Shown: piece after piece, positions 1-64,000 of the stretch
Position numbering within the stretch: position 1 is the stretch's first letter
Layout: every line of letters starts with the position of its first letter
Assembly: GCA_024235715.1 (NCBI GenBank)
Contig: JACKLW010000005.1
Location: 558,001 to 622,000 of the forward strand
Direction: 5' to 3'
From: Accumulibacter sp.
GTDB lineage: Bacteria; Pseudomonadota; Gammaproteobacteria; Burkholderiales; Rhodocyclaceae
DNA: 64,000 bases
Position numbers and translations under genes: made by a program
Notes under the pieces: model-generated
Database searches by the model: none
What the model was told of the DNA's origin: nothing
Seen by the model: the letters and a program-made list of their open reading frames with translations, nothing else

Positions 1-216
1 GGCGGCGCGCAGCCGCGGCACGCTGGAGGTACCAGTCCCTCGCCAGGAATCGATCGCGGCGCTGGCAGGCAATTCGCCCGGCAACGGCAGCCCGCTCGGA
101 GCATCGACGAGCGAAAGCTCGCGAACGCCCGTCGCATGGACGGCGATGGCGTGGAAGCGATTCGCGCCTTCCGGAAAAGCGACTACTATGTGATCAGGGG
201 CTGCGCGTTTGGCCAC
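1..216 (-). CDS. Possible partial coding region, unknown protein, runs off the left edge
   Basis: On the minus strand one frame is open from about position 312 to the window edge. It translates into a balanced, protein-like sequence (for example DHIVVAFPEGANRFHAIAVH and GVRELSLVDAPSGLPLPGEL). The only in-frame start I see is a GTG at 214-216, without a good ribosome-binding site, so the 5' end may be truncated. The 3' end lies outside the window. I do not recognise the family. It is divergent from the DUF6155-like gene at 333. It could be a gene remnant beside the accessory region or simply a favourable open frame. Confidence 0.3.
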   Translation of the reverse strand, partial: MAKRAAPDHIVVAFPEGANRFHAIAVHATGVRELSLVDAPSGLPLPGELPASAAIDSWRGTGTSSVPRLRAA

Positions 217-332
217 CAGGGTGTCTGGCCATGACAGCGCATCCTTCGCGAGGAAATTCTCGCGCCCGACACCAGGATTCGGGAGGCCGTAGCAAGGCCC
301 CTCCCTCTACCGACGAGAGGAGCGAGCAGACA

Positions 333-878
333 ATGGCGACCAGCAGACCGACATGGCGTGACGTCAAGGCTACCTTGAAGGATTTCGACCGGGCTGATCT
401 GCTCGGGCTGATCGAAGACCTTTATGCAGCGAGAAAAGACAATCAGGCTTTCCTGCATGCCCGCTTCGGGCTCGGCAGCGATGCCCTCAAACCCTACAAG
501 GCAATCATCGATCGCTGGCTTTGGCCCGATGTGTTCAGCAACCAGACCTATTCGGTTGCCAACGCGAAGAAACCGATCGCCGATTACCAGAAGGACGTTG
601 GCGACCCCGAGGGGCTGGCCGAGTTGATGATCTTCTATTGTCGGCACGCAATTGGCTTCAGCACCGAAGTCGGCGTCGCCGACAAGGCCTATTTCGATGC
701 ATTGATAAAGATGTTCGAGCAGGCACTGACGACGGTCATGACCTTGCCGGAAGCCAAGCGCGAGCACTTCCTCGCCGAAATGGCCGACATCAGGGCAACC
801 GGCAGGAACCTGGGCTGGGGGGTAGGCAGCGGTTTCAACGATGCCCTGGCGCTCATCGGCCAGAAGCTGGGCGACTGA
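333..878 (+). CDS. DUF6155-like hypothetical protein
   Basis: Encodes a 181-residue soluble, helix-rich, acidic protein with no signal peptide. The start was placed at the ATG at 333 because a GAGGAG ribosome-binding site lies about 11 bases upstream and the frame upstream reads as low-quality sequence. The N-terminal part (residues about 15-40, DFDRADLLGLIEDLYAARKD) resembles the start of DUF6155-type proteins, where a helix of this kind precedes a segment rich in aromatic residues. No catalytic motif is visible and the function is unknown. It stands alone, with a lipoprotein gene about 185 bases downstream on the same strand. The family assignment is from memory of the pattern and is moderate. 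Confidence 0.6.
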   Translation: MATSRPTWRDVKATLKDFDRADLLGLIEDLYAARKDNQAFLHARFGLGSDALKPYKAIIDRWLWPDVFSNQTYSVANAKKPIADYQKDVGDPEGLAELMIFYCRHAIGFSTEVGVADKAYFDALIKMFEQALTTVMTLPEAKREHFLAEMADIRATGRNLGWGVGSGFNDALALIGQKLGD

Positions 879-1063
879 GCGAAGAACAAGCGAGCCTGGC
901 GGCGTTGAGCCGGTCGCCATCGAGCGAACTTCCTTACGGTACCGAATGGTCCCTGCCACGGCAATCGCCGTAAGATGCCATGCATGCCGGCCTGAGCACC
1001 GTTGCCGGTGCGAGGACTGCACAGTGGATGCGTCCGGTCTGTAACTCGTGCCGAGGAAATCAC

Positions 1064-1555
1064 ATGAACAAGCACCTGCGGAAGCTTGCCCGTCTGGCAG
1101 GAACATCGACCATTCTCCTGCTCGTCGGATGCAGCACGCTGTCTGCCGAAACCCGGCAGGAACACGTGCATCAGATGGCACACGGGGTCATGCCTTTCGA
1201 CCTGTCACAGACCGTCCATATCTTCAGGATGACCGAGTCTGGAGGCGTTCTGCGCGTCATCGCGAAGGACAGCGCTGCCAGCGATCAGATCGCCCTGATC
1301 CAGCAGCACCTCCAGCACGAGGCACAGCGGTTTCAGCATGGCGACTATGCCGACCCGGCGACGCTGCACGGCGCAGACATGCCGGGCCTGAAGGCGCTTC
1401 AAGCCGGCGCAGCCGGGATCCGTGTCGCGTATGCGATGCTTCCCAGCGGCGCGGAAATCACCTTTCAAGCGACCGATATCCGCCTGATCACAGCCCTGCA
1501 TCGCTGGTTTGGCGCGCAGTTGTCCGAACACGGCGCCGATGCCAGGGCGGAGTGA
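1064..1555 (+). CDS. Conserved hypothetical lipoprotein
   Basis: Encodes 163 residues. The ATG at 1064 follows a GAGGA box 6 bases upstream. The N-terminus has two lysines and an arginine, a hydrophobic stretch and a lipobox LLVGC, so Cys23 would be lipidated after cleavage and the mature protein anchored to a membrane in the periplasm. The mature part contains a His-rich segment HQMAHGVMPFDLSQTVHIF (about residues 35-53) and then an alpha/beta-looking domain ending HRWFGAQLSEHGADA. Relatives of this layout are sometimes annotated as aspartate carbamoyltransferase, but no carbamoyltransferase motif is visible and I do not support that label. A metal-binding role for the His cluster is only a guess. 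Confidence 0.65.
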   Translation: MNKHLRKLARLAGTSTILLLVGCSTLSAETRQEHVHQMAHGVMPFDLSQTVHIFRMTESGGVLRVIAKDSAASDQIALIQQHLQHEAQRFQHGDYADPATLHGADMPGLKALQAGAAGIRVAYAMLPSGAEITFQATDIRLITALHRWFGAQLSEHGADARAE

Positions 1556-1923
1556 GCACAGACTGCAAGCTCAAACGATTCAGGCGGTGTTCGACGACAC
1601 GAAGCAGAAGGAGCGGGAACGGGCACTGCGTGCATTGATTTACGGGGCATCCGTCGTCGAGTGTGCCTCCGTCGCGGCCGCCCCGACAGCCAAGGCAGTC
1701 GCGCTTACCGTCAGGCGAAATGACGTGCCGCGTCCCCTTCGGTCGTGCCGCTGTCCGAACCCAAAGACGTGTAAGGTCGCGTTTCGGGGTACAGCCAAAT
1801 ACAATGGACCTTGCCCTGTTGGCCTTGCCAGAAAAACATGCAGCCTGACCGAGGTCGCGTTTCACTTTTGCCCAGCCGACAAGGTGCTGGTGGGCACATC
1901 GAAGAATCCCACGGAGCAATCGA
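1556..1923 (+). other. Non-coding stretch before the AAA ATPase gene
   Basis: This 368-base stretch has no convincing gene. Open frames run through it but start without ribosome-binding sites and translate to Arg/Ala/Pro-rich sequence. The phrase GGTCGCGTTTC occurs twice (near 1774 and 1852). The ATPase start codon at 1924 follows a weak GGAGCAATCG leader. The region presumably holds the promoter of the ATPase/TOPRIM pair, but I cannot point to clear -35/-10 boxes. Confidence 0.4.
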
Positions 1924-3129
1924 ATGAGCGATCCCGTCTTCCTTACGCGAGTCGTGTTACGCAACTATAAGAGCATCGGCTACTGCGATGTTCGCCTCAA
2001 CCCGCTCACCTACCTGGTGGGTGCGAACGGGTCCGGCAAGAGCAATTTTCTCGACGCGCTGCATCTGGTCCGGGATGCCTTGGAGGGCTCGCTCGATACA
2101 GCCCTAAACATGCGCAGTGGATTGAGCGAGGTGCGGCGGCGCTCCAGCGGACGCCCGACGAACTTCGGCATTCGCCTCGAGTTCTCTTTGAAGAGTGGCC
2201 AACGAGGGCACTATGCCTTCAATATCGGCGCACTGGCAGGCCGTGGTTACGAGGTGCAGAACGAGGAATGCGTACTCGGAGGTGTTGGCAAAGGACCATA
2301 TTTCCGCATCGAGCGCGGCGTTCTGCAAGCGAGCAGCGAGACAACTTTTCCGGTGGTGACCGCTGATCGGTTAGCGCTGGTCGCGGTTTCCGGTATGGCC
2401 GTATTTCGCCCCGTTTTCGACGCGCTGAGCGCGATGGGCTTCTACAATCTCAATCCCAAGCTGATGCGCGAGCTGCAGAAACCGCAGGAGGGGCGTTTGC
2501 TCAAGCCCATGGGCGAGAACATCGCAAGCGTGATTGGGGATCTCGAACGTGTCGCGAGCGAACGACTGGAAATCATCCAGGAGTATCTCCAGACCGTTGC
2601 GCCAATGGTTCACGGTGTTGAGCGAAAATCGATCGGTTCGATGGAGACCCTGGAATTCCGCCAGGACATGGCCGGAGCGAAGCATCCGTGGCGCTTTCCG
2701 GCGCAGAATATGTCTGACGGTACGCTACGCGCACTTGGCGTGTTGACCGCTCTGTTTCAGGGAAATCGCGATTACGCGCCATCGCTGGTAGGTATCGAGG
2801 AACCCGAAACCGCGCTCCACCCGGCCGCCAGCGCGGCCCTGCGAGAGGCCCTCGCTCGTGCTGCGCATCATACCCAGGTAATAGTCACAAGTCATAGCCC
2901 CGACTTGTTGGATGACCGGAATCTGAGTGCAGACAGCTTGCTGGCGGTGCTCTCCGAGGGAGGTGAGACGCATATCGCCACGCTGGACGACGCCTCGCGG
3001 ACGTCGATGCACGATCAGCTGTTTTCAGCCGGTGAACTATTGCGGCTGAACCAACTGGCGCCCGATCGTAAAGCGCTCACCGCCCAGGCGCAAGCGCAAG
3101 CCGACCTGTTCGGCGAAATCTCACCGTGA
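1924..3129 (+). CDS. AAA family ATPase (AAA_21/OLD-like SMC-type ATPase), putative defence ATPase
   Basis: A 401-residue ABC/SMC-like ATPase of the RecF/OLD type. The N-terminus begins LTRVVLRNYKSIGYCDVRL, typical of the class, followed by Walker A GANGSGKS (residues 33-40). The middle is a long insert expected to form the coiled-coil or dimer region. An ABC-like signature MSDGTLRA (263-270), Walker B ending LVGIEEPETALHP (about 288-300) and a histidine switch TSHSPD (His324) complete the nucleotide site. The nuclease/TOPRIM half found in one-chain OLD proteins is absent here, but the next gene supplies one and overlaps by 4 bases (GTGA). This two-gene arrangement is that of split OLD/PARIS-like anti-phage modules, so a defence role is inferred. 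Confidence in the ATPase family is high and in defence is moderate. Confidence 0.85.
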   Translation: MSDPVFLTRVVLRNYKSIGYCDVRLNPLTYLVGANGSGKSNFLDALHLVRDALEGSLDTALNMRSGLSEVRRRSSGRPTNFGIRLEFSLKSGQRGHYAFNIGALAGRGYEVQNEECVLGGVGKGPYFRIERGVLQASSETTFPVVTADRLALVAVSGMAVFRPVFDALSAMGFYNLNPKLMRELQKPQEGRLLKPMGENIASVIGDLERVASERLEIIQEYLQTVAPMVHGVERKSIGSMETLEFRQDMAGAKHPWRFPAQNMSDGTLRALGVLTALFQGNRDYAPSLVGIEEPETALHPAASAALREALARAAHHTQVIVTSHSPDLLDDRNLSADSLLAVLSEGGETHIATLDDASRTSMHDQLFSAGELLRLNQLAPDRKALTAQAQAQADLFGEISP

Positions 3130-3716
3130 TTGCCGTAGCCAGCATCGTGGAAGGCGATGGTGAAGTCGCGGCGCTACCGATTCTGCTACGGCGGCTCAAT
3201 GCCTGGCGCACTCCGGATGTGCACGTGGAAGCACTAAAGCCGATTCGTGTTCGCCGTGATCGCTTTCTGAATAAGAATGACGAGTTTCGTCGACACATGC
3301 TGCTCGCGGCCGCCAAAAGTGGCGACAATGGCTGGATTCTCGTGCTGCTGGATGCCGACGATGATTGCCCAGTCGAGTTGGGAGCGCAAGTTCTAGGCCG
3401 AGCACGGGAACACGTTCCATACCGGCGGGTATCAGTAGTGTTGGCGAACAAGGAGTTCGAGGCCTGGTTTATCGCGGCGGCGGAGTCACTGCATGGCGAA
3501 CGCGGTTTTTCTTTCCCACGGGGAGAGGTAATTGATGCCGAACGTCCACGTGACGCGAAGAAATGGCTCAAGGAGCGCATAAGCCGCGGCAGCTACGGGG
3601 AGATTACCGACCAGCCCGCCTTTTCGGCACGGATGGACTTGCAACAGGCATACGAAAACAGCCGTTCGTTTCGCAAACTTTGCAGCGAATGGACCAGGCA
3701 AGTCGCAGCCACGTGA
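3126..3716 (+). CDS. DUF4276 family protein, TOPRIM-like putative nuclease subunit
   Basis: A 196-residue protein starting at a GTG that overlaps the ATPase stop (GTGA), so the two are translationally coupled. The sequence fits DUF4276: an N-terminal strand with the acidic motif IVEGDGE (Glu9), a central WILVLLDADDDCP (residues 70-82, Asp76/Asp78) and VVLANKEFEAWFIAAAESL near the middle. In TOPRIM folds the early Glu and the DxD pair coordinate metal for strand cleavage. The C-terminal part carries the family-like ITDQPAFSARMDL. It is inferred to be the effector partner of the upstream ATPase. Phage-linked nicking or tRNA cleavage are possible outcomes, but the sequence does not tell which. 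Confidence 0.8.
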   Translation: MIAVASIVEGDGEVAALPILLRRLNAWRTPDVHVEALKPIRVRRDRFLNKNDEFRRHMLLAAAKSGDNGWILVLLDADDDCPVELGAQVLGRAREHVPYRRVSVVLANKEFEAWFIAAAESLHGERGFSFPRGEVIDAERPRDAKKWLKERISRGSYGEITDQPAFSARMDLQQAYENSRSFRKLCSEWTRQVAAT

Positions 3717-4018
3717 AGTCAGTGGAATGCCGCTCGAACAACACGCTGGGAAACTAAGACGGCATCGGCCCGCCAATTCGGCAGCGAGTTGGAGCCGACG
3801 CAAGCGAGCCGGCATCGTCCGCGTGGTCGCTGGCAGGAACGTTGACGAAGCGACTCACAGCATGAACTGGTTCGCCGTCACGCCGATGTACGGCCCAGCA
3901 CTCACTGCAGTGATCGAACAAGCACCGACCATACGTCCGCCAACATTGCTGTCTGTCTGGAGGCCGGCGCACCAACCGGAACGAAAGCCACCGCCGCCGC
4001 AGCTAACGTCCTGAAGAA

Positions 4019-4037
4019 CCCGCCTTGTGAAGGCGGG
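4019..4037 (+). terminator. Short GC hairpin downstream of the defence pair
   Basis: An 8-bp perfect stem (CCCGCCTT / AAGGCGGG) with a 3-base loop lies about 300 bases after the TOPRIM gene and 50 bases before the IS end. No U-tract follows, so termination is uncertain. The rest of 3717-4081 shows no credible gene. Confidence 0.35.
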
Positions 4038-4081
4038 ATGCGGACGCCTGTTGCCGAGCCGGGTTAGAAAGCCGGAGGCGA

Positions 4082-4087
4082 CGATTT
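4082..4087. repeat. Target site duplication, left copy (CGATTT)
   Basis: The hexamer CGATTT immediately precedes the left IS end and recurs at 7351-7356 directly after the right end. Six bases is within the 4-8 bp range expected for IS21 transposition. Confidence 0.7.
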
Positions 4088-4140
4088 CCCCGTTGGCCGG
4101 TCAAATTCCCCCACCTTTGGTCACTTCAAAATCCCCCACC
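4088..4140 (+). repeat. Left IS21 end with two tandem transposase-binding repeats
   Basis: After CCCCGTTGG there is a repeat at 4097-4115 (CCGGTCAAATTCCCCCACC) and a second at 4119-4140 (starting GGTCACTTCAAAATCCC). These correspond to the inverted copies at 7300-7343 and are the likely IstA binding sites. Confidence 0.8.
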
Positions 4141-4244
4141 CTGAAGGTCGCGTGACGGAGCAATAGGGCCCCGTTTTTTGGCGCTTTCGGAGTACCCCCG
4201 GCAGGACGTTATCTTCCCCCTTCGATTGTTGAAGGGAGTCTGGA

Positions 4245-5825
4245 GTGAACGTCTTGAAGCCACATCTGCAAACCACGGTCTTCACCCTGCTGGCCGCCGG
4301 AAAGAGCCAGCGCGAAATTGCCCGCATCACCGAAATCGATCGCAAGACGATCCGCAGCCTGGCGCGGCATTTTGCGAGCGAACCGTCAACTTCCCCCGGG
4401 GTGGCCACCGGCCCTCCCGGTCAAATTCCCCCACCCCGGCCACCGGCGCCGAGCCGGCCATCAATTTCCGCCTGCGAGCCGCATCGCGCCTTCATAGAGG
4501 CGCAGTTACAGCTTCGCCGCAACTTCACGGCGATCTACCAGGATCTCGTCGATCAGTTCGGCTTTACCGCCAGCTATAACAGCGTCAAGCGCTTTGCCGG
4601 GACGCTGATCGAGCACGAGCCGGCGCAGTTTGACCGACTGGAATTCGCTCCCGGCGAAGAGGCGCAGGTCGACTATGGCGAGGGGGCGATGACGCTTTAC
4701 CCTGGCTCCGAGCGCTATCGTCGGCCGCGTTTGTTTGTCATGACCCTGCGCTATTCGCGACGCAGCTTTCGGCGGGTGGTCTGGAAGTCCAGCCAGGAAG
4801 CCTGGGCCAGACTGCATGAGCAGGCGTGGCGGTATTTCGGCGGCAGCAGCCAGTACGTGGTGCTCGACAACCTGAAGGAAGGGGTCATCAAGCCCGACCT
4901 GTACGAGCCGCAGCTCAACCCGGTCTACGCGGCCGTGCTCGCGCATTACGGCGTCGTGGCCGATCCCGCGCGGGTCCGGGATCCGAATCGCAAAGGCAGC
5001 GTCGAGAATGCCATCCAGCATACCCAGAACACGGCGCTCAAGGGCCGACGCTTCGCATCGATCGAGGAGCAGAACGCGTTCCTCGAACAGTGGGAGACGC
5101 GCTGGGCGGCGCAACGCATTCACGGCAGCGCCAAACGCCAGGTCGAGGCGATGTTCCAGGAGGAACGCCCGCTGCTCAAGCACTTGCCTTTGCAGGGGTT
5201 CGCGTATTTCACCGAGTCGCTACGCACGGTCTGCGACGACAGCTGCGTACGCGTCGACCACAGCAGCTACGCCGCCCGTCCGGCGCGTATCGGCAGCCGC
5301 GTCCTGATCCGCCTGTTCGACCAGCACCTCGAGATCCGCGATTTCCAGTCGCAGGCCTTGCTGCGCACCCACCCCCGGGCGGCCAAGCCGGGCAGCGTGA
5401 TCTTGCCCGACGAGGAGCGCCCCTTCAATCCGTCACGGGAAACGCGGCGCATCTTGCGCGAGGCCAGGGCCATCGGTCCGGCCACCGAACAGCTGTGCCA
5501 GCGCCTCTTTGATCAAGAGGGTCGCGTCGGTCAGCGCCGCCTGTGGGGCATCGTCAGCCTGGCCAGGCGCTACCCCCGTACGCTGATCGACCGTGCCTGC
5601 GCGATGGCCATGCACGATGGCGTGTGCAGCCATCAACAGATCAAAGCACTCACCGAGCGCCTGCTCAACGAGGCTCTCGCCGATATCGACACCCCGGTTC
5701 AGGGCGAGCTGGCACTGACCCAGGACGACCGCTTGATTCGCGCCACCGAGGACTACGCGGACCTGTTCTCTCTGGGCGCTCGTAACAGCGCTGCTTTGTC
5801 ACTTCCCCTGGAGGATTCCAAATGA
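4245..5825 (+). CDS. istA: IS21-family transposase IstA
   Basis: A 526-residue DDE transposase that cuts and joins the IS ends. It starts at a GTG with the strong box GAAGGGAG 6 bases upstream. An N-terminal helix-turn-helix (residues about 15-42, GKSQREIARITEIDRKTIRS) binds the terminal repeats. The integrase core carries the catalytic acids Asp143 (AQVDYGEGA), Asp208 (VVLDNLKEG) and Glu254 (RKGSVENAI). A basic C-terminal domain follows. Residues about 46-72 form a Pro-rich linker encoded partly by an internal copy of the IS end repeat (4417-4435). The reading frame is intact and overlaps istB by 4 bases (ATGA), so the element may be active. Confidence 0.95.
   Translation: MNVLKPHLQTTVFTLLAAGKSQREIARITEIDRKTIRSLARHFASEPSTSPGVATGPPGQIPPPRPPAPSRPSISACEPHRAFIEAQLQLRRNFTAIYQDLVDQFGFTASYNSVKRFAGTLIEHEPAQFDRLEFAPGEEAQVDYGEGAMTLYPGSERYRRPRLFVMTLRYSRRSFRRVVWKSSQEAWARLHEQAWRYFGGSSQYVVLDNLKEGVIKPDLYEPQLNPVYAAVLAHYGVVADPARVRDPNRKGSVENAIQHTQNTALKGRRFASIEEQNAFLEQWETRWAAQRIHGSAKRQVEAMFQEERPLLKHLPLQGFAYFTESLRTVCDDSCVRVDHSSYAARPARIGSRVLIRLFDQHLEIRDFQSQALLRTHPRAAKPGSVILPDEERPFNPSRETRRILREARAIGPATEQLCQRLFDQEGRVGQRRLWGIVSLARRYPRTLIDRACAMAMHDGVCSHQQIKALTERLLNEALADIDTPVQGELALTQDDRLIRATEDYADLFSLGARNSAALSLPLEDSK
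4417..4435 (+). repeat. Internal copy of the IS end repeat inside istA
   Basis: The 19 bases CCGGTCAAATTCCCCCACC are identical to the left-end repeat at 4097-4115 and lie in frame within istA, encoding part of the Pro-rich linker between the helix-turn-helix and the catalytic core. Confidence 0.85.
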
Positions 5826-6592
5826 GCATGACCATGAACGAAATCGAACGTGCGCTGCGCGACCTGCGCCTGTCCGGCATTCGCGCCACCCTGGAGACTC
5901 GCGTACTGCAAGCGCAGGCAAACCAGGCGCCTTTCCTGGAGACTTTCTCGATGATTCTGCAGGATGAACTGGACCGCCGCCGTTCGCGTTTGCTGGACCG
6001 TCGTTACCAGCAGTCTGGTCTGGACGAGCGTGCGACCTTGACGGACTTTGACTGGCGCTTCAATCCGAAGCTGCCGCGCCAGGCGTGCTTCGAGCTGCAT
6101 ACGCTGAAATTCATCGCTGAAGGCCAGAACGCGCTGATCATCGGCAAACCCGGCACGGGCAAAAGCCGGATCGCCAAGGCGGTTGCCTACCAGGCGACGC
6201 TGCAAGGCCTGGATGTGCGGGTACTCGAAGCCGACAGTGTCTTTGCGTATTACGGGCTGTGTAGCGGTGCCGATCAGCAGCGGCAGCTGCGTCCCTGGCT
6301 CGACGCCGACCTGCTGGTACTGGACGATCTCTTCCTGGCCAGGCGCATTAGCGACAGTGCGGGCGAGTTGCTGCAAACGCTGGTCCATCAGCGCTACAAG
6401 GCGCGCCGCAGCCTGGTGGTGACCTCCAACCGGGTGGTCCAGGACTGGGGCAAATATCTGGGCGATAACACGATGGCCAGCACGATTCTCGACCGCCTGA
6501 TGCATCGCTCGCATCTGCTTGAGTTCGAGGGCCGCAGCTACCGTCTCAAGGAGGCCGCGACGCGCTTCGCACAGCAGCCTTCAGACAGCTGA
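5822..6592 (+). CDS. istB: IS21-family helper ATPase IstB
   Basis: A 256-residue DnaC-like AAA+ ATPase that assembles on target DNA and activates IstA. Walker A is GKPGTGKS (residues 108-115) and Walker B is LLVLDD (165-170), with an arginine-rich region around residues 51-61 (DRRRSRLLDRR) and VTSNR (sensor 1) further on. The length is normal for the family. It is coupled to istA by an ATGA overlap. No frameshift or missing key residue is seen. Confidence 0.95.
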   Translation: MSMTMNEIERALRDLRLSGIRATLETRVLQAQANQAPFLETFSMILQDELDRRRSRLLDRRYQQSGLDERATLTDFDWRFNPKLPRQACFELHTLKFIAEGQNALIIGKPGTGKSRIAKAVAYQATLQGLDVRVLEADSVFAYYGLCSGADQQRQLRPWLDADLLVLDDLFLARRISDSAGELLQTLVHQRYKARRSLVVTSNRVVQDWGKYLGDNTMASTILDRLMHRSHLLEFEGRSYRLKEAATRFAQQPSDS

Positions 6593-6888
6593 TGCGCCGC
6601 TTCGAACCCACGGCCAGCGCTTGGCTTGGCGACCCTTTGCGCTCATCCGCCACGCCTTGGGGCGCTGCCCCAAACCCCGCGTTCGCCACGGGGCAGCCGC
6701 CGGGGATGATCAAACCATCCCCGGCAACCGCCAGGAGCGTTGGGTCGCTACGCGCTGTCAAGTGGCTTTCGCGGCATAAACGGGCGGCACGCCGCCCATT
6801 TATTCCACGTCCACTGGACAGCGCTGCGCTCCGTTCGGCCAGGATCAACATCACCAATGCGAACCCCTTCCCGTTGAACTCACCACAG
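6593..6888 (+). other. Non-coding passenger spacer inside the IS
   Basis: About 300 bases between istB and the first palindrome. An open frame of 111 codons starts at 6592 but has no ribosome-binding site and reads as Ala/Pro/Arg-rich noise. Nothing else is recognised. This segment presumably belongs to the passenger cassette rather than to the IS core. Confidence 0.4.
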
Positions 6889-6929
6889 CGTTACGCAGTA
6901 ACGACGCACAAAGCCGTTACTGCGTAACG
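6889..6929 (+). promoter_or_regulatory. Two 15-bp palindromes upstream of the IS passenger gene (putative operator)
   Basis: CGTTACGCAGTAACG at 6889-6903 and its reverse complement CGTTACTGCGTAACG at 6915-6929. Each is an inverted repeat CGTTAC/GTAACG around a 3-base centre. Their starts are 26 bases apart and they end 18 bases before the start codon of the small DNA-binding-like gene, the position expected of a repressor site. Binding by the product of the passenger gene is an inference. Confidence 0.65.
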
Positions 6930-6947
6930 CACTCTCTGGAGCCACAA

Positions 6948-7217
6948 ATGGCCAAGACAGCCGCTCAAAGACAAGCCGCTTACCGCACCCGTCGCCCTCA
7001 TGCCGGCGACGACGGCAACGGCGAACGCCGTCTCAATCTGTGGATCAGTACCCGCACCGCTTTGGCCATCGACCGATTGGCCCGTCGTTACTGCGTAACG
7101 AAACGCGAGCTCATCGAGCGCTTGCTCCTCGCCGAGGATGATCGCCTCATAGCCACCCTCGATATGGATTCGCCCGACTGGGATCAGTACTTCAACCGCG
7201 CTTCCGTTACTGCGTAA
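6948..7217 (+). CDS. Small ribbon-helix-helix-like protein, IS21 passenger
   Basis: An 89-residue basic protein with GGAG 6 bases before the ATG. The basic N-terminus (KTAAQRQAAYRTRR) is followed by RRLNLWISTRTALAIDRLARRYCVTKRELIERLLL, which reads as a strand, helix, turn, helix in the manner of ribbon-helix-helix (MetJ/Arc/CopG) regulators. The acidic tail (DMDSPDWDQYF) may mediate partner contacts. Two further copies of the 15-bp palindrome lie within the gene: one encodes RYCVT in the putative helical turn and one contains the stop codon. It is probably an autoregulator or copy-control factor of the element. The exact family is not recognised. Confidence 0.7.
   Translation: MAKTAAQRQAAYRTRRPHAGDDGNGERRLNLWISTRTALAIDRLARRYCVTKRELIERLLLAEDDRLIATLDMDSPDWDQYFNRASVTA
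7086..7100 (+). repeat. 15-bp palindrome inside the passenger gene
   Basis: CGTTACTGCGTAACG, identical to the upstream operator-like copy, encoding Arg-Tyr-Cys-Val-Thr within the putative DNA-binding fold. Confidence 0.75.
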
Positions 7218-7219
7218 CG
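7205..7219 (+). repeat. 15-bp palindrome spanning the stop codon of the passenger gene
   Basis: A fourth exact copy of CGTTACTGCGTAACG. The TAA stop at 7215-7217 is part of the palindrome. From 7220 to 7299 no further feature is seen before the right IS end. Confidence 0.75.
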
Positions 7220-7299
7220 GCCTGGTAATCGATCAAGAACGGCGGGTCAAAAAACCGACCCGCCGTGACCGACTGCATTACAATTTCTACGGTCCTGCC

Positions 7300-7350
7300 T
7301 GGGGGAATTTGGGTGACCATAAGTGGGGGATTTTGAAGTGACCAACGGGG
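7300..7350 (-). repeat. Right IS21 end with two tandem transposase-binding repeats
   Basis: Read on the minus strand from 7350: CCCCGTTGG, then a repeat at 7323-7343 identical to the second left repeat, then a diverged repeat at 7300-7318 (GGTCACCCAAATTCCCCCA). The order of repeat subtypes is swapped relative to the left end. Confidence 0.8.
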
Positions 7351-7356
7351 CGATTT
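7351..7356. repeat. Target site duplication, right copy (CGATTT)
   Basis: This matches the left copy at 4082-4087 and adjoins the GGGG that ends the element. More T residues follow, so the duplication could be read one base differently. Confidence 0.7.
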
Positions 7357-7480
7357 TTTCGGGTCACAGATTGTGGGCGCGACTTCGACAGTGAGGCGCC
7401 GGGGATCAGCCGCGCTTGGGCAACTTCCGCCCAAGGAAGGAAACACATGCGATCGACAAGGGGGGGCAATTTCCGTTCCG

Positions 7481-9280
7481 CTATGGATACAGCCCGGGCA
7501 ACAGCGCTTCCGGCGCCTTCTCGGCCGACAGCCGAGGCGGTGCAGGCAGAATCCTGGCGAGAAGGCTGCCATCCCACTCGCCACCCGCGTAACAGCATCG
7601 ATCGAGTTGCCGCAATGCGTCGGCAACCCCGGGGTTCGTAAGCAGGCGGGCGAGTGCATTCAGTCCTCGTGGAGGAAGTTCCGGCCGGACGCTCGCGGCC
7701 CAGTCGAGCAACGCGGCCCGCGCCGCTTGCGGATCGTCGTCCTGGCAGGCTTTCCGGAAAGCCTTGAACGCCTGCGTGGCGGCAATAATCGTGGCCCTCG
7801 GCAGCGGCGCGATTTCTCGCGGAGCCGAGCGACGTTGACGGCGGCGTGTGTACCACCAGGCCAGCAATGTGCTCAACCACAGCAAGCTCGCGACCAGACT
7901 GACCCAGAGCCACGGTGAATCGGCGTTGCCCTCGCGGCCGGCTGCGGGCGTGCCGGCCGAAAGGCCGGTCGGCGCGGGCGGCATTGGGGACGGCGATGCG
8001 GTCGTCGTCGATGGTTCCGTCGGATCGGCGCTGCCACCCGGCAGCGGCAGGATCTCCAGCGTTCGCTCCGGAAGCACGACCTCGTTCTGAGTTTCGTGCT
8101 CCGTGTCCCACCAGCTCAGATGCAGGGCGGGCAGCGTAAAGCGACCGGGGCGGCTGGCGATCAAGGCGATGTCCTGGTCGCGGCTACCCAGTACGGTATC
8201 ACCTTGCGGCTGGTCGTCGAGCGTGCCCTGGTCCGGGTAGGCCTTGATACCGTCCGGCACGGGCATGATCGTCGCGAGGTCCGGCAACTGGGCGCCGGTC
8301 AGGCCGCTGGCGGCGAGATGAAGATGTCGCGTCAGCGGTTCACCGACATGGATGGGCCTGGCGTCCGGTTGCCAGCTTTCCGTCAGGCGCACGTCCCGGG
8401 CCGGCAGCCAGTACGCGCCCGTTGCCGCCGCGGGACGGGGAAGCACGCTCAGCTCGACGGGATCGGCGTGCACGCGCAGCGGACGCGTCGCCTGCCTCAT
8501 CCCGAGGAGAGGCAGGCGCCCGAAGGCATTGCCGAAGAAAGCATCGCTGCCGTGGTCGTTGCCACGAGTATCGGCGACCCGGGCGTCGAGAACCACGCCA
8601 TCGATCCTGAGCGGTCCACTGCGTTGGGGGAACAGGAGATATTTCCTTTCGATGACGCGGTAGCTGCGCCCGTTGCGCGATTCACTGGTCTGCACGTCCT
8701 CGCCGAGTTGCCTGACGAGCAGATCCTTGCTGGCGGGGAGATCCAGACTGGCCTGGAAAAGCGCTTCCTCGGTAGTCAGCCGCACGCTCAGCACGGCAAC
8801 AGCCTGCACCCAGGTCTGCTTGCGATCCAGGGTCGCGGTGAGGTGAACGGGCGATGGCGATGGCTGCCCCTCATCCCGCGCCCCCTGCGCGCCCGACCGG
8901 TTCGCGCTGCCCCTGCCGCCGACGGTTACCTCCAGCGCCGCGGATTGCTCGCCATCCCATTGCAGCGGCGGGATGCGCAGCGTGCCTTCGCGTTTCGGCG
9001 CGAGAACGAGATTGAGCTGGGTGCGCGAACTGATGTGACCGTTGACGATCCGGACGCTGCTCCCGCTGCTGCTCGCCAGCACGTCGAAATCGTCCTTGAG
9101 TAGGCTGAGATCCGGCTGGCTGTTGCTGCTGCCGTCGCGTTGCACGAGCAGGCGCACGGTTTCGCCTGACGCGACATGGTCGCGATCCAGCGAGGCAGTC
9201 ACTGCGGCGCCCGCCGGCAAGGCGGTGCCGACGGCGAACAACACGAGCACGACGAAAAGAAGGCGGCGAACGTTTTTCAT
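7481..9280 (-). CDS. batD: BatD-like protein (oxygen tolerance family)
   Basis: A 599-residue secreted/membrane protein. The ATG at 9280 overlaps the upstream stop (ATGA) and is followed by a signal peptide (MKNVRRLLFVVLVLFAVGTALPAGA). The N-terminal half has the BatD beta-rich repeats, beginning VTASLDRDHVASGETVRLLV. A transmembrane segment near residues 465-490 (LWVSLVASLLWLSTLLAWWY) precedes a cytoplasmic helical tail. BatD is the last member of MoxR-Bat operons and probably acts at the periplasmic face with the VWA proteins BatA/BatB; its biochemical role is not established. It ends only 131 bases from the IS insertion, so the element did not break the gene. Confidence 0.85.
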   Translation of the reverse strand: MKNVRRLLFVVLVLFAVGTALPAGAAVTASLDRDHVASGETVRLLVQRDGSSNSQPDLSLLKDDFDVLASSSGSSVRIVNGHISSRTQLNLVLAPKREGTLRIPPLQWDGEQSAALEVTVGGRGSANRSGAQGARDEGQPSPSPVHLTATLDRKQTWVQAVAVLSVRLTTEEALFQASLDLPASKDLLVRQLGEDVQTSESRNGRSYRVIERKYLLFPQRSGPLRIDGVVLDARVADTRGNDHGSDAFFGNAFGRLPLLGMRQATRPLRVHADPVELSVLPRPAAATGAYWLPARDVRLTESWQPDARPIHVGEPLTRHLHLAASGLTGAQLPDLATIMPVPDGIKAYPDQGTLDDQPQGDTVLGSRDQDIALIASRPGRFTLPALHLSWWDTEHETQNEVVLPERTLEILPLPGGSADPTEPSTTTASPSPMPPAPTGLSAGTPAAGREGNADSPWLWVSLVASLLWLSTLLAWWYTRRRQRRSAPREIAPLPRATIIAATQAFKAFRKACQDDDPQAARAALLDWAASVRPELPPRGLNALARLLTNPGVADALRQLDRCCYAGGEWDGSLLARILPAPPRLSAEKAPEALLPGLYP

Positions 9281-10374
9281 GGTTGCGATTTCTGTTGTCT
9301 CAGCAGGTGTTCGACCAGGAACTTGCGCCGCAACAGCCCACCCGGGTCGTCCGGGATGCTGCGTAGCCATTGCTCCTGCGCAAGCTGCTGCTCACTGGGG
9401 CGGACCATGGCGGGCGATTCGCCGCGACCTTCGCGGTCCCTGTCGATACCGGCAGCGCCGCCCGGGGCTGCAGGCGGCGGCGCCAGGCTGGCCGCCGCGT
9501 CGCGGCGGGCCTGCTCGGCATCGTCTTTTTGACGCGGCGCCTGCGTGTGCGCCGGGGTGCGCCGGATGTCAGCTGGCGGGCCTTCTTGCGCGCTGCCCTG
9601 CTCTGCCCGGTCCGCGCCCGGCGCCTGCAAGTCCCGTGCGGGCCGATTCGGGCCAGCGTGCTCGTTCCCGCTTCCCGCGCCCGGTGGCGCAGCGTTCGTC
9701 GCGGACGGGGGCGCGGCCGACCTGTCGGACCCCTTATCGGACGGATTGTCTTTTGCGGGCTGACGCTGCTCCCGCGCTGACCCCTGTTCCTGACCCCTGT
9801 CCGTGTCGCCCGTGCGCTTTCCGGCCTGCTTCCCGGCATGGCCCCCGCCGTCCTGTTCCGATCCGGGCGACGAGCCACCCTTGGCCCCCTCACCCTGCCC
9901 GTTTCCTCGCTGATCTCGATTTCTTCCCTCCTGCGGATTCGTCTCGCTGCCAGCGCCACCCTGTTTTTCAGGGGACTGCTTCTTGAGCGCACTGGCGACC
10001 AGATCGCGGTTGTGCCGTGCATCCTTGTTGTCCGGATCGCGCTTCAGCGCCAGATCGTAGGCTTCCAGCGCTTCTGCCAGTTTGCCCGCGTGCGCCAGTG
10101 CGTTGCCGCGATTGTAGTGCGCGTCACTGCCATCGAAAGCGCTCAGCTCCCTTGCCGCCTGCTGGTAGTCTCCGGCAATGATCTTCGCATAGGCTTTGCG
10201 CTGCGGATCGGCGAAAGTCCTGGCTGCAGTGGCCGCATCGCCAGCCTCCAGCAGCCTCTCGCCACGCTGGTCGGCGTTCAGCCACCAGCTCGCCAGGGCG
10301 CCATCGGCAGCTGCGGCTGGAACTGCGGGAAGGGCCGCGCAAAGCAGCAGGGCAAGGCAGCAGGCGCGCTTCAC
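9277..10374 (-). CDS. batC: BatC-like TPR protein
   Basis: A 365-residue protein starting at a GTG that overlaps the batB stop (GTGA). A signal peptide (about residues 1-23, ending PAAAADG) is followed by TPR repeats over residues about 30-125, with the clear motif AHYNRGNALAHAGKLAEALE. The rest (about 130-320) is a long low-complexity region rich in Gly, Gln, Glu, Ser and Pro, probably disordered, ending in a short helix. In Bat operons the TPR protein is thought to bridge the VWA subunits. In many bacteria this TPR is fused to the VWA protein; here it is separate. Confidence 0.8.
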   Translation of the reverse strand: MKRACCLALLLCAALPAVPAAAADGALASWWLNADQRGERLLEAGDAATAARTFADPQRKAYAKIIAGDYQQAARELSAFDGSDAHYNRGNALAHAGKLAEALEAYDLALKRDPDNKDARHNRDLVASALKKQSPEKQGGAGSETNPQEGRNRDQRGNGQGEGAKGGSSPGSEQDGGGHAGKQAGKRTGDTDRGQEQGSAREQRQPAKDNPSDKGSDRSAAPPSATNAAPPGAGSGNEHAGPNRPARDLQAPGADRAEQGSAQEGPPADIRRTPAHTQAPRQKDDAEQARRDAAASLAPPPAAPGGAAGIDRDREGRGESPAMVRPSEQQLAQEQWLRSIPDDPGGLLRRKFLVEHLLRQQKSQP

Positions 10375-11372
10375 AGCCAGCCCCTGCGTGCCAGCGCGCC
10401 CGCCAGGAGGAGCAGCACGGGCAGCAACCAGACGCCGCCGTCATGCCAATCGGCCACTTCGACGCCTTTAGCCAGGCTGTCGCCGGCCAGGCGCTCGCCC
10501 GATTTCTGCAGCGCGGCGTTCAGCTCGGGCAAGCGCGCCAGGTCGACGTACTGACCGCCGCCGACGGCGGCAAGCTGCCGCAGGCGCTCGACATCGAGCC
10601 GGGCCAGTTGGGCGCTTCCCTGCGCATCGTGACTGAAATGCCCGTCCGCGTCGGGCAGCGGCGCACCACCCGCCGTGCCGACCCCGACGACATTCAGCTC
10701 GATACCCCGCGACCTGATCCTTGCGGCAGCCGCCATGGCCGCTGCCGGGTCAGCGAAGCCGTCGCTCAGGATCACGATACGGCGGTCGGTCGCGCCGGCA
10801 TGAGCGAGCAGTCTTTCCGCCTCATCGAGCGCCGGCGCGAGATGGTCGCCGGCGGAAGGCAGGATCTCCGGCAGCAGCGGCGGCAGAAGTGCTCTGACGG
10901 TCGTCACGTCCTCGGTCAGCGGCGTCACGGCATAGGCTTCGTCGCTGAAGACGACCAGACCGACGCGCGCGTCACGGGCGGCAGCGAGCGTGTCCTCCAG
11001 GGCATAGCGCGCGCGGGTGATGCGATTCGGTGCCAGATCGGATGCGAGCATCGAAGGCGACAGGTCGAGCACGATCACCCAGGCCGGCGAAGCGCGATAG
11101 GCATTGCCTTCCATCCGCTGCCAGCTCGGACCCGACAAGGCGATTGCCGCCAGCGTCCACGCCAGCGCCAGCCACGGCCAGGGCCGCATTCCGGCACCAC
11201 CGGCAGCCGCCAGGCGCAGCGTCGGCAGCAGTTGCGGGTCGATCAGTCCGGACCACTCCTGAACGAGCTGCCGGCGTCGCGCCAGCCAGAGCACCAGGCC
11301 CCACAGCAGGGGCAGGGTCAGCAGCCACTGCGGACGCAGAAAATGGAACGTGTGCACGAAGTCGCCGATCAT
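10371..11372 (-). CDS. batB: BatB-like von Willebrand factor A protein
   Basis: A 333-residue membrane-anchored VWA protein. The ATG at 11372 overlaps the batA stop (ATGA). Two N-terminal transmembrane segments (around WLLTLPLLWGLVLWLA and WPWLALAWTLAAIALSG) precede a VWA domain with the metal-ion site DLSPS (in VIVLDLSPSMLASD) and a later LSDGFADP segment. A final C-terminal hydrophobic helix (LLPVLLLLAGALARRGWL) would hold the domain in the periplasm. It is the partner of BatA and the downstream TPR protein, with substrate specificity unknown. Confidence 0.85.
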   Translation of the reverse strand: MIGDFVHTFHFLRPQWLLTLPLLWGLVLWLARRRQLVQEWSGLIDPQLLPTLRLAAAGGAGMRPWPWLALAWTLAAIALSGPSWQRMEGNAYRASPAWVIVLDLSPSMLASDLAPNRITRARYALEDTLAAARDARVGLVVFSDEAYAVTPLTEDVTTVRALLPPLLPEILPSAGDHLAPALDEAERLLAHAGATDRRIVILSDGFADPAAAMAAAARIRSRGIELNVVGVGTAGGAPLPDADGHFSHDAQGSAQLARLDVERLRQLAAVGGGQYVDLARLPELNAALQKSGERLAGDSLAKGVEVADWHDGGVWLLPVLLLLAGALARRGWL

Positions 11373-12361
11373 TTCGCCGGCCCCCGATTGCGCTCCCCGA
11401 TCAATACGGCCGGGAGGCTGCATAGCAGGGCGAACGCCAGCGGCCAGGAAAACAGGTCGCGCTGCGGGCGAACCCACTGTTCGCGTCCGGCGCTCGGCTC
11501 GAGCTGGTCGATGCGCGCGTAGACTTTCGCCAGCGCGTCGGCATCGGTGGCCCGGAAATATTCGCCGTGCGTGATCCCGGCGATCGCCTTCAGGGTATCT
11601 TCATCAAGGGCGTTGTTGCCTCTGGCGCCAAAGAACCCGGCCTGCGCAGCGGCGCCGATGCCGATGGTGTAGATGCGCAGGCCGGCGTCGGCAGCCATCC
11701 TCGCCGCCGCGACCGGATCGAGCAGGCCGGCATTGCTGGCGCCGTCGGTCAGCAGGACGAGTACGGTCTCTCCGTGCTTGCCCGATTTGTCGTCCGGGTG
11801 CGCCGGGTTGTCGCGCAAGCGCTTGATCGCCAGCCCGATGGCGTCGCCAACTGCGGTCTCGGTTCCGGCGATGCCGACCACCGCTTGCCGCAGGAACTGC
11901 CCGACCGTGGACAGGTCCGCGGTGATCGGCGCCTGCAGATAGGGGCGCGTCCCGAACAGGATCAGACCCAGCCGGTCACCATGACGACGGCTGATGAACT
12001 CGCCGGCAACCGCTTGCACCACGTCCAGGCGGGATGCGTTGCCCGCCATGTCGGGCGTCGCCATCGACCCGGAAACATCCACCGCCAGCAGCAGGCGTCG
12101 CCCGCTGGTCGGCACCGGCAAAGGGTCGCCCAGCCACTGCGGGCGTGCCGCTGCGGCGATCAGCAGTAGCCAGAGCAGGGCAAACAACAGCCGGCGGACG
12201 CGCGAACGGGCGTGCGCAGCCGGCGCCGCGTCCGCCGGCACATTGGCCGCGAAGGGCAGGAAGAGCGCATCGCCCTGCGGTTTGACGGCAGGCAGGAAGC
12301 GCCCGATCAGCCACGGCAAGGGCAAGGCGAGCAGCATCCAGGGCCAGGCAAGGTGAATCAC
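11369..12361 (-). CDS. batA: BatA-like von Willebrand factor A protein
   Basis: A 330-residue membrane-anchored VWA protein. I place the start at a GTG (12361) that overlaps the preceding stop (GTGA); a longer frame upstream has no ribosome-binding site and is the shadow of the next gene. Two N-terminal membrane helices (HLAWPWMLLALPLPWLIGRF and RRLLFALLWLLLIAAAA) are followed by a VWA domain with an intact DVSGS metal site (LLLAVDVSGSMATPD), the TETAVGDAI threonine segment and VLLTDGASNAG. A C-terminal helix (FSWPLAFALLCSLPAVLIG) closes the protein. Confidence 0.85.
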   Translation of the reverse strand: MIHLAWPWMLLALPLPWLIGRFLPAVKPQGDALFLPFAANVPADAAPAAHARSRVRRLLFALLWLLLIAAAARPQWLGDPLPVPTSGRRLLLAVDVSGSMATPDMAGNASRLDVVQAVAGEFISRRHGDRLGLILFGTRPYLQAPITADLSTVGQFLRQAVVGIAGTETAVGDAIGLAIKRLRDNPAHPDDKSGKHGETVLVLLTDGASNAGLLDPVAAARMAADAGLRIYTIGIGAAAQAGFFGARGNNALDEDTLKAIAGITHGEYFRATDADALAKVYARIDQLEPSAGREQWVRPQRDLFSWPLAFALLCSLPAVLIGERNRGPAK

Positions 12362-12819
12362 CGACGCGCCTTCAGGAAAGCGCGCGCGCCGCTCAGCCAG
12401 GCGCCGCGATCGGCCTCGACGGTGCTGCCGTAGGCGGCACGCAGGAGACCGCTTCCGGCCGTGCCGGCCCAGGCGCGGCCACCGTGGGCAACGACAAAGC
12501 TGATCCAGCGCTCGCCGCTCAGGCCGGCCACCGCCGCACGTCCGAAGCGGGCCAGCGCATAGCGCCGCAGCAGGTCTTCGATGCCGCTCGCCAGCGCCCG
12601 ATCGTCGCACGCCAGCGCTTCCAGTCGCTCCAGTTCGCGCAGCGCAACGCGGCGCAGGCGCACGGCGGGACGGGTTCGCCAGTACGCCATTCCGGCCACG
12701 CCGATCAGCAGCAGCGCCACCACGCCCCACCACCCGGGCGCCAGCGGCCACCAGCCGGCCGCCGGTGGCGCATGCGCAGGCGCGAGCTGAGTGAGCCATT
12801 CCGCCCCGGCGCCGCTCAT
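12358..12819 (-). CDS. DUF4381 domain protein of the MoxR-Bat operon
   Basis: A 153-residue protein. The ATG at 12819 overlaps the DUF58 stop (ATGA) and the end overlaps batA, so it is embedded in the operon. One transmembrane helix (about residues 30-48, WWGVVALLLIGVAGMAYW) is followed by a basic, helical cytoplasmic part ending in LSGARAFLKAR. This short one-helix protein between DUF58 and the first VWA gene is characteristic of MoxR-Bat operons. Its function is unknown. Confidence 0.75.
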   Translation of the reverse strand: MSGAGAEWLTQLAPAHAPPAAGWWPLAPGWWGVVALLLIGVAGMAYWRTRPAVRLRRVALRELERLEALACDDRALASGIEDLLRRYALARFGRAAVAGLSGERWISFVVAHGGRAWAGTAGSGLLRAAYGSTVEADRGAWLSGARAFLKARR

Positions 12820-13709
12820 GACGCTTCCCGCAGCATGGGGACCAGGGCTTGCAGCACCTCGTCCTCGGTCAGGAGCCGATTGAGCGGCAGATTCAGGCGC
12901 GTGCACAGATCGCTCAGATGTTCCGCCCGGGCCCGCCAGGCATCCTGCCACGCGCTGCGGCTGCGCTCGCCGTCCAGCCACCACAGGCGCCCGGGAAGAC
13001 CGACGCGATAGCTGCCGGCGGGCAGACCGTCCTTTTCCAGCGAGTCGACGATCCACAGCAGGCGAATGTCGTTGTGCGCGCTGGCGGCGGCGAGAAGATC
13101 GTCGGTGGCTGCGTCGACGGTCGTGAAATCGCTCAACAGCAGGATCAGGCTGCCCGGCTTGAGCAGCGGGTACAGCGTCGCAATCGCCGCCCGCAGTCCG
13201 CCGCCGGCCGGCAGGCCGGGCGCCCGCGGTTGTGCCTCGAGCAGTGCTTCGAGGATCGGCAAGACGCCGGCTTCACGCGCGCGTGGCGGCAGGATACGCG
13301 GCGCCTCGCTGGCCTTGGCGATCACCGCACCGACGCGGTCGCCGCCGAGCGCGGCCACCCAGCACAGCAAAGCGGCGGCGCGCAGCAGCAGTGCCGACTT
13401 GAGCTGGCGCTGGCTGCCGAAGAAGAGACCGGCATGCAGATCGCTGACCAGCCACACCGGACGTTCGCGTTCCTCACGGAACAGCTTGGTGTGCAGTCGC
13501 CCGCGCCGGGCGCTGACCCGCCAGTCGATGGCACGTGCATCGTCACCCGGCGCGTAGAGCCGTACCTCTTCGAACTCCAGCCCGCGGCCGCGTTGCGCGC
13601 TGCGGTGTCCGCCCTGCAACTGCGCCAGCGCCGGCCGCCGAGCGCGCAGGCTGAGGCCTTGCGCGGCGCCGCGCAGGGCAGCCAGTTCGGCGAGATCGGG
13701 GATGATCAC
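12816..13709 (-). CDS. DUF58 domain protein
   Basis: A 297-residue cytoplasmic protein starting at a GTG overlapping the moxR stop (GTGA). It has the DUF58 hallmark YAPGDDARAIDWRVSARRGRLHTKLF (about residues 52-77). A VWA-like fold follows, with VWLVSDLHAGLFFGS in place of a canonical DxSxS metal site and LILLLSDFTTVDA later on. It is always found next to MoxR ATPases and is a probable adaptor or client. No transmembrane segment is seen, unlike longer DUF58 proteins. Confidence 0.85.
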   Translation of the reverse strand: MIIPDLAELAALRGAAQGLSLRARRPALAQLQGGHRSAQRGRGLEFEEVRLYAPGDDARAIDWRVSARRGRLHTKLFREERERPVWLVSDLHAGLFFGSQRQLKSALLLRAAALLCWVAALGGDRVGAVIAKASEAPRILPPRAREAGVLPILEALLEAQPRAPGLPAGGGLRAAIATLYPLLKPGSLILLLSDFTTVDAATDDLLAAASAHNDIRLLWIVDSLEKDGLPAGSYRVGLPGRLWWLDGERSRSAWQDAWRARAEHLSDLCTRLNLPLNRLLTEDEVLQALVPMLREAS

Positions 13710-14725
13710 GGCACCGGCACCCGATGCAGCAGCTCGTCAACGCAATCCTGCGCCGTGACACCACGCGCCTGCGCGGTGTAATCGAGCAGGAGGCGGTGGC
13801 GCAGGGCGTCGGGAGCGATCGTCAGGACGTCTTCCGGGCTGACATAGTCGCGGGCATCCAGCCAGGCAAGCGCGCGTGCGCCGCGTTCGATGGCCATTGC
13901 CGCGCGTGGACTGGCGCCCCAGCGCAGCCACCCGGCCAGTTGCTCGCTGTAGTGCTCGGGTCTGCGGGTCGCGTCGACCAGCGCGGCAATATACTCGCCG
14001 ACCGAATCGGCAAGAGTCAGATGCAGGGCCTCGCGGCGCGCGGTGAAGACGGCGTCGAGCGGTAACGCAGTTGCCGGCGGGGCGAGCTCGCGTCCTGCCA
14101 GCGCTTCTCGGCGCGCCAGGTCCATGATGCGCAGGGTATTGGTGCGATCCGGATAGTCGACCAGCGTGTGCAGCATGAAGCGGTCGAGTTGCGCTTCCGG
14201 CAGCGGATAGGTGCCTTCGTGCTCGATCGGGTTTTGCGTCGCCATCACCAGGAACAGGCGGGGTAGCGGATAGGTCGCCGAACCGACGCTGATCTGGCGC
14301 TCGGCCATGGCTTCGAGAAGCGCCGACTGAACCTTGGCTGGCGCGCGATTGATTTCGTCGGCCAGAATCAGGTTGTGGAACAGCGGCCCGCGCTGAAAGT
14401 CGAAGCGCTGCTCCTCGGGCCGATAGATGTCCGATCCGGTAAGGTCGGCGGGCAACATGTCGGGGGTAAACTGAACGCGCTGGAAGTCGCATTCCAGGCC
14501 ATGCGCGAGAGCCTTGACGGCGCGCGTCTTGGCCAGTCCGGGAGGCCCCTCGACGAGCAGGTGGCCGTCGGCCAGCAGGGCGACGAGCAGGCTCTCGACG
14601 AGTCGCTCCTGACCGAGGATCTGCGCCTCGAGGTAGCTGCGCAGTTCATTGAAGACGGTCAGCGCGCGGCTGCAGGCATTGCTCAATTCCAGTGAAGGGC
14701 TGTTCATGTCGTGGTCCGTGCTCAT
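13706..14725 (-). CDS. moxR: MoxR family AAA+ ATPase
   Basis: A 339-residue MoxR-type ATPase, first gene of the seven-gene operon. Walker A is [10 protein letters not shown], Walker B is [11 protein letters not shown], and the family motif [23 protein letters not shown] is present, followed by the C-terminal lid. MoxR ATPases act as chaperones for VWA proteins, loading metal or remodelling complexes, which suits the batA/batB partners downstream. Two starts are possible (14725 or 14707), neither with a strong ribosome-binding site. All downstream genes overlap by 4 bases, so the complex is probably made in fixed proportions. Confidence 0.9.
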
Positions 14726-15111
14726 GGTCAAGAGATGGCTCGACGCTTCCTGCTCTGGTCGAGAACCTTGCCGGCGGGGAGACAACACGCAAATGGGCCG
14801 TTTCCTGGCGTCAGCCGCAGGGAAATCCCTCGACAATCCCGATCGCCATCGCTGACCACTGGCTGCGCGAGTCCACGCCGCGGGAACAGCCATCTGTGAC
14901 GTGTCACGATCCTGGCGTCACGGCACGATGGCGGCCATCGTCTTGCTCCTGACATGCTCGCCGTCGGCTGCAGTTCCCTTCCGACAAGCCGGAGAATGCC
15001 TCAGGGACGCTTAAGACCGACTTAAGAAGACGGGTGACGGAAGGGCCACCGGGGGCTGGGGTTGTTGCGAACGCCGCCTGCACGACGGCGCTTGCCGCGT
15101 GGCACGGACCT
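14726..15111 (-). promoter_or_regulatory. Region upstream of moxR, with CTTAAG direct repeats
   Basis: A 386-base non-coding stretch between the SnoaL-like gene's end and moxR. It must hold the moxR promoter, though no clear boxes are visible. CTTAAG occurs at 15010-15015 and again at 15021-15026, 11 bases apart and so on the same helical face. This spacing is common for response-regulator sites of the OmpR class, but the assignment is only suggestive. Confidence 0.35.
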
Positions 15112-15546
15112 TCAGGCGGCCAGCCTTCTCTTCAGCAAGCGCATCAGCCAGCCGATTCCGGGCAGCTTTTCGTAGAGTTCCTCGGCTGCATCCCAGTAGT
15201 CGCGGTGCCAGACGACCTTGCCTGCGGCGTCGAACCTGAGGTGCGAGGCGCCACGGATCAGCTGCGCCTGGCCCCGCCCAGAACCATCCGGTCGCCTGAA
15301 GTGCATCTCCCAGAGCAGCAGCGTGCCGTTCTCGGCAGCCACCCGTTCGAGTACCACGAAGCGCGGTTCGGCAAGCTGGCTGAACATGTGGCGAAAGATG
15401 CGCTGAATGGCGACCACGCCGCGTACCTCGTTGAACGGATCCTTGAAGAACGCGTCGTCTGCGTAGAACGCCGGAAAGCGTTCGATGTCAGCGGGACCGA
15501 GGCCTTCGTAGAACGCGATCAACGCGTCGGCAGCGCTCGTGCTCAT
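15112..15546 (-). CDS. SnoaL/NTF2-like protein
   Basis: A 144-residue single-domain protein of the NTF2-like superfamily. Features are an N-terminal helix (DALIAFYEGLG), FYADDAFFKDPFNEVRGVVAIQRIFRHMF, a strand block LWEMHFRRPDG and the closing KVVWHRDYWDAAEELYEKLPGIGWLMR. Such cone-shaped folds bind hydrophobic ligands or act as isomerases or hydrolases. It is the last gene of the cfa/LitR-type cluster, 12 bases after the SDR gene. A role on a modified fatty acid or pigment is inferred only from context. Confidence 0.75.
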   Translation of the reverse strand: MSTSAADALIAFYEGLGPADIERFPAFYADDAFFKDPFNEVRGVVAIQRIFRHMFSQLAEPRFVVLERVAAENGTLLLWEMHFRRPDGSGRGQAQLIRGASHLRFDAAGKVVWHRDYWDAAEELYEKLPGIGWLMRLLKRRLAA

Positions 15547-15558
15547 GGGCCAACTCCT

Positions 15559-16353
15559 TCAGCGTCCGGCGAAACGGTGGATCAAAGGGAAATAGAGGCG
15601 GTATGGGAGATGCGCGAGCAGCTTGAGCACCCGTGTGAAGCGCTTCGGGTAGTGGATCTCGAAGGCGCTGCCGGCAAAGCCGTCGATCGTCGCCTGCGCC
15701 GCCTCTTCGGGGGTCAGCAAGGCCGGCATGGCGAAATCGTTCTTCTCGGTGAGCGGCGTCGCAACGAAACCGGGGTTGATGAGCCGCACGCCAATCCCTT
15801 TCGAGTGCAGATCGAGATAGAGCGCTTCGGCGAAATTGATCAGTGCGGCCTTGGTCGGGCCGTAGATCAACGATTTTGGCAGCCCGCGATAACCGGCGAC
15901 GCTGCCGACAAAGCCGATCTGGCCCTCGCCCTGCTGCAGCAACTGCGGTACGACGCGGGCGGCGAAACCGACTGCTCCGATGAGGTTGACCTCGATCATC
16001 CGGCGCGCGGCGCCGAGATCGATCTCCCAGGCGCGCATCGGCTGGTAGTCGCCGGCGACGTAGAGTGCGACGTCAACGCCGCCCCATGCCGCCAGCAGTT
16101 CGTGCCAGGCGGTGCCCAGGCTCGTTTCGTCGACGGCATCGCAGCGCAGGAGCAGCGCCCGCCCGGCTTGCGCAGACCCGTCGCCCCCTGCCACCCCTGC
16201 GAGCACTTCGGCCAGGCGACTGGCGTTGCGTGCCGAAACTGCGACGCGAGCGCCGCGCGCGAGCAGCAATCTGGCCAGCGCCGCACCAATGCCGGTTGAC
16301 GCGCCGAGCAGCCAGACACGTTTTCCCGACCAGTCATCGATACGTGGATTCAT
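15559..16353 (-). CDS. Short-chain dehydrogenase/reductase
   Basis: A 264-residue SDR. The nucleotide-binding motif GASTGIG lies at residues 17-23 and the catalytic residues are Ser151, Tyr164 and Lys168 (SVAGYRGLPKSLIYGPTKAA). The N-terminal Rossmann strand with VAVSARNASRL suggests NADP preference. The substrate is unknown. The gene sits 4 bases after DUF3833 and 12 before the SnoaL-like gene, an order seen in light- or stress-induced cfa clusters of other proteobacteria. Confidence 0.9.
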   Translation of the reverse strand: MNPRIDDWSGKRVWLLGASTGIGAALARLLLARGARVAVSARNASRLAEVLAGVAGGDGSAQAGRALLLRCDAVDETSLGTAWHELLAAWGGVDVALYVAGDYQPMRAWEIDLGAARRMIEVNLIGAVGFAARVVPQLLQQGEGQIGFVGSVAGYRGLPKSLIYGPTKAALINFAEALYLDLHSKGIGVRLINPGFVATPLTEKNDFAMPALLTPEEAAQATIDGFAGSAFEIHYPKRFTRVLKLLAHLPYRLYFPLIHRFAGR

Positions 16354-16357
16354 CGCC

Positions 16358-16900
16358 TCAGCGCTTCCTGAAACTCAGGCTGACTTCGCCGAGACGAAAA
16401 CCGAACTTGCGCATTTCCGAGCGATTGAGCATCACCTGGTCGTCGATCAGGAACATCCAGTCGTCGAAGTCGACATGCCACACCCGGCCATCGACCGGCA
16501 GTGCCAGCACATAGCGCCAGCGCAGCGCATTGCCGGCGGCCTCGCCCTGCGCCTCGCCGACGACGTCGTCGGCGACACCGATGTAGCGCGAGGAATCGAC
16601 GCGGGTGATGGTCCATACCCGCCGCGAGGTACTGCCGTCCGACCACGAGAAGTGCTCGTCGAGGGTGCCGACATCGACGCCGTCACGCTGTTCCCACTGC
16701 GCGTCGATCAGCACATGAAAGCGCTTGATCACTGCGCCCGAACGATCCTGGAACATTCCCCAACCGTCGATCCTGCCGTTGAAGTAAGTGGCCAGGTCGA
16801 GCCGCGGTTGCTCGGCCCGGTAACGTTCCACCGGCACACCGGAACACCCGCCCAGACCAAGAAGGCCGCAGGCAAGGCAGGCCAGCCATAGTGTTTTCAT
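16358..16900 (-). CDS. DUF3833 family lipoprotein
   Basis: A 180-residue lipoprotein. The ATG at 16900 overlaps the MFS stop (ATGA). The signal MKTLWLACLACGLLGLGGC gives a lipobox ending at Cys19. The mature domain follows the DUF3833 pattern: LDLATYFNGRIDGWGMFQDR, an SDGSTSRRVWTI stretch, and the end MFLIDDQVMLNRSEMRKFG. The lipocalin-like beta barrel predicted for this family suggests binding of a lipid on the periplasmic side, in keeping with its cfa neighbour. Confidence 0.85.
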   Translation of the reverse strand: MKTLWLACLACGLLGLGGCSGVPVERYRAEQPRLDLATYFNGRIDGWGMFQDRSGAVIKRFHVLIDAQWEQRDGVDVGTLDEHFSWSDGSTSRRVWTITRVDSSRYIGVADDVVGEAQGEAAGNALRWRYVLALPVDGRVWHVDFDDWMFLIDDQVMLNRSEMRKFGFRLGEVSLSFRKR

Positions 16901-18174
16901 GAAGACGACTCCAGAGTGTTGCGCCAGCGCCAGGCGAGCAATGCCGCGACAGCCTTGAAGAACAGCGGCAACAGACAGTAGACCGCCGCCAGACCGGCGG
17001 TCGCTGCGGCGACCCCCGGCCGGTAGCCGACGATGTCGAGCAGCGGCAGCGACAGGCCGGCAGCCAGCGCCAGGTTGAGCTTGGCGACAAGATTCCACCA
17101 GCCGAAATAGGCCCCCGCCTGCGCCGAGCGGCCGGACCCGCCAGAATCGCCAGCGGCTTCGGAGATGTCGGCGAGCAGCGCCGCGGGCAGTGTCAGGTCA
17201 GCGCCGAGCGCTGCACCGGAAAGCAGGCACACGACGGCGAAAGGCCAGACATCGCCAGCGCCCAGGCCCCACGCCCAGACGAACGAGGCGACGGCAACGA
17301 GCATCGATGCGATCCAGCTCCGCACCCGCCCGAAGCGCCGTGCGAGGCTGACCCAAAGCGGCAGGAACGCGACACCGCTGACGAAATAGAGGGCCAGAAA
17401 TGCGCCGCTCCAGGTCTGTGCCTGAAGCACGTCGGCAACGTAGAAGAGGACCAGCGTCGCCGGCAGTGCGGCGGCGATGCCATTGACCACGAAGACCGCC
17501 AGCAGGCGGCGAAAGCGCCCGTCATCGAGCACGCTGCGCAGGCCACCGAGGAGCGTGCCTCGGGCCGGCAGGCGTGCCGATGCCGGCGGCGAACCGGCAA
17601 AGGTCCAGGCGGCAAGGAGCAACAACAGCAGGGGAAAGAGCTGTGCCAGACCCGAAAGCCCGGCCGCCAGATCGGTCGAGATAAGGCCCGGCACAGCCGC
17701 CGCCAGGACCACACCCAGCAGACCGAAACCCTCGCGACTGGCCGTCAGCCGCGTTCGCTCGCCGGCATCGCGACCGATCTCGGCGCCCCAGGCCTGATAG
17801 GCGACGCTGGCCAGCGAGAAACCGAAGTAGGTGATCAGCATCGACGCCAGCAACCATGCTGGCGCCGCGACCGCTGGCGGGTGCAACAGGGCGAACATGC
17901 CCAGCGCCAGGCACGGCAGCGCCAGCATGATCAGACGCTGACGATTCGCGGCCCGGTCGCTCCAGCCGCCGAGCAGCGGATCCATGCCTGCGTCGAGCAG
18001 GCGCGCCGCCAGCAACAGTCCACCGAGCAGGCTGAGGCTCATGCCGGCAGCTTCGGCGTAGAGGTGTGGCACATGCACATACACCGGCAGCGCGGCCATC
18101 GCCAGTGGCAAACCAAGGGCACCGTAGGCGAGCAGTTGCCGGCGCGGCAGAACGACAGCCTGCGCGATATCCAT
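16897..18174 (-). CDS. MFS transporter (GPH/sugar-cation symporter-like)
   Basis: A 425-residue polytopic membrane protein with about 12 hydrophobic segments. It begins at an ATG with the cytoplasmic segment MDIAQAVVLPRRQ. The loop DAGMDPLLGGWSDRAANRQR after the second helix matches the D-P-x-x-G-x-x-S-D motif of the GPH/melibiose-symporter branch. The substrate is not predictable. Transporters of this subgroup are recurrent in cfa/DUF1365/DUF3833 clusters, which suggests movement of a lipid or pigment precursor rather than a sugar, but that is inference. Confidence 0.85.
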   Translation of the reverse strand: MDIAQAVVLPRRQLLAYGALGLPLAMAALPVYVHVPHLYAEAAGMSLSLLGGLLLAARLLDAGMDPLLGGWSDRAANRQRLIMLALPCLALGMFALLHPPAVAAPAWLLASMLITYFGFSLASVAYQAWGAEIGRDAGERTRLTASREGFGLLGVVLAAAVPGLISTDLAAGLSGLAQLFPLLLLLLAAWTFAGSPPASARLPARGTLLGGLRSVLDDGRFRRLLAVFVVNGIAAALPATLVLFYVADVLQAQTWSGAFLALYFVSGVAFLPLWVSLARRFGRVRSWIASMLVAVASFVWAWGLGAGDVWPFAVVCLLSGAALGADLTLPAALLADISEAAGDSGGSGRSAQAGAYFGWWNLVAKLNLALAAGLSLPLLDIVGYRPGVAAATAGLAAVYCLLPLFFKAVAALLAWRWRNTLESSS

Positions 18175-18176
18175 GT

Positions 18177-18701
18177 TCAGCGCTCCGGACGGGTGAGAAG
18201 CGCGGCGCGCAAGGCCGGACTGCGACTGCGCTCATCCAGCCAGATGGCGAAGAACAGGCGTGCAAACTCTGCATCGGAGACCTCACCGTTGAGCCGACCG
18301 CGATGAAAGAAGACGGCGCCCTGCCCCGGGTAGTGCACACCGACGACCGTCTCTCCCTCCCTGACATCGGGAAGGACGCGTTGCAGCTCGCGCTGCCAGC
18401 GCTGCAACTGCGCTTCGCTGGCGCCGAGCCGGCGCATCTCGTCGACACTGCTCTCGACCAGCCGCTCGCGCGGAATGTCGCGGCGGTATTCGAGCTGCAG
18501 AGCGCTCGGTGCGTCCGCCGGCGGATTGGCGCCTGGCTGTGCAGCGACCCACAGGGTGGCGCGATAGAGCGCGATGCCAAACCAGCTCATTTCGCCGCTG
18601 CCCCACTGACGCCAGTCACTGCGCTCCTGGCGCACGGCATCGGGCAAGGCATGCGTCAAAGTGCTGCCGGCAAGGAGAAGCATGGCGAGCAGTGCCTTCA
18701 T
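18177..18701 (-). CDS. Chalcone isomerase-like family protein
   Basis: A 174-residue exported protein. The ATG at 18701 overlaps the cfa stop (ATGA). A signal peptide (MKALLAMLLLAGSTLTHA) is followed by a chalcone-isomerase-like domain with GSGEMSWFGIALYRATLWV, LQLEYRRDIPRERLVESSVDEM and ARLFFAIWLDERSRSPALRAALL. Bacterial members of this fold are fatty-acid-binding rather than flavonoid enzymes. It is inferred to handle a modified acyl chain in the periplasm together with the Cfa product. Confidence 0.8.
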   Translation of the reverse strand: MKALLAMLLLAGSTLTHALPDAVRQERSDWRQWGSGEMSWFGIALYRATLWVAAQPGANPPADAPSALQLEYRRDIPRERLVESSVDEMRRLGASEAQLQRWQRELQRVLPDVREGETVVGVHYPGQGAVFFHRGRLNGEVSDAEFARLFFAIWLDERSRSPALRAALLTRPER

Positions 18702-19936
18702 GGCGCGTGCGCCAGTTCGAACTGCATGACGTCGGTAGCGCCGCTGTTGAAGCCGGCCTGACAGTAGGCGAGATAGAAACGCCAGAGGCGGCGGAAGCGT
18801 TCGTCGAAACCCTGTGCCTCGATCGCCGGCCACTGCCGCTCGAATTGGGCCGACCACTCGCCGAGCGTACGCGCATAGTCACGACCGAAAGCGAAAGCGT
18901 CGTCGACCCTCAGGCCGGCGTGAACCGCCCGCTGGCCGAAGACCGACGGACTCGGCAGCATGCCTCCGGGAAACACGTGCTGCTGGATGAAATCGGTGCC
19001 ACGACGGTAGCGGGCGAACAGCTCGTCACGGATGGTGATGCTCTGTACCAGTGCGCGCCCGCCCGGCGCCAGCAGGCGCTTCAGGGTCGCGAAGTAGCTC
19101 GGCCACCAGCGCTCGCCAACCGCTTCGAACATCTCGATCGAGACGATGTGGTCGAACTGCTCCCCCGCAATATCCCGGTAGTCGCGCAATTCGATGTGCA
19201 CCTGGTGTTCGAGGCCGGCCAGCCGCATGCGCTCCTTCGCGTACTGAAACTGGGCCGGCGACAGCGTCAGCCCGACGACCTCGAGGCCTGCCTCGCGCGC
19301 AGCCGTTTCGGCAAAGGCGCCCCAGCCGCAGCCAATTTCGAGCACGCGGTCGCCCGGTCGGGCGTCGAGCCGGCGCAGGATTCGTCGATACTTGGCGAGT
19401 TGCGCTGCAGCCAGCGAGCGTGGTGCGGCGCTCGAGTAAAGCGCGCTCGAGTAGCTCATCGTCGGGTCGAGCCACTGCTGGTAGAAATCGTTGCCGAGGT
19501 CGTAATGGGCCATGATGTTGCGGCGGGAGCCGGCGCGCGTGTTGGCATTCAACAGATGGCGCAGGCGCGCGCTGAGCAGCCCCCACCAGCGCCCATAGAC
19601 TGCCCGCGCCAGCGCCTGTCGGTTGTTGGCCATGAGGGTCAGCAGCGCAGTGAGGTCGGGGCTGTGCCAGTGGCCATCGATCCACGCGTCGGCAAGACCG
19701 ACATCGCCGCGTTCGAGCACCCGGTCGAAGACCGACCACTGGACGACCTCGAGGACGGCGGCCCGGTCGCCGCTTCGCGCCTGGCCGAAACGCTGCGTCG
19801 CGCCGTCCGGCAGACGCACTTCCAGGCTGCCGTGCTCGATTCCTTCGAGCAGCGCCATGATCGCCCGCGCACTGCGCGGCATTGGACTGCCGGCTGGAGC
19901 CGCAGGCAGGGTGAGTACGTTTTCCAGAACATTCAT
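18698..19936 (-). CDS. cfa: Cyclopropane-fatty-acyl-phospholipid synthase family methyltransferase
   Basis: A 412-residue SAM-dependent enzyme that alkylates unsaturated acyl chains of membrane phospholipids. The ATG at 19936 was chosen because the longer frame upstream is the shadow of DUF1365. The family block IMAHYDLGNDFYQQWLDPTM (residues about 141-160) and the SAM motif VLEIGCGWG (198-206) are present. The C-terminus keeps DFIQQHVFPGGMLPS. Members next to DUF1365 and an FAD amine oxidase-like gene may make a modified fatty acid (for example a furan fatty acid) rather than a plain cyclopropane, so the exact product is open. Confidence 0.9.
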   Translation of the reverse strand: MNVLENVLTLPAAPAGSPMPRSARAIMALLEGIEHGSLEVRLPDGATQRFGQARSGDRAAVLEVVQWSVFDRVLERGDVGLADAWIDGHWHSPDLTALLTLMANNRQALARAVYGRWWGLLSARLRHLLNANTRAGSRRNIMAHYDLGNDFYQQWLDPTMSYSSALYSSAAPRSLAAAQLAKYRRILRRLDARPGDRVLEIGCGWGAFAETAAREAGLEVVGLTLSPAQFQYAKERMRLAGLEHQVHIELRDYRDIAGEQFDHIVSIEMFEAVGERWWPSYFATLKRLLAPGGRALVQSITIRDELFARYRRGTDFIQQHVFPGGMLPSPSVFGQRAVHAGLRVDDAFAFGRDYARTLGEWSAQFERQWPAIEAQGFDERFRRLWRFYLAYCQAGFNSGATDVMQFELAHAP

Positions 19937-20715
19937 CGTGTTGTCTCCTCGAGTGGAGGGGCAGGTTTGGTAAAGAAGGGAACGCGCTTGACCCACAGCT
20001 TGAGCGCCTGCCAGTGGATACGCAGTACCACGCCGAGGGTCAGCAGGGGGAAACGGAAGAAGGCCTTCAGCAGGGGAACGCTGGCGAGCGGCTCGGCCCT
20101 GCCGGAAATCGCGGTGTGCAGCAGATCACCGCCGCCATCACCATGATCGATGCGCGCCAGCCGCCAGGTCGGCTCGCCGTTCGTGCCGGCGCGCGCGTGA
20201 AAACGAAAACGGTAGCTGCCTGCGACATCCATGAACGGCGAGACATGGAAGACCTTGTGCCGCTCGATGGTCTCGCCGTCCCGAATCGGCCGGCCGTCTG
20301 CATGGGCCAGCAGATAGTTGTGACGCTCGCCAAAGGTGTTGTTGACCTCGGCCAGAACCGCTTTCAGACTGCCGTCGCGATCATGGCAAAACCAGAGGCT
20401 GATCGGGTTGAAGACAAAACCGGCGAGACGCGGGAAACATTGCAGCCAGACCTCACCATCGGCAGCGATGCCCTCCCTCCGCAGGAGCTGGCGGATCCAC
20501 GGCAGCGGATGCGAGCCGTCGCGCGCGCCGTGGTCGGCGAAATGGAAGCTGAACAGGTTCCAGCGATTGACCGCGAACAGGGCGCTGCGGACCTGTTCGA
20601 TGCGCGACAGCGGCAACAGGCAGAAATACACCGGATAGACGAAGCCGTTCTCCACCGGTCGCAGCCGGCGGTGCATCACCTGCCCGAAAAATAGGCGTGC
20701 GGCTGCGCTGCTCAC
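19933..20715 (-). CDS. DUF1365 domain protein
   Basis: A 260-residue protein. I place the start at a GTG (20715) overlapping the oxidoreductase stop (GTGA). Family features are the beginning LFFGQVMHRRLRPVENGFVY, the block FNPISLWFCHDRDGSLKAVLAEVNNTFGERHNYLL and FHVSPFMDVAGSYRFRF. The conserved His, Asn and Glu residues suggest an enzyme, but none is characterised to my knowledge. It is a constant companion of this cfa type and the FAD oxidoreductase. Confidence 0.9.
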   Translation of the reverse strand: MSSAAARLFFGQVMHRRLRPVENGFVYPVYFCLLPLSRIEQVRSALFAVNRWNLFSFHFADHGARDGSHPLPWIRQLLRREGIAADGEVWLQCFPRLAGFVFNPISLWFCHDRDGSLKAVLAEVNNTFGERHNYLLAHADGRPIRDGETIERHKVFHVSPFMDVAGSYRFRFHARAGTNGEPTWRLARIDHGDGGGDLLHTAISGRAEPLASVPLLKAFFRFPLLTLGVVLRIHWQALKLWVKRVPFFTKPAPPLEETTR

Positions 20716-22043
20716 GCCGCCAGCGCCGTCGATCGCCTTGCGGCCGGCACCGGCGCACCAGCCACGTCGCGCCCCTGCCAGGGCGCGCGACAGCCAAGAG
20801 CGTTGGCCACCTGCAAGGCCGACTTGAGACCGTCTTCGTGGAACCCGTAGCCATTCCAGGCACCGCAATACCACACGCGGTCACTGCCGGAGATCGCCGG
20901 CAGTTCGCGCTGTGCAGAAATGGCCGCAGCGTCGAAGATCGGGTGTTCGTAGTCGAACTCGGCAATGATGCGCTCGCTCTGCGGCTCTCGCTGCGGGTTC
21001 AGAGAAACCATCAGCGGCGTCTTGAACGGCAGCGGCTGCAGGCGGTTGATCAGGTACGAGACGCTCACCGGGCGCTGGTCGAGCTGATCGGCGCTGGAAA
21101 GATAGTTCCATGCCGACCACAGCGCCGGCGAGCGCGGCAGGAGGGCGGCATCAGTGTGCAGCACGGCGCGGTTGGCTGCGTAACGGATCGCGCCGAGCAG
21201 GCGGCGCTCGCTCCGCGTCGCCGTATCGCCGAGAATTGCCAGGGCCTGATCGCTGTGACAGGCGAGGACCACCTGATCGTAGTGCTCGACGGCGCCGTCG
21301 GTATGCAGCTGCACGCCGGCCGCCGTGCGCCGCATTTGACGCACCGGCGTCGCCAGGCGGACATCCTCGAGATCCGCGGCGAGCTTGCGCACGTATTCAC
21401 GGCCACCGCCGGTGACCGTTCGCCAGAGCGGCCTGTCGAAGACCTGCAGCAGGCCATGATTGCGGCAGAAGCGGACGAAGCTGGCCAGCGGATAGTCGAG
21501 CATCTGCCCGGCCGGACAGGACCAGATGGCTGCGGCCATCGGCAGCAGGTACCATTCGGCGAAAGGTCGCGAGTAGCCACCGGCGGCAAGGAAGTCGCGC
21601 AAGCTGCGATCGTCGTCCGGACAGGCGCCGATCCAGGCGACGCTCTCATGGTTGAAGCGCAGGATGTCGGAAAGCATGCGCCAGAAGTCCGGCCGCAGGA
21701 GATTGCGCTTCTGCCCGAAAACCGTGGCCAGGCTGCTGCCCGCCCATTCCAGACGCGGCTCGTCGAGGCTGACCGAGAACGACATCTCGGTCTCGACGCT
21801 ACTGACGCCGAGATGAGCGAACATCGCCGTCAGGTTGGGATAGGTCCTGGTGTTGAAGACCAGGAAGCCGGTGTCCACCGGGTGGCAAACGCCTTCCAGC
21901 GTCACGTCCACCGTGTTGGTGTGACCACCGGGCGTCGCCCCGGCCTCGTACAGCGTCACCTGGTGTTTCTGCCCGAGAAGCCAGGCGCTGGCGAGACCGG
22001 AAATCCCCGCGCCGACTACGGCAATTCGTTGCACACGGTGCAT
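20712..22043 (-). CDS. FAD-dependent amine oxidase/desaturase-like oxidoreductase
   Basis: A 443-residue flavoprotein. The ATG at 22043 is directly followed by HRVQRIAVVGAGISGLASAW, the FAD-binding Rossmann motif (GAGISG, residues 11-16). VTLYEAGATPGGHTNTVDV and the C-terminal WYCGAWNGYGFHEDGLKSAL are typical of NAD(P)/FAD proteins found with DUF1365 and cfa. It probably oxidises the lipid product of the cluster. The alternative upstream start lies in a shadow frame of folE2 and was rejected. Confidence 0.9.
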   Translation of the reverse strand: MHRVQRIAVVGAGISGLASAWLLGQKHQVTLYEAGATPGGHTNTVDVTLEGVCHPVDTGFLVFNTRTYPNLTAMFAHLGVSSVETEMSFSVSLDEPRLEWAGSSLATVFGQKRNLLRPDFWRMLSDILRFNHESVAWIGACPDDDRSLRDFLAAGGYSRPFAEWYLLPMAAAIWSCPAGQMLDYPLASFVRFCRNHGLLQVFDRPLWRTVTGGGREYVRKLAADLEDVRLATPVRQMRRTAAGVQLHTDGAVEHYDQVVLACHSDQALAILGDTATRSERRLLGAIRYAANRAVLHTDAALLPRSPALWSAWNYLSSADQLDQRPVSVSYLINRLQPLPFKTPLMVSLNPQREPQSERIIAEFDYEHPIFDAAAISAQRELPAISGSDRVWYCGAWNGYGFHEDGLKSALQVANALGCRAPWQGRDVAGAPVPAARRSTALAA

Positions 22044-22069
22044 GTTGATCTCCTCGTCCTCAGGCGCGT

Positions 22070-22870
22070 TCACGCGTTTTCGCCGCTGATTTCGGCGTAG
22101 GCGGAATGGTTGTGAATCGACTCGAAGTTCTCGGACTTCACCGTCCATTGCGCTATCCGCGGCTCTTTCATCAGCCGCAAGGCGATATCGCGGACCAGAT
22201 CCTCGACAAACTTCGGGTTGTCGTAGGCGCGCTCGGTCACCCATTTTTCGTCGGGCCGCTTGAGCAGGCCGAAGACCTCGCACGAGGCTTCCTCCTCGGC
22301 CAGCCGCAGCAGTTCCTCGGGACTCATGCCCGAGCGCAGTCGCGCGACGATGGTGATGTGCGAGCGCTGGTTGTGCGCCCCGTATTCGCTGATCTCCCTC
22401 GAACACGGGCAGAGGCTGGTCACCGGTGCGACCACCTCCAGCGTCAGCTCGCTCCGCTCTCCCTCGCGCTTGCTGACGATCATCCGCACGTCGTAGTCGA
22501 GCAGGCTCTCGACGCCCGACACCGGCGCCGTCTTGCTGATGAAACAGGGGAAGGCAAGCTCGATCTCGCCGCTCGCCGCTTCCAGCCGGAGGAGCATTTC
22601 CTCGAACATGCGCAGCAGTCGATTGACGTTCAGCGGCGCGCGCCTTTGTTCGAGGAGTTCGACGAAGCGCGACATGTGCGTGCCTTTGACCTCCGGCGGC
22701 AGGCCGACCGACAGGGAGATCTCGGCGACGGTGTTCTGCACCTTGCCGTTGGCGTCGAGCAGGGCAAGCGGGTAGCGCAGGCCCTTGACCCCGACCTTGT
22801 GAATTGCCAGCTGGCGCAGGTCGGCGCTGGCCTGGATGTCGGGCAGGAAGAAATTGTCTGGTGCATTCAT
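22070..22870 (-). CDS. folE2: GTP cyclohydrolase FolE2 (type IB)
   Basis: A 266-residue enzyme converting GTP to 7,8-dihydroneopterin triphosphate, the first step towards folate and pterins. The ATG at 22870 begins MNAPDNFFLPDIQ. Characteristic segments are KGTHMSRFVELLE, the catalytic Cys region SLCPCSREISEYGAHNQRSH and ESIHNHSAYAEI. Type IB enzymes use metals other than zinc and often serve under zinc limitation. Here the gene heads the cfa cluster, 26 bases before the oxidoreductase. In related bacteria this location fits pterin supply to a photolyase or cryptochrome, but no photolyase gene is in the window. Confidence 0.9.
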   Translation of the reverse strand: MNAPDNFFLPDIQASADLRQLAIHKVGVKGLRYPLALLDANGKVQNTVAEISLSVGLPPEVKGTHMSRFVELLEQRRAPLNVNRLLRMFEEMLLRLEAASGEIELAFPCFISKTAPVSGVESLLDYDVRMIVSKREGERSELTLEVVAPVTSLCPCSREISEYGAHNQRSHITIVARLRSGMSPEELLRLAEEEASCEVFGLLKRPDEKWVTERAYDNPKFVEDLVRDIALRLMKEPRIAQWTVKSENFESIHNHSAYAEISGENA

Positions 22871-22928
22871 GGCAGGTCTCCGGTGGAGGAAAGCGGTCGT
22901 GGGTCGGACTTTGACGTACGGTCGGCGG

Positions 22929-23258
22929 CTACTCGCCGAGATAGGCATCGCTGCTGGCAAGCAGGGCCGCGTCGGCCACGACGCTCGTATTCGAGAACAT
23001 CGGGAATCGGACGCAGTAGCTGTTCCGGCAGAAGCCGGCGATCTGGTGGTTGCTGCCAGGCGCCTGCCCGCCAAAGTCGATGGCGGGGAAACCGATGACG
23101 ACCAGCACCCTGCCCTGCCACTGGAAAAGCGATTGGGGTTCTTGATCCCGCAGCACCGGAAAGCAGTGATCGAGCAGCAACGGGCAGCGCTCACTGGCCG
23201 CGGCCGGAAGCGCGGCGAACAAGGCGATGGCAAGAACGGCGGAAGGTGCTGATGACAT
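22929..23258 (-). pseudogene. Truncated glutathione peroxidase-like gene lacking the catalytic Cys
   Basis: A 109-residue open frame with a good GGAG box and a signal peptide (MSSAPSAVLAIALFAALPAAA). The mature part starts like a glutathione peroxidase (CPLLLDHCFPVL, then QGRVLVV) but jumps directly to IGFPAIDFGGQAPGSNHQIAGFC. The family segment between them, about 30 residues with the peroxidatic Cys in N-x-A-S-x-C-G-F/Y, is missing in frame. The protein also stops after SVVADAALLASSDAYLGE, without the C-terminal third holding the WNF motif. It is therefore most likely a decaying peroxidase. It is the first gene behind the divergent promoter region and may still be transcribed. Confidence 0.7.
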
Positions 23259-23326
23259 GGCGTTCTCCAGAAACGCGGTACTTGGGTGGGTGAGCAGCAA
23301 ACGCAGACTTCGATTGGCTGACCCTA

Positions 23327-23352
23327 GTCTATTTGTCCAGGACGAAATAGAC
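23327..23352. promoter_or_regulatory. Operator-like palindrome, copy 1, near the minus-strand operon
   Basis: Core TTTGTCCAGGACGAAA (23332-23347) is flanked by GTCTA and TAGAC, making a 26-base imperfect palindrome. It lies about 70 bases upstream of the peroxidase-like gene, in promoter position for the minus-strand cluster. It is probably bound by the adjacent B12-type MerR regulator. Confidence 0.65.
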
Positions 23353-23477
23353 ACCGAAAGTCGCATGACCGAACTGCACAATAAATCTCCGACTGCAGGC
23401 ATTCAGGCACGATTGACGCTTCTTCCGGAGCAGTTCCCAGCGCGGATCGCACTGCGGAAGCCCGTTTTTGCTTCATT

Positions 23478-23492
23478 TTTGTCATGGACAAA
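23478..23492. promoter_or_regulatory. Operator-like palindrome, copy 2
   Basis: TTTGTCATGGACAAA, one mismatch from a perfect palindrome and the same consensus as the copies at 23332 and 23550. It lies between the divergent operons. Confidence 0.65.
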
Positions 23493-23549
23493 CGAGTTCA
23501 TGGCTCAAATATACGGACACAGGAAACGCTTGTCAAGCCAACTTTGACG

Positions 23550-23564
23550 TTTGTCCTGGACAAA
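23550..23564. promoter_or_regulatory. Operator-like palindrome, copy 3, in the regulator's own promoter
   Basis: TTTGTCCTGGACAAA, a perfect 15-bp palindrome. A possible -35 box TTGACG (23544-23549) and -10 box CACAAT (23567-23572) with 17-base spacing bracket it, so binding would block the regulator's own promoter and suggests autorepression. It is 73 bases before the start codon. Confidence 0.65.
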
Positions 23565-23637
23565 TTCACAATTATGCGCAACACTGCCGCATCGGAAAGC
23601 CAATCACGGTTTTTCTTGCCAACTTGCCCAGGACATC

Positions 23638-24558
23638 ATGAATACTCTTCCCGCCATGAATATCAGCGCCGTCGAGCGCGAAACCGGCCTCGGCAAGGAC
23701 ACCTTGCGCGTCTGGGAGCGTCGCTACGGCTTCCCGCAGCCCACGCGGGACGACAACGGCGAACGCGTCTACCCGGCCGGGCAGGTGGATCGATTGCGCC
23801 ACATGAAGCGCCTGATCGACCAGGGCCACCGCCCGGGTCGCTTGATGGCGGCCAGTGAGGCAGAGTTCGAGCAGCTTTGCAGCGGCTGCACTTCAAAAGC
23901 CGTGAGCGACACGGCGACGGCCGAGGCGACCGTGATCGGCAGGGCGATCACTCTGGTCAAGGCCAACGACGTTCCCGGACTACGGCACGCGCTGAACCAG
24001 GCAATGATGCGCATGGGGTTGCAGCGTTTCGTCATCGATGTCGTTGCGCCGCTCAACGATGCCGTGGGCGAGGCGTGGATGAGCGGCGAGTTCCAGGTCT
24101 TCGAGGAACATCTCTACACCGAACAGGTCAAGTCCTTGCTGCGCCTGGCCATCGGCAGCCTGCCGGCAGGCCCCAGCGGCCCGCGCATTCTGCTTACCAC
24201 GCCGCCGGACGAGCAGCACGTACTCGGTCTGCTGATGGTCGAAGCGCTGCTCGGACTCGAGGGCGCCACCTGCATTTCGCTGGGCACGCAGACGCCGCTG
24301 GCCGACATCCGGTCGGCAACGCTGGCGCATGCCGCCGACATCGTCGCCATATCTCTCTCTGCCGCCTTTTCGGGACGACAGGTCAGGCCGCTGGTCATTC
24401 AGCTGCGCGAGATGCTGCCGGCGAGGGTCGAACTGTGGGTCGGCGGCGCCGGCGCCCAACGCCTGTCGCAGCAGGACGGCATCGTGCTGCTGCCGACCCT
24501 GCAGGCAGCGCTCGATGCCCTCGAAGACTGGAAGAACGGTCGCGCGACCGACGACTGA
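23638..24558 (+). CDS. MerR-family regulator with B12-binding photosensory domain (LitR/CarH type)
   Basis: A 306-residue regulator. The ATG at 23638 was chosen over longer frames. Residues about 7-68 form a MerR-type winged helix (ISAVERETGLGKDTLRVWERRYGFPQP). The helical domain has W147 followed nine residues later by Glu157-His158, the W-x9-EH motif that packs over adenosylcobalamin. The cobalamin domain has Glu192-x-His194-x-x-Gly197 (His as the lower ligand) and the GG pair at 269-270. The S-x-T/V position reads S-L-S. Proteins with these motifs repress target genes in the dark and release DNA when light breaks the Co-C bond. The divergent cfa cluster and the palindromes next door are the likely targets. 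Confidence 0.88.
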   Translation: MNTLPAMNISAVERETGLGKDTLRVWERRYGFPQPTRDDNGERVYPAGQVDRLRHMKRLIDQGHRPGRLMAASEAEFEQLCSGCTSKAVSDTATAEATVIGRAITLVKANDVPGLRHALNQAMMRMGLQRFVIDVVAPLNDAVGEAWMSGEFQVFEEHLYTEQVKSLLRLAIGSLPAGPSGPRILLTTPPDEQHVLGLLMVEALLGLEGATCISLGTQTPLADIRSATLAHAADIVAISLSAAFSGRQVRPLVIQLREMLPARVELWVGGAGAQRLSQQDGIVLLPTLQAALDALEDWKNGRATDD

Positions 24559-24862
24559 AGGGCAGAAACAGCCCGCACGGCAATGTCTCCCTTGCCGCGA
24601 AAGGGGGCGCCGGCGATCGTCGCCACCGGCCGCCTGATCCGATCGCCTGACCTCGACAGGGCCCTCTTCACAAGCCGCATGCGCGTCGTCTGGCGGCGGC
24701 TTGCCTGCGTTGCCGACGCCGAACTGCTCATTTCCCGCGCCAGTCAGCTAAGCTAACGCCTCGCCGCCTTGTTGCCCGCGAGCCCTCCGTGCCAATGCGC
24801 ACCGCGCCAGGACGCCGGTGATGGCTGCCAGAACACCCGCAACCGTAGAACAGGTCCCGTCA
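24559..24862 (+). other. Intergenic region before the sensor-exonuclease gene
   Basis: About 300 bases of GC-rich sequence with no convincing gene, terminator or promoter boxes. A GTG at 24818 with AGGA nearby could serve as an alternative start for the next gene. Confidence 0.4.
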
Positions 24863-27028
24863 ATGAATGCACGTATCCGTTTCGCCATTTCGGTGATCAT
24901 CCTCGGCTTGCTGATGACCGGCCCCTTCGTCATCACCGCCCTGCTGATCTGGGCGGGCGCCAAGGCGCCGGAGCGCGCCATGCTCGTCGAGCTGATCGTT
25001 CCGCACCTTTCGCTCGGCGCGATGATGACCACCTTCGGCTTTGTCCTCGGCCTGCTGATCATCCGCTACCTGTTTCGCCAGTACGTGCAGGGACTGCTCA
25101 AGATGGCCGAGAACCTGCGCCTGATGCTCACCGCCAACCGCAACTTCCGCGTCGTTCCGGAAGGCCCGCCGGAAGTCCGGCAGCTGGCCGAAGCGACCAA
25201 CGATCTCGCACAGCAGCGCGACGGACTGATGGACGACGTGGACGCCCAGATCGCTGCCGCCAAGGCCTCGGTGGAGGAAGAAAAGAACCGCCTGGCGGCA
25301 CTGATGTCCGAGCTTGCGCAGGCGGTGGTCGTCTGCAACCTCGATGGCCGCATCCTGCTCTACAACAGCCGCGCCCGACTGCAGTTCCGGGCGCTGGCGC
25401 AGGGCAGCACGGCCGTGGCCGGTGGCGCGCTGATCGGCCTCGGCCGCTCGATCTTCTCGATCCTCGAACGCAATCAGATCGATCACGCGCTGGAGGTCGT
25501 CCGGCAGCGCCTGCACAGGGGCGCCGGTGCGGTGATCGCCAACTTCATCACCACGGCACGCGGCGGACAGCTACTGCGCGTGCAACTGGTGCCGGTGCTG
25601 TCGATCGCCGACGACTCGCCGGAGAACGACATGAGCGGCTACGTGCTCACTGTCGAGAACATCACCCGCAGCCTGGAACAGGAATCGCGACGCGACCAGG
25701 TGCTGCAGTCGCTGACCGACGGCAGCCGCGGCAGCCTGGCCAACATCCGCGTCGCCGTCGGCAACCTGATGGACTATCCGGACATGGAAGCGGCGGTACG
25801 CGAGCGCTTCGTCGGCATCGTCAGCGACGAGGTGCTGCGCATGAGCCAGCGGCTCGACCAGACGATGAGCGAGTTTGCCGATTCGCTGAAGACGCGCTGG
25901 CCGCTGGAAGACGTCCTCGGGATGGACATCATCGTCGCCGCCCAGCGCCGCATCGAGGAACAGCTCGGGCTGGCGAGCAAGACCGAGGAGATCGACGAAA
26001 CACTCTGGCTGCGCGCGGAGAGTTTTTCGCTGGTTTTCTCGATCTGCTGCCTGACCGCCCGCCTGATCGAGCACGATCAGATCAAGGAGGTCCGCTTCCG
26101 TCTGCAGCCCTTCGGCAAGCTCGCCTATCTGGACATCATCTGGGCCGGGCACGCCATGTCGTCGGAGACCTTCTACACCTGGGAGACCGAGCCGATGCAG
26201 GTCGGCAGCGAAACGTCGCCGCTGTCGCTGCGCGATGTCATCGACCGGCACGGCGGCGAGGTCTGGTACGAGCGCGAAAAAGCCGCGCATCGCGCTTTCT
26301 TCCGACTGGTGCTGCCGGTGGCCATCCCCGAGGCGCTGGGCGAAACCGACATCGCCGAGACGGGCGAGGTACGTCCCGAGTATTACGATTTCGATCTCTT
26401 CCACTTTCGCGATCAGAGCATCGACCTCGACCGGCCGCTGGCCGATCTCAGCTATACTGTCTTCGACACCGAGACCACCGGCCTCGAACCTGCGGCGGGC
26501 GACGAGATCATCCAGATCGGCGCCGTGCGCATCGTCAACGGCCGCATGCTGCGCCAGGAAAACTTCAACGAACTGGTCGATCCGGAGCGACTGTTGCGAC
26601 CCGAAGGGGTGCGCATCCACGGCATCACCGACGACATGGTTCGCGGCCAGCCGAACATCGATGCGGTGCTGCCGGCCTTCCACGACTTCTGCAGCGACAC
26701 GGTTTTGGTCGCGCATAACGCCGCCTTCGACATGCGCTTCCTGCAGCTCAAGGAGGAACGCACCGGGGTGGTCTTCAGCCAGCCGGTGCTCGACACCCTG
26801 CTGCTCTCGGCCGTGCTGCACGCCAACCAGGACTCGCACCAGCTGGAGAAGATCGCCGAGCGCCTGGGTATCCGCATCGAAGGGCGGCATAACGCCCTCG
26901 GTGACGCCGTCGCCACCAGCGAGGTCTTTCTCAAAATGCTGCCGCTGCTCGAGCAGATGGGCATCAGCACCCTGCGCCAGGCGCTGGAAGCATCGCAGAA
27001 GACCTATTTCGCGCGGGTGAAGTACTGA
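24863..27028 (+). CDS. Membrane sensor protein fused to a DnaQ-like DEDDh 3'-5' exonuclease
   Basis: A 721-residue protein (736 if a GTG at 24818 is used). Two transmembrane helices lie at about residues 8-35 and 48-73 (IRFAISVIILGLLMTGPFVI; LGAMMTTFGFVLGLLIIRYL) with a short loop between. A cytoplasmic coiled region and a PAS-like domain (about 140-270, LMSELAQAVVVCNLDGRILL) follow, then a histidine-kinase-like dimerisation/ATPase-like region without recognisable phospho-His or ATP motifs. The C-terminal 190 residues are a complete DEDDh exonuclease: Asp535/Glu537 (FDTETTG), Asp623 (AHNAAFD) and His676/Asp681 (HNALGD). It appears to couple a membrane signal to nucleic-acid degradation; the ligand and substrate are unknown. 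Confidence 0.85.
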   Translation: MNARIRFAISVIILGLLMTGPFVITALLIWAGAKAPERAMLVELIVPHLSLGAMMTTFGFVLGLLIIRYLFRQYVQGLLKMAENLRLMLTANRNFRVVPEGPPEVRQLAEATNDLAQQRDGLMDDVDAQIAAAKASVEEEKNRLAALMSELAQAVVVCNLDGRILLYNSRARLQFRALAQGSTAVAGGALIGLGRSIFSILERNQIDHALEVVRQRLHRGAGAVIANFITTARGGQLLRVQLVPVLSIADDSPENDMSGYVLTVENITRSLEQESRRDQVLQSLTDGSRGSLANIRVAVGNLMDYPDMEAAVRERFVGIVSDEVLRMSQRLDQTMSEFADSLKTRWPLEDVLGMDIIVAAQRRIEEQLGLASKTEEIDETLWLRAESFSLVFSICCLTARLIEHDQIKEVRFRLQPFGKLAYLDIIWAGHAMSSETFYTWETEPMQVGSETSPLSLRDVIDRHGGEVWYEREKAAHRAFFRLVLPVAIPEALGETDIAETGEVRPEYYDFDLFHFRDQSIDLDRPLADLSYTVFDTETTGLEPAAGDEIIQIGAVRIVNGRMLRQENFNELVDPERLLRPEGVRIHGITDDMVRGQPNIDAVLPAFHDFCSDTVLVAHNAAFDMRFLQLKEERTGVVFSQPVLDTLLLSAVLHANQDSHQLEKIAERLGIRIEGRHNALGDAVATSEVFLKMLPLLEQMGISTLRQALEASQKTYFARVKY

Positions 27029-27176
27029 AAGCCGGCCGCGCAGCGCTTGCTGGTGGCTGTGGTGTGCCCCAGCCACCACGCTCGATGATGTCCGCGGCAG
27101 AGGCCCCCCCGCCTGGGGCGACCAGCGATGCCTGCCGACCCGCGTCGGGCGGCATCCCAGCGACGACGCGCAAGAA

Positions 27177-27210
27177 AAAGGCCGGCGATCGCTTCCGATC
27201 GCCGGCCTTT
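27177..27210. terminator. Strong bidirectional terminator
   Basis: A perfect 15-bp stem (AAAGGCCGGCGATCG and its complement) around the loop CTTC, with A residues before and T residues after. It lies between the convergent exonuclease fusion and PEP-CTERM genes and can serve both. Confidence 0.9.
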
Positions 27211-27259
27211 CCCTCCGAGCGCCTGACGACGCTCTCCTTCTGAGCCGTTATGAGGTCGC

Positions 27260-28039
27260 TTAGACCGGCATACGGCGACGACGGGCAAGTCCCAGCCCGG
27301 CGAGCGAAACACCGAACAGCGCCAGCGAAATCGGCTCGGGCACGCCGACGATTTCCTTGATCAGCTTGCTCTCGATGGCCCTGGAGAAGTCGGCAAAGTT
27401 GGCTGCCGGGGTCACGAAACCACCCGTGCCGCCTTTGACGTTGGCATCGTAGTACGCCAGGAGCCCGGTCTCGCCGAGAATCGGCAGGCCATTGATGGTA
27501 TCCACACCGGCCGCCAGGGCCGCCGCTTTACCGCAGTCAGCGCCGTCACCGTTGAAGACGCAAGCGGAATCGTTGTCAGCACCGTCGCCGGAAACGTCAA
27601 TGACCTGGCGGCCAGCCTCGAAGCCATTGCTGGCGAACAGCCCACCACCGAAGGCCATTGCCGATTGAATCGCCGTCTGGCCGCTGAAGGCGCGCGACGT
27701 GGCCGCGATGGCGTCGGCAAAGGCTATCGAGGAGGCGGCACTGTCGATCAGCATGAAGTTGACCAGCACGCTCTGCTGGGCGTTACCCGACCACTCGACA
27801 TAGCTGACGGCGATGCTGCCGCCAACGCTATTCACAATGGCGTCTTGAACGGCGGCGCTCTTGAACGCATCAATGTAGCCGGTCTTCTGCAGGTCGTATT
27901 CGGTCGCATCGACGCTACCGGAGACGTCCACCAGCAGAACCAGTTCGAGACCGGTGGGAACCGCGCTAGCGACCGGCATATAGGCGGCGCTGGCGCCGGC
28001 GACGGCCGCAACGGCCAAGGCTTTCGAAAGTTTTTTCAT
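27260..28039 (-). CDS. DUF1194/VWA protein with PEP-CTERM sorting signal
   Basis: A 259-residue exported protein. The signal peptide (MKKLSKALAVAAVAGASAAY, cleavage near residue 26) is followed by a von Willebrand A-like domain with an intact metal site DVSGS (residues 38-42) and VIDVSGDGADND. The last 27 residues are a PEP-CTERM anchor: VPEP (233-236), a hydrophobic helix and the terminal cluster ARRRR. Exosortase (EpsH/XrtA type) would cleave it and place the protein at the cell surface or in the exopolysaccharide matrix. A sigma-54-like promoter lies upstream. A role in biofilm or floc formation is inferred from the family. Confidence 0.88.
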   Translation of the reverse strand: MKKLSKALAVAAVAGASAAYMPVASAVPTGLELVLLVDVSGSVDATEYDLQKTGYIDAFKSAAVQDAIVNSVGGSIAVSYVEWSGNAQQSVLVNFMLIDSAASSIAFADAIAATSRAFSGQTAIQSAMAFGGGLFASNGFEAGRQVIDVSGDGADNDSACVFNGDGADCGKAAALAAGVDTINGLPILGETGLLAYYDANVKGGTGGFVTPAANFADFSRAIESKLIKEIVGVPEPISLALFGVSLAGLGLARRRRMPV

Positions 28040-28108
28040 GAGATCCTCGCACTTTGTTTAGTGGGTTAATTCGGTTGGGGACGAATCACTCCTCCCGCAG
28101 ACAACATC

Positions 28109-28125
28109 TAGCACGATGCGTGCCA
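28109..28125 (-). promoter_or_regulatory. Sigma-54 (RpoN) -24/-12 promoter
   Basis: On the minus strand the site reads TGGCACGCATCGTGCTA. The invariant GG and GC are separated by exactly 10 bases, and the -24 element TGGCACG is perfect. Transcription would start near 28097, about 58 bases before the PEP-CTERM gene. PEP-CTERM genes controlled by RpoN and the PrsK/PrsR pair are known in exosortase-bearing proteobacteria. Confidence 0.75.
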
Positions 28126-28438
28126 GCCCTGAAATCCTGACCTACCTGTCTGACTTAACTAATTTTTTCTTTAGCCCTCGAATTTTCGAGCTGCCGAGAC
28201 CTCGGGATCTGTAAAAAAAACCGACATTGCAGCGCTCCCTATACCCTTAGGCGTCGCCGACGATCGGGCTTCTCGGCGGTTCGAAGGCACATTTCGCCAG
28301 GCGTGACGACACCGTCGTCTGCTTGGCTGTAGTCGGAGCGGAAAATCTGCGCCGAGTCACCGCCCCGAGCGGTGAGGGGCGGTAGGGGGCGGGCCGGTTG
28401 TTGCTTATGCCGGCTGCGAAACGACCAGCAGGAGCGGC
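28126..28438. other. Intergenic region between the RpoN promoter and glmS
   Basis: This region could hold the enhancer for the RpoN promoter; no obvious activator repeat is seen. A hairpin with stem ACCGCCCC/GGGGCGGT at 28359-28383 lies downstream of glmS without a U-tract. No credible gene is present. Confidence 0.4.
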
Positions 28439-30268
28439 TTACTCGACGGTCACCGACTTGGCGAGATTGCGCGGCTTGTCGACGTCCGTGCCGCGCACCA
28501 GGGCCACGTGGTAGGCGAGCAGTTGCAGCGGCACGACGTGCAGCAGCGCCGAGAGGGCGCCGTAGTGCTCGGGCAGGTGCAGAACATGGATGCCGTCCGA
28601 GGACTTCATCTCGCTGTCGGCGTCGGCAAACACGTAGAGTTCGCCACCGCGCGCGCGCACTTCCTGCAGGTTGGACTTGAGCTTTTCGAGCAGCGCGTCG
28701 TTGGGTGCGACGGCGATCACCGGCATGTCGCGGTCCACGAGAGCCAGGGGGCCATGCTTGAGCTCGCCGGCAGGGTAGGCTTCGGCGTGGATGTACGAAA
28801 TCTCCTTGAGCTTCAGCGCGCCTTCCATGGCAATCGGATAATGACGACCGCGCCCGAGGAACAGCGCGTGCTGCTTCATCGAGAACTGCTCGGACCATTC
28901 GCGAATCTCGGGCTCGATCTCGAGGATCTTGGTCACTGCGATCGGCAAGTGGCGCAGGGCATGCAGTTCGGCAACCTCGGCCTGCTCGGAGAGACGCCCG
29001 CGCAGCTTGGCGAGCACCAGCGTCAGCAGATAGAGCGCGGCGAGCTGGGTGGTGAAGGCCTTGGTCGATGCGACGCCGATTTCCGGACCGGCGCGGGTAA
29101 TGAAGCGCAGGCTGTTCTCACGCACCAGCGAGGACTCGGGGACGTTGCAGATACACAGCGTGCGGGTCATGCCGAGCGACTTGGCATGGTGCAGGGCGGC
29201 CAGGGTGTCGGCGGTCTCGCCCGACTGCGAAATGGTCACCAGCAGGGTCTGCGGGTCGGGCACCGAGTCGCGATAGCGATACTCGCTGGCCACTTCCACC
29301 GAACACGGAACGCCGGCGATGGCCTCCAGCCAGTAGCGTGCGACCAGCCCGGCATGATAGCTGGTGCCGCAGGCGATGATCAGCACCTGGCGGACACCCT
29401 TGAGCACTGCCTCGCTCTCGGCGCCGAACAGGCCGGGCTGGATGCTGTGCGCGGTCCCGAGCATCTCCAGGGTGTTGGCCAGGGCCACCGGCTGCTCGAA
29501 AATCTCCTTCTGCATGTAGTGCCGGTACTCGCCAAGCTCGACAGCGTCGGCCGAGAGATGTGATTCGCTCTCGGCGCGCTCGACCGCCGTGCCGTCGGTA
29601 CGGGTGATGCGGTAGCCGTCGCGCATCAGTTCCGCGCAGTCGCCATTTTCGAGGTAGACCATCCGCCGCGTCACCTGTAACAGCGCCGAGGCGTCCGAGG
29701 CGGCGTAGCAACCGTCATCGGTCACGCCGAGCAGCAACGGCGCACCTTGGCGCGCGACGACGATGCGGTCTGGATCGGCCTGACGAAGAACGGCGAGCGC
29801 GTAGGCCCCCTGCAGCTGCAGGATGGCCTGGCGAACGGCGGACAGGAAATCGGCCGCGGTCTTCAGCTCGTCGGCGATCAGGTGCGCGACGACTTCGGTA
29901 TCGGTATCCGAGCTGAACTCGTATCCGGCAGCCTGGAGACGCGCACGCAGCGCCTCGTGGTTTTCAATGATGCCGTTGTGGACGACGGCCAGGCCCTCGG
30001 AAATGTGCGGGTGGGCGTTTCTCTCGCTGGGTACGCCATGCGTTGCCCACCGGGTGTGGGCGATGCCGGTGTGGCCCGAAACCCCGGAACTGTCAGCCTG
30101 CGCGCTCAGCTCGGCGACGCGGCCGACCGAGCGCAGGCGCTGCAGGCCGGCGTCGTTGATCAGCGCCAGACCGGCCGAGTCGTAGCCGCGGTATTCGAGC
30201 TTGCGCAAACCTTCGAGCAGGACAGGGATGATGTTGCGGTCGGCGACCGCGGCAACGATGCCACACAT
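28439..30268 (-). CDS. glmS: Glutamine--fructose-6-phosphate aminotransferase (isomerizing)
   Basis: A 609-residue enzyme making glucosamine-6-phosphate from fructose-6-phosphate and glutamine, the first step of UDP-GlcNAc synthesis. The N-terminal nucleophile Cys2 ([12 protein letters not shown]) begins the glutamine amidotransferase domain (about 1-240). Two SIS domains follow ([37 protein letters not shown]). It ends in the characteristic [12 protein letters not shown]. The length is standard. It lies 7 bases after glmU on the same strand, so the two form one operon for cell wall and LPS precursors. Confidence 0.97.
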
Positions 30269-30275
30269 GGTCAGC

Positions 30276-31634
30276 TCACTTTTTCACTTTTTGTGGCCGT
30301 TTCCAGCCGGATATCGAAACCTGCCTGGCGCGCGAAATGGTCAGCGTGTCGGGTGGTGCATCCCGGGTCAGCGTCGTGCCGGCGCCGAGCGTCGCGCCGC
30401 GACCGACGGTGACCGGAGCCACCAGCTGCGTGTCGGACCCGATGAAGGCATCGTCTTCGATGATCGTCTTGAACTTGTTGGCGCCGTCATAGTTGCAGGT
30501 GATGGTACCGGCGCCGATATTGACCCGACTGCCGATGATCGCGTCACCGACGTAGGCCAGATGGTTGGCCTTGGACTGCGCACCAACCCTGGTGTTCTTG
30601 AGTTCGACGAAGTTGCCGACGTGCACGCCGGCGGCGAGTTCGGTCCCCGGCCGCAGGCGCGCAAAGGGTCCGATGACGCCATCCGGTCCGACCATCGCGT
30701 CTTCGACATGGCTGAACGCGGCGAGGCGCGATCCGGCGCCGATGGTGGCGTTCCTGAGCACACAGCAGGGGCCGATCTCGACGGCTTCTTCGAGCACCAC
30801 CCGGCCTTCGAAGACACAGTTCGCGTCGATGAAGACGTCGCGTCCGCAAACCAGTTCGCCACGGACATCGATGCGCGCCGGGTCTGCCAGACGGACGCCC
30901 TGCTCCATCAGCCGCCGGGCGGTGCGCAGCTGGGCAATGCGTTCGAGTTCGGCGAGTTGTACCTTGCTGTTGACGCCGAGGACTTCCCATTCGCCCTGCG
31001 GCTGTGCGGTACGGATCGGCACGCCATCGGCGACCGCCATGCCGACGATGTCGGTCAGGTAGTACTCCTGCTGCGCGTTGTCGTTCGACAGCCGGCCCAG
31101 CCACTCGGCAAGGCGAGCAGTCGGCAGCGCGACGATGCCGGTATTGACCTCGCGGATCGCACGCTCTTCCACCGAGGCATCCTTCTGCTCGACGATGCGC
31201 ACCACCTCCCCTGCGGCGTTGTGCACGATCCGACCGTAACCGCCGGGGTCGGCGAGCTCGACGGTGAGGATGGCCAGCGCGCCGCGTGCCGCGTGCACCA
31301 GTTTCTGCAGCGTCTCCGGCTGAATCAGCGGCACGTCGCCATAGAGCACCAGCGTCGTCTCGGCGTCGCCGAGCAGCGGCATGGCCTGCATGACCGCGTG
31401 CCCGGTACCCAGTTGCGGTTCCTGCAGGACCCACTGCAGGTCCGGCGCATCGATCGTCTGGCGCACGGCATCGCCCCCATGTCCGTAGACCAGGCAAACG
31501 GTCTGCGGGGAGAGGCTGCGGGCGGCATCGATGACATGCGCAAGCAGCGCCCTGCCGGCCACCGGATGAAGGACTTTCGGCAGGTTCGAGTGCATGCGCT
31601 TGCCTTGGCCGGCAGCGAGGATAACGATATTCAT
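30276..31634 (-). CDS. glmU: Bifunctional N-acetylglucosamine-1-phosphate uridyltransferase / glucosamine-1-phosphate acetyltransferase
   Basis: A 452-residue bifunctional enzyme producing UDP-GlcNAc. The ATG at 31634 starts [20 protein letters not shown], carrying the LAAGxGxRM nucleotidyltransferase signature. The uridyltransferase half covers about residues 1-230 ([15 protein letters not shown]). The C-terminal left-handed beta helix (about 250-452) has hexapeptide repeats and the acetyl-CoA motif [30 protein letters not shown]. The length matches the usual 450-460. It is co-directional with glmS. Confidence 0.97.
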
Positions 31635-31926
31635 TGGCAACACCCAGTCGGACAGTAATCTTTTTCCCGCTCCCGCGGCCCAGGCAGCCCACACCAGACG
31701 GTGGCCGACCCCGCCTCGCGCCGGAACCCGGCACCGGGCCGGTGCGCCGAACGCGCGGCCCCTGCGCGGTGGGAAACATTATTTCAGCATCGGGCCCGCA
31801 AAGCCGGAACAATCTCACACTTCATGCCGGGCGCGGCTCCCTGTCACGCAGCGACGCGGTCAACGACAAGGTAGCGGTCGGGCAGGTTTGCCGGGACCGC
31901 TACCGAATATGCCAGGGTCGAAACCC

Positions 31927-33369
31927 TCAACGCGGCAGATCTGAACTGCCCATGAGAAATGCATCGACCTCGCGTGCGCATTGCCGACCTTCGCGGATGG
32001 CCCAGACGACGAGCGACTGACCACGCCGCATGTCGCCGGCAGCGAAGACCTTTGCCACGCTCGTCGCGTAACAGCCATCGCCGTCGGTTGTCGCCTTGAC
32101 GTTGCCACGGGCGTCGAGTTCAAGCGCCAGTTCCTCGAGCAGGCCCTGCTTGACAGGCGCGACGAAACCCATTGCCAGCAGCACCAGATCAGCCGGAATC
32201 TCGACCTCACTGCCCGCAACTTCACTCATGCTCCCGTTCTGCCACTCGACGCGAACCAGCCTCAGTGCCTTGACCTTGCCGTTCTTGCCGATCAGTTTCT
32301 TGGTGGAAACGGCAAAGTCGCGCACGCAACCTTCCTCGTGCGACGACGAGGTGCGCATCTTAAGCGGCCAGTAGGGCCATGTCAGGCTCTTGTTCTCGGT
32401 CTCCGGCGGTTGCGGCATCAGTTCGAATTGCGTCACCGACAGCGCCCCGTGACGATTGCTGGTACCGACGCAGTCGGAACCGGTATCGCCACCGCCAATC
32501 ACGACCACCCGCTTGCCGGTGGCCTTGATCTGCGCCGGCACCTGATCGCCGGCGTTGACCTTGTTCTGTTGCGGCAGGAACTCCATGGCGAAGTGCACGC
32601 CTTCAAGATCGCGGCCCGGCACCGGCAGGTCGCGCGGCATTTCTGCGCCGCCGGCGAGAATCAACGCATCGAACTCGGCCAGCAGGCGCTCGGCGGGAAT
32701 CGAGTGCTCCGACTCGCCACCGATTTCCTGGTTGACGCGGAACTCGACGCCCTCGACCTCCATCTGCGCGATGCGCCGGTCGAGATGCGACTTTTCCAGC
32801 TTGAAATCGGGGATGCCGTAGCGCAGGAGGCCACCCACACGATCGCTCTTCTCGAAGACGACCACGCTATGCCCGACGCGCGCCAGCTGTTGCGCTGCTG
32901 CCAGCCCGGCCGGACCGGAGCCGACGACCGCCACCGTCTTGCCGGTCTTCACCTTCGGCGGCTGCGGCAGAACCCAGCCCTTCTCCCATCCCTTGTCGAT
33001 GATCGCGTGCTCGATCGACTTGATCCCGACCGGGTCGGTGTTGATGTTCAGGGTGCACGCGGCTTCACACGGCGCCGGACAGATCCGGCCGGTGAAATCC
33101 GGGAAATTGTTGGTCGAATGCAGGACGGCCAGCGCCTGTTCCCAGTTACCCCTATAGACCAGGTCGTTCCAGTCCGGAATGATGTTGTTGACCGGGCAGC
33201 CGCTATTGCAGAACGGAATGCCACAGTCCATGCAGCGTGCACCCTGCTGGCTGGCCTGCTCGTCGTCGAGAGTGATGATGAACTCGCGGTAATGCTTGAG
33301 ACGCGACTCAGCGGGCTCGTTGGCCTCCGCAAGACGCTGAAACTCGATGAATCCAGTCGGCTTACCCAT
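31927..33369 (-). CDS. gltD: Glutamate synthase small subunit
   Basis: A 480-residue NADPH-oxidising subunit of glutamate synthase, passing electrons to the large subunit. N-terminal cysteine clusters ([24 protein letters not shown]) bind [4Fe-4S] centres. The FAD-binding motif [18 protein letters not shown] and the NADPH site [20 protein letters not shown] follow. The length is normal. The gene starts 2 bases after gltB, on the same strand. Confidence 0.97.
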
Positions 33370-33371
33370 GC

Positions 33372-38051
<4,680 letters not shown>

Positions 38052-38831
38052 GCTCGAATCCTCACAAAACAAAGATGCATGGCACCCGGACGATGTGCGC
38101 CGAAAACATCAACCATTGCGGCGCGCAGCAGGCCAGCCGGCCACTCCGGGCGACCCGCGACTATACTCCCAATGCCGCCAGCGTTCAACATGCTGCGCCG
38201 CACCAAAGGAGTGCGCAAGACCACCGCTTCGGCACCAAAGACGCAGCAAGCAGCGTCAAAAACAATTGCTCGCCAGTACATTGCCTTTGCTGCCGCAAGC
38301 GTCGCGCCTGCGGCTCGCAACGCGCCCTTCCCCCGTTGCGGAAGCAACGCCGGGAATGGGACGAAACGGCAGCCAGCACGCTTCCTGCCGGTAGAACGGG
38401 TCCGGCGCGCCGACCCGAATGCGCCCTGCCAATGCGGAAAGCGCTGGCGACTTTCATGATCCGGGTGTCTCGACATGCCACGGCCGTCTTCCGACACTCT
38501 CAGCAAGCAAACTGTGTGCCATGCACGGCGCACGTCCCACTGCAGCAAAATGCGCGGCCCTGCCCGTACCCACCTGCCGGCGGTCGATCACCTGCGGCAG
38601 GGCGCCCGACGCCGGTAGCGGGCACTGCTGCAGCTATGAGCGGGGATCTTCGAGAGCGTTCCCCATGGTGAAATCCGTTTTACGCTTGTGGTAAGCTGCG
38701 GGCGCAAGGCGCTTGACGGGGGTGGTCGTACCGGCCGGCAGGGCCGCAACCAGAGGGAGTTCTTTCTGCGCAGCGCAGAATGGGAAGTTCTTCGACCGTT
38801 TTCAAGATTGACACTGGCGATTCGCATTCGT
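38052..38831. other. Long intergenic region between gltB and pntA
   Basis: About 780 bases carrying the divergent control regions of gltB and pntAB. No credible gene is seen; the open frames are Arg/Ala/Pro-rich and lack ribosome-binding sites. A perfect 17-base palindrome (TTCTGCGC-A-GCGCAGAA) lies at 38764-38780. The sequence around 38690 (TGTGGTAAGCT) could be an extended -10 element for pntA, but no good -35 accompanies it. Confidence 0.4.
38764..38780. promoter_or_regulatory. 17-bp perfect palindrome upstream of pntA
   Basis: TTCTGCGCAGCGCAGAA, symmetric around the central A, about 130 bases before pntA. It may be an operator or an RNA hairpin in the pntA leader. No known regulator consensus is recognised. 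Confidence 0.45.
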
Positions 38832-38871
38832 GCGGAAGTTGGCTTCCGCGGTTTGCGGACCGCTTTTTTTT
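38832..38871 (+). terminator. Overlapping hairpins with a T8 tract in the pntA leader (possible attenuator)
   Basis: A first hairpin (GCGGAAG-TTGG-CTTCCGC, 38832-38849) shares two bases with a second (GCGGT...ACCGC, 38848-38863) that is directly followed by eight T residues (38864-38871). The second resembles an intrinsic terminator and stands only 37 bases before the pntA start, so it could attenuate pntAB or end a short leader RNA. The two stems cannot both form fully. Confidence 0.5.
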
Positions 38872-38907
38872 GAACACTGGCACAAACGAAACAAGATGGA
38901 GGACTGA

Positions 38908-40488
38908 ATGCCGTTAACAATCGGAGTTCCGAAAGAGACTGCAGCAGGGGAAAAGCGGGTTGCGACAGTACCGGAGGTCGTCGAGAAGCTGATCAAGCTG
39001 GGGTTTGCCGTTCAGGTCGAAGCGGGCGCCGGGGACGCCGCGACCGTTTCCGACGACGCCTATCGCGCCGCAGGCGCACAGATCGTCGAAGACACGGCCA
39101 CGCTGTGGTCGTCTTCCGACATCATCTTCAAGGTGCGCGGACCATCGACCGAAGAGGTCGGGCTGCTGCGCGAGGGGAGCACTCTGGTCAGCTTCATCTG
39201 GCCGGCACAGAACCCTGAACTACTGGAACAACTTGCCGCCCGCAAGGTCACGGTTCTGGCCATGGACAGCGTACCGCGGATTTCGCGGGCGCAGAAACTG
39301 GACGCGCTGAGTTCGATGGCCAACATCGCCGGCTATCGTGCAGTGATCGAGGCGGCGCACCACTTTGGTCGCTTCTTCACCGGCCAGATCACGGCCGCAG
39401 GCAAGGTGCCTCCGGCGAAGGTTTTCGTGATCGGCGCAGGAGTTGCCGGGCTGGCCGCAATCGGTACCGCCTCGGGCCTGGGCGCGATCGTCCGGGCCAA
39501 CGATACCCGCCCGGAAGTCGCTGACCAGGTCACGTCGATGGGTGGCGAGTTCGTCCCCGTGGACTACGTGGAGGAAGGAACCGGCGTCGGCGGCTACGCC
39601 AAGGTGATGAGCGAAGGCTTCCAGAAGGCCCAGCGCGAGGTCTTCGCCAAGCAGGCGAAGGAAGTCGACATCATCATCACCACCGCGCTGATTCCGGGCA
39701 AGCCGGCGCCGAAGCTGATCACGGCCGAAATGGTGCAATCGATGAAGCCGGGAAGCGTCATCGTCGACATGGCCGCAGAACAGGGCGGCAACTGCGAGCT
39801 GACCGAGCCGGGTACGGTGACCGTCAAGCACGGCGTGACCATCATTGGCTACGCCGACCTTCCGAGCCGCCTGTCAAAGCAGTCGAGCACCCTGTACGCA
39901 ACCAATCTGTTCCGCCTCAGCGAAGAACTGTGCAAGAACAAGGATGGCACCATCGACGTCAACATGGACGACGAGGTGATCCGCGGCACGACGGTGGTCA
40001 AGGACGGCACCATTACCTGGCCACCACCAGCACCAAAGCTTTCCGCCGCGCCCCCCCCCAAACCAGCCGCCGCCAAGGCCGCCCCTGCCGTCTCGGGCCA
40101 TGGCAAGGCAAGTGCGCCTTCATCGGCCAAGCGTGCGGCAATCATGTTTGGCGCCGCAGCCTTGTTCCTCCTGCTCATCGGCGCCGGTGCGCCGGCAGCC
40201 TTCCTGTCCCACTTCACGGTCTTTGTGCTGGCCTGCTTCGTCGGCTACATGGTCGTCTGGAACGTCAAACCGGCGCTGCATACGCCGCTGATGAGCGTCA
40301 CCAATGCGATCAGCAGCATCATTGCCATTGGCGCCCTGGTACAGATCGCGCCACCGATGGAGGCCGGCCTGGACCGGCCCGACGGCTGGATTCGACTGCT
40401 GGCGATCCTGGCCATCGTGCTGGCGACGATCAACATGTTCGGTGGCTTCGCTGTAACCCAGCGCATGCTGTCTATGTTCCGTAAATAG
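38908..40488 (+). CDS. pntA: NAD(P) transhydrogenase subunit alpha
   Basis: A 526-residue subunit of the proton-translocating transhydrogenase that makes NADPH from NADH. A strong GGAGG box precedes the ATG. Residues 1 to about 375 form the NAD-binding dI domain ([40 protein letters not shown]). A Pro/Ala-rich linker (about 372-408) leads to four C-terminal transmembrane helices. This is the fused alpha form of the E. coli type, not the split PntAA/PntAB form. pntB follows after 12 bases (40501 start). Confidence 0.96.
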
Positions 40489-40500
40489 GAGTCGATGAAT

Positions 40501-41919
40501 ATGTCTTACAGCTTGGCAACCGCCTCCTATATCGGAGCCACCATCCTCTTCATCCTCTGCCTTGGCGGACTCAGCAATCAGGAGACTGCCAGACGCGGCA
40601 ACCTTTACGGCGTCATTGGCATGGCCATTGCCGTCGTGGCGACCGTTTTTGGCCCCTACGTGGCCGGCTTCGGCGGCGTTGCATGGATCATCTTTGCGAT
40701 GATCATCGGCGCCAGCATCGGCCTCTACGCTGCACGCAAGGTGCAGATGACGCAGATGCCGGAACTGGTCGCGCTGATGCACAGCATGGTCGGTCTGGCC
40801 GCAATGCTGGTCGGTTTCGCGAACTACGTCGATCCGATCGCCGCCTCGCACCTGAGCGGCGCAGAGAAGACGATCCACGAAATCGAGATTTACGTCGGCA
40901 TCCTGATCGGTGCCGTGACTTTCTCGGGATCGGTGATCGCCTTCGGCAAACTGTCCGGCAAGATTTCCGGCAACCCGCTGCTACTCCCGGGGCGCCACTG
41001 GATCAACCTGATCGGACTGCTGGTGGTGATCGTCTTCGGACGTCAGTTCCTGCACGCCGAATCGGTTGGCGGCGGCATGGCCTTCCTGATCGTGATGACC
41101 ATCATCGCACTGGCCTTTGGCGTGCATATGGTCATGGCCATTGGCGGCGCCGACATGCCGGTGGTGGTTTCGATGCTCAACAGTTACTCGGGCTGGGCTG
41201 CCGCGGCGACCGGGTTCATGCTCTCCAACGACCTGCTGATCGTCACCGGCGCACTGGTCGGTTCGAGCGGCGCGATTCTCTCGTACATCATGTGCGAGGC
41301 AATGAATCGCCACTTCATCAGCGTCATTGCAGGCGGCTTCGGGACCTCTGGCGGGACCCCCGCGGCCCCCGACGGAACGCAGCCCGCGGGTGAGGTGGTG
41401 CCTATCCTGGCGCCCGAAACTGCCGAACTGCTACGCGACGCGAAGAACGTGATCATCATCCCGGGCTACGGCATGGCGGTTGCCCAGGCGCAGCACACGG
41501 TGTACGAGATCACGCGTTTTCTCCGTGACAAGGGGGTCAACGTCCGTTTCGGCATCCACCCCGTTGCCGGTCGCATGCCCGGCCACATGAACGTGCTGCT
41601 CGCCGAAGCCAAGGTTCCCTACGATATCGTTCTCGAAATGGACGAACTCAACGAGGACTTCCCGAAGACCGACGTGGCGATGGTCATCGGCGCCAACGAC
41701 ATCGTCAACCCCGGTGCGCAGGACGATCCGAACAGCCCGATCGCCGGCATGCCGGTGCTTGAAGCGTGGAAAGCGACGACGTCGATCGTCATGAAGCGCA
41801 GCATGGCCTCTGGCTACGCCGGCGTCGATAACCCGCTCTTTTACAAGGAGAACAACCGCATGCTGTTCGGTGACGCGAAAAAGATGCTCGATGAAGTGCT
41901 GGTTGCGCTGAAGGCCTGA
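40501..41919 (+). CDS. pntB: NAD(P) transhydrogenase subunit beta
   Basis: A 472-residue subunit with about nine transmembrane helices in the first 265 residues and the NADP-binding dIII domain at the C-terminus ([55 protein letters not shown]). Two ATGs are possible. AGGAG at 40487-40491 is too close to 40495 but well spaced for 40501, so I use the latter. Together with PntA it forms the membrane proton pump. Confidence 0.96.
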
Positions 41920-41940
41920 GCCAGGGCTCTTCGCCACATC

Positions 41941-41973
41941 CACAACGCCCGCTCGTGCGGGCGTTGTGCTTTT
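41941..41973 (+). terminator. Intrinsic terminator of pntAB
   Basis: A perfect 12-bp stem (CACAACGCCCGC / GCGGGCGTTGTG) with loop TCGT, followed by CTTTT. It lies 22 bases after the pntB stop. Confidence 0.9.
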
Positions 41974-42129
41974 CACGGAACGCGCATCGCGCGCGCTCCC
42001 GGGCCCATGGCTGCGCACCGTCCGCTGACCCGCGCTCGGGTTTCCGGATGTCGATCGACATCTGATAGAATCAGTGCGATAAGTCAGTAAGTGAGCGCAT
42101 CAGCTAGCTATCCTATTCCAGGGGGTAAC

Positions 42130-42591
42130 ATGGAGGTCAAAGAAGTTCTGCAGGTCAAAGATTCCGCGCTGTTCGCAGTACATCCCGACTCACCTCTCTC
42201 CGATGCTGTAATCATGATGGCAGAAAACGACATCGGCTCGGTGATCGTCATGGAGGGAGGTAAGCTGGCAGGCATGCTGACCTTTCGCGAAGTGCTGCTG
42301 ATACTGGCCAAACGCCAGACTGAGCGTCGAATCGGCCCCACGCCACCGATTGCCGAGATCCTCGTCATCGAGGCAATGGACGCTGATCCGCCAACCGCCG
42401 ACCCGGACATGGACGTCGATGAGTTGCGCCGAATGATGGTGGACTCGCACACCCGCTACGTACCCGTCATGGAAGGCGATACCATCGTGGGCATCGTTTC
42501 ATTCCATGACGTCGCCAAGGCTGTGCTCGAAGAACGCAACATGGAGAACAAGCTGCTCAAGGCCTATATCAAGGACTGGCCGTCGCCCTGA
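42130..42591 (+). CDS. CBS-domain pair protein
   Basis: A 153-residue protein made almost only of two CBS domains (about residues 5-65 and 84-145). The ATG at 42130 follows a GGGGG box by 4 bases; an earlier GTG frame start has none. Characteristic ends are DIGSVIVMEGGKLAGMLTFREVL and TRYVPVMEGDTIVGIVSFHDVAKAVLEE. Such stand-alone pairs bind adenosine nucleotides or SAM and act as energy or ligand sensors for a partner, which is not identifiable here. Confidence 0.88.
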   Translation: MEVKEVLQVKDSALFAVHPDSPLSDAVIMMAENDIGSVIVMEGGKLAGMLTFREVLLILAKRQTERRIGPTPPIAEILVIEAMDADPPTADPDMDVDELRRMMVDSHTRYVPVMEGDTIVGIVSFHDVAKAVLEERNMENKLLKAYIKDWPSP

Positions 42592-42731
42592 GCAGAATCG
42601 CCGTCGCCTGAACCGGCGCTGCGGTTCAGTGGCCGCGTTGCCAACGATGCCGTCGGCATTTTGCAGCGCTGGAATTGCAACCGGCGCAGGCGGTCCGCCG
42701 TCACCGTCTGGCGCCGCTGCCCGGTATGCAG

Positions 42732-43853
42732 TCAGCTGTCGCTGACTGCATACAGGCGCCGATGCTCCTTGATCGCGTAACGGTCGGTCATTCCTGCAAT
42801 GTAGTCTGCCACCCTGCGTAGCTGGTCGCTATCGCCGATCCCCTGGTACTGGGGGGGTAGCAGGCGCGGATCGCCGGTAAAGGCGACAAAGAGATCGCGT
42901 ACGATACGGCGCGCCTTGCTGGCCATGCGCAAGACCTGGTAGTGCTGATAGAGCTGTGTGCGCAGAAAGCGTTTCATCAGCCGCTGCGCCTCGAAGCATT
43001 CAGGGGAAAAAGCGACCAGTACGGGCGCAAGCCGCACCTCCGCGAGATCCCGCGGCGCATGCCGGGCAAGCTTCCCGGCCGTCGTTTCGACCAGATCGCA
43101 GACCTGCGTATTGATCATCCGCCGGATCGTCTCGTGGATCAGGCGGCGTCCGCCAAGGTCGGGGTAGGCGCGCCGGACCTCATCGACGTGACGCGCAAAC
43201 AGGCTGACTTCTTCCAGTTGCTCAAGTCGTATCAGACCCGAACGCAGGCCGTCGTCGACGTCGTGGTTGTTATAGGCGATTTCGTCGGCCAGATTGCAGA
43301 TTTGCGCTTCCAGCGACGGCTGCCTGCCGACGATGAAGCGTTCACCAAGTTCCCCGAGCCGGCGTGCGTTCTCGGGGGAACAGTGCTTGACAATGCCTTC
43401 GCGCGTCTCGAAACACAGATTGAGACCGTCGAAGGCGGCATAGCGCTCCTCCAGCAGATCAACAATACGCAGGCTTTGCAGATTGTGCTCGAAGCCGCCA
43501 TGGTCGCGCATGCAGTCGTTGAGCGCGTCTTGCCCGGCGTGCCCGAAGGGCGTGTGGCCAAGGTCGTGGGCCAGTGAAATGGCTTCGGCGAGGTCCTCGT
43601 TGAGTTGCAGCGCGCGCGCGATGGCGCGGGCAATCTGGGCGACTTCCAGGCTGTGTGTCAGGCGCGTGCGGAACAGATCGCCTTCGTGATTGACGAAGAC
43701 CTGTGTCTTGTACTCCAGGCGCCGGAACGCGGTCGAGTGCACGATGCGATCCCGGTCTCTTTGAAACTCGCTGCGATGAGACGCCTCGCTGTCCGGAAAT
43801 TGACGGCCGCGGGTAGTGGCGGCTGATACTGCGTAGGGGGCGAGTTCAGGCAT
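42732..43853 (-). CDS. dgt: Deoxyguanosinetriphosphate triphosphohydrolase-like protein
   Basis: A 373-residue HD-domain dNTPase, cleaving dNTPs to nucleoside and tripolyphosphate. The ATG at 43853 overlaps the aroB end by 8 bases. The HD residues lie in [16 protein letters not shown] and [33 protein letters not shown] and [16 protein letters not shown] complete the active site. The length is that of the shorter, non-E. coli dgt type. It sits behind aroK-aroB, a common betaproteobacterial order. Confidence 0.92.
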
Positions 43854-44934
43854 GCACCGAACGCCTGGCGATGGCGCTCGCGACCTCTGCCAGGGAAGCG
43901 GCATCGCTTACCACCGCATGGCCGACGCCCTTCAAGAGCACCAGGTTGAGCTTTCCGGCGAGCACCTTCTTGTCGTGCCGCATCAGCTCGAGATAGCGCT
44001 CGACCGCCAGGGTCGGCCCGGTCACCGGCAAACCTGCGCGTTGCAGCAAGTGCTCGACCCGCGCGACTTCCGGCGAAGCAATCCAGCCCAACTGCAACGA
44101 AAGTTGCGCGGCCATCATCGTGCCCGCGGCCACAGCCTCGCCGTGCAGCCACTCCCCATAGCCCAGACCGGCTTCGATGGCATGCCCGAAGGTGTGGCCA
44201 AGGTTGAGCAAGGCACGCTCGCCACGCTCGTGCTCGTCCGCGACAACGACCTCCGCCTTGTTTCGGCACGAGCGACAGATGGCCTCGGCAAGCGCCTCGG
44301 GGTCACGCTGCAGGCAATGCTCGATGTTCTCTTCAAGCCATTCGAAGAACGCCAGATCCCTGATCACGCCGTACTTGATGACCTCGGCCAGGCCGGCCCT
44401 CAGTTCGCGATCGGGCAGGGTTCCCAGGGTGTCCGTATCGGCCAGCACCAGCTTCGGCTGATAGAAGGCGCCGATCATGTTCTTGCCGAGCGGATGATTG
44501 ATGGCCGTCTTGCCACCCACCGACGAGTCAACCTGCGCGAGCAGGGTCGTCGGGATCTGGATGAAGGGCATGCCGCGCTGAAAACAGGCGGCGGCAAAAC
44601 CCGTCATATCGCCGACGACGCCGCCGCCCAGAGCGACCAGTGTGGTCGAGCGCTCGCAGCGACGCTGCAGCAGCGCATCGAAGATCGAGTTCAGCGTCTG
44701 CCAGTTCTTGAACTGTTCGCCGTCGGGCAACAGGATGTCTGCAACGTCGACGCCCGCTCGACGCAGGGACTGCGCAAGACGCTCCAGGTATAGCGGCGCG
44801 ACGGTGCTGTTGGTCACGATCGCCACCTTCGGCTGGCGAAGAAACGGCACCAGCAGGTCACATCGGTCGAGGAGACCGCGCCCGACGTGAATCGGATAGG
44901 CGCGTTCCCCGAGGGCCACTGTCAGCGTTTCCAT
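43846..44934 (-). CDS. aroB: 3-dehydroquinate synthase
   Basis: A 362-residue shikimate-pathway enzyme converting DAHP to 3-dehydroquinate using NAD and a divalent metal. Key segments are [49 protein letters not shown] and the metal histidines in [25 protein letters not shown]. The length is standard. It overlaps aroK by 13 bases, so the two are translated together. Confidence 0.97.
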
Positions 44935-45464
44935 GACTTCCCCATTTCCTTGAGCAGCAACGGCAGAAGCGACTGCGCGCTGAGTCGATTACCGCTGACC
45001 ACAAGGTCAGCAACGCTGCGATATAGCGGGTCGCGCTGCTGGTGAAGCTCCTTGAGCTTCAACAGTGGGTCAGTTCCCTGCAGCAGCGGCCGGTTCTTGT
45101 CGTGCCGCGTACGCTCGCAGAGGGTTTTCAGAGGCACGTTCAGGTAGATGACGTAACCACTGTCGGCCAGCTGTTGACGGTTTTCCGGACGCAGGACAGC
45201 GCCGCCTCCCGTGGCCACCACACGACCGCGCAGGCACGCCAGATCGGCTATGACCTGCGCCTCGCGTTTGCGAAAGCCCTCCTCGCCTTCGATCTCGAAT
45301 ATCGTCGGCAGGCTCACCCCGGTGCGCGCCTCGATTTCGTGGTCGGAGTCTACAAAATGGTAGGCGAGTCGCTTGGCCAGAGCCTTGGCAATCGTCGTCT
45401 TTCCGGCACCCATCAAGCCGACCAGATAGACGTTCTGTTTCTCGTCCGCGATATTCACCGACAC
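44922..45464 (-). CDS. aroK: Shikimate kinase
   Basis: A 180-residue kinase phosphorylating shikimate. Walker A is GLMGAGKT (about residues 16-23). The shikimate-binding [16 protein letters not shown] and [11 protein letters not shown] follow, and the lid has DKNRPLL. A GTG at 45464 is taken as start; another GTG two codons later is equally possible. It lies after pilQ, separated by a terminator, in the conserved pilQ-aroK-aroB order. Confidence 0.96.
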
Positions 45465-45501
45465 ATTCTACCGCATGCTCGGAACGACAAGAAAAGATGG
45501 C

Positions 45502-45531
45502 AAAGAAGCCGGCTCAAGGGCCGGCTTCTTT
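45502..45531 (-). terminator. Terminator between pilQ and aroK
   Basis: A 12-bp perfect stem (AAAGAAGCCGGC / GCCGGCTTCTTT) with a 6-base loop, located just after the pilQ stop in the direction of transcription. It would separate the pil operon from aroKB, which then needs its own promoter or readthrough. Confidence 0.8.
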
Positions 45532-45557
45532 CCTTCACCAAGCCCGCAGGCTCCGGT

Positions 45558-47618
45558 TCACCGAACCGACAGGTTGTCGGCAACGATGCGCGGCGTGATG
45601 AATACCAGCAATTCCGTCTTGTCGTCGATTATCTCTTTGTTCTTGAACAGGAAACCGACGTACGGCAGATCGCCGAAGAACGGTATTCGGGTTGTGTTGT
45701 TACGCGTCTCCTGCGTGTAGATGCCGCCGATCACGACGGTGCCGCCATTTTCGACCAACACCTGTGTCTTGACATGCTTGGTGTCGATGGCGACGCCCGC
45801 GCCGGTCGACAGGCGGGTGTTCGGCGTGTCCTTGTTGACGTCCAATTCCATCGCGATCTTGCCATCCGGGGTAATCTGGGGGGTTACTTTCAACGACAAA
45901 TTGGCTTTGCGGAACGAAACACTGGTAGCGCCCGAGCTGGTAGCCTGCTGATACGGGATCTCCACGCCCTGCTCGATGATCGCCTCGACCTGGTTGGCAG
46001 TCATCACCCGCGGACTGGAGATGACCTTGCCACGACCGTCCGCTTCGAGGGCCGATATCTCGGCTGTCAGGAACTGCGTCAAGGCGTTGTTGAAGAGCAG
46101 GAAGTTCAGCGAACCGGCGTTTCCGGTGCGTGGCGTCGCCGGCAGGTTGACCTGCGTGCCACTCATATCGAGGTTGCCGCTAATGGTCCCACTGTCGCCG
46201 CCAATCCTGACCGCACCGTCGGGAAAGGTTTGCCGCCAGCCGAGGCGGACGCCGAGGTTCTTGGCAAAGCTGTCGCCGGCTTCGACGATCCGTGCCTCGA
46301 TCATCACCTGCCGGGCGGCAACGTCGACCTTGGCGATCATCGCACGTACTTCGTCCAGGCGGCTGGGCGTGTCCTTGACGAAGAGAATGTTCGAGCGCTC
46401 TTCGACGACGGCACTACCACGCTTGGACAGTAGGGTCTGCTTGGGGTCGATCAGCAGCTTCTGAACCGCATCGGCCTTGATGTAGTTCATCTGGAAGCTC
46501 TCGGTCACCAACGGCTCGAGGTCGCCGATCTGTATTCTCGACTCGAAGTCGAGCTTTTCCTTGGTGGCGATTTCCTCGCGCGGCGCTATCAGAATGACAT
46601 TTCCATTCTTGCGCATGTCCAGGCCTTTCTGCTGCATGATGATGTCGAGCGCCTGGTCCCACGGAACATCCTTCAGGATCAGGGTTATCGAGCCACCCAC
46701 CGAGTCACTGACGACCATGTTCATGCCGGTGAACTCGCCGATCACCTGCAACAGGCGCCGGACATCGACGTTCTGGAAGTTGAGTGACAGTTTCTCTCCG
46801 CGGTAGCCCCCGCGCGACCCCTGCACGAGCTTGTTCGGATTCTCGATGATCGGTTTGACTTCAATGACGAACTGGTTGTCGCTCTGATAGGCGTTGTGTT
46901 CCCAAAGGCCATGCGGGGTGATGGTCATACGCGCATTGGGACCCTTCTGAACGGTATTCACGGTCAGCACGGGTGTTGCAAAGTCGGTCACATCGAGTCG
47001 TTTCTGCAGTCCTCCCGGAACAGTGACGTTGGCGAAATCGACTACCAGGTTGGCCCCTTGTTGGCGGATGTCGATGCCCGCGTTGGGGTCGCTGAGGTCG
47101 ACCGTGATCCGCCCTTCGCCGTCCTTGCCGCGCCGGAAACCGATGTCGCGAACGGTGTTCGAACTTACCGAGGGAAGCGCCTTGGCGAAGTGCTCGACGG
47201 ACGCCGCACCCTTGGTCGTCGCGCTCGGGGCCAGGATGAGCAGAAGGCTGTTGCCGTCGAGCGTCGCCTCGTAGGTCATTGGCTTGTCCAGATTCAGGAC
47301 CAGGCGAGTCCGGTCCTCCGCCTGAACAATGTTGGCGCTTCTCAGGTCTCCCTCGTTATAGGTCTGAGTCGACCTGCCAAGACCATTGGTCGTGTTCTGA
47401 AAATCGAATGCGATGCGCGCCGGCTTGGCCACACTGAACGCCGGCGGCAGCGCTTGCAGGGGTTCCTTGAAGGTGAGCTTTACGTTGAGCAGCGAGCCTT
47501 GCTGGACGACGTTCATCGACTCGATCGTATTCGCCCTGGCGTCCTGCGCTATCGCCGCCCCGAACGTCAACAGCGCGGCGCCGACCAGGCCGAGCAGGTA
47601 TTGTCTGATCTGCTTCAT
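45558..47618 (-). CDS. pilQ: Type IV pilus secretin PilQ
   Basis: A 686-residue outer-membrane secretin forming the pore for type IV pili. The signal peptide (MKQIRQYLLGLVGAALLTFG, cleavage near residue 30) is followed by two AMIN domains (about 35-250) that bind peptidoglycan. N0/N1 domains begin near KLSLNFQNVDVRRLLQVIGEF, and the C-terminal secretin barrel includes VEIPYQQATSSGATSVSFRKA and VVIGGIYTQETRNNTTRIPF. The length is typical of betaproteobacteria. It is the last gene of pilMNOPQ. Confidence 0.97.
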   Translation of the reverse strand: MKQIRQYLLGLVGAALLTFGAAIAQDARANTIESMNVVQQGSLLNVKLTFKEPLQALPPAFSVAKPARIAFDFQNTTNGLGRSTQTYNEGDLRSANIVQAEDRTRLVLNLDKPMTYEATLDGNSLLLILAPSATTKGAASVEHFAKALPSVSSNTVRDIGFRRGKDGEGRITVDLSDPNAGIDIRQQGANLVVDFANVTVPGGLQKRLDVTDFATPVLTVNTVQKGPNARMTITPHGLWEHNAYQSDNQFVIEVKPIIENPNKLVQGSRGGYRGEKLSLNFQNVDVRRLLQVIGEFTGMNMVVSDSVGGSITLILKDVPWDQALDIIMQQKGLDMRKNGNVILIAPREEIATKEKLDFESRIQIGDLEPLVTESFQMNYIKADAVQKLLIDPKQTLLSKRGSAVVEERSNILFVKDTPSRLDEVRAMIAKVDVAARQVMIEARIVEAGDSFAKNLGVRLGWRQTFPDGAVRIGGDSGTISGNLDMSGTQVNLPATPRTGNAGSLNFLLFNNALTQFLTAEISALEADGRGKVISSPRVMTANQVEAIIEQGVEIPYQQATSSGATSVSFRKANLSLKVTPQITPDGKIAMELDVNKDTPNTRLSTGAGVAIDTKHVKTQVLVENGGTVVIGGIYTQETRNNTTRIPFFGDLPYVGFLFKNKEIIDDKTELLVFITPRIVADNLSVR

Positions 47619-48134
47619 CTACTTCGCTCCCTTTTCCTGCAACAGCAGGTTGCTTGTCCGCTCCACCCAGTCACCGGCGGAGTCCTGGATAAGCTCTCGC
47701 AACGTCACCTCTGACTCGGAAACGTCCACCACCACGCCGAAGTTCTGTCCCATGTAATTGCCAACCTTGACCTGGTACAAAGCGCTATCAACCTGAATGA
47801 TGGCGTACGACCTTTCCTTGGTGGTCATCACACCGACATATTTCAGCGACTCCAGAGGGTAAAGCTCCAGCGGTTCCTTCGGTCGGTCGAGATCCGGCCT
47901 GAAGCCACCGCCGCCTTTCTTCCCATCCGACCCCAGCCTGGATGGCTTGAACGGGTCGGTCAGGTCGCCCACGTCGTAGGCCACGGGCTCGTAGGGCTCC
48001 ACCACTGGTAGTGGCGGTATCTTGCCCCTGGCGTCCTGCGCCACCGTGCTCATCCACTCGCGGACATCCTCATGATCGCCACCGGAACAGCCGAAGACCA
48101 GGAGACTGGCAAGCAAGGCAATGAACTTGTTCAT
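47619..48134 (-). CDS. pilP: Type IV pilus lipoprotein PilP
   Basis: A 171-residue lipoprotein. The signal MNKFIALLASLLVFGC gives Cys16 as the lipidation site. A Pro-rich linker (about 40-70) leads to a C-terminal beta domain (LKYVGVMTTKERSYAIIQVD; VKVGNYMGQNFGVVVDVSES) that links the PilNO dimer to PilQ. Its start overlaps the pilO stop by 4 bases, and pilQ begins directly after its stop. Confidence 0.95.
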   Translation of the reverse strand: MNKFIALLASLLVFGCSGGDHEDVREWMSTVAQDARGKIPPLPVVEPYEPVAYDVGDLTDPFKPSRLGSDGKKGGGGFRPDLDRPKEPLELYPLESLKYVGVMTTKERSYAIIQVDSALYQVKVGNYMGQNFGVVVDVSESEVTLRELIQDSAGDWVERTSNLLLQEKGAK

Positions 48135-48808
48135 TTCCTGCCACCCTTGGCCGCCGCTTCAGCAGCCCTCTTCTTCGCCGCCAGTTCCTCCGCATCGAGA
48201 TAGCGGAAGGTCTTGGTGACGGCATTCATCACCAGGGTTCCGTCCTTGCGCTGCGTGTCGGCGGCGATGGAGATATTGTTCAGGGTGACTATTCTGGACA
48301 GCTTGCCGATATCCCCGGCAAAGGAGCCGAAGTCGTGGTAGGTACCGGTGAGGCGCACATTGATCGGCAGTTCCGCATAGAAGTCCTTGACCTGCTCACC
48401 CCCCGGCTTGAAGAGGTCAAACTGCAGGCCGCGGCCCATCCCCGCCTGATTGATTTCGACCAGCAAAGCCTCGACTTCCGACTTGTTGGGCAACTGCTTC
48501 AACAGGGCACCGAACGACCGATCGATCTCATCCAGACGCTGCACGTACAGATCGAGGTTGACCGCCTGCTTCTTCTTGGCGACATACTGGTCCTTCAACC
48601 GCGCCTCTTCCTGCTCCTTGCTTTCCAGCAAGTCCAGCTGGTCCGCCCAGACAAACCACCAGCCAGCCAGCAAGAACAACAGGAAAACGCCAAGCAGGAC
48701 CGTCACACGCGGCGCGACAGGCCAGGCACCCGGATCCTGCGGATTGAGATTCTGGAAGTCCCTGAGAATCTCGCGAAAATCGACCGATGGAAGTGCAGGC
48801 GTCTTCAT
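48131..48808 (-). CDS. pilO: Type IV pilus inner membrane protein PilO
   Basis: A 225-residue protein with a short cytoplasmic N-terminus, one transmembrane helix (about 31-52, VTVLLGVFLLFLLAGWWFVW), a periplasmic coiled coil (55-110) and a ferredoxin-like domain (FYAELPINVRLTGTYHDFGS). It pairs with PilN to align the pilus machinery. The Lys/Ala-rich tail is slightly longer than usual. It overlaps pilN and pilP by 4 bases. Confidence 0.95.
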   Translation of the reverse strand: MKTPALPSVDFREILRDFQNLNPQDPGAWPVAPRVTVLLGVFLLFLLAGWWFVWADQLDLLESKEQEEARLKDQYVAKKKQAVNLDLYVQRLDEIDRSFGALLKQLPNKSEVEALLVEINQAGMGRGLQFDLFKPGGEQVKDFYAELPINVRLTGTYHDFGSFAGDIGKLSRIVTLNNISIAADTQRKDGTLVMNAVTKTFRYLDAEELAAKKRAAEAAAKGGRK

Positions 48809-49371
48809 TGCGCGCCCCCCGGGCCGGCAGGGGCCCTCTTCAGCAAGGCGTTCATGCTGAATTCGTTGAGACGGCGCTTGTCGACCACTACCGCCTTGAT
48901 TTCTATCAACTGTGGCCTCTCAAGCCATGGCGACGCCTCGATATTGCGCATCAGCGTCGAGACACGGGCGCTGGACTGAGCATACCCCACCAGATGGATG
49001 CCCTGACCGACCTGATTGAGCGAACGGATATACACCCCTTCGGGCATCTGCTTCGCCAACTCACTCAGCAGGCGTACCGCTTCTGCCCGGTCGCGCTGCA
49101 GGGATTCGATGATTCGCTTGCGCGCCATCAGGGCATCGCTTTGCTCCTTGAGCCTCCTGATCTGGTCAATCTGCTTGTCAAGTACGGCAATCTCTTTCTT
49201 GAGGAAGTCGTTCTTGGCATCCTGCGCCGCCAGATAGCCCCCGATGACCGAATAAACCAGAAAGACAATCAGCCCGGAAAGGACCGAAATCAGCCCGAAC
49301 AAGGCATAGAACTGCTGCCGCCTCGCCCGCCGCTTCTCTTCGCGGTGCGGAAGGAGGTTGATACGTATCAT
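48805..49371 (-). CDS. pilN: Type IV pilus inner membrane protein PilN
   Basis: A 188-residue protein. The N-terminal INLLPHREE motif binds the groove of PilM. One transmembrane helix (about 24-46, ALFGLISVLSGLIVFLVYSV) precedes a coiled coil and a periplasmic domain (LPEGVYIRSLNQVGQGIHLV-like segment). It forms a heterodimer with PilO. It is coupled by 4-base overlaps to pilM and pilO. Confidence 0.95.
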   Translation of the reverse strand: MIRINLLPHREEKRRARRQQFYALFGLISVLSGLIVFLVYSVIGGYLAAQDAKNDFLKKEIAVLDKQIDQIRRLKEQSDALMARKRIIESLQRDRAEAVRLLSELAKQMPEGVYIRSLNQVGQGIHLVGYAQSSARVSTLMRNIEASPWLERPQLIEIKAVVVDKRRLNEFSMNALLKRAPAGPGGAQ

Positions 49372-50447
49372 TCGTCGAACCTCCGCAGCGCAAGACCGCA
49401 GGCAACCATCAGCGACGAGGCATCGGTCAAGAGGCTCTTGGTACGAACCCGATCGGAAAGCAGCATGTTCGCAAATGGATTGGCAATGATGGTGTTTATC
49501 TGGGTTCGGGAAGCAACGACCTCATCGGCGCCCGCGATGACCGCGCAGCCGCCCGCCAGAACGATATGGTTTATCTGGCTGAACTGGGTCGAAGTGAAGA
49601 AGAACTGCAGGGCTCGAGACAGCTCCAGCGCCATCGCCTCGAGAAACGGCCGAAGAAGTTCGGCTTCGTATTGTTCCGGCAGATTGTTGCGGCGCTTTTC
49701 CGCTTCGGCCTCCTCGAAACTCATTCCGAAAAGACGGGCAATATCCTGGGTCAGCTGATTGCCGCCGAACGCCTGCTCACGGACGTAGAGCTGCTGCCCA
49801 TTGCGGAGAACGGTCAGGTTCATGACGTTGGCGCCGACATCTACCAGCGCGACGATCTGTCCCTTGCCACCTTCAGGAAGCTGTTTTTCAATCAGTTCAA
49901 AGGCGGCAAGCACCGCGTAGGACTCGACGTCCAGGACGACTGGTTTGAGACCAGCCGATTCGGCGACGGCAACCCGGTCCTCGACCTTCTCCTTGCGCGA
50001 CGCCGCGATCAGAACTTCGATCTCGTCCGGCGACGACGGCGCTGGCCCGACGACCTGGAAATCGAGGTTAACCTCTTCTAGCGCAAACGGGATGTATTGA
50101 TTGGCCTCCGACTCAACCAGCACTTCCAGTTCTTCTTCCCGCTGCCCGTCGGCAACGATGATCTTCTTGGTGATGACGTGCGACGCTGGCAAAGCAATGG
50201 CAACCTGCCTGGTGACGGTTGCGAGCTTCTTCCATGCGCGCCTCACCGACTCCGCCGCAGCCTCGAGGTTGACGATATTGCCGTCCGAGACGACGTCCCT
50301 CGGCAGGACTTCAATCGCATAACGCTCGACGCGGTAACCGCCCTTCGCATCGCTGGCCAACTCGACCATCTTGACCGACGACGAACTGATATCGAGACCG
50401 ATCAGGGAGCGCGCCTTGGGATTAAAGATCGAAAGATCAAGCTGCAA
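49368..50447 (-). CDS. pilM: Type IV pilus actin-like ATPase PilM
   Basis: A 359-residue cytoplasmic actin-like protein that binds the PilN tail. I chose a TTG at 50447 because GAGGGG lies 7-12 bases before it and the resulting length fits the family (about 354); the ATG at 50477 has no ribosome-binding site and adds 10 residues. Motifs are LIGLDISSSSVKMVEL (phosphate 1), IVALVDVGANVMNLTVL (phosphate 2) and INHIVLAGGCAVIAG (adenosine). It is the first gene of pilMNOPQ and divergent from mrcA. Confidence 0.93.
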   Translation of the reverse strand: MQLDLSIFNPKARSLIGLDISSSSVKMVELASDAKGGYRVERYAIEVLPRDVVSDGNIVNLEAAAESVRRAWKKLATVTRQVAIALPASHVITKKIIVADGQREEELEVLVESEANQYIPFALEEVNLDFQVVGPAPSSPDEIEVLIAASRKEKVEDRVAVAESAGLKPVVLDVESYAVLAAFELIEKQLPEGGKGQIVALVDVGANVMNLTVLRNGQQLYVREQAFGGNQLTQDIARLFGMSFEEAEAEKRRNNLPEQYEAELLRPFLEAMALELSRALQFFFTSTQFSQINHIVLAGGCAVIAGADEVVASRTQINTIIANPFANMLLSDRVRTKSLLTDASSLMVACGLALRRFDE

Positions 50448-50866
50448 ATCGCTACCCCTCGCTAAAAAACCCTTCAATAATTTGTAGTTAGCGTACTTAT
50501 AGATATTTTACTTTAGATGCTAGCAACAAGCCCTCGACGTGTAAAGCAATTTTCGCGGAACGCACAGACAATATGCAAGGTTAGGCCAAGAGTGTAGCGC
50601 AAACCACTAAAACTATTGAATTTCCATGAGGGTCTCACGACCAGACGCCAGCAAGCCGCGAAATATAGCGACAACGGCGAAGGGCACTGATTGCCGTGAG
50701 CTGACCACCTGCGCGTGTCGCGCCAGGCGCGCACGGCACGGCGAGCGCGGCGCCGCCGTCGACGGCCTCGGGCCACAGATGTTGCCGGTAACAAGCAGCG
50801 CGACGGGCGCGCCTTTTCAGGGTGACGCTAATATAATAGCGCGCTCTTCCCTCTCTTACGGACAAC
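50448..50866. promoter_or_regulatory. Divergent promoter region of pilM and mrcA
   Basis: A 419-base region with no gene. It contains an unusually AT-rich stretch (about 50478-50515) just upstream of pilM, fitting a promoter there. A consensus -10 box TATAAT (50832-50837) lies 29 bases before the mrcA start; the -35 is not obvious. Confidence 0.5.
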
Positions 50867-53164
50867 GTGTTGCCACCTGCCCTCCGCTGGGTCCTGTACC
50901 CGATCGTTGTTGTTGTCGGCCTTGCCGCAATAGCTCTCGCCCTGTTGGCCGTGGTCCTGAGCCTGGCCTATCCGAACCTGCCGGCGCTCGAGATACTTAC
51001 CGACTATCGACCCAAGGTGCCCCTGCGGGTGTACACCGCGGACGGCTATCTGATTGGCGAATTCGGCGAAGAACGCCGTGCCGTGGTAAGCATACATGAC
51101 GTTCCCGAGATCATGAAGCAGGCCATCCTGGCTGCAGAAGACGAGCGCTTCTATCAGCATAGTGGCGTGGATACGCTTGGCATCCTGCGCGCAGTGCAGG
51201 CCAATCTGGTCAGCGGCGGCAAACGCCAGGGCGCATCGACGATTACCCAGCAGGTGGCCAAGAACTTCTTTCTTTCATCCGAAAAAACCTACACCCGCAA
51301 ACTCTACGAAGCTCTGCTGTCTTTCAAGATCGAACACAACCTCAGCAAGGACCAGATTCTGGAGTTGTACATCAACCAGATCTTCCTGGGCCAGCGCGCC
51401 TACGGATTTGCCTCTGCGGCCCAGACCTACTTTGGCAAGCCGCTGGCCGACCTGACCATCGCCGAGGCGGCAATGCTCGCCGGACTGCCGAAAGCACCTT
51501 CCGCCGATAATCCGATCGCCAGGCCCAAGCGCGCCCGCATTCGCCAGCAGTACGTACTCAGGAGAATGAACGAGCTGGGATTCATTACCGACGAGCAGTA
51601 CGAGGAAGCCCTCGCGCAGCCATTGATCATCAAACGCGACGTCCGCGAGACGCTGATCCACGCCGGCTACGTCACCGAAATGGCGCGCCAGATAGCAGCC
51701 GAACGCTTCCCCGACGATGTCTATACGCGCGGACTGCGCGTGTTCACGACGATCCTCAGAGCCGATCAGGAAGCTGCCTACAACAGCCTGCGGGAGGGCG
51801 TCCTCGACTATGACCGCCGACACGGATACCGTGGTGCCGAGGCGTACGTAGACATCAGCCAGATAAAATCCGAGCAGGACGAGGCGCTCGAGGACGCACT
51901 GCAGGACTTCGACGACGCCGAAGACCTGCACCCGGCAATCGTCCTCCAGGCGAGCACGAAAGCCATTCGCGCCTACCGGCGCGGCGGCGAAATCGTCACT
52001 CTGGACGGCGAGGGGCTGAAGTTTGCGGGGCGCATGATCGACGACAAGGCACCGGCCAACAAGCGCCTCCGGCGCGGCGCGATCATTCGCGTCCAGACCG
52101 ACGACAAGGACCATTGGCGTATCGTTCAGATGCCGGAGGTGGAAGCAGCATTCCTGGCGGCCGATCCGCGCGACGGCGCGATCCGTGCCCTGGTCGGCGG
52201 CTTTGATTTCAACCGCAACAAGTTCAATCACGCCACCCAGGCATGGCGGCAACCGGGCTCGAGTTTCAAGCCCTTCATCTATTCCGCAGCGCTTGAAAGA
52301 GGCTTCAACCCGGCGTCGGTTGTCAGCGACGAACCAATCAGCTTCCCGGCCACGGTTACCGGCAGCCAGGCCTGGGTACCAAAGAACTATGACGGGAAGT
52401 ACGAGGGTCCGATGCGTGTTCGCCGGGCATTGGCGAGATCGAAGAACATGGTCTCGATCCGCCTTCTGCAAGCGAGCGGCGTACGCTACGTGCAGGACTA
52501 CGTCACGCGTTTTGGTTTTGATGCCGAAAAACATCCGCCATACTTGACCATGGCACTGGGTGCGGGCTCGGTAACCCCCTGGCAGATGGTCGCCGGCTAC
52601 GCCGTGTTCGCCAACGGCGGCTACCGCATCCGGCCCTACATCGTGAGCCAGATCCTGGACGACAAGAATCAGGTGCTGGCGCAGGCGGCGCCGACCACTG
52701 CCGGCGACGAACGATTGCGCGCGATCGACCCGCGCAACGCCTTCCTCATGGACAGCATGATGCGCGACGTGACCATCTATGGTACGGGTGCCCGCGCTTC
52801 GGCGAAGCTCAAGCGCCACGATCTCGCCGGCAAGACCGGAACCACCAACGATCAGGTAGACGCCTGGTTTTGCGGCTACCAGCAGACGGTCGTTGCCTGC
52901 TCGTGGATCGGCTTCGACCAGCCGAAAAACCTGGGGAGACGCGAAACTGGCGGCGCCACGGCGTTGCCGGCCTGGATCAGCTACATGGGCAAGGCGCTGA
53001 AGGACGTTCCCGAGTCATTTCTGCCGACTCCGGACGGACTGGTCTCGCTTGCCGTTCCGGACCGTGGCAAGGGCCCGGCCAGGGAGCTCTTCTACCGTGA
53101 AAACGCGCCGGCCGAAATCGAGCCGGTGTGGCCGGTCGACGACAGCCAGGAAGCGGTGGACTGA
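50867..53164 (+). CDS. mrcA: Penicillin-binding protein 1A (class A, glycosyltransferase/transpeptidase)
   Basis: A 765-residue bifunctional peptidoglycan synthase starting at a GTG. One N-terminal transmembrane helix (about 8-33) is followed by a GT51 domain with EDERFYQHSGVDTLGILRA, GASTITQQVAKN and the EHNLSKDQILELYINQIFLG block. An OB-like linker separates the transpeptidase with active Ser465 (SSFK, 465-468), SKNM and KTGTTN (656-661). It acts in the periplasm. Its position divergent to pilMNOPQ is conserved in many proteobacteria. Confidence 0.96.
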   Translation: MLPPALRWVLYPIVVVVGLAAIALALLAVVLSLAYPNLPALEILTDYRPKVPLRVYTADGYLIGEFGEERRAVVSIHDVPEIMKQAILAAEDERFYQHSGVDTLGILRAVQANLVSGGKRQGASTITQQVAKNFFLSSEKTYTRKLYEALLSFKIEHNLSKDQILELYINQIFLGQRAYGFASAAQTYFGKPLADLTIAEAAMLAGLPKAPSADNPIARPKRARIRQQYVLRRMNELGFITDEQYEEALAQPLIIKRDVRETLIHAGYVTEMARQIAAERFPDDVYTRGLRVFTTILRADQEAAYNSLREGVLDYDRRHGYRGAEAYVDISQIKSEQDEALEDALQDFDDAEDLHPAIVLQASTKAIRAYRRGGEIVTLDGEGLKFAGRMIDDKAPANKRLRRGAIIRVQTDDKDHWRIVQMPEVEAAFLAADPRDGAIRALVGGFDFNRNKFNHATQAWRQPGSSFKPFIYSAALERGFNPASVVSDEPISFPATVTGSQAWVPKNYDGKYEGPMRVRRALARSKNMVSIRLLQASGVRYVQDYVTRFGFDAEKHPPYLTMALGAGSVTPWQMVAGYAVFANGGYRIRPYIVSQILDDKNQVLAQAAPTTAGDERLRAIDPRNAFLMDSMMRDVTIYGTGARASAKLKRHDLAGKTGTTNDQVDAWFCGYQQTVVACSWIGFDQPKNLGRRETGGATALPAWISYMGKALKDVPESFLPTPDGLVSLAVPDRGKGPARELFYRENAPAEIEPVWPVDDSQEAVD

Positions 53165-53257
53165 ACGTGCCGGCCGGGCGTACGCACTCGTGGCGACGCC
53201 CGTCGCCGGTCGACGCTGATCCGCCGCATCCCCCTGCCCGGGCCTGATCAGGACAGC

Positions 53258-55129
53258 ATGCTAAACTCCGCCATCAGAGTTCCCGCGGCAGCCCGCCACA
53301 GAATGTCATCCGCAAGCAAGCCCACCGTTTCCTCATTGCGAATCTATTTTCGGCTGCTCGGTTATCTGCGGCCCTTCCTCGGGATGTTCGCGGTCAGCCT
53401 GCTTGGCTACATGATTTTCGCCTCGTCACAACCGATGATGGCGGGAATTCTCAAGTACTTCGTCGATGAGCTGAACGAGCCGAGCAGCGTTTCACGGCAG
53501 GCGAATGCGCTGACCGGCGACATCGAACTGGTCTACGGCGTACCGCTGCTGCTGATCGTGGTCGTCACCTGGCAGGGAATCGGCTCGTTTCTCGGCAACT
53601 ACTATCTGGCAAGGGTTGCCCTGGGCCTGATCAACGATCTCAGGCGCGCGCTCTTCGACAGCCTGCTGCGCCTCCCCAATGGCTATTTCGACCAGCAGAA
53701 CAGCGGCCATCTGATCTCGCGCATCACCTATGACGTGACCATGGTCACCGGTGCAGCGACCGACGCGATCAAGGTGGTCATCCGCGAGGGACTGACCGTC
53801 GTCTTCCTGTTCGGCTACCTGCTGTGGATGAACTGGCGTCTGACCCTGATAATGGTCGCCATACTACCGGTCATAGGCGTCATGGTTACCCGCGCCAGCC
53901 GCAAGTTTCGTCGACAGAGCCTGAAGATACAGGCGACCATGGGCGACCTGACGCACGTTGCATCAGAAACCATCCAGGGCTATCGGGTGGTACGCAGCTT
54001 TGGCGGCGAGAGCTACGAGTCGACCCGCTTCCGGGCGGCCAGCGAAGACAACACGGCCAAACAGCTGCGCATGGTGAAGACCACCGCCACCTACACGCCG
54101 GCGCTGCAGTTCGTCACCTTCACCGCCATGGCTGCGCTGCTCGCACTGGTATTGCTGTTGCGCGGCGATGCCTCTGCAGGCGACCTCGTCGCCTACATTA
54201 CTGCTGCCGGAATGCTGCCCAAACCGATCCGCCAGCTGTCCGAAGTCAGCTCGACGATCCAGAAGGGTCTGGCAGGTGCGGAAAGCATCTTCGCCCAACT
54301 CGACGAGGCCCAGGAACCCGATCACGGCACTGTCGAAAAGGATCGGGTCACTGGCCGCTTGCAGGTCGAAGGCCTCTCCTTCACCTATCCGGGCAGCAGT
54401 CAGCGCGTCCTCGACGAGGTCAGCTTCTCGGTCGAGCCCGGACAGATGGTCGCCCTGGTCGGCCGCTCCGGCAGCGGAAAATCGACGCTGGCGAACCTCA
54501 TTCCGCGCTTCTACAACCACGACGCGGGCCAGATCCTGATCGACGGTATCGATGTCGAGAACTTCACGCTACGCAACCTGCGCCGCCATCTGGCGCTGGT
54601 CACGCAGCAGGTGGTGTTGTTCAACGATACCATCGCCAGCAACATCGCCTATGGGGACCTGTCGACCACACCACGCGAAGCGATCGAGCAGGCGGCCGAA
54701 GCCGCCTTTGCACGGGAGTTCATCGACCGCCTGCCCGAGGGCTTCGACACCATGGTTGGAGAAAACGGCGTGATGCTGTCAGGCGGGCAACGGCAGCGCC
54801 TGGCGATTGCGCGCGCGCTGCTCAAGGACGCGCCAATCCTGATTCTCGACGAAGCGACATCAGCGCTCGACAGCGAGTCGGAACGCCACATCCACAGCGC
54901 CCTCGACCAGGTGATGAGCGGCCGCACGACGCTGGTCATCGCGCACCGCCTGTCAACCGTCGAGAAGGCCGACCTGATCCTGGTCATGGAACAGGGACGT
55001 ATCGTCGAACGTGGCAGCCACGCCGAGCTGCTCGCCGCCAATGGCCACTATGCGCGCCTGCACGCACTGCAGTTCAGCGAAGCAAGGACTACTGAGGGCG
55101 AAAGCCCTCCGCGCACCGGCACAGACTGA
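53258..55129 (+). CDS. msbA: Lipid A/phospholipid flippase MsbA
   Basis: A 623-residue ABC half-transporter (608 if the ATG at 53303 is used; AGGA before 53258 favours the longer form) that flips lipid A-core across the inner membrane as a homodimer. Six transmembrane helices lie within about 30-325. The nucleotide domain has Walker A GRSGSGKST, signature LSGGQRQRLA, Walker B ILILDEATSALD and the H-loop IAHRLS. Its neighbours are LPS core and lipid A acylation genes on the opposite strand, supporting this substrate. Confidence 0.95.
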   Translation: MLNSAIRVPAAARHRMSSASKPTVSSLRIYFRLLGYLRPFLGMFAVSLLGYMIFASSQPMMAGILKYFVDELNEPSSVSRQANALTGDIELVYGVPLLLIVVVTWQGIGSFLGNYYLARVALGLINDLRRALFDSLLRLPNGYFDQQNSGHLISRITYDVTMVTGAATDAIKVVIREGLTVVFLFGYLLWMNWRLTLIMVAILPVIGVMVTRASRKFRRQSLKIQATMGDLTHVASETIQGYRVVRSFGGESYESTRFRAASEDNTAKQLRMVKTTATYTPALQFVTFTAMAALLALVLLLRGDASAGDLVAYITAAGMLPKPIRQLSEVSSTIQKGLAGAESIFAQLDEAQEPDHGTVEKDRVTGRLQVEGLSFTYPGSSQRVLDEVSFSVEPGQMVALVGRSGSGKSTLANLIPRFYNHDAGQILIDGIDVENFTLRNLRRHLALVTQQVVLFNDTIASNIAYGDLSTTPREAIEQAAEAAFAREFIDRLPEGFDTMVGENGVMLSGGQRQRLAIARALLKDAPILILDEATSALDSESERHIHSALDQVMSGRTTLVIAHRLSTVEKADLILVMEQGRIVERGSHAELLAANGHYARLHALQFSEARTTEGESPPRTGTD

Positions 55130-55187
55130 ACGCTCCCCTCTGCGAGGGAGGCTACCGACATGCGCCAGTCGCGCGGGCAGTCCGGCT

Positions 55188-56630
55188 TCAAGCCGCCGGC
55201 AGGTGCTCGTCGAGCCAGCGCTGCAGACCACAGCCGGGCGGCCAGTTGCGCAACAGGCGGGCGCGATCACGGCGCCAGGCGCGCGCATGCGCGGCCGCCG
55301 AACGATGCTGGACGACCGTATCCAGATCGATGAGCAGCACCCGCTCACCATCCCAAAGCAGATTGGTCGCCTTGAGGTCACCGTGGCTTATGCGCTGCTG
55401 GCACAAGGACTCGAACAGGCTGCACAAGGCCCTCGCCACTTCCCCCGCCGGCGCGCGATCGGCGGGCAGGTGGTTGAGCAGATTCGGGCCGGGGCAATAC
55501 TCGCTGACCAGCCAGGCCCGCCGGCGTAGCGGCCCGATACGCTCCTCGATCAGCGCCAGGGGTGCCGGCGTGGGGATGCCGAAGAACAACAGCCGATGCG
55601 CCGCTCGCCACGAATGCCAGGCGCGGCTGGGACGCCACAGGCGCCCCAGGGCGTGCCGCAAACCCTTCAGGTTGTAGCGCTTGATCACCAGCTGCCGTTC
55701 GTTCACGGCGCTGCGAGCGACCGTGCAGGTGCCACCATCCTTGAGGACACGGCCGTGACGGATCGCCTCATCCGGCGCCACCAGCAAGCTTGCCAGCTGG
55801 GCGGCATCCAGGCGGCGCACGGCGGTGAAGCGTGTAGCCGTATGCTCGACCGCGAACAACGTGCACTCACGCACGGTCTTGGCCAGAAAGTCACCCACGC
55901 GCCAGGCTCTCACACGCGCGATGTGCTGTCTCAGGAGGTTGTGCTCCGGTGTCTGCCGACCTGCTCCGTAGGCAGGAAGTAGCACCTCCAGCTGCGCATC
56001 CCATGCCGGCGGCAACTGCGCCAGCAGGACGGCCAGATTGGCGCAGGCCTGCGCCGGCGCCAGCGCCTGTCCCCGGCTGAGCACCCTTACCGCATCACCG
56101 TCGATGACCAGCAGGCGGCCGTCATGACGCAGGAAGTTGCCGAGGTGCAGATCATCCTGCACCAATCCTGCGCTGTGCAGGCGTCGGAGCATGCTCAGCG
56201 CGGGTGCCAGGACAGCCAGCGCCTCGCCATCCCCTGCTGGCAGCCCGGCCACCCGCGCCCAGGACTCGGCGAGGCTCTCCGCCGGGTCGAGAAAAACCGT
56301 CAGCAGCGCGTAACCGCCGCCGGCCATGGCCATGGCGACGACCATCTCGGGGGTCGGCACCGCCGCCGCACGCAGAGCTTCGAGGCCGCCCAGTTCCTGC
56401 CGCCAGTGCTTCCTGCTGCGGCGCCCGACGAAGAGCTTGGCCAGTACCCGGCGGCCATCGAATTCCGCTTCACCGACCAGCCGCTTGCCCGGCAGCACGC
56501 GCAACAACCGCCGCATGCACAACTGGCGGCCATCGGCGAGGTGGACGCGAAATGGTAGTGGTGGATGACGACCGGCGGCACGCAGCTCTTGCGCATCGCT
56601 CAATTCGGCAACGCTCATCGTCGCGCCCAT
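55188..56630 (-). CDS. Two-domain LPS-kinase-like protein (tandem kinase folds)
   Basis: A 480-residue cytoplasmic protein with two consecutive kinase-like folds. The N-terminal fold has the catalytic loop LVQDDLHLGNFLRHDGRLL followed by VIDGD (metal Asp). The C-terminal fold has ISHGDLKATNLLWDGERVL followed by LIDLD. Both keep D-x4-N and a downstream Asp, so both may be active. Starts at 56630 and 56618 are equally plausible. The second fold resembles Kdo/heptose kinases of the lipopolysaccharide kinase family. It is the last gene of the waaG-waaP-kinase block, 34 bases after the preceding kinase. Its sugar substrates are unknown. Confidence 0.8.
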   Translation of the reverse strand: MGATMSVAELSDAQELRAAGRHPPLPFRVHLADGRQLCMRRLLRVLPGKRLVGEAEFDGRRVLAKLFVGRRSRKHWRQELGGLEALRAAAVPTPEMVVAMAMAGGGYALLTVFLDPAESLAESWARVAGLPAGDGEALAVLAPALSMLRRLHSAGLVQDDLHLGNFLRHDGRLLVIDGDAVRVLSRGQALAPAQACANLAVLLAQLPPAWDAQLEVLLPAYGAGRQTPEHNLLRQHIARVRAWRVGDFLAKTVRECTLFAVEHTATRFTAVRRLDAAQLASLLVAPDEAIRHGRVLKDGGTCTVARSAVNERQLVIKRYNLKGLRHALGRLWRPSRAWHSWRAAHRLLFFGIPTPAPLALIEERIGPLRRRAWLVSEYCPGPNLLNHLPADRAPAGEVARALCSLFESLCQQRISHGDLKATNLLWDGERVLLIDLDTVVQHRSAAAHARAWRRDRARLLRNWPPGCGLQRWLDEHLPAA

Positions 56631-56664
56631 CAGGGCCGGCGCGCGCCGGTCGCGCGCGCGATGT

Positions 56665-57432
56665 TCAGTCGCGGCCATGGAAGAAGCCGACGATCTTGCG
56701 GATCCGCTTGCGGTCGCCTTCGGTCGCGCGCGCATGCTGCGCGTAATCGAGATAGAAACGCAGACGCTGGCTGCGTGACAGGTTTTTCCTGGCCAGCTTG
56801 TCCAGGCAAGCCAGGTCCTTGACGATGCGGTAGTCGAGAACCGCGCCACGGTAGTAGCCACCGCTCGGGCAATCGATCAGGTAAACGGTCGGTGAGGACT
56901 CGCCATCGACCAGGAGGTTGCGCCATTTCAGATCGTTGTGCGCAAACCCGGCGCCGTGCAGCGTGCGCGCGATGGCGGCGGTCTGCCGCGACACCTGCGT
57001 CAGCCAGCCGCGTTCCCCGAGCCGCGGGTCCCTGCTGCCAGCGATGCGCGCAAGATCCATCGTATCGGGAATTTCCTCGGTTACCAGCGCGCCACGGACA
57101 AAGCCGCCAAAGCGACGCTCGAGGCCGTAGGCGACCAGCGTCGCAGTCGGGATACCCCAGGCGCGAAAAGCCAGCAGGTTGCACCATTCAGCGCGCACCC
57201 GCGGTGGCCCCAGCCAGCGCCGCAGGCCGAACCAGCGGCGGCGCATGTTCTTGCCACTGCCGCTATAGCGTTTGACGTAGTAGCGCTTGTCGCCAACGCT
57301 CACACGCAGCACGCGACACAGCGAATCGTGGGCGATCAACTCGCCATCGAGCAAGAATACGCGGTCGATGCTGGCGAAAACGCTGGCCGCCTGGTTTGCT
57401 GCGTGCTGCGGATTCACCCACCAGTTTCTCAT
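56665..57432 (-). CDS. Lipopolysaccharide kinase family protein (WaaP/KdkA-like)
   Basis: A 255-residue kinase-like protein. The ATP-site lysine is probably in RYYVKRYSGSGK; GALVTEEIPDTMDL forms the hinge. The catalytic loop is FAHNDLKWRNLLVD and the metal Asp lies in YLIDCPSGG. It overlaps the upstream waaP-type gene by 4 bases. It is likely to phosphorylate an inner-core sugar of LPS (Kdo or heptose); the position cannot be told from sequence. Confidence 0.85.
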   Translation of the reverse strand: MRNWWVNPQHAANQAASVFASIDRVFLLDGELIAHDSLCRVLRVSVGDKRYYVKRYSGSGKNMRRRWFGLRRWLGPPRVRAEWCNLLAFRAWGIPTATLVAYGLERRFGGFVRGALVTEEIPDTMDLARIAGSRDPRLGERGWLTQVSRQTAAIARTLHGAGFAHNDLKWRNLLVDGESSPTVYLIDCPSGGYYRGAVLDYRIVKDLACLDKLARKNLSRSQRLRFYLDYAQHARATEGDRKRIRKIVGFFHGRD

Positions 57433-58253
57433 GTCATTTCCCCGGCAGCGACCTTGCGTGCAAAGCGCAACTGCAGACGGCGGGTTTCACTGGCGAGGTG
57501 GGAAAGCAGTGCTGCCTCTTCGCGCAAGGTGCGCCGCAACGGGCCGGCGAAGTAGGCGCCCAGAAAGCGCAGCAGGTCGCGCCGCGTCAGGCCAATACCA
57601 AGTGCCGAAAAATACAGTGCCGCCAGATCCTTGTCACGCCAGCGCCGCGGCAGCTTCGCCCTCAGCTGCGCACGGTGCAGGTCGATCAGCGACAGGCGGA
57701 AGCGATCGGCGGTCGGCGCCGGGTCGAGGTGCAGGAGAAAATGGCAGATGTACAAGTCCCGATGGTTGACTCCCGCAAGATGCATCTTTCGCGCCATATC
57801 GGCGACACGCCTGATCAGCGCGTGTTTCAGGCGGACGGCGGGCGGATGCTTCGCCCAGGCCAGACAATAGTCCTCGAGACTGACGGTTGGGGCCAGTTCC
57901 TCGGTGACGATGAACGAGTGCTGCCGGCCGGGATTGCTGCCCCGCAAACCGAAAGCGACGGCGCGCATGCTGTCCACACCGATTTCGCTCAGCCGTCGGA
58001 TTGCCCGCCATTCGTTCTCCGCGCCAAGCACCGGCAGGCGCAGCGAAAGAAGGTTCTTGATGATCTCCGCCCAACCGACACCGCGATGAATCTTGACGAA
58101 GTAGCCGCGTCCGGCGACTTCGGTACGCAAGGTGCGGCGCCCTTCGAGTTCGCGAAAGACCTCGCCCTCGAGCGCCTCGACGGCGGCGAAGGGATCCTGT
58201 CCCGCCCACAACGCGCGAAAGGGCTCGTCCAGAAAAAGCACGCCGCCGCTCAT
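57429..58253 (-). CDS. rfaP: LPS core heptose kinase RfaP/WaaP
   Basis: A 274-residue kinase expected to phosphorylate heptose I of the LPS inner core, which strengthens the outer membrane. It starts MSGGVLFLDEPFRALWAGQDPF. GYFVKIHRGVGWAEIIKNLL carries the ATP lysine and FIVTEELAPTVSLEDY the hinge. The family-specific catalytic loop is HRDLYICHFLLH, with LSLIDLHRAQLR following. The length fits WaaP. It overlaps waaG by 4 bases and the next kinase by 4. Confidence 0.93.
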   Translation of the reverse strand: MSGGVLFLDEPFRALWAGQDPFAAVEALEGEVFRELEGRRTLRTEVAGRGYFVKIHRGVGWAEIIKNLLSLRLPVLGAENEWRAIRRLSEIGVDSMRAVAFGLRGSNPGRQHSFIVTEELAPTVSLEDYCLAWAKHPPAVRLKHALIRRVADMARKMHLAGVNHRDLYICHFLLHLDPAPTADRFRLSLIDLHRAQLRAKLPRRWRDKDLAALYFSALGIGLTRRDLLRFLGAYFAGPLRRTLREEAALLSHLASETRRLQLRFARKVAAGEMT

Positions 58254-59371
58254 GCCGCATCTCTCAGGATCACGTCGGCTGCGCGTTCGGCATTGCTGTA
58301 GATGTCGGCATGCTCGGCGTAGGCCAGAGCCCGACGATGCCAGTCTTGACGTGCCGGCGCATCGCTCAGCATCCGTGCCAGCCGCTGATCGAGAGCAGCC
58401 TGTTCGAACGGCTCGGGAACGACCAGACCGGCGCCGGCATCGCTGATGTAATGCGCATAGCCGCAGACGGCCGTGGTCAGCACCGGCAGGCCGGCGACCA
58501 GCGCCTCGAGCAAGACGGTGCCGGTATTTTCGTTATAGGCCGGGTGAATCAACAGATCGGCGCCGAGCAGAAAGCGCAGGATGTCGCTGCGTCCGCGCAG
58601 AAGGCTGACCCGATCGCCCAGTCCCAGCGCTCGTGCCTGAGCGCGAAACGGTTTCGGGTCGTCGTCGCCAATGGCGATCAGCCGGCAACGGCTGCGCAGG
58701 GTCACCGGCAGCGCGGCGAACGCTTTCAGGCTGCGGTCCAGGCCCTTGGTCTTGAACCCCGAGCCGATCTGGAGCAGCAGCAGTTCGTCTTCGGCCAGCG
58801 CGAACTCGCGACGGAAGGCCGTGCGGACCTGGGGCGCATCCGCCGGCGCACGCCGGTCGAGCGCAATTCCGGGCGGCAGCAGATGAAAGCGCTCGTCCGG
58901 CGTCGCATAGTACTTCTGGAACAGCGGCCCCTGCAGCGGTGAGATCATCAGGATTTCCGTGCTCGCGCGAGCGTCGAAAACGGCACGTTCGTAGGCCGCA
59001 AAGTGGCGGTAGCGTCCGGACAGCCGATACAGCGCACCACGCAGCGTGCGTGCCTTGTCTTCGAAGCACGGATCGGCGGCGAAATAGACGTCCAGGCCGG
59101 GCATCTTGTTGAAACCGACGACCCTGTCGGCCGGCCGCCTCGCCAGATCCTCGCCAACCCAGCGGCTGAACTTCGCGTAGCGGCGCTGGTTGGTCAGCGC
59201 GCGAACCGGCACCAACACCACCTCGAATCCCGCCGGAACATCGCCACGCCATTCGAGCGTGTACACGCGCAGCGCGTGACCACGCGCCTGGCAGGCCAGC
59301 GCAATGCGCAGAAAGTCACGCTGCAGACCACCGAAAGGGAAGTACTTGTACAAACAGAAAGCAATCTGCAT
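58250..59371 (-). CDS. waaG: LPS core glucosyltransferase I WaaG (GT4 family)
   Basis: A 373-residue glycosyltransferase adding the first outer-core hexose to heptose II. The ATG at 59371 begins MQIAFCLYKYFPFGGLQRDF, the WaaG hallmark. LLLLQIGSGFKTKGLDRSL (nucleotide-sugar pocket) and HPAYNENTGTVLLEALVAGL (GT4 E-x7-E) follow. The length equals the E. coli enzyme. A longer frame upstream reads as shadow. It lies 55 bases after the acyltransferase gene. Confidence 0.94.
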   Translation of the reverse strand: MQIAFCLYKYFPFGGLQRDFLRIALACQARGHALRVYTLEWRGDVPAGFEVVLVPVRALTNQRRYAKFSRWVGEDLARRPADRVVGFNKMPGLDVYFAADPCFEDKARTLRGALYRLSGRYRHFAAYERAVFDARASTEILMISPLQGPLFQKYYATPDERFHLLPPGIALDRRAPADAPQVRTAFRREFALAEDELLLLQIGSGFKTKGLDRSLKAFAALPVTLRSRCRLIAIGDDDPKPFRAQARALGLGDRVSLLRGRSDILRFLLGADLLIHPAYNENTGTVLLEALVAGLPVLTTAVCGYAHYISDAGAGLVVPEPFEQAALDQRLARMLSDAPARQDWHRRALAYAEHADIYSNAERAADVILRDAA

Positions 59372-59426
59372 CAAGAGCTTCCCGCGCGCATCGCAAATCG
59401 CGGCGTGCAGCTGGGCGGAGAAGCGA

Positions 59427-60293
59427 TCATCCCTGCCCCTCATCGAGCACTGCCTGCATTTCACCACTTTTTCGCCGCTTGTAGCGATTGTAGCCCCAGA
59501 GATACTGCTGCGGACACTGGCGAACCAGCACTTCGATCTGCTGATTGATCTGCTGCGCACGCTCGTCGACCGTTCCACAGATCGGCTGTGTTGGCTGCTG
59601 CAGATGAAAATGGTAGCCGGCACCAGCGGGCAGGCGTTCCGCCCACACCATGATGACGGTCGCCCCCGTCTCGACCAGTCGTCCGGCGAGGGTCATGGTG
59701 TAGGCCGGCCGGCCGAAGAAATCCAGCCAGCGGCCTTCGCCAGACCGCGGGGCCTGGTCTGGCAGCATGCCAACCGCTTCGCCACGTCTGAGCGCCTTCA
59801 GCAAGCCGCGCACGCCTGACAAATCCGCCGCCGCCAGATGCAGCTGCGCGCGCGCCCGGCCCGCTTCGATCATCGCCTGCAGCCACGCCCGTTTGGGCGG
59901 CCGGTAGAGGACCGTGATCGGCGCATGCGTCGACAGGTACTGCGCCGTGACCTCGAAGCAGCCGAGATGCGGCGTCAGGTAAAGGATTCCGCGTCCTTCG
60001 CGCGAGGCCGCCTCGACCAGTTCCCAGCCCGACACGCGGACGACAAGGCTGACCGTCTCCGCCTGCGTCCGCAGCCAGATTCGAGGCAGCTCGAGCATTC
60101 CCTTGCCGGCTTCAGCGATGGCTGCCGAGCGGATACGTGCGGCTTCCGCTTCACCGAGTGCCAACGCCATGTTCTCACGCATATGCCGGCGGTAGGTCGG
60201 TGACAGCAACCAGGTCAACCAGCCAAGCAGTGAACCGAAAGCATGCAACCACGACAGGGGCAGACGGCTGAGGAGACGAAAGAGTGTAATCAC
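59427..60293 (-). CDS. Lipid A biosynthesis lauroyl/myristoyl acyltransferase (LpxL/HtrB family)
   Basis: A 288-residue inner-membrane acyltransferase adding a secondary acyl chain to Kdo-lipid IVA. An N-terminal hydrophobic segment (about 13-30) anchors it. The catalytic HX4E motif is HLGCFE, in ILYLTPHLGCFEVTAQYLS. YRPPKRAWLQAMIEAGR and MLPDQAPRSGEGRWLDFFGRP are family features. The C-terminal WGYNRYKRRKSG is typical. Lipid A secondary acylation fits its msbA and core-kinase neighbours. Whether it is the LpxL or LpxM type is not decided. Confidence 0.9.
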   Translation of the reverse strand: MITLFRLLSRLPLSWLHAFGSLLGWLTWLLSPTYRRHMRENMALALGEAEAARIRSAAIAEAGKGMLELPRIWLRTQAETVSLVVRVSGWELVEAASREGRGILYLTPHLGCFEVTAQYLSTHAPITVLYRPPKRAWLQAMIEAGRARAQLHLAAADLSGVRGLLKALRRGEAVGMLPDQAPRSGEGRWLDFFGRPAYTMTLAGRLVETGATVIMVWAERLPAGAGYHFHLQQPTQPICGTVDERAQQINQQIEVLVRQCPQQYLWGYNRYKRRKSGEMQAVLDEGQG

Positions 60294-60318
60294 GCGCTGA
60301 TCCAGTGATCGGTCATGT

Positions 60319-60348
60319 TTGACCAGCCAGCAAGAGAAAAACTATAAT
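60319..60348 (+). promoter_or_regulatory. Sigma-70 promoter of metK
   Basis: -35 TTGACC (60319-60324) and consensus -10 TATAAT (60343-60348) with 18-base spacing. Transcription would begin near 60355, giving a 5' leader of about 143 bases before metK. Confidence 0.8.
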
Positions 60349-60354
60349 TATCCC

Positions 60355-60497
60355 TCCGCCGAGTTAATCAGGACAACTTGCAGGGCGGGGAGAGCGACGA
60401 AAGCGCTCAAAAAAAATACTGCTAAAGCGTCGTCTGCTCGAACCCCGAAGCCGGCAACGTGACCTTTTCGGGGTTTTATATTGGAGCAGACCAGAAC
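60355..60497 (+). ncRNA. Structured metK 5' leader with terminator hairpin and RBS-sequestering helix (candidate riboswitch)
   Basis: Several helices can be drawn by eye. CTCCGCC (from 60354) can pair with GGCGGGG (about 60384-60390), enclosing GAGTT/AACTT. GAGCG/CGCTC forms a hairpin (about 60392-60408) followed by A8. A 9-bp stem AACCCCGAA (60441-60449) / TTCGGGGTT (60467-60475) with T residues after it looks like a terminator. Outside it, GTCTGCTC (60432-60439) pairs perfectly with GAGCAGAC (60484-60491), which contains the GGAG ribosome-binding site. The leader of a SAM synthetase gene is a natural place for SAM or SAH control. It does not match the SAM-I, SAM-II or SAH consensus as I know them. 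Confidence 0.6.
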
Positions 60498-61664
60498 ATG
60501 AGCAAAGAGTACCTCTTCACTTCGGAATCGGTTTCCGAAGGCCATCCGGACAAGGTTGCCGATCAGGTTTCCGACGCCATCCTCGACGCCATCCTCAACG
60601 AAGACCCGACAGCGCGGGTCGCCTGTGAAACGATGGTCTCGACCGGACTGGTGGTCATCTCGGGCGAAATCACCACCAAGGCGCACATCAACTACCGCGA
60701 AATCGCGCAGGAAACCGTTCGCCGCATCGGCTACGACAATTCCGACATCGGTTTCGACTACAAGAGCTGTGCCATCCTCACCGCCATCAACCGTCAGTCG
60801 CCAGACATCGCCCAGGGCGTCGACGAGGGTCAGGGCATCGACCTCGACCAGGGTGCCGGCGACCAGGGGCTGATGTTCGGCTACGCCTGCAACGAGACGC
60901 CGTCGCTGATGCCGCTGCCGATCCACTACGCGCACCGCATCATGCAGCGGCAGGGAGAAGTTCGCCACGACGGCCGCCTGCCATGGCTGCGCCCGGACGC
61001 AAAAAGCCAGATCACCGTTCGCTACGTCGACGACAAGCCGGTGGCCATCGACACCATCGTGGTGTCGACGCAGCACGATCCGGACGTCTCGCACGCGCAG
61101 ATTTCGGAAGCGGTGATCGAGGAAATCATCAAACCGGTCGTTCCGCAGGAAATCCTCGGCAGCAACCCCCGCTATCTGGTCAACCCGACGGGACGTTTCG
61201 TCGTCGGTGGCCCGCACGGCGACTGCGGCCTGACCGGCCGCAAGATCATCGTCGACACCTATGGCGGCGCGGCCAGGCACGGCGGCGGTGCCTTCTCCGG
61301 CAAGGACCCGTCCAAGGTCGACCGCTCGGCCGCCTATGCGGCGCGCTACGTCGCCAAGAACGTCGTTGCCGCCGGCCTGGCCGACCGCTGCGAAGTGCAG
61401 GTAGCCTACGCGATCGGCGTCGCGCGACCGGTTTCGCTGATGGTCAATACCTTCGGCACCGGCAAGATCAGCGATGAAGTCATTGTCAAGCTGATCGGCG
61501 CGCACTTCGACCTACGGCCGAAAGGCATCATCCAGTCCCTGAATCTGCTGCGGCCGATCTACCGGAAGACTGCCGCCTACGGCCACTTTGGCCGCGACGA
61601 ACCCGAGTTTACCTGGGAGGCCACCGACAAGGCGGCAGCGCTACGGGCAGAGGCGGGGCTCTAG
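60498..61664 (+). CDS. metK: S-adenosylmethionine synthetase
   Basis: A 388-residue enzyme making SAM from methionine and ATP. I chose the ATG at 60498 (GGAG 11 bases upstream); an upstream GTG at 60459 lies inside the terminator hairpin. Motifs are [34 protein letters not shown] and the phosphate-binding [20 protein letters not shown]. The length is standard. It is monocistronic as seen here; ahcY does not follow. Its leader is probably regulatory. Confidence 0.97.
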
Positions 61665-61685
61665 GCGCCACACGGAAACAGTCCG

Positions 61686-61705
61686 AAGGGGCCGCAGGGC
61701 CCCTT
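61686..61705 (+). terminator. Hairpin after metK
   Basis: A perfect 8-bp stem (AAGGGGCC / GGCCCCTT) with loop GCAG, 22 bases after the metK stop. No U-tract follows, so termination efficiency is uncertain. From 61706 to 61871 nothing else is recognised. Confidence 0.5.
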
Positions 61706-61871
61706 GCGCCGGCCGACAGTGCCTGGCTGGCGGCTGAAGATCTTCAGCCGTGAACATCCGGCGCAATGGAGGTTCCCCGATCTGAACGAGCTCTGGTCCG
61801 GGCTGGCCGCGGTGCCGCGCTGAATCGCGCACACCTTCCGGCGCACGAACCGGCATCTTCCCGGTCAGCGA

Positions 61872-62015
61872 CTACTTGTGGAAACTGCGCCCGCTGCTGC
61901 CCGCAATCCGCGCCGCCTGCCCGCCGAAGCTGCCGAACAGGCTCCAGCCCTGATACTGGGCGTTGCTGAAAATGGCCAGCGCAAGCACCCCGGCCAGCCA
62001 GTTGAACTTGATCAT
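61872..62015 (-). CDS. Small membrane protein (47 aa) downstream of the DUF4178 gene
   Basis: A short frame with a strong GAGGAGG box just before the ATG at 62015, starting 12 bases after the DUF4178 stop. The product begins MIKFNWLAGVLALAIFSNAQ, a hydrophobic helix or signal segment, continues with QGWSLFGSFGGQAARIAGSS and ends in SFHK. No family is recognised. The coupling and ribosome-binding site make it a likely real gene, perhaps a partner of the DUF4178 protein in the membrane. Confidence 0.65.
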   Translation of the reverse strand: MIKFNWLAGVLALAIFSNAQYQGWSLFGSFGGQAARIAGSSGRSFHK

Positions 62016-62027
62016 CGCCCTCCTCGC

Positions 62028-63932
62028 TCAATCGTCCTCGCCGCCGAGATCACTCTCGTTCCAGCGTTGCACTTCAAAAGCATTCCGCCGCGAGCGCGAG
62101 AACAGCGGGAACACCGCCAGAAAGATCAGCAGCAGCACAAAGTTCGACCACGCAGCCGGATTGCGAACAAGCTCCAGCGAATCCCGCACCGCCACCCGGC
62201 GGTCATTGCCGATCTCGTAGTCGATCATCAGATAGTAGGTGCCCGCCGGCACGGCCTTGAACGCCATTTCGCCGGACGCCGAGCCTTCATACCAGCTGCC
62301 GGTGCCGGTCTTGCCGAAGTAGTAGCTGATTTCCTGAACACCCTGGTAGGCTTCACCGGTGTTCTTCTCGACCAGCGTCGTGCTCAGCGACAGCCAGTTG
62401 TTGCTGAGGTCCGTGTCGTGGCGCACCAGCAGCGTGCGCGCGCGGCTGCCGAGGGCGAACTCCTGGCTGCGAACGGCTGCCTCGGCGTCGCCGGGCGAGA
62501 ACAGCAGTTGCTGCCTGAGCACCACCTGTGAAGCAAAGAGGAAGGCGAACGCCAGTTGCAGGACCGTGGCCGCCAGGGCCAGCTTCCAGAATACGCGGCA
62601 GACGCGCAGGTGCCGCTCGATCAGCGGATTCGGCTGGTTGGCGTAAACGCCAAGGCGTGCTGGCGGCCTCTTCTTTATCTGGAACGCAGCGCACAGATCG
62701 CCGGGCTCCAGGTACTCGCCCTGCGACCAGGTGACTTCATTCCCGCTCAGCTCGCGCGACAACATCAGCGGCGGAGAAACGTAGTCGTCGACCGTGCAGC
62801 GCTCACCGACCGCGACCCGCCAGTAGAACTCCCCGACGACGTAGACAACTGCTGCAACGCCGCTATTGAAATGCCTGAACTCCTGGCCATCACGTGCGAA
62901 CTCGGTCTGCCCGGGCGCCACCGACGGGGGATTGGAGAGCGCGCGGACGAAGTTCCAGTGCCCCTGGTATTCGACCAGCCAGGCAAAACCCTGTCGTGCG
63001 TTGAACAGCAGATATTCCGACCAGGGATAGTCGACACCCTGTGAACGCGTGCTGCGGCGCATGAAGCCGATCACTTCCCAATCGACGCCGTGCAATCGGC
63101 CCCGGCTGGCAAGCGGCAACCAGGGCGTCTCACGCAGCGCCTGCGCCGCCCCGACCAGCAACTGCACGTTCTCGTTGTCGACACCGATGATCGAACCACA
63201 GCTGCCGCAGGCAACGCTCACGCTGGCCGGCGAGTGAATGTGCAGCGGCGCAGCACAATGCGGACAACTGAAAGCGCGCGCCGCCACCTGCGCTTCGCCG
63301 CCGGCAGTGCGATCGTGCGCTTCTCTCAGCCCCTGCAGGTGCAGGTCGGCAAAGGCCACCGCCTGGCCGACGAAGGCCAGCGGTGGCGTCTCGCTGTAGT
63401 CGAGCGTCAGGAAGCGATCCCTGCTGCGCAGGTCGGCAGTGTTCACCGGGTAACCGGCAGCGACCCTGAACGGCAGTTCGCCCTGGCCGGAAATGCAGTG
63501 CGCGGTTTGCACATCGCTGACCGTGAAAGTGCGGCCGTCAAGAGTCAGCGCCATCGCCGGAGCCAGCGTCTCGAAGGCCGGCACGGGATCGCTGACCTTC
63601 ACCCGTGCGCTGACGATATACTCGCCGGCGGCGTCGGCGAGCCATGCACTGCTGCCTTCGTCAAAGAGGATGTGCCACTCGTTCCACAGGCCTGATTCGT
63701 ATTTCAGCTGGATGCGGCCAATCACCTGGAAATGGCGCTTGCGGAACGTTCCTTCGCTGCCGATCTGGATCGGCGAGGCGTCGGCGAGCAGATCGGCCAT
63801 CCGCCCCAGATTCTGCAGGTCGTCGCCGGCACGCAGCAGCGTACTGTGGCAGAACTCGCAGACGACGTAGAGCGACGTCGCCGCGCGAAACACCACGGGC
63901 GCCCCGCACGACGGGCAATCCGCTCGTTTCAC
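62028..63932 (-). CDS. DUF4178 domain protein with two zinc ribbons and two membrane helices
   Basis: A 634-residue protein. The N-terminus has a zinc ribbon CPSC (Cys6, Cys9) with CEFC (Cys25, Cys28), followed by a first DUF4178 domain (about 55-200; RHFQVIGRIQLKYESGLWNEW). A second ribbon (CPHC...CGSC) and second DUF4178 domain (GVDWEVIGFMRRSTRSQGVDYPWSEYLL-type segment) follow. Two transmembrane helices (KLALAATVLQLAFAFLFASQ and WSNFVLLLIFLAVFPLF) bracket a periplasmic beta domain. DUF4178 genes commonly sit with DUF350 and polyamine genes (SAM decarboxylase, aminopropyltransferase); only the metK neighbour is visible here. The function is unknown. Confidence 0.85.
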   Translation of the reverse strand: MKRADCPSCGAPVVFRAATSLYVVCEFCHSTLLRAGDDLQNLGRMADLLADASPIQIGSEGTFRKRHFQVIGRIQLKYESGLWNEWHILFDEGSSAWLADAAGEYIVSARVKVSDPVPAFETLAPAMALTLDGRTFTVSDVQTAHCISGQGELPFRVAAGYPVNTADLRSRDRFLTLDYSETPPLAFVGQAVAFADLHLQGLREAHDRTAGGEAQVAARAFSCPHCAAPLHIHSPASVSVACGSCGSIIGVDNENVQLLVGAAQALRETPWLPLASRGRLHGVDWEVIGFMRRSTRSQGVDYPWSEYLLFNARQGFAWLVEYQGHWNFVRALSNPPSVAPGQTEFARDGQEFRHFNSGVAAVVYVVGEFYWRVAVGERCTVDDYVSPPLMLSRELSGNEVTWSQGEYLEPGDLCAAFQIKKRPPARLGVYANQPNPLIERHLRVCRVFWKLALAATVLQLAFAFLFASQVVLRQQLLFSPGDAEAAVRSQEFALGSRARTLLVRHDTDLSNNWLSLSTTLVEKNTGEAYQGVQEISYYFGKTGTGSWYEGSASGEMAFKAVPAGTYYLMIDYEIGNDRRVAVRDSLELVRNPAAWSNFVLLLIFLAVFPLFSRSRRNAFEVQRWNESDLGGEDD

Positions 63933-63985
63933 GAGGAGACAGCCAGCCGCCTGGCCGCCTCAGCCAGCGCGCCGGGCACGCGGGA

Positions 63986-64000
63986 TCAGACCAGCTTGCC
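63986..64000 (-). CDS. Possible 3' end of an upstream gene cut by the window edge
   Basis: On the minus strand the edge reads Gly-Lys-Leu-Val-stop, in the spot where the gene preceding DUF4178 would end, about 53 bases away. Only five codons are visible, so identity cannot be judged. Confidence 0.2.
   Translation of the reverse strand, partial: GKLV

Follow-up and report, generated by a model that had tools for sequence, protein, structure and literature searches.

A candidate SAM-II-derived riboswitch in the metK leader of Accumulibacter and other beta-proteobacteria

The metK locus

The window, i.e., the whole 64,000-nt stretch of Accumulibacter sp. DNA analyzed here, carries metK behind a leader of ~143 bases (60355-60497) whose start we placed from the promoter. 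The features of the locus, including elements defined in the sections below, are as follows (A1 and A2 are two sequence alignments).

60319..60348, + strand, sigma-70-like promoter TTGACC-18-TATAAT (11 of 12 consensus matches)
60354..60360, + strand, 5' strand of P1, pairing with 60384-60390; P1 covaries in A1 and A2
60361..60367, + strand, L1 third strand GAGUUAA, assigned by alignment with canonical SAM-II, which sets G60363 at U10, U60364/U60365 at U11/U12 and A60366 at position 13
60372..60383, + strand, 5' strand of pseudoknot helix P2, GACAACUUGCAG, containing the UUGC of SAM-II (U20, U21, G22, C23)
60384..60390, + strand, 3' strand of P1, from covariation in A1 and A2
60392..60408, + strand, linker hairpin GAGCG/CGCUC, a variable element that other species lack or have in a longer form
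60419..60431, + strand, 3' strand of pseudoknot helix P2, CUGCUAAAGCGUC, from covariation and pocket alignment; U60423 corresponds to U44 (adenine anchor), A60424/A60425 to A45/A46 and A60426 to A47 (amino-acid anchor)
60427..60460, + strand, proposed anti-aptamer hairpin (60427-60438 with 60449-60460), exclusive with both P2 and the helix sequestering the ribosome-binding site (RBS)
60432..60439, + strand, anti-Shine-Dalgarno (anti-SD) strand GUCUGCUC (GTCTGCTC), perfect complement of GAGCAGAC at 60484-60491
60441..60479, + strand, terminator-like hairpin (stem 60441-60449/60467-60475) with the short U-tract UUUUAU
60483..60491, + strand, SD sequence GGAG (60483-60486) and sequestering strand GAGCAGAC (60484-60491)
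60498..61664, + strand, metK, S-adenosylmethionine synthetase, 388 aa, an ORF whose ATG at 60498 was placed by homology

The promoter, the ~143-base leader with its several helices, the terminator-like hairpin (60441-60475) and the perfect 8-bp helix enclosing it (60432-60439 with 60484-60491) had all been called in the original prediction, and each was found where it had been placed. In the terminator-like stem, AACCCCGA(A) at 60441-60449 pairs with (T)TCGGGGTT at 60467-60475, with TTTTAT counted from 60474, and the enclosing helix covers three of the four bases of the GGAG at 60483-60486. Both structures are present in the minimum-energy fold of 60330-60520 (z = -3.44, with 0 of 200 shuffles as good); nested-only folding cannot show a pseudoknot, and energies were applied to the 3' half of the leader only. 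A simple scanner with a loop limit of 8 found no terminator in the window; the loop here is ~17-18 and the U-tract is short. Transcription probably starts at ~60355, at the foot of P1. A -10-like hexamer (at least 5 of 6 matches) occurs in the 32-nt stretch at or just upstream of P1 in 110 of 123 metK leaders, as compared to 5 of 121 for a control stretch of equal length 80 nt further up, a contrast that speaks against initiation beyond 60440, a possibility that the original prediction had itself raised.

The upstream half of the leader

Blastn searches with 60320-60500 gave matches in 39 of 61 genomes, the source genome included. Complete identity was seen over 34 nt (60355-60388) with a different genus of the family (G033) and over 33 nt with a genome from a different family (G037). 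The metK of the window was then the query with which 80 named metK loci were gathered, and two conserved words, ACTTGC and GCTAAAGCG, were both found in 86 of 110 leaders (the 80 named loci plus 30 loci of relatives) with a looser pattern and in 67 of 110 with a strict one. Since both patterns select for these very words, conservation was counted from covariance-model matches instead.

Alignment A1 comprises 62 metK leaders; Accumulibacter was thinned from 29 to 7 by removal of 22 near-duplicates, and L052 and L097, cut by contig ends, were left out. Its core reads UCGCC-GAGUUAA-n-GACAACUUGC-RR-GGCGA-variable linker-AAAU-n-YYGCUAAAGCG-U(U)CGCC, where P1 is UCGCC/GGCGA and P2 is GAC-AAC-UUGC-RR with YYGC-U-AA-A-G-C-GUC. 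Pairing was kept in 96.9% of P1 and P2 cells, as compared to 87.9% in shuffled alignments and 39-47% with slid partners, and eight pairs changed on both sides, giving 132 double-change cells against 46 when shuffled, although the number of pair types (19 vs. 19.1 shuffled) did not differ and the outermost P2 pair was unpaired in 23 of 58 rows. The telling changes in P2 are GAC/GUC against GAAC/GUUC and RR/YY appearing as GG/CC, AG/CU or GA/UC, while the invariant pairs UUGC/GCUAA are uninformative on pairing either way.

A covariance model, R1, was built from the same 62 leaders and contains P1 only. Alignment A2 holds 104 distinct R1 matches aligned without knowledge of P2; they come from 90 separately fetched loci (among the best 150 places listed) and include 15 canonical SAM-II elements, with 1 of 105 rows repeating an A1 sequence. 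In A2, 92.9% of the cells of this structure were paired, and there were 180 double changes and 29 pair types, as compared to 57 and 23.8, respectively, after shuffling. P1 and the pseudoknot helix P2 thus covary in two sequence sets. These comparisons identify positions 60354-60431, the leader's upstream half, as an H-type pseudoknot, and its core matches that of the SAM-II riboswitch. The helix 60354/60390, for which the original prediction had proposed a covariation test in related leaders, is real and is P1, although the pseudoknot containing it had been missed; the RBS helix named alongside it also has counterparts in related leaders, as described below.

Relationship to SAM-II and other riboswitch classes

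A search of Rfam, the first check that had been proposed, returned no match in the window at gathering score, and no SAM-family match was obtained in the leaders of 20 other metK loci, where the gathering score of RF00521 (SAM_alpha) is 36 bits. A permissive search of 60250-60560 gave only three matches up to E 10. The SAM/SAH riboswitch (RF01727) reached only 13.3 bits (E 1.4) against a cut-off of 40 and overlapped the RBS region; it resembles the present element as a small pseudoknot preceding metK in Rhodobacterales, but is described from alpha-proteobacteria. SAM-V (RF01826) exceeded its cut-off in none of 21 genomes and gave no match in the source genome at E up to 10. SAM-V has the same pseudoknot topology and pocket, acts on translation, and occurs as a second, RBS-proximal aptamer behind SAM-II, as does the metK type in the tandems described below. 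However, in the structural account of SAM-V the SD sequence immediately follows P2 on its 3' side (PMC6061858), whereas in the window ~50 nt separate P2 from the SD, which is covered by a distinct anti-SD helix that does not adjoin P2. SAH riboswitches were matched downstream of metK in 5 of the 20 loci and in the leader of none.

Elements scoring above the RF00521 cut-off were present in 13 of 61 genomes; the source genome has one preceding metH (G000:C5:1094040-1094121, minus strand; 42 bits), while its element before metX scored 31.7 bits, below the cut-off. The best score for any metK leader was a weak 21.4 bits (G032), and the leader in the window gave no match at E up to 10. At that E-value, matches arose in 13 of 14 control genomes, none of them over the cut-off, so only strong or gene-linked matches were used. 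R1, trained on metK leaders only, was applied in the reverse direction and detected, within the source genome, metK (73.8 bits), metH (33.8 bits, E 4.2e-6) and metX (26.7 bits, E 3.9e-4), plus four further matches that all had E > 1. On the evidence of these searches, the metK leader is homologous to SAM-II, and the metH and metX elements of the source genome are its paralogues. The original prediction had held that the leader resembled no known class and might be a variant or a new metabolite-sensing RNA: the lack of an Rfam match at threshold bears out the former statement, but the pseudoknot core matches SAM-II, and a variant SAM-II homologue describes the element better than a new architecture.

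A 2013 survey listed U10, U11, U12, U20, U21, G22, C23, G42, C43, U44, A45, A46 and A47 as completely conserved in SAM-II (PMC3764141), and the anchoring roles given above for the U44 and A47 positions come from SAM-II and SAM-V (PMC3764141, PMC6061858). All of these except U10 were kept in 129 of 129 ungapped metK elements, a count that is an upper bound because R1 rewards these bases. The 129 rows remained from 130 when the one gapped row (L097) was dropped; 55 of them come from the named loci, which gave 53 of the 62 R1 training rows picked by ACTTGC and GCTAAAGCG, and U11 and U12 are absent from both selection words.

Position 10, which the survey lists as U, was G in 117 of these elements, including that of the window, U in 9 and A in 3; two of the three A cases (L241, L242) are probably alignment shifts of GAAUUUAA. 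The 74 metK rows from separately fetched loci, of which 73 were not identical to a training row, gave G in 63, U in 9 and A in 2. Canonical SAM-II elements of the same match set had U in 31 of 33, and GAUUUG was present in 25 of 25 SAM-II sequences from other classes of the phylum (30 loci, of which 5 without a core near the middle were left out). G10 was rejected as a mark of metK alone, since, of 30 non-canonical elements standing before genes other than metK or before unidentified ones, 10 likewise have G. The metK type further has A at position 13 in 127 of 129 and A at position 18 in 129 of 129 elements, as compared to G at position 13 in 33 of 33 canonical elements, which were sorted by G at position 18. 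Since mutual information had led to the prediction of a homopurine pair, G-G or A-A, in this part of SAM-II (Barrick and Breaker, 2007; PMC2258182), the A-A at 13/18 seems, in our reading, to be that pair and a change within the known range. The change at position 10, unlike that at 13/18, seems to fall outside it. In SAM-V, the equivalent of position 10 pairs weakly with the adenine-anchoring uridine (U8:U47) and the neighboring U flanks the sulfonium, according to PMC6061858.

In sum, the metK element shares with SAM-II (RF00521) the H-type pseudoknot with P1, P2 and an L1 third strand, the UUGC/GCUAAA core, a -10-like box shortly before P1 (reported for SAM-II in PMC1273637) and a target in SAM/methionine metabolism. 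It differs in having G for U at position 10, A-A rather than G-G at 13/18, extra GAC/GUC pairs in P2, metK as its target, an anti-SD platform, and a score under the Rfam gathering threshold. Measured against SAM-II as catalogued, it falls short in the Rfam score and at U10 and agrees in structure and homology. In terms of its sequence, therefore, it is best described as a real but unrecognized riboswitch branch that is ordinary in kind: SAM-II-derived, linked to metK and with one altered pocket base.

Distribution and gene context

Within the order, R1 matched 248 of 399 genomes, representing 117 of 159 genera, at E up to 0.01, cross-matches to canonical SAM-II included. Of the 80 named metK loci, 56 had an R1 match, in each case before metK (56 of 56), and the other 24, among them those of Nitrosomonas, Gallionella, Ferrovum and Chromobacterium, had none. 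Among 90 non-canonical elements in fetched loci (from the best 150 places listed), 70 stood before metK, 14 before a small M[YF]DC protein or a MATE transporter and 6 before other or unidentified genes; one fetched locus, L130, had been taken from the RF00521 search and not from those best 150. In the wider class, R1 matched 55 of 321 genomes at E up to 0.001, including 7 genomes of other orders with scores of at least 46 bits; of 20 weaker loci, 13 had canonical elements only and 7 a non-canonical one (3 of them before metK). Three loci (L241, L242 and L246) belong to AT-rich genomes of another family of the class and have a metK leader of this type whose third strand carries AUUU (GAAUUUAA; for L246, GUAUUUAA), and these leaders extend the metK link beyond the order of the window.

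Tandem arrangements, i.e., a canonical SAM-II followed by a non-canonical element, were found in 15 loci of the order (among the best 150 places listed), and in those sequences that were inspected a hairpin resembling an intrinsic terminator was seen by eye between the two aptamers. The genes downstream were an M[YF]DC small protein and then a MATE transporter, or the transporter as first identified gene, in 12 of the 15, and the G-type was the second aptamer behind canonical SAM-II in 6 tandems. The non-canonical type also occurs before metZ in L245 and, on visual inspection of the 17 residues available at a contig end, in L169; in G042, a sub-threshold SAM-II match (25.5 bits) stands just before a non-canonical element and the next frame begins MetZ-like (17 residues). 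SAM-II tandems with mixed platforms and SAM-II/SAM-V tandems are known from PMC9481103. The repeated occupation of the second, RBS-proximal place behind SAM-II supports SAM as the ligand of the metK type.

Expression platform

For the downstream half of the leader we used a set of 124 leaders, obtained from 184 metK loci by way of the 159 containing GCTAAAGCG and thinned at 70% crude ungapped identity, in which 11 Accumulibacter leaders remain. The letters of the RBS-hiding helix differ by lineage but the pairing is kept, with counterparts across the beta-proteobacteria. The anti-SD:SD duplex averaged -14.8 kcal/mol with the native SD and -10.9 kcal/mol when SDs were swapped between species, and none of 5000 permutations was as low; shuffling each leader's own anti-SD region gave -10.0 and GC-matched swaps -11.3 kcal/mol, the native duplex being better in 91 of 124. 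The anti-aptamer helix, in which the aptamer 3' strand GCGU(U)CGCC pairs with a downstream GGCWACGC (GUCGCAG with CUGCGAC in leaders of the Massilia/Janthinobacterium type), averaged -13.7 kcal/mol against -12.2 when swapped (0 of 5000 permutations) and -12.6 in swaps matched for GC and length, with the native helix better in 83 of 124.

When the aptamer strand was blocked in silico, 27 of 123 leaders lost more than 0.1 in computed RBS accessibility and 3 showed a rise. Mean accessibility was 0.26 in free leaders, 0.20 with the aptamer strand blocked and 0.31 with other 11-nt stretches blocked, i.e., a shift about as large in the opposite direction. The leader in the window had a computed accessibility of 0.25 with or without the block, and its anti-aptamer fold (-45.2 kcal/mol) was 12.5 kcal/mol less stable than its sequestering fold (-57.7 kcal/mol). 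Since the equilibrium switching result is weak, we rested the platform on conservation rather than on energies; and since the energies in the window favor the sequestering fold either way, a two-state model would here require co-transcriptional kinetics.

The original prediction held that the leader could act on both transcription and translation. With a script accepting short U-tracts, the terminator-like hairpin was found in 11 of 11 thinned leaders among L001-L028, which suits that proposal for the Accumulibacter lineage, but in only 21 of 124 overall, and the terminator was therefore rejected as a general feature. Judging from this distribution, dual control would be at most a feature of the Accumulibacter lineage and its kin, with RBS control as the general rule. 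Translational control and a nearby terminator have been studied together for the SAM-II riboswitch of Sinorhizobium meliloti in PMC9373788.

A proposed SAM-responsive OFF switch

We consider it very likely that the metK leader is a riboswitch in which a divergent, SAM-II-derived H-type pseudoknot aptamer (60354-60431) senses SAM and turns expression off. Both the ligand and the OFF direction are inferred: binding of SAM would favor hiding of the metK RBS, and the product of MetK would thereby probably shut down its own synthesis. With SAM bound, P2 would hold the GCGUC strand (60427-60431), leaving the anti-SD strand (60432-60439) free to pair with the RBS and allowing the nested terminator-like hairpin to form. 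Without SAM, GCGUCGUCUGCU (60427-60438) could pair with AGCCGGCAACGU (60449-60460); this anti-aptamer hairpin would disrupt P2, occupy six of the eight anti-SD bases, enclose the terminator-like hairpin's 5' arm within its own loop and leave the RBS open. In the species of the window, the choice between the folds is assumed to be made during transcription. An anti-aptamer helix that excludes both P2 and, in the window, six of the eight anti-SD bases is the layout of a two-state OFF switch.

A SAM-II scaffold with G at position 10 might have shifted its specificity and tune metK in response to a polyamine, decarboxylated SAM, SAH or methionine. The position is reported as invariant in SAM-II, yet G stands in 117 of 129 metK elements while U stands in 31 of 33 canonical ones, its SAM-V equivalent pairs weakly with the adenine-anchoring uridine (U8:U47; PMC6061858), and there is a precedent in SAM-I variants that sense spermidine, one of which lies upstream of a metK (Salvail et al., 2023; PMC10853860). 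Like the present element, those are close variants of a SAM aptamer, but they are built on the SAM-I scaffold and, in that account, several ligand-contact bases have changed, as compared to one pocket base here. Considering that the sulfonium-facing U11 and U21 and the anchors U44 and A47 are kept in 129 of 129 elements (again an upper bound), that the G-type serves as second aptamer in six SAM-II tandems, and that U occurs in nine metK elements, so that G and U look interchangeable, a change of ligand appears unlikely. A related and somewhat less doubtful suggestion, still one we hold only tentatively, is that the metK elements form a distinct subclass whose adenine-side binding plane has been rebuilt, with G10 opposite U44, so that ligand or affinity has changed. 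If so, a single genome would carry two SAM-II-derived sensors of different set-points or ligands, one serving methionine synthesis (metH and metX) and the other SAM synthesis (metK).

Two further readings dispense with SAM binding by the RNA. The leader might be a ligand-free RBS-occluding structure or an RNA thermometer in which the SAM-II-like core is a decayed remnant, and indeed the leader in the window hides its RBS at computed equilibrium regardless of the aptamer; decay, however, would leave neither 12 pocket positions unchanged in 129 of 129 elements, even allowing for the selection involved, nor P1 and P2 covarying in two sets, and we regard this as very improbable. Control by a SAM-responsive or other RNA- or DNA-binding protein recognizing the conserved block would suit the high primary-sequence identity in L1 and P2, but what is conserved is located 3' of the -10 box and shows the covariation of paired RNA, the SAM-II fold explains the pattern base by base, and a metK regulator has been sought in beta-proteobacteria and, as reported by Leyn et al. 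(2014; PMC4239095), none was found; such a protein is scarcely to be expected.

The preferred interpretation, a SAM-sensing OFF switch of SAM-II descent, would supply a candidate regulator for metK in beta-proteobacteria, for which Leyn et al. (2014; PMC4239095) give no known regulator and an unsuccessful search for an element. The same study describes, in its text, a pseudoknot element with a terminator before metX/metZ of beta-proteobacteria; compared by that description, it is probably the canonical SAM-II found here before metX and metZ. The main text of Narunsky et al. (2024) does not mention metK, SAM-II or Betaproteobacteria, and we found no description of a SAM-II-type element before a beta-proteobacterial metK among the papers listed in a literature search that covered few subscription journals, so an earlier mention is possible. 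The present results show that a widespread branch of the family escapes the Rfam model of SAM-II. The element also enables a clean test of specificity versus affinity, in which one base by the ligand adenine is changed and a canonical paralogue from the same genome serves as control.

Additional observations

The five SAH riboswitches follow the metK match at distances of ~10 to 1,340 nt (L077:4176-4273, L079:4244-4314, L096:4218-4294, L107:4290-4358 and L100:5491-5565), and in these loci SAM-type and SAH-type switches are neighbors. Rfam RF02424 (Burkholderia sRNA Bp2_287) matched the strand opposite SAM-II at L124:212-337 (30.7 bits) and L119:2515-2635 (18.4 bits), against a cut-off of 70; it is possible that this family was assigned to the wrong strand or that it represents an antisense RNA.

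The loci with the M[YF]DC protein comprise 12 tandems (L130, L165, L175, L177, L179, L193, L202, L209, L215, L217, L225 and L227) and two single elements (L211 and L226). The protein is ~100 aa long, and a 90-residue part of it from L177 had no match in Pfam at E values up to 1; 90 residues of the transporter in L211 matched the MATE family (PF01554); an OFF-type SAM switch in front of an exporter is puzzling. Non-canonical aptamers also precede genes judged by eye to resemble AAA/MoxR-type ATPases (L229, L234 and L176), and the 90 residues scanned of the L176 protein gave AAA matches below Pfam cut-offs. One genome (G679) contained five R1 matches, and its fetched locus (L238) holds a tandem of a canonical and a non-canonical element before a short uncharacterized ORF.
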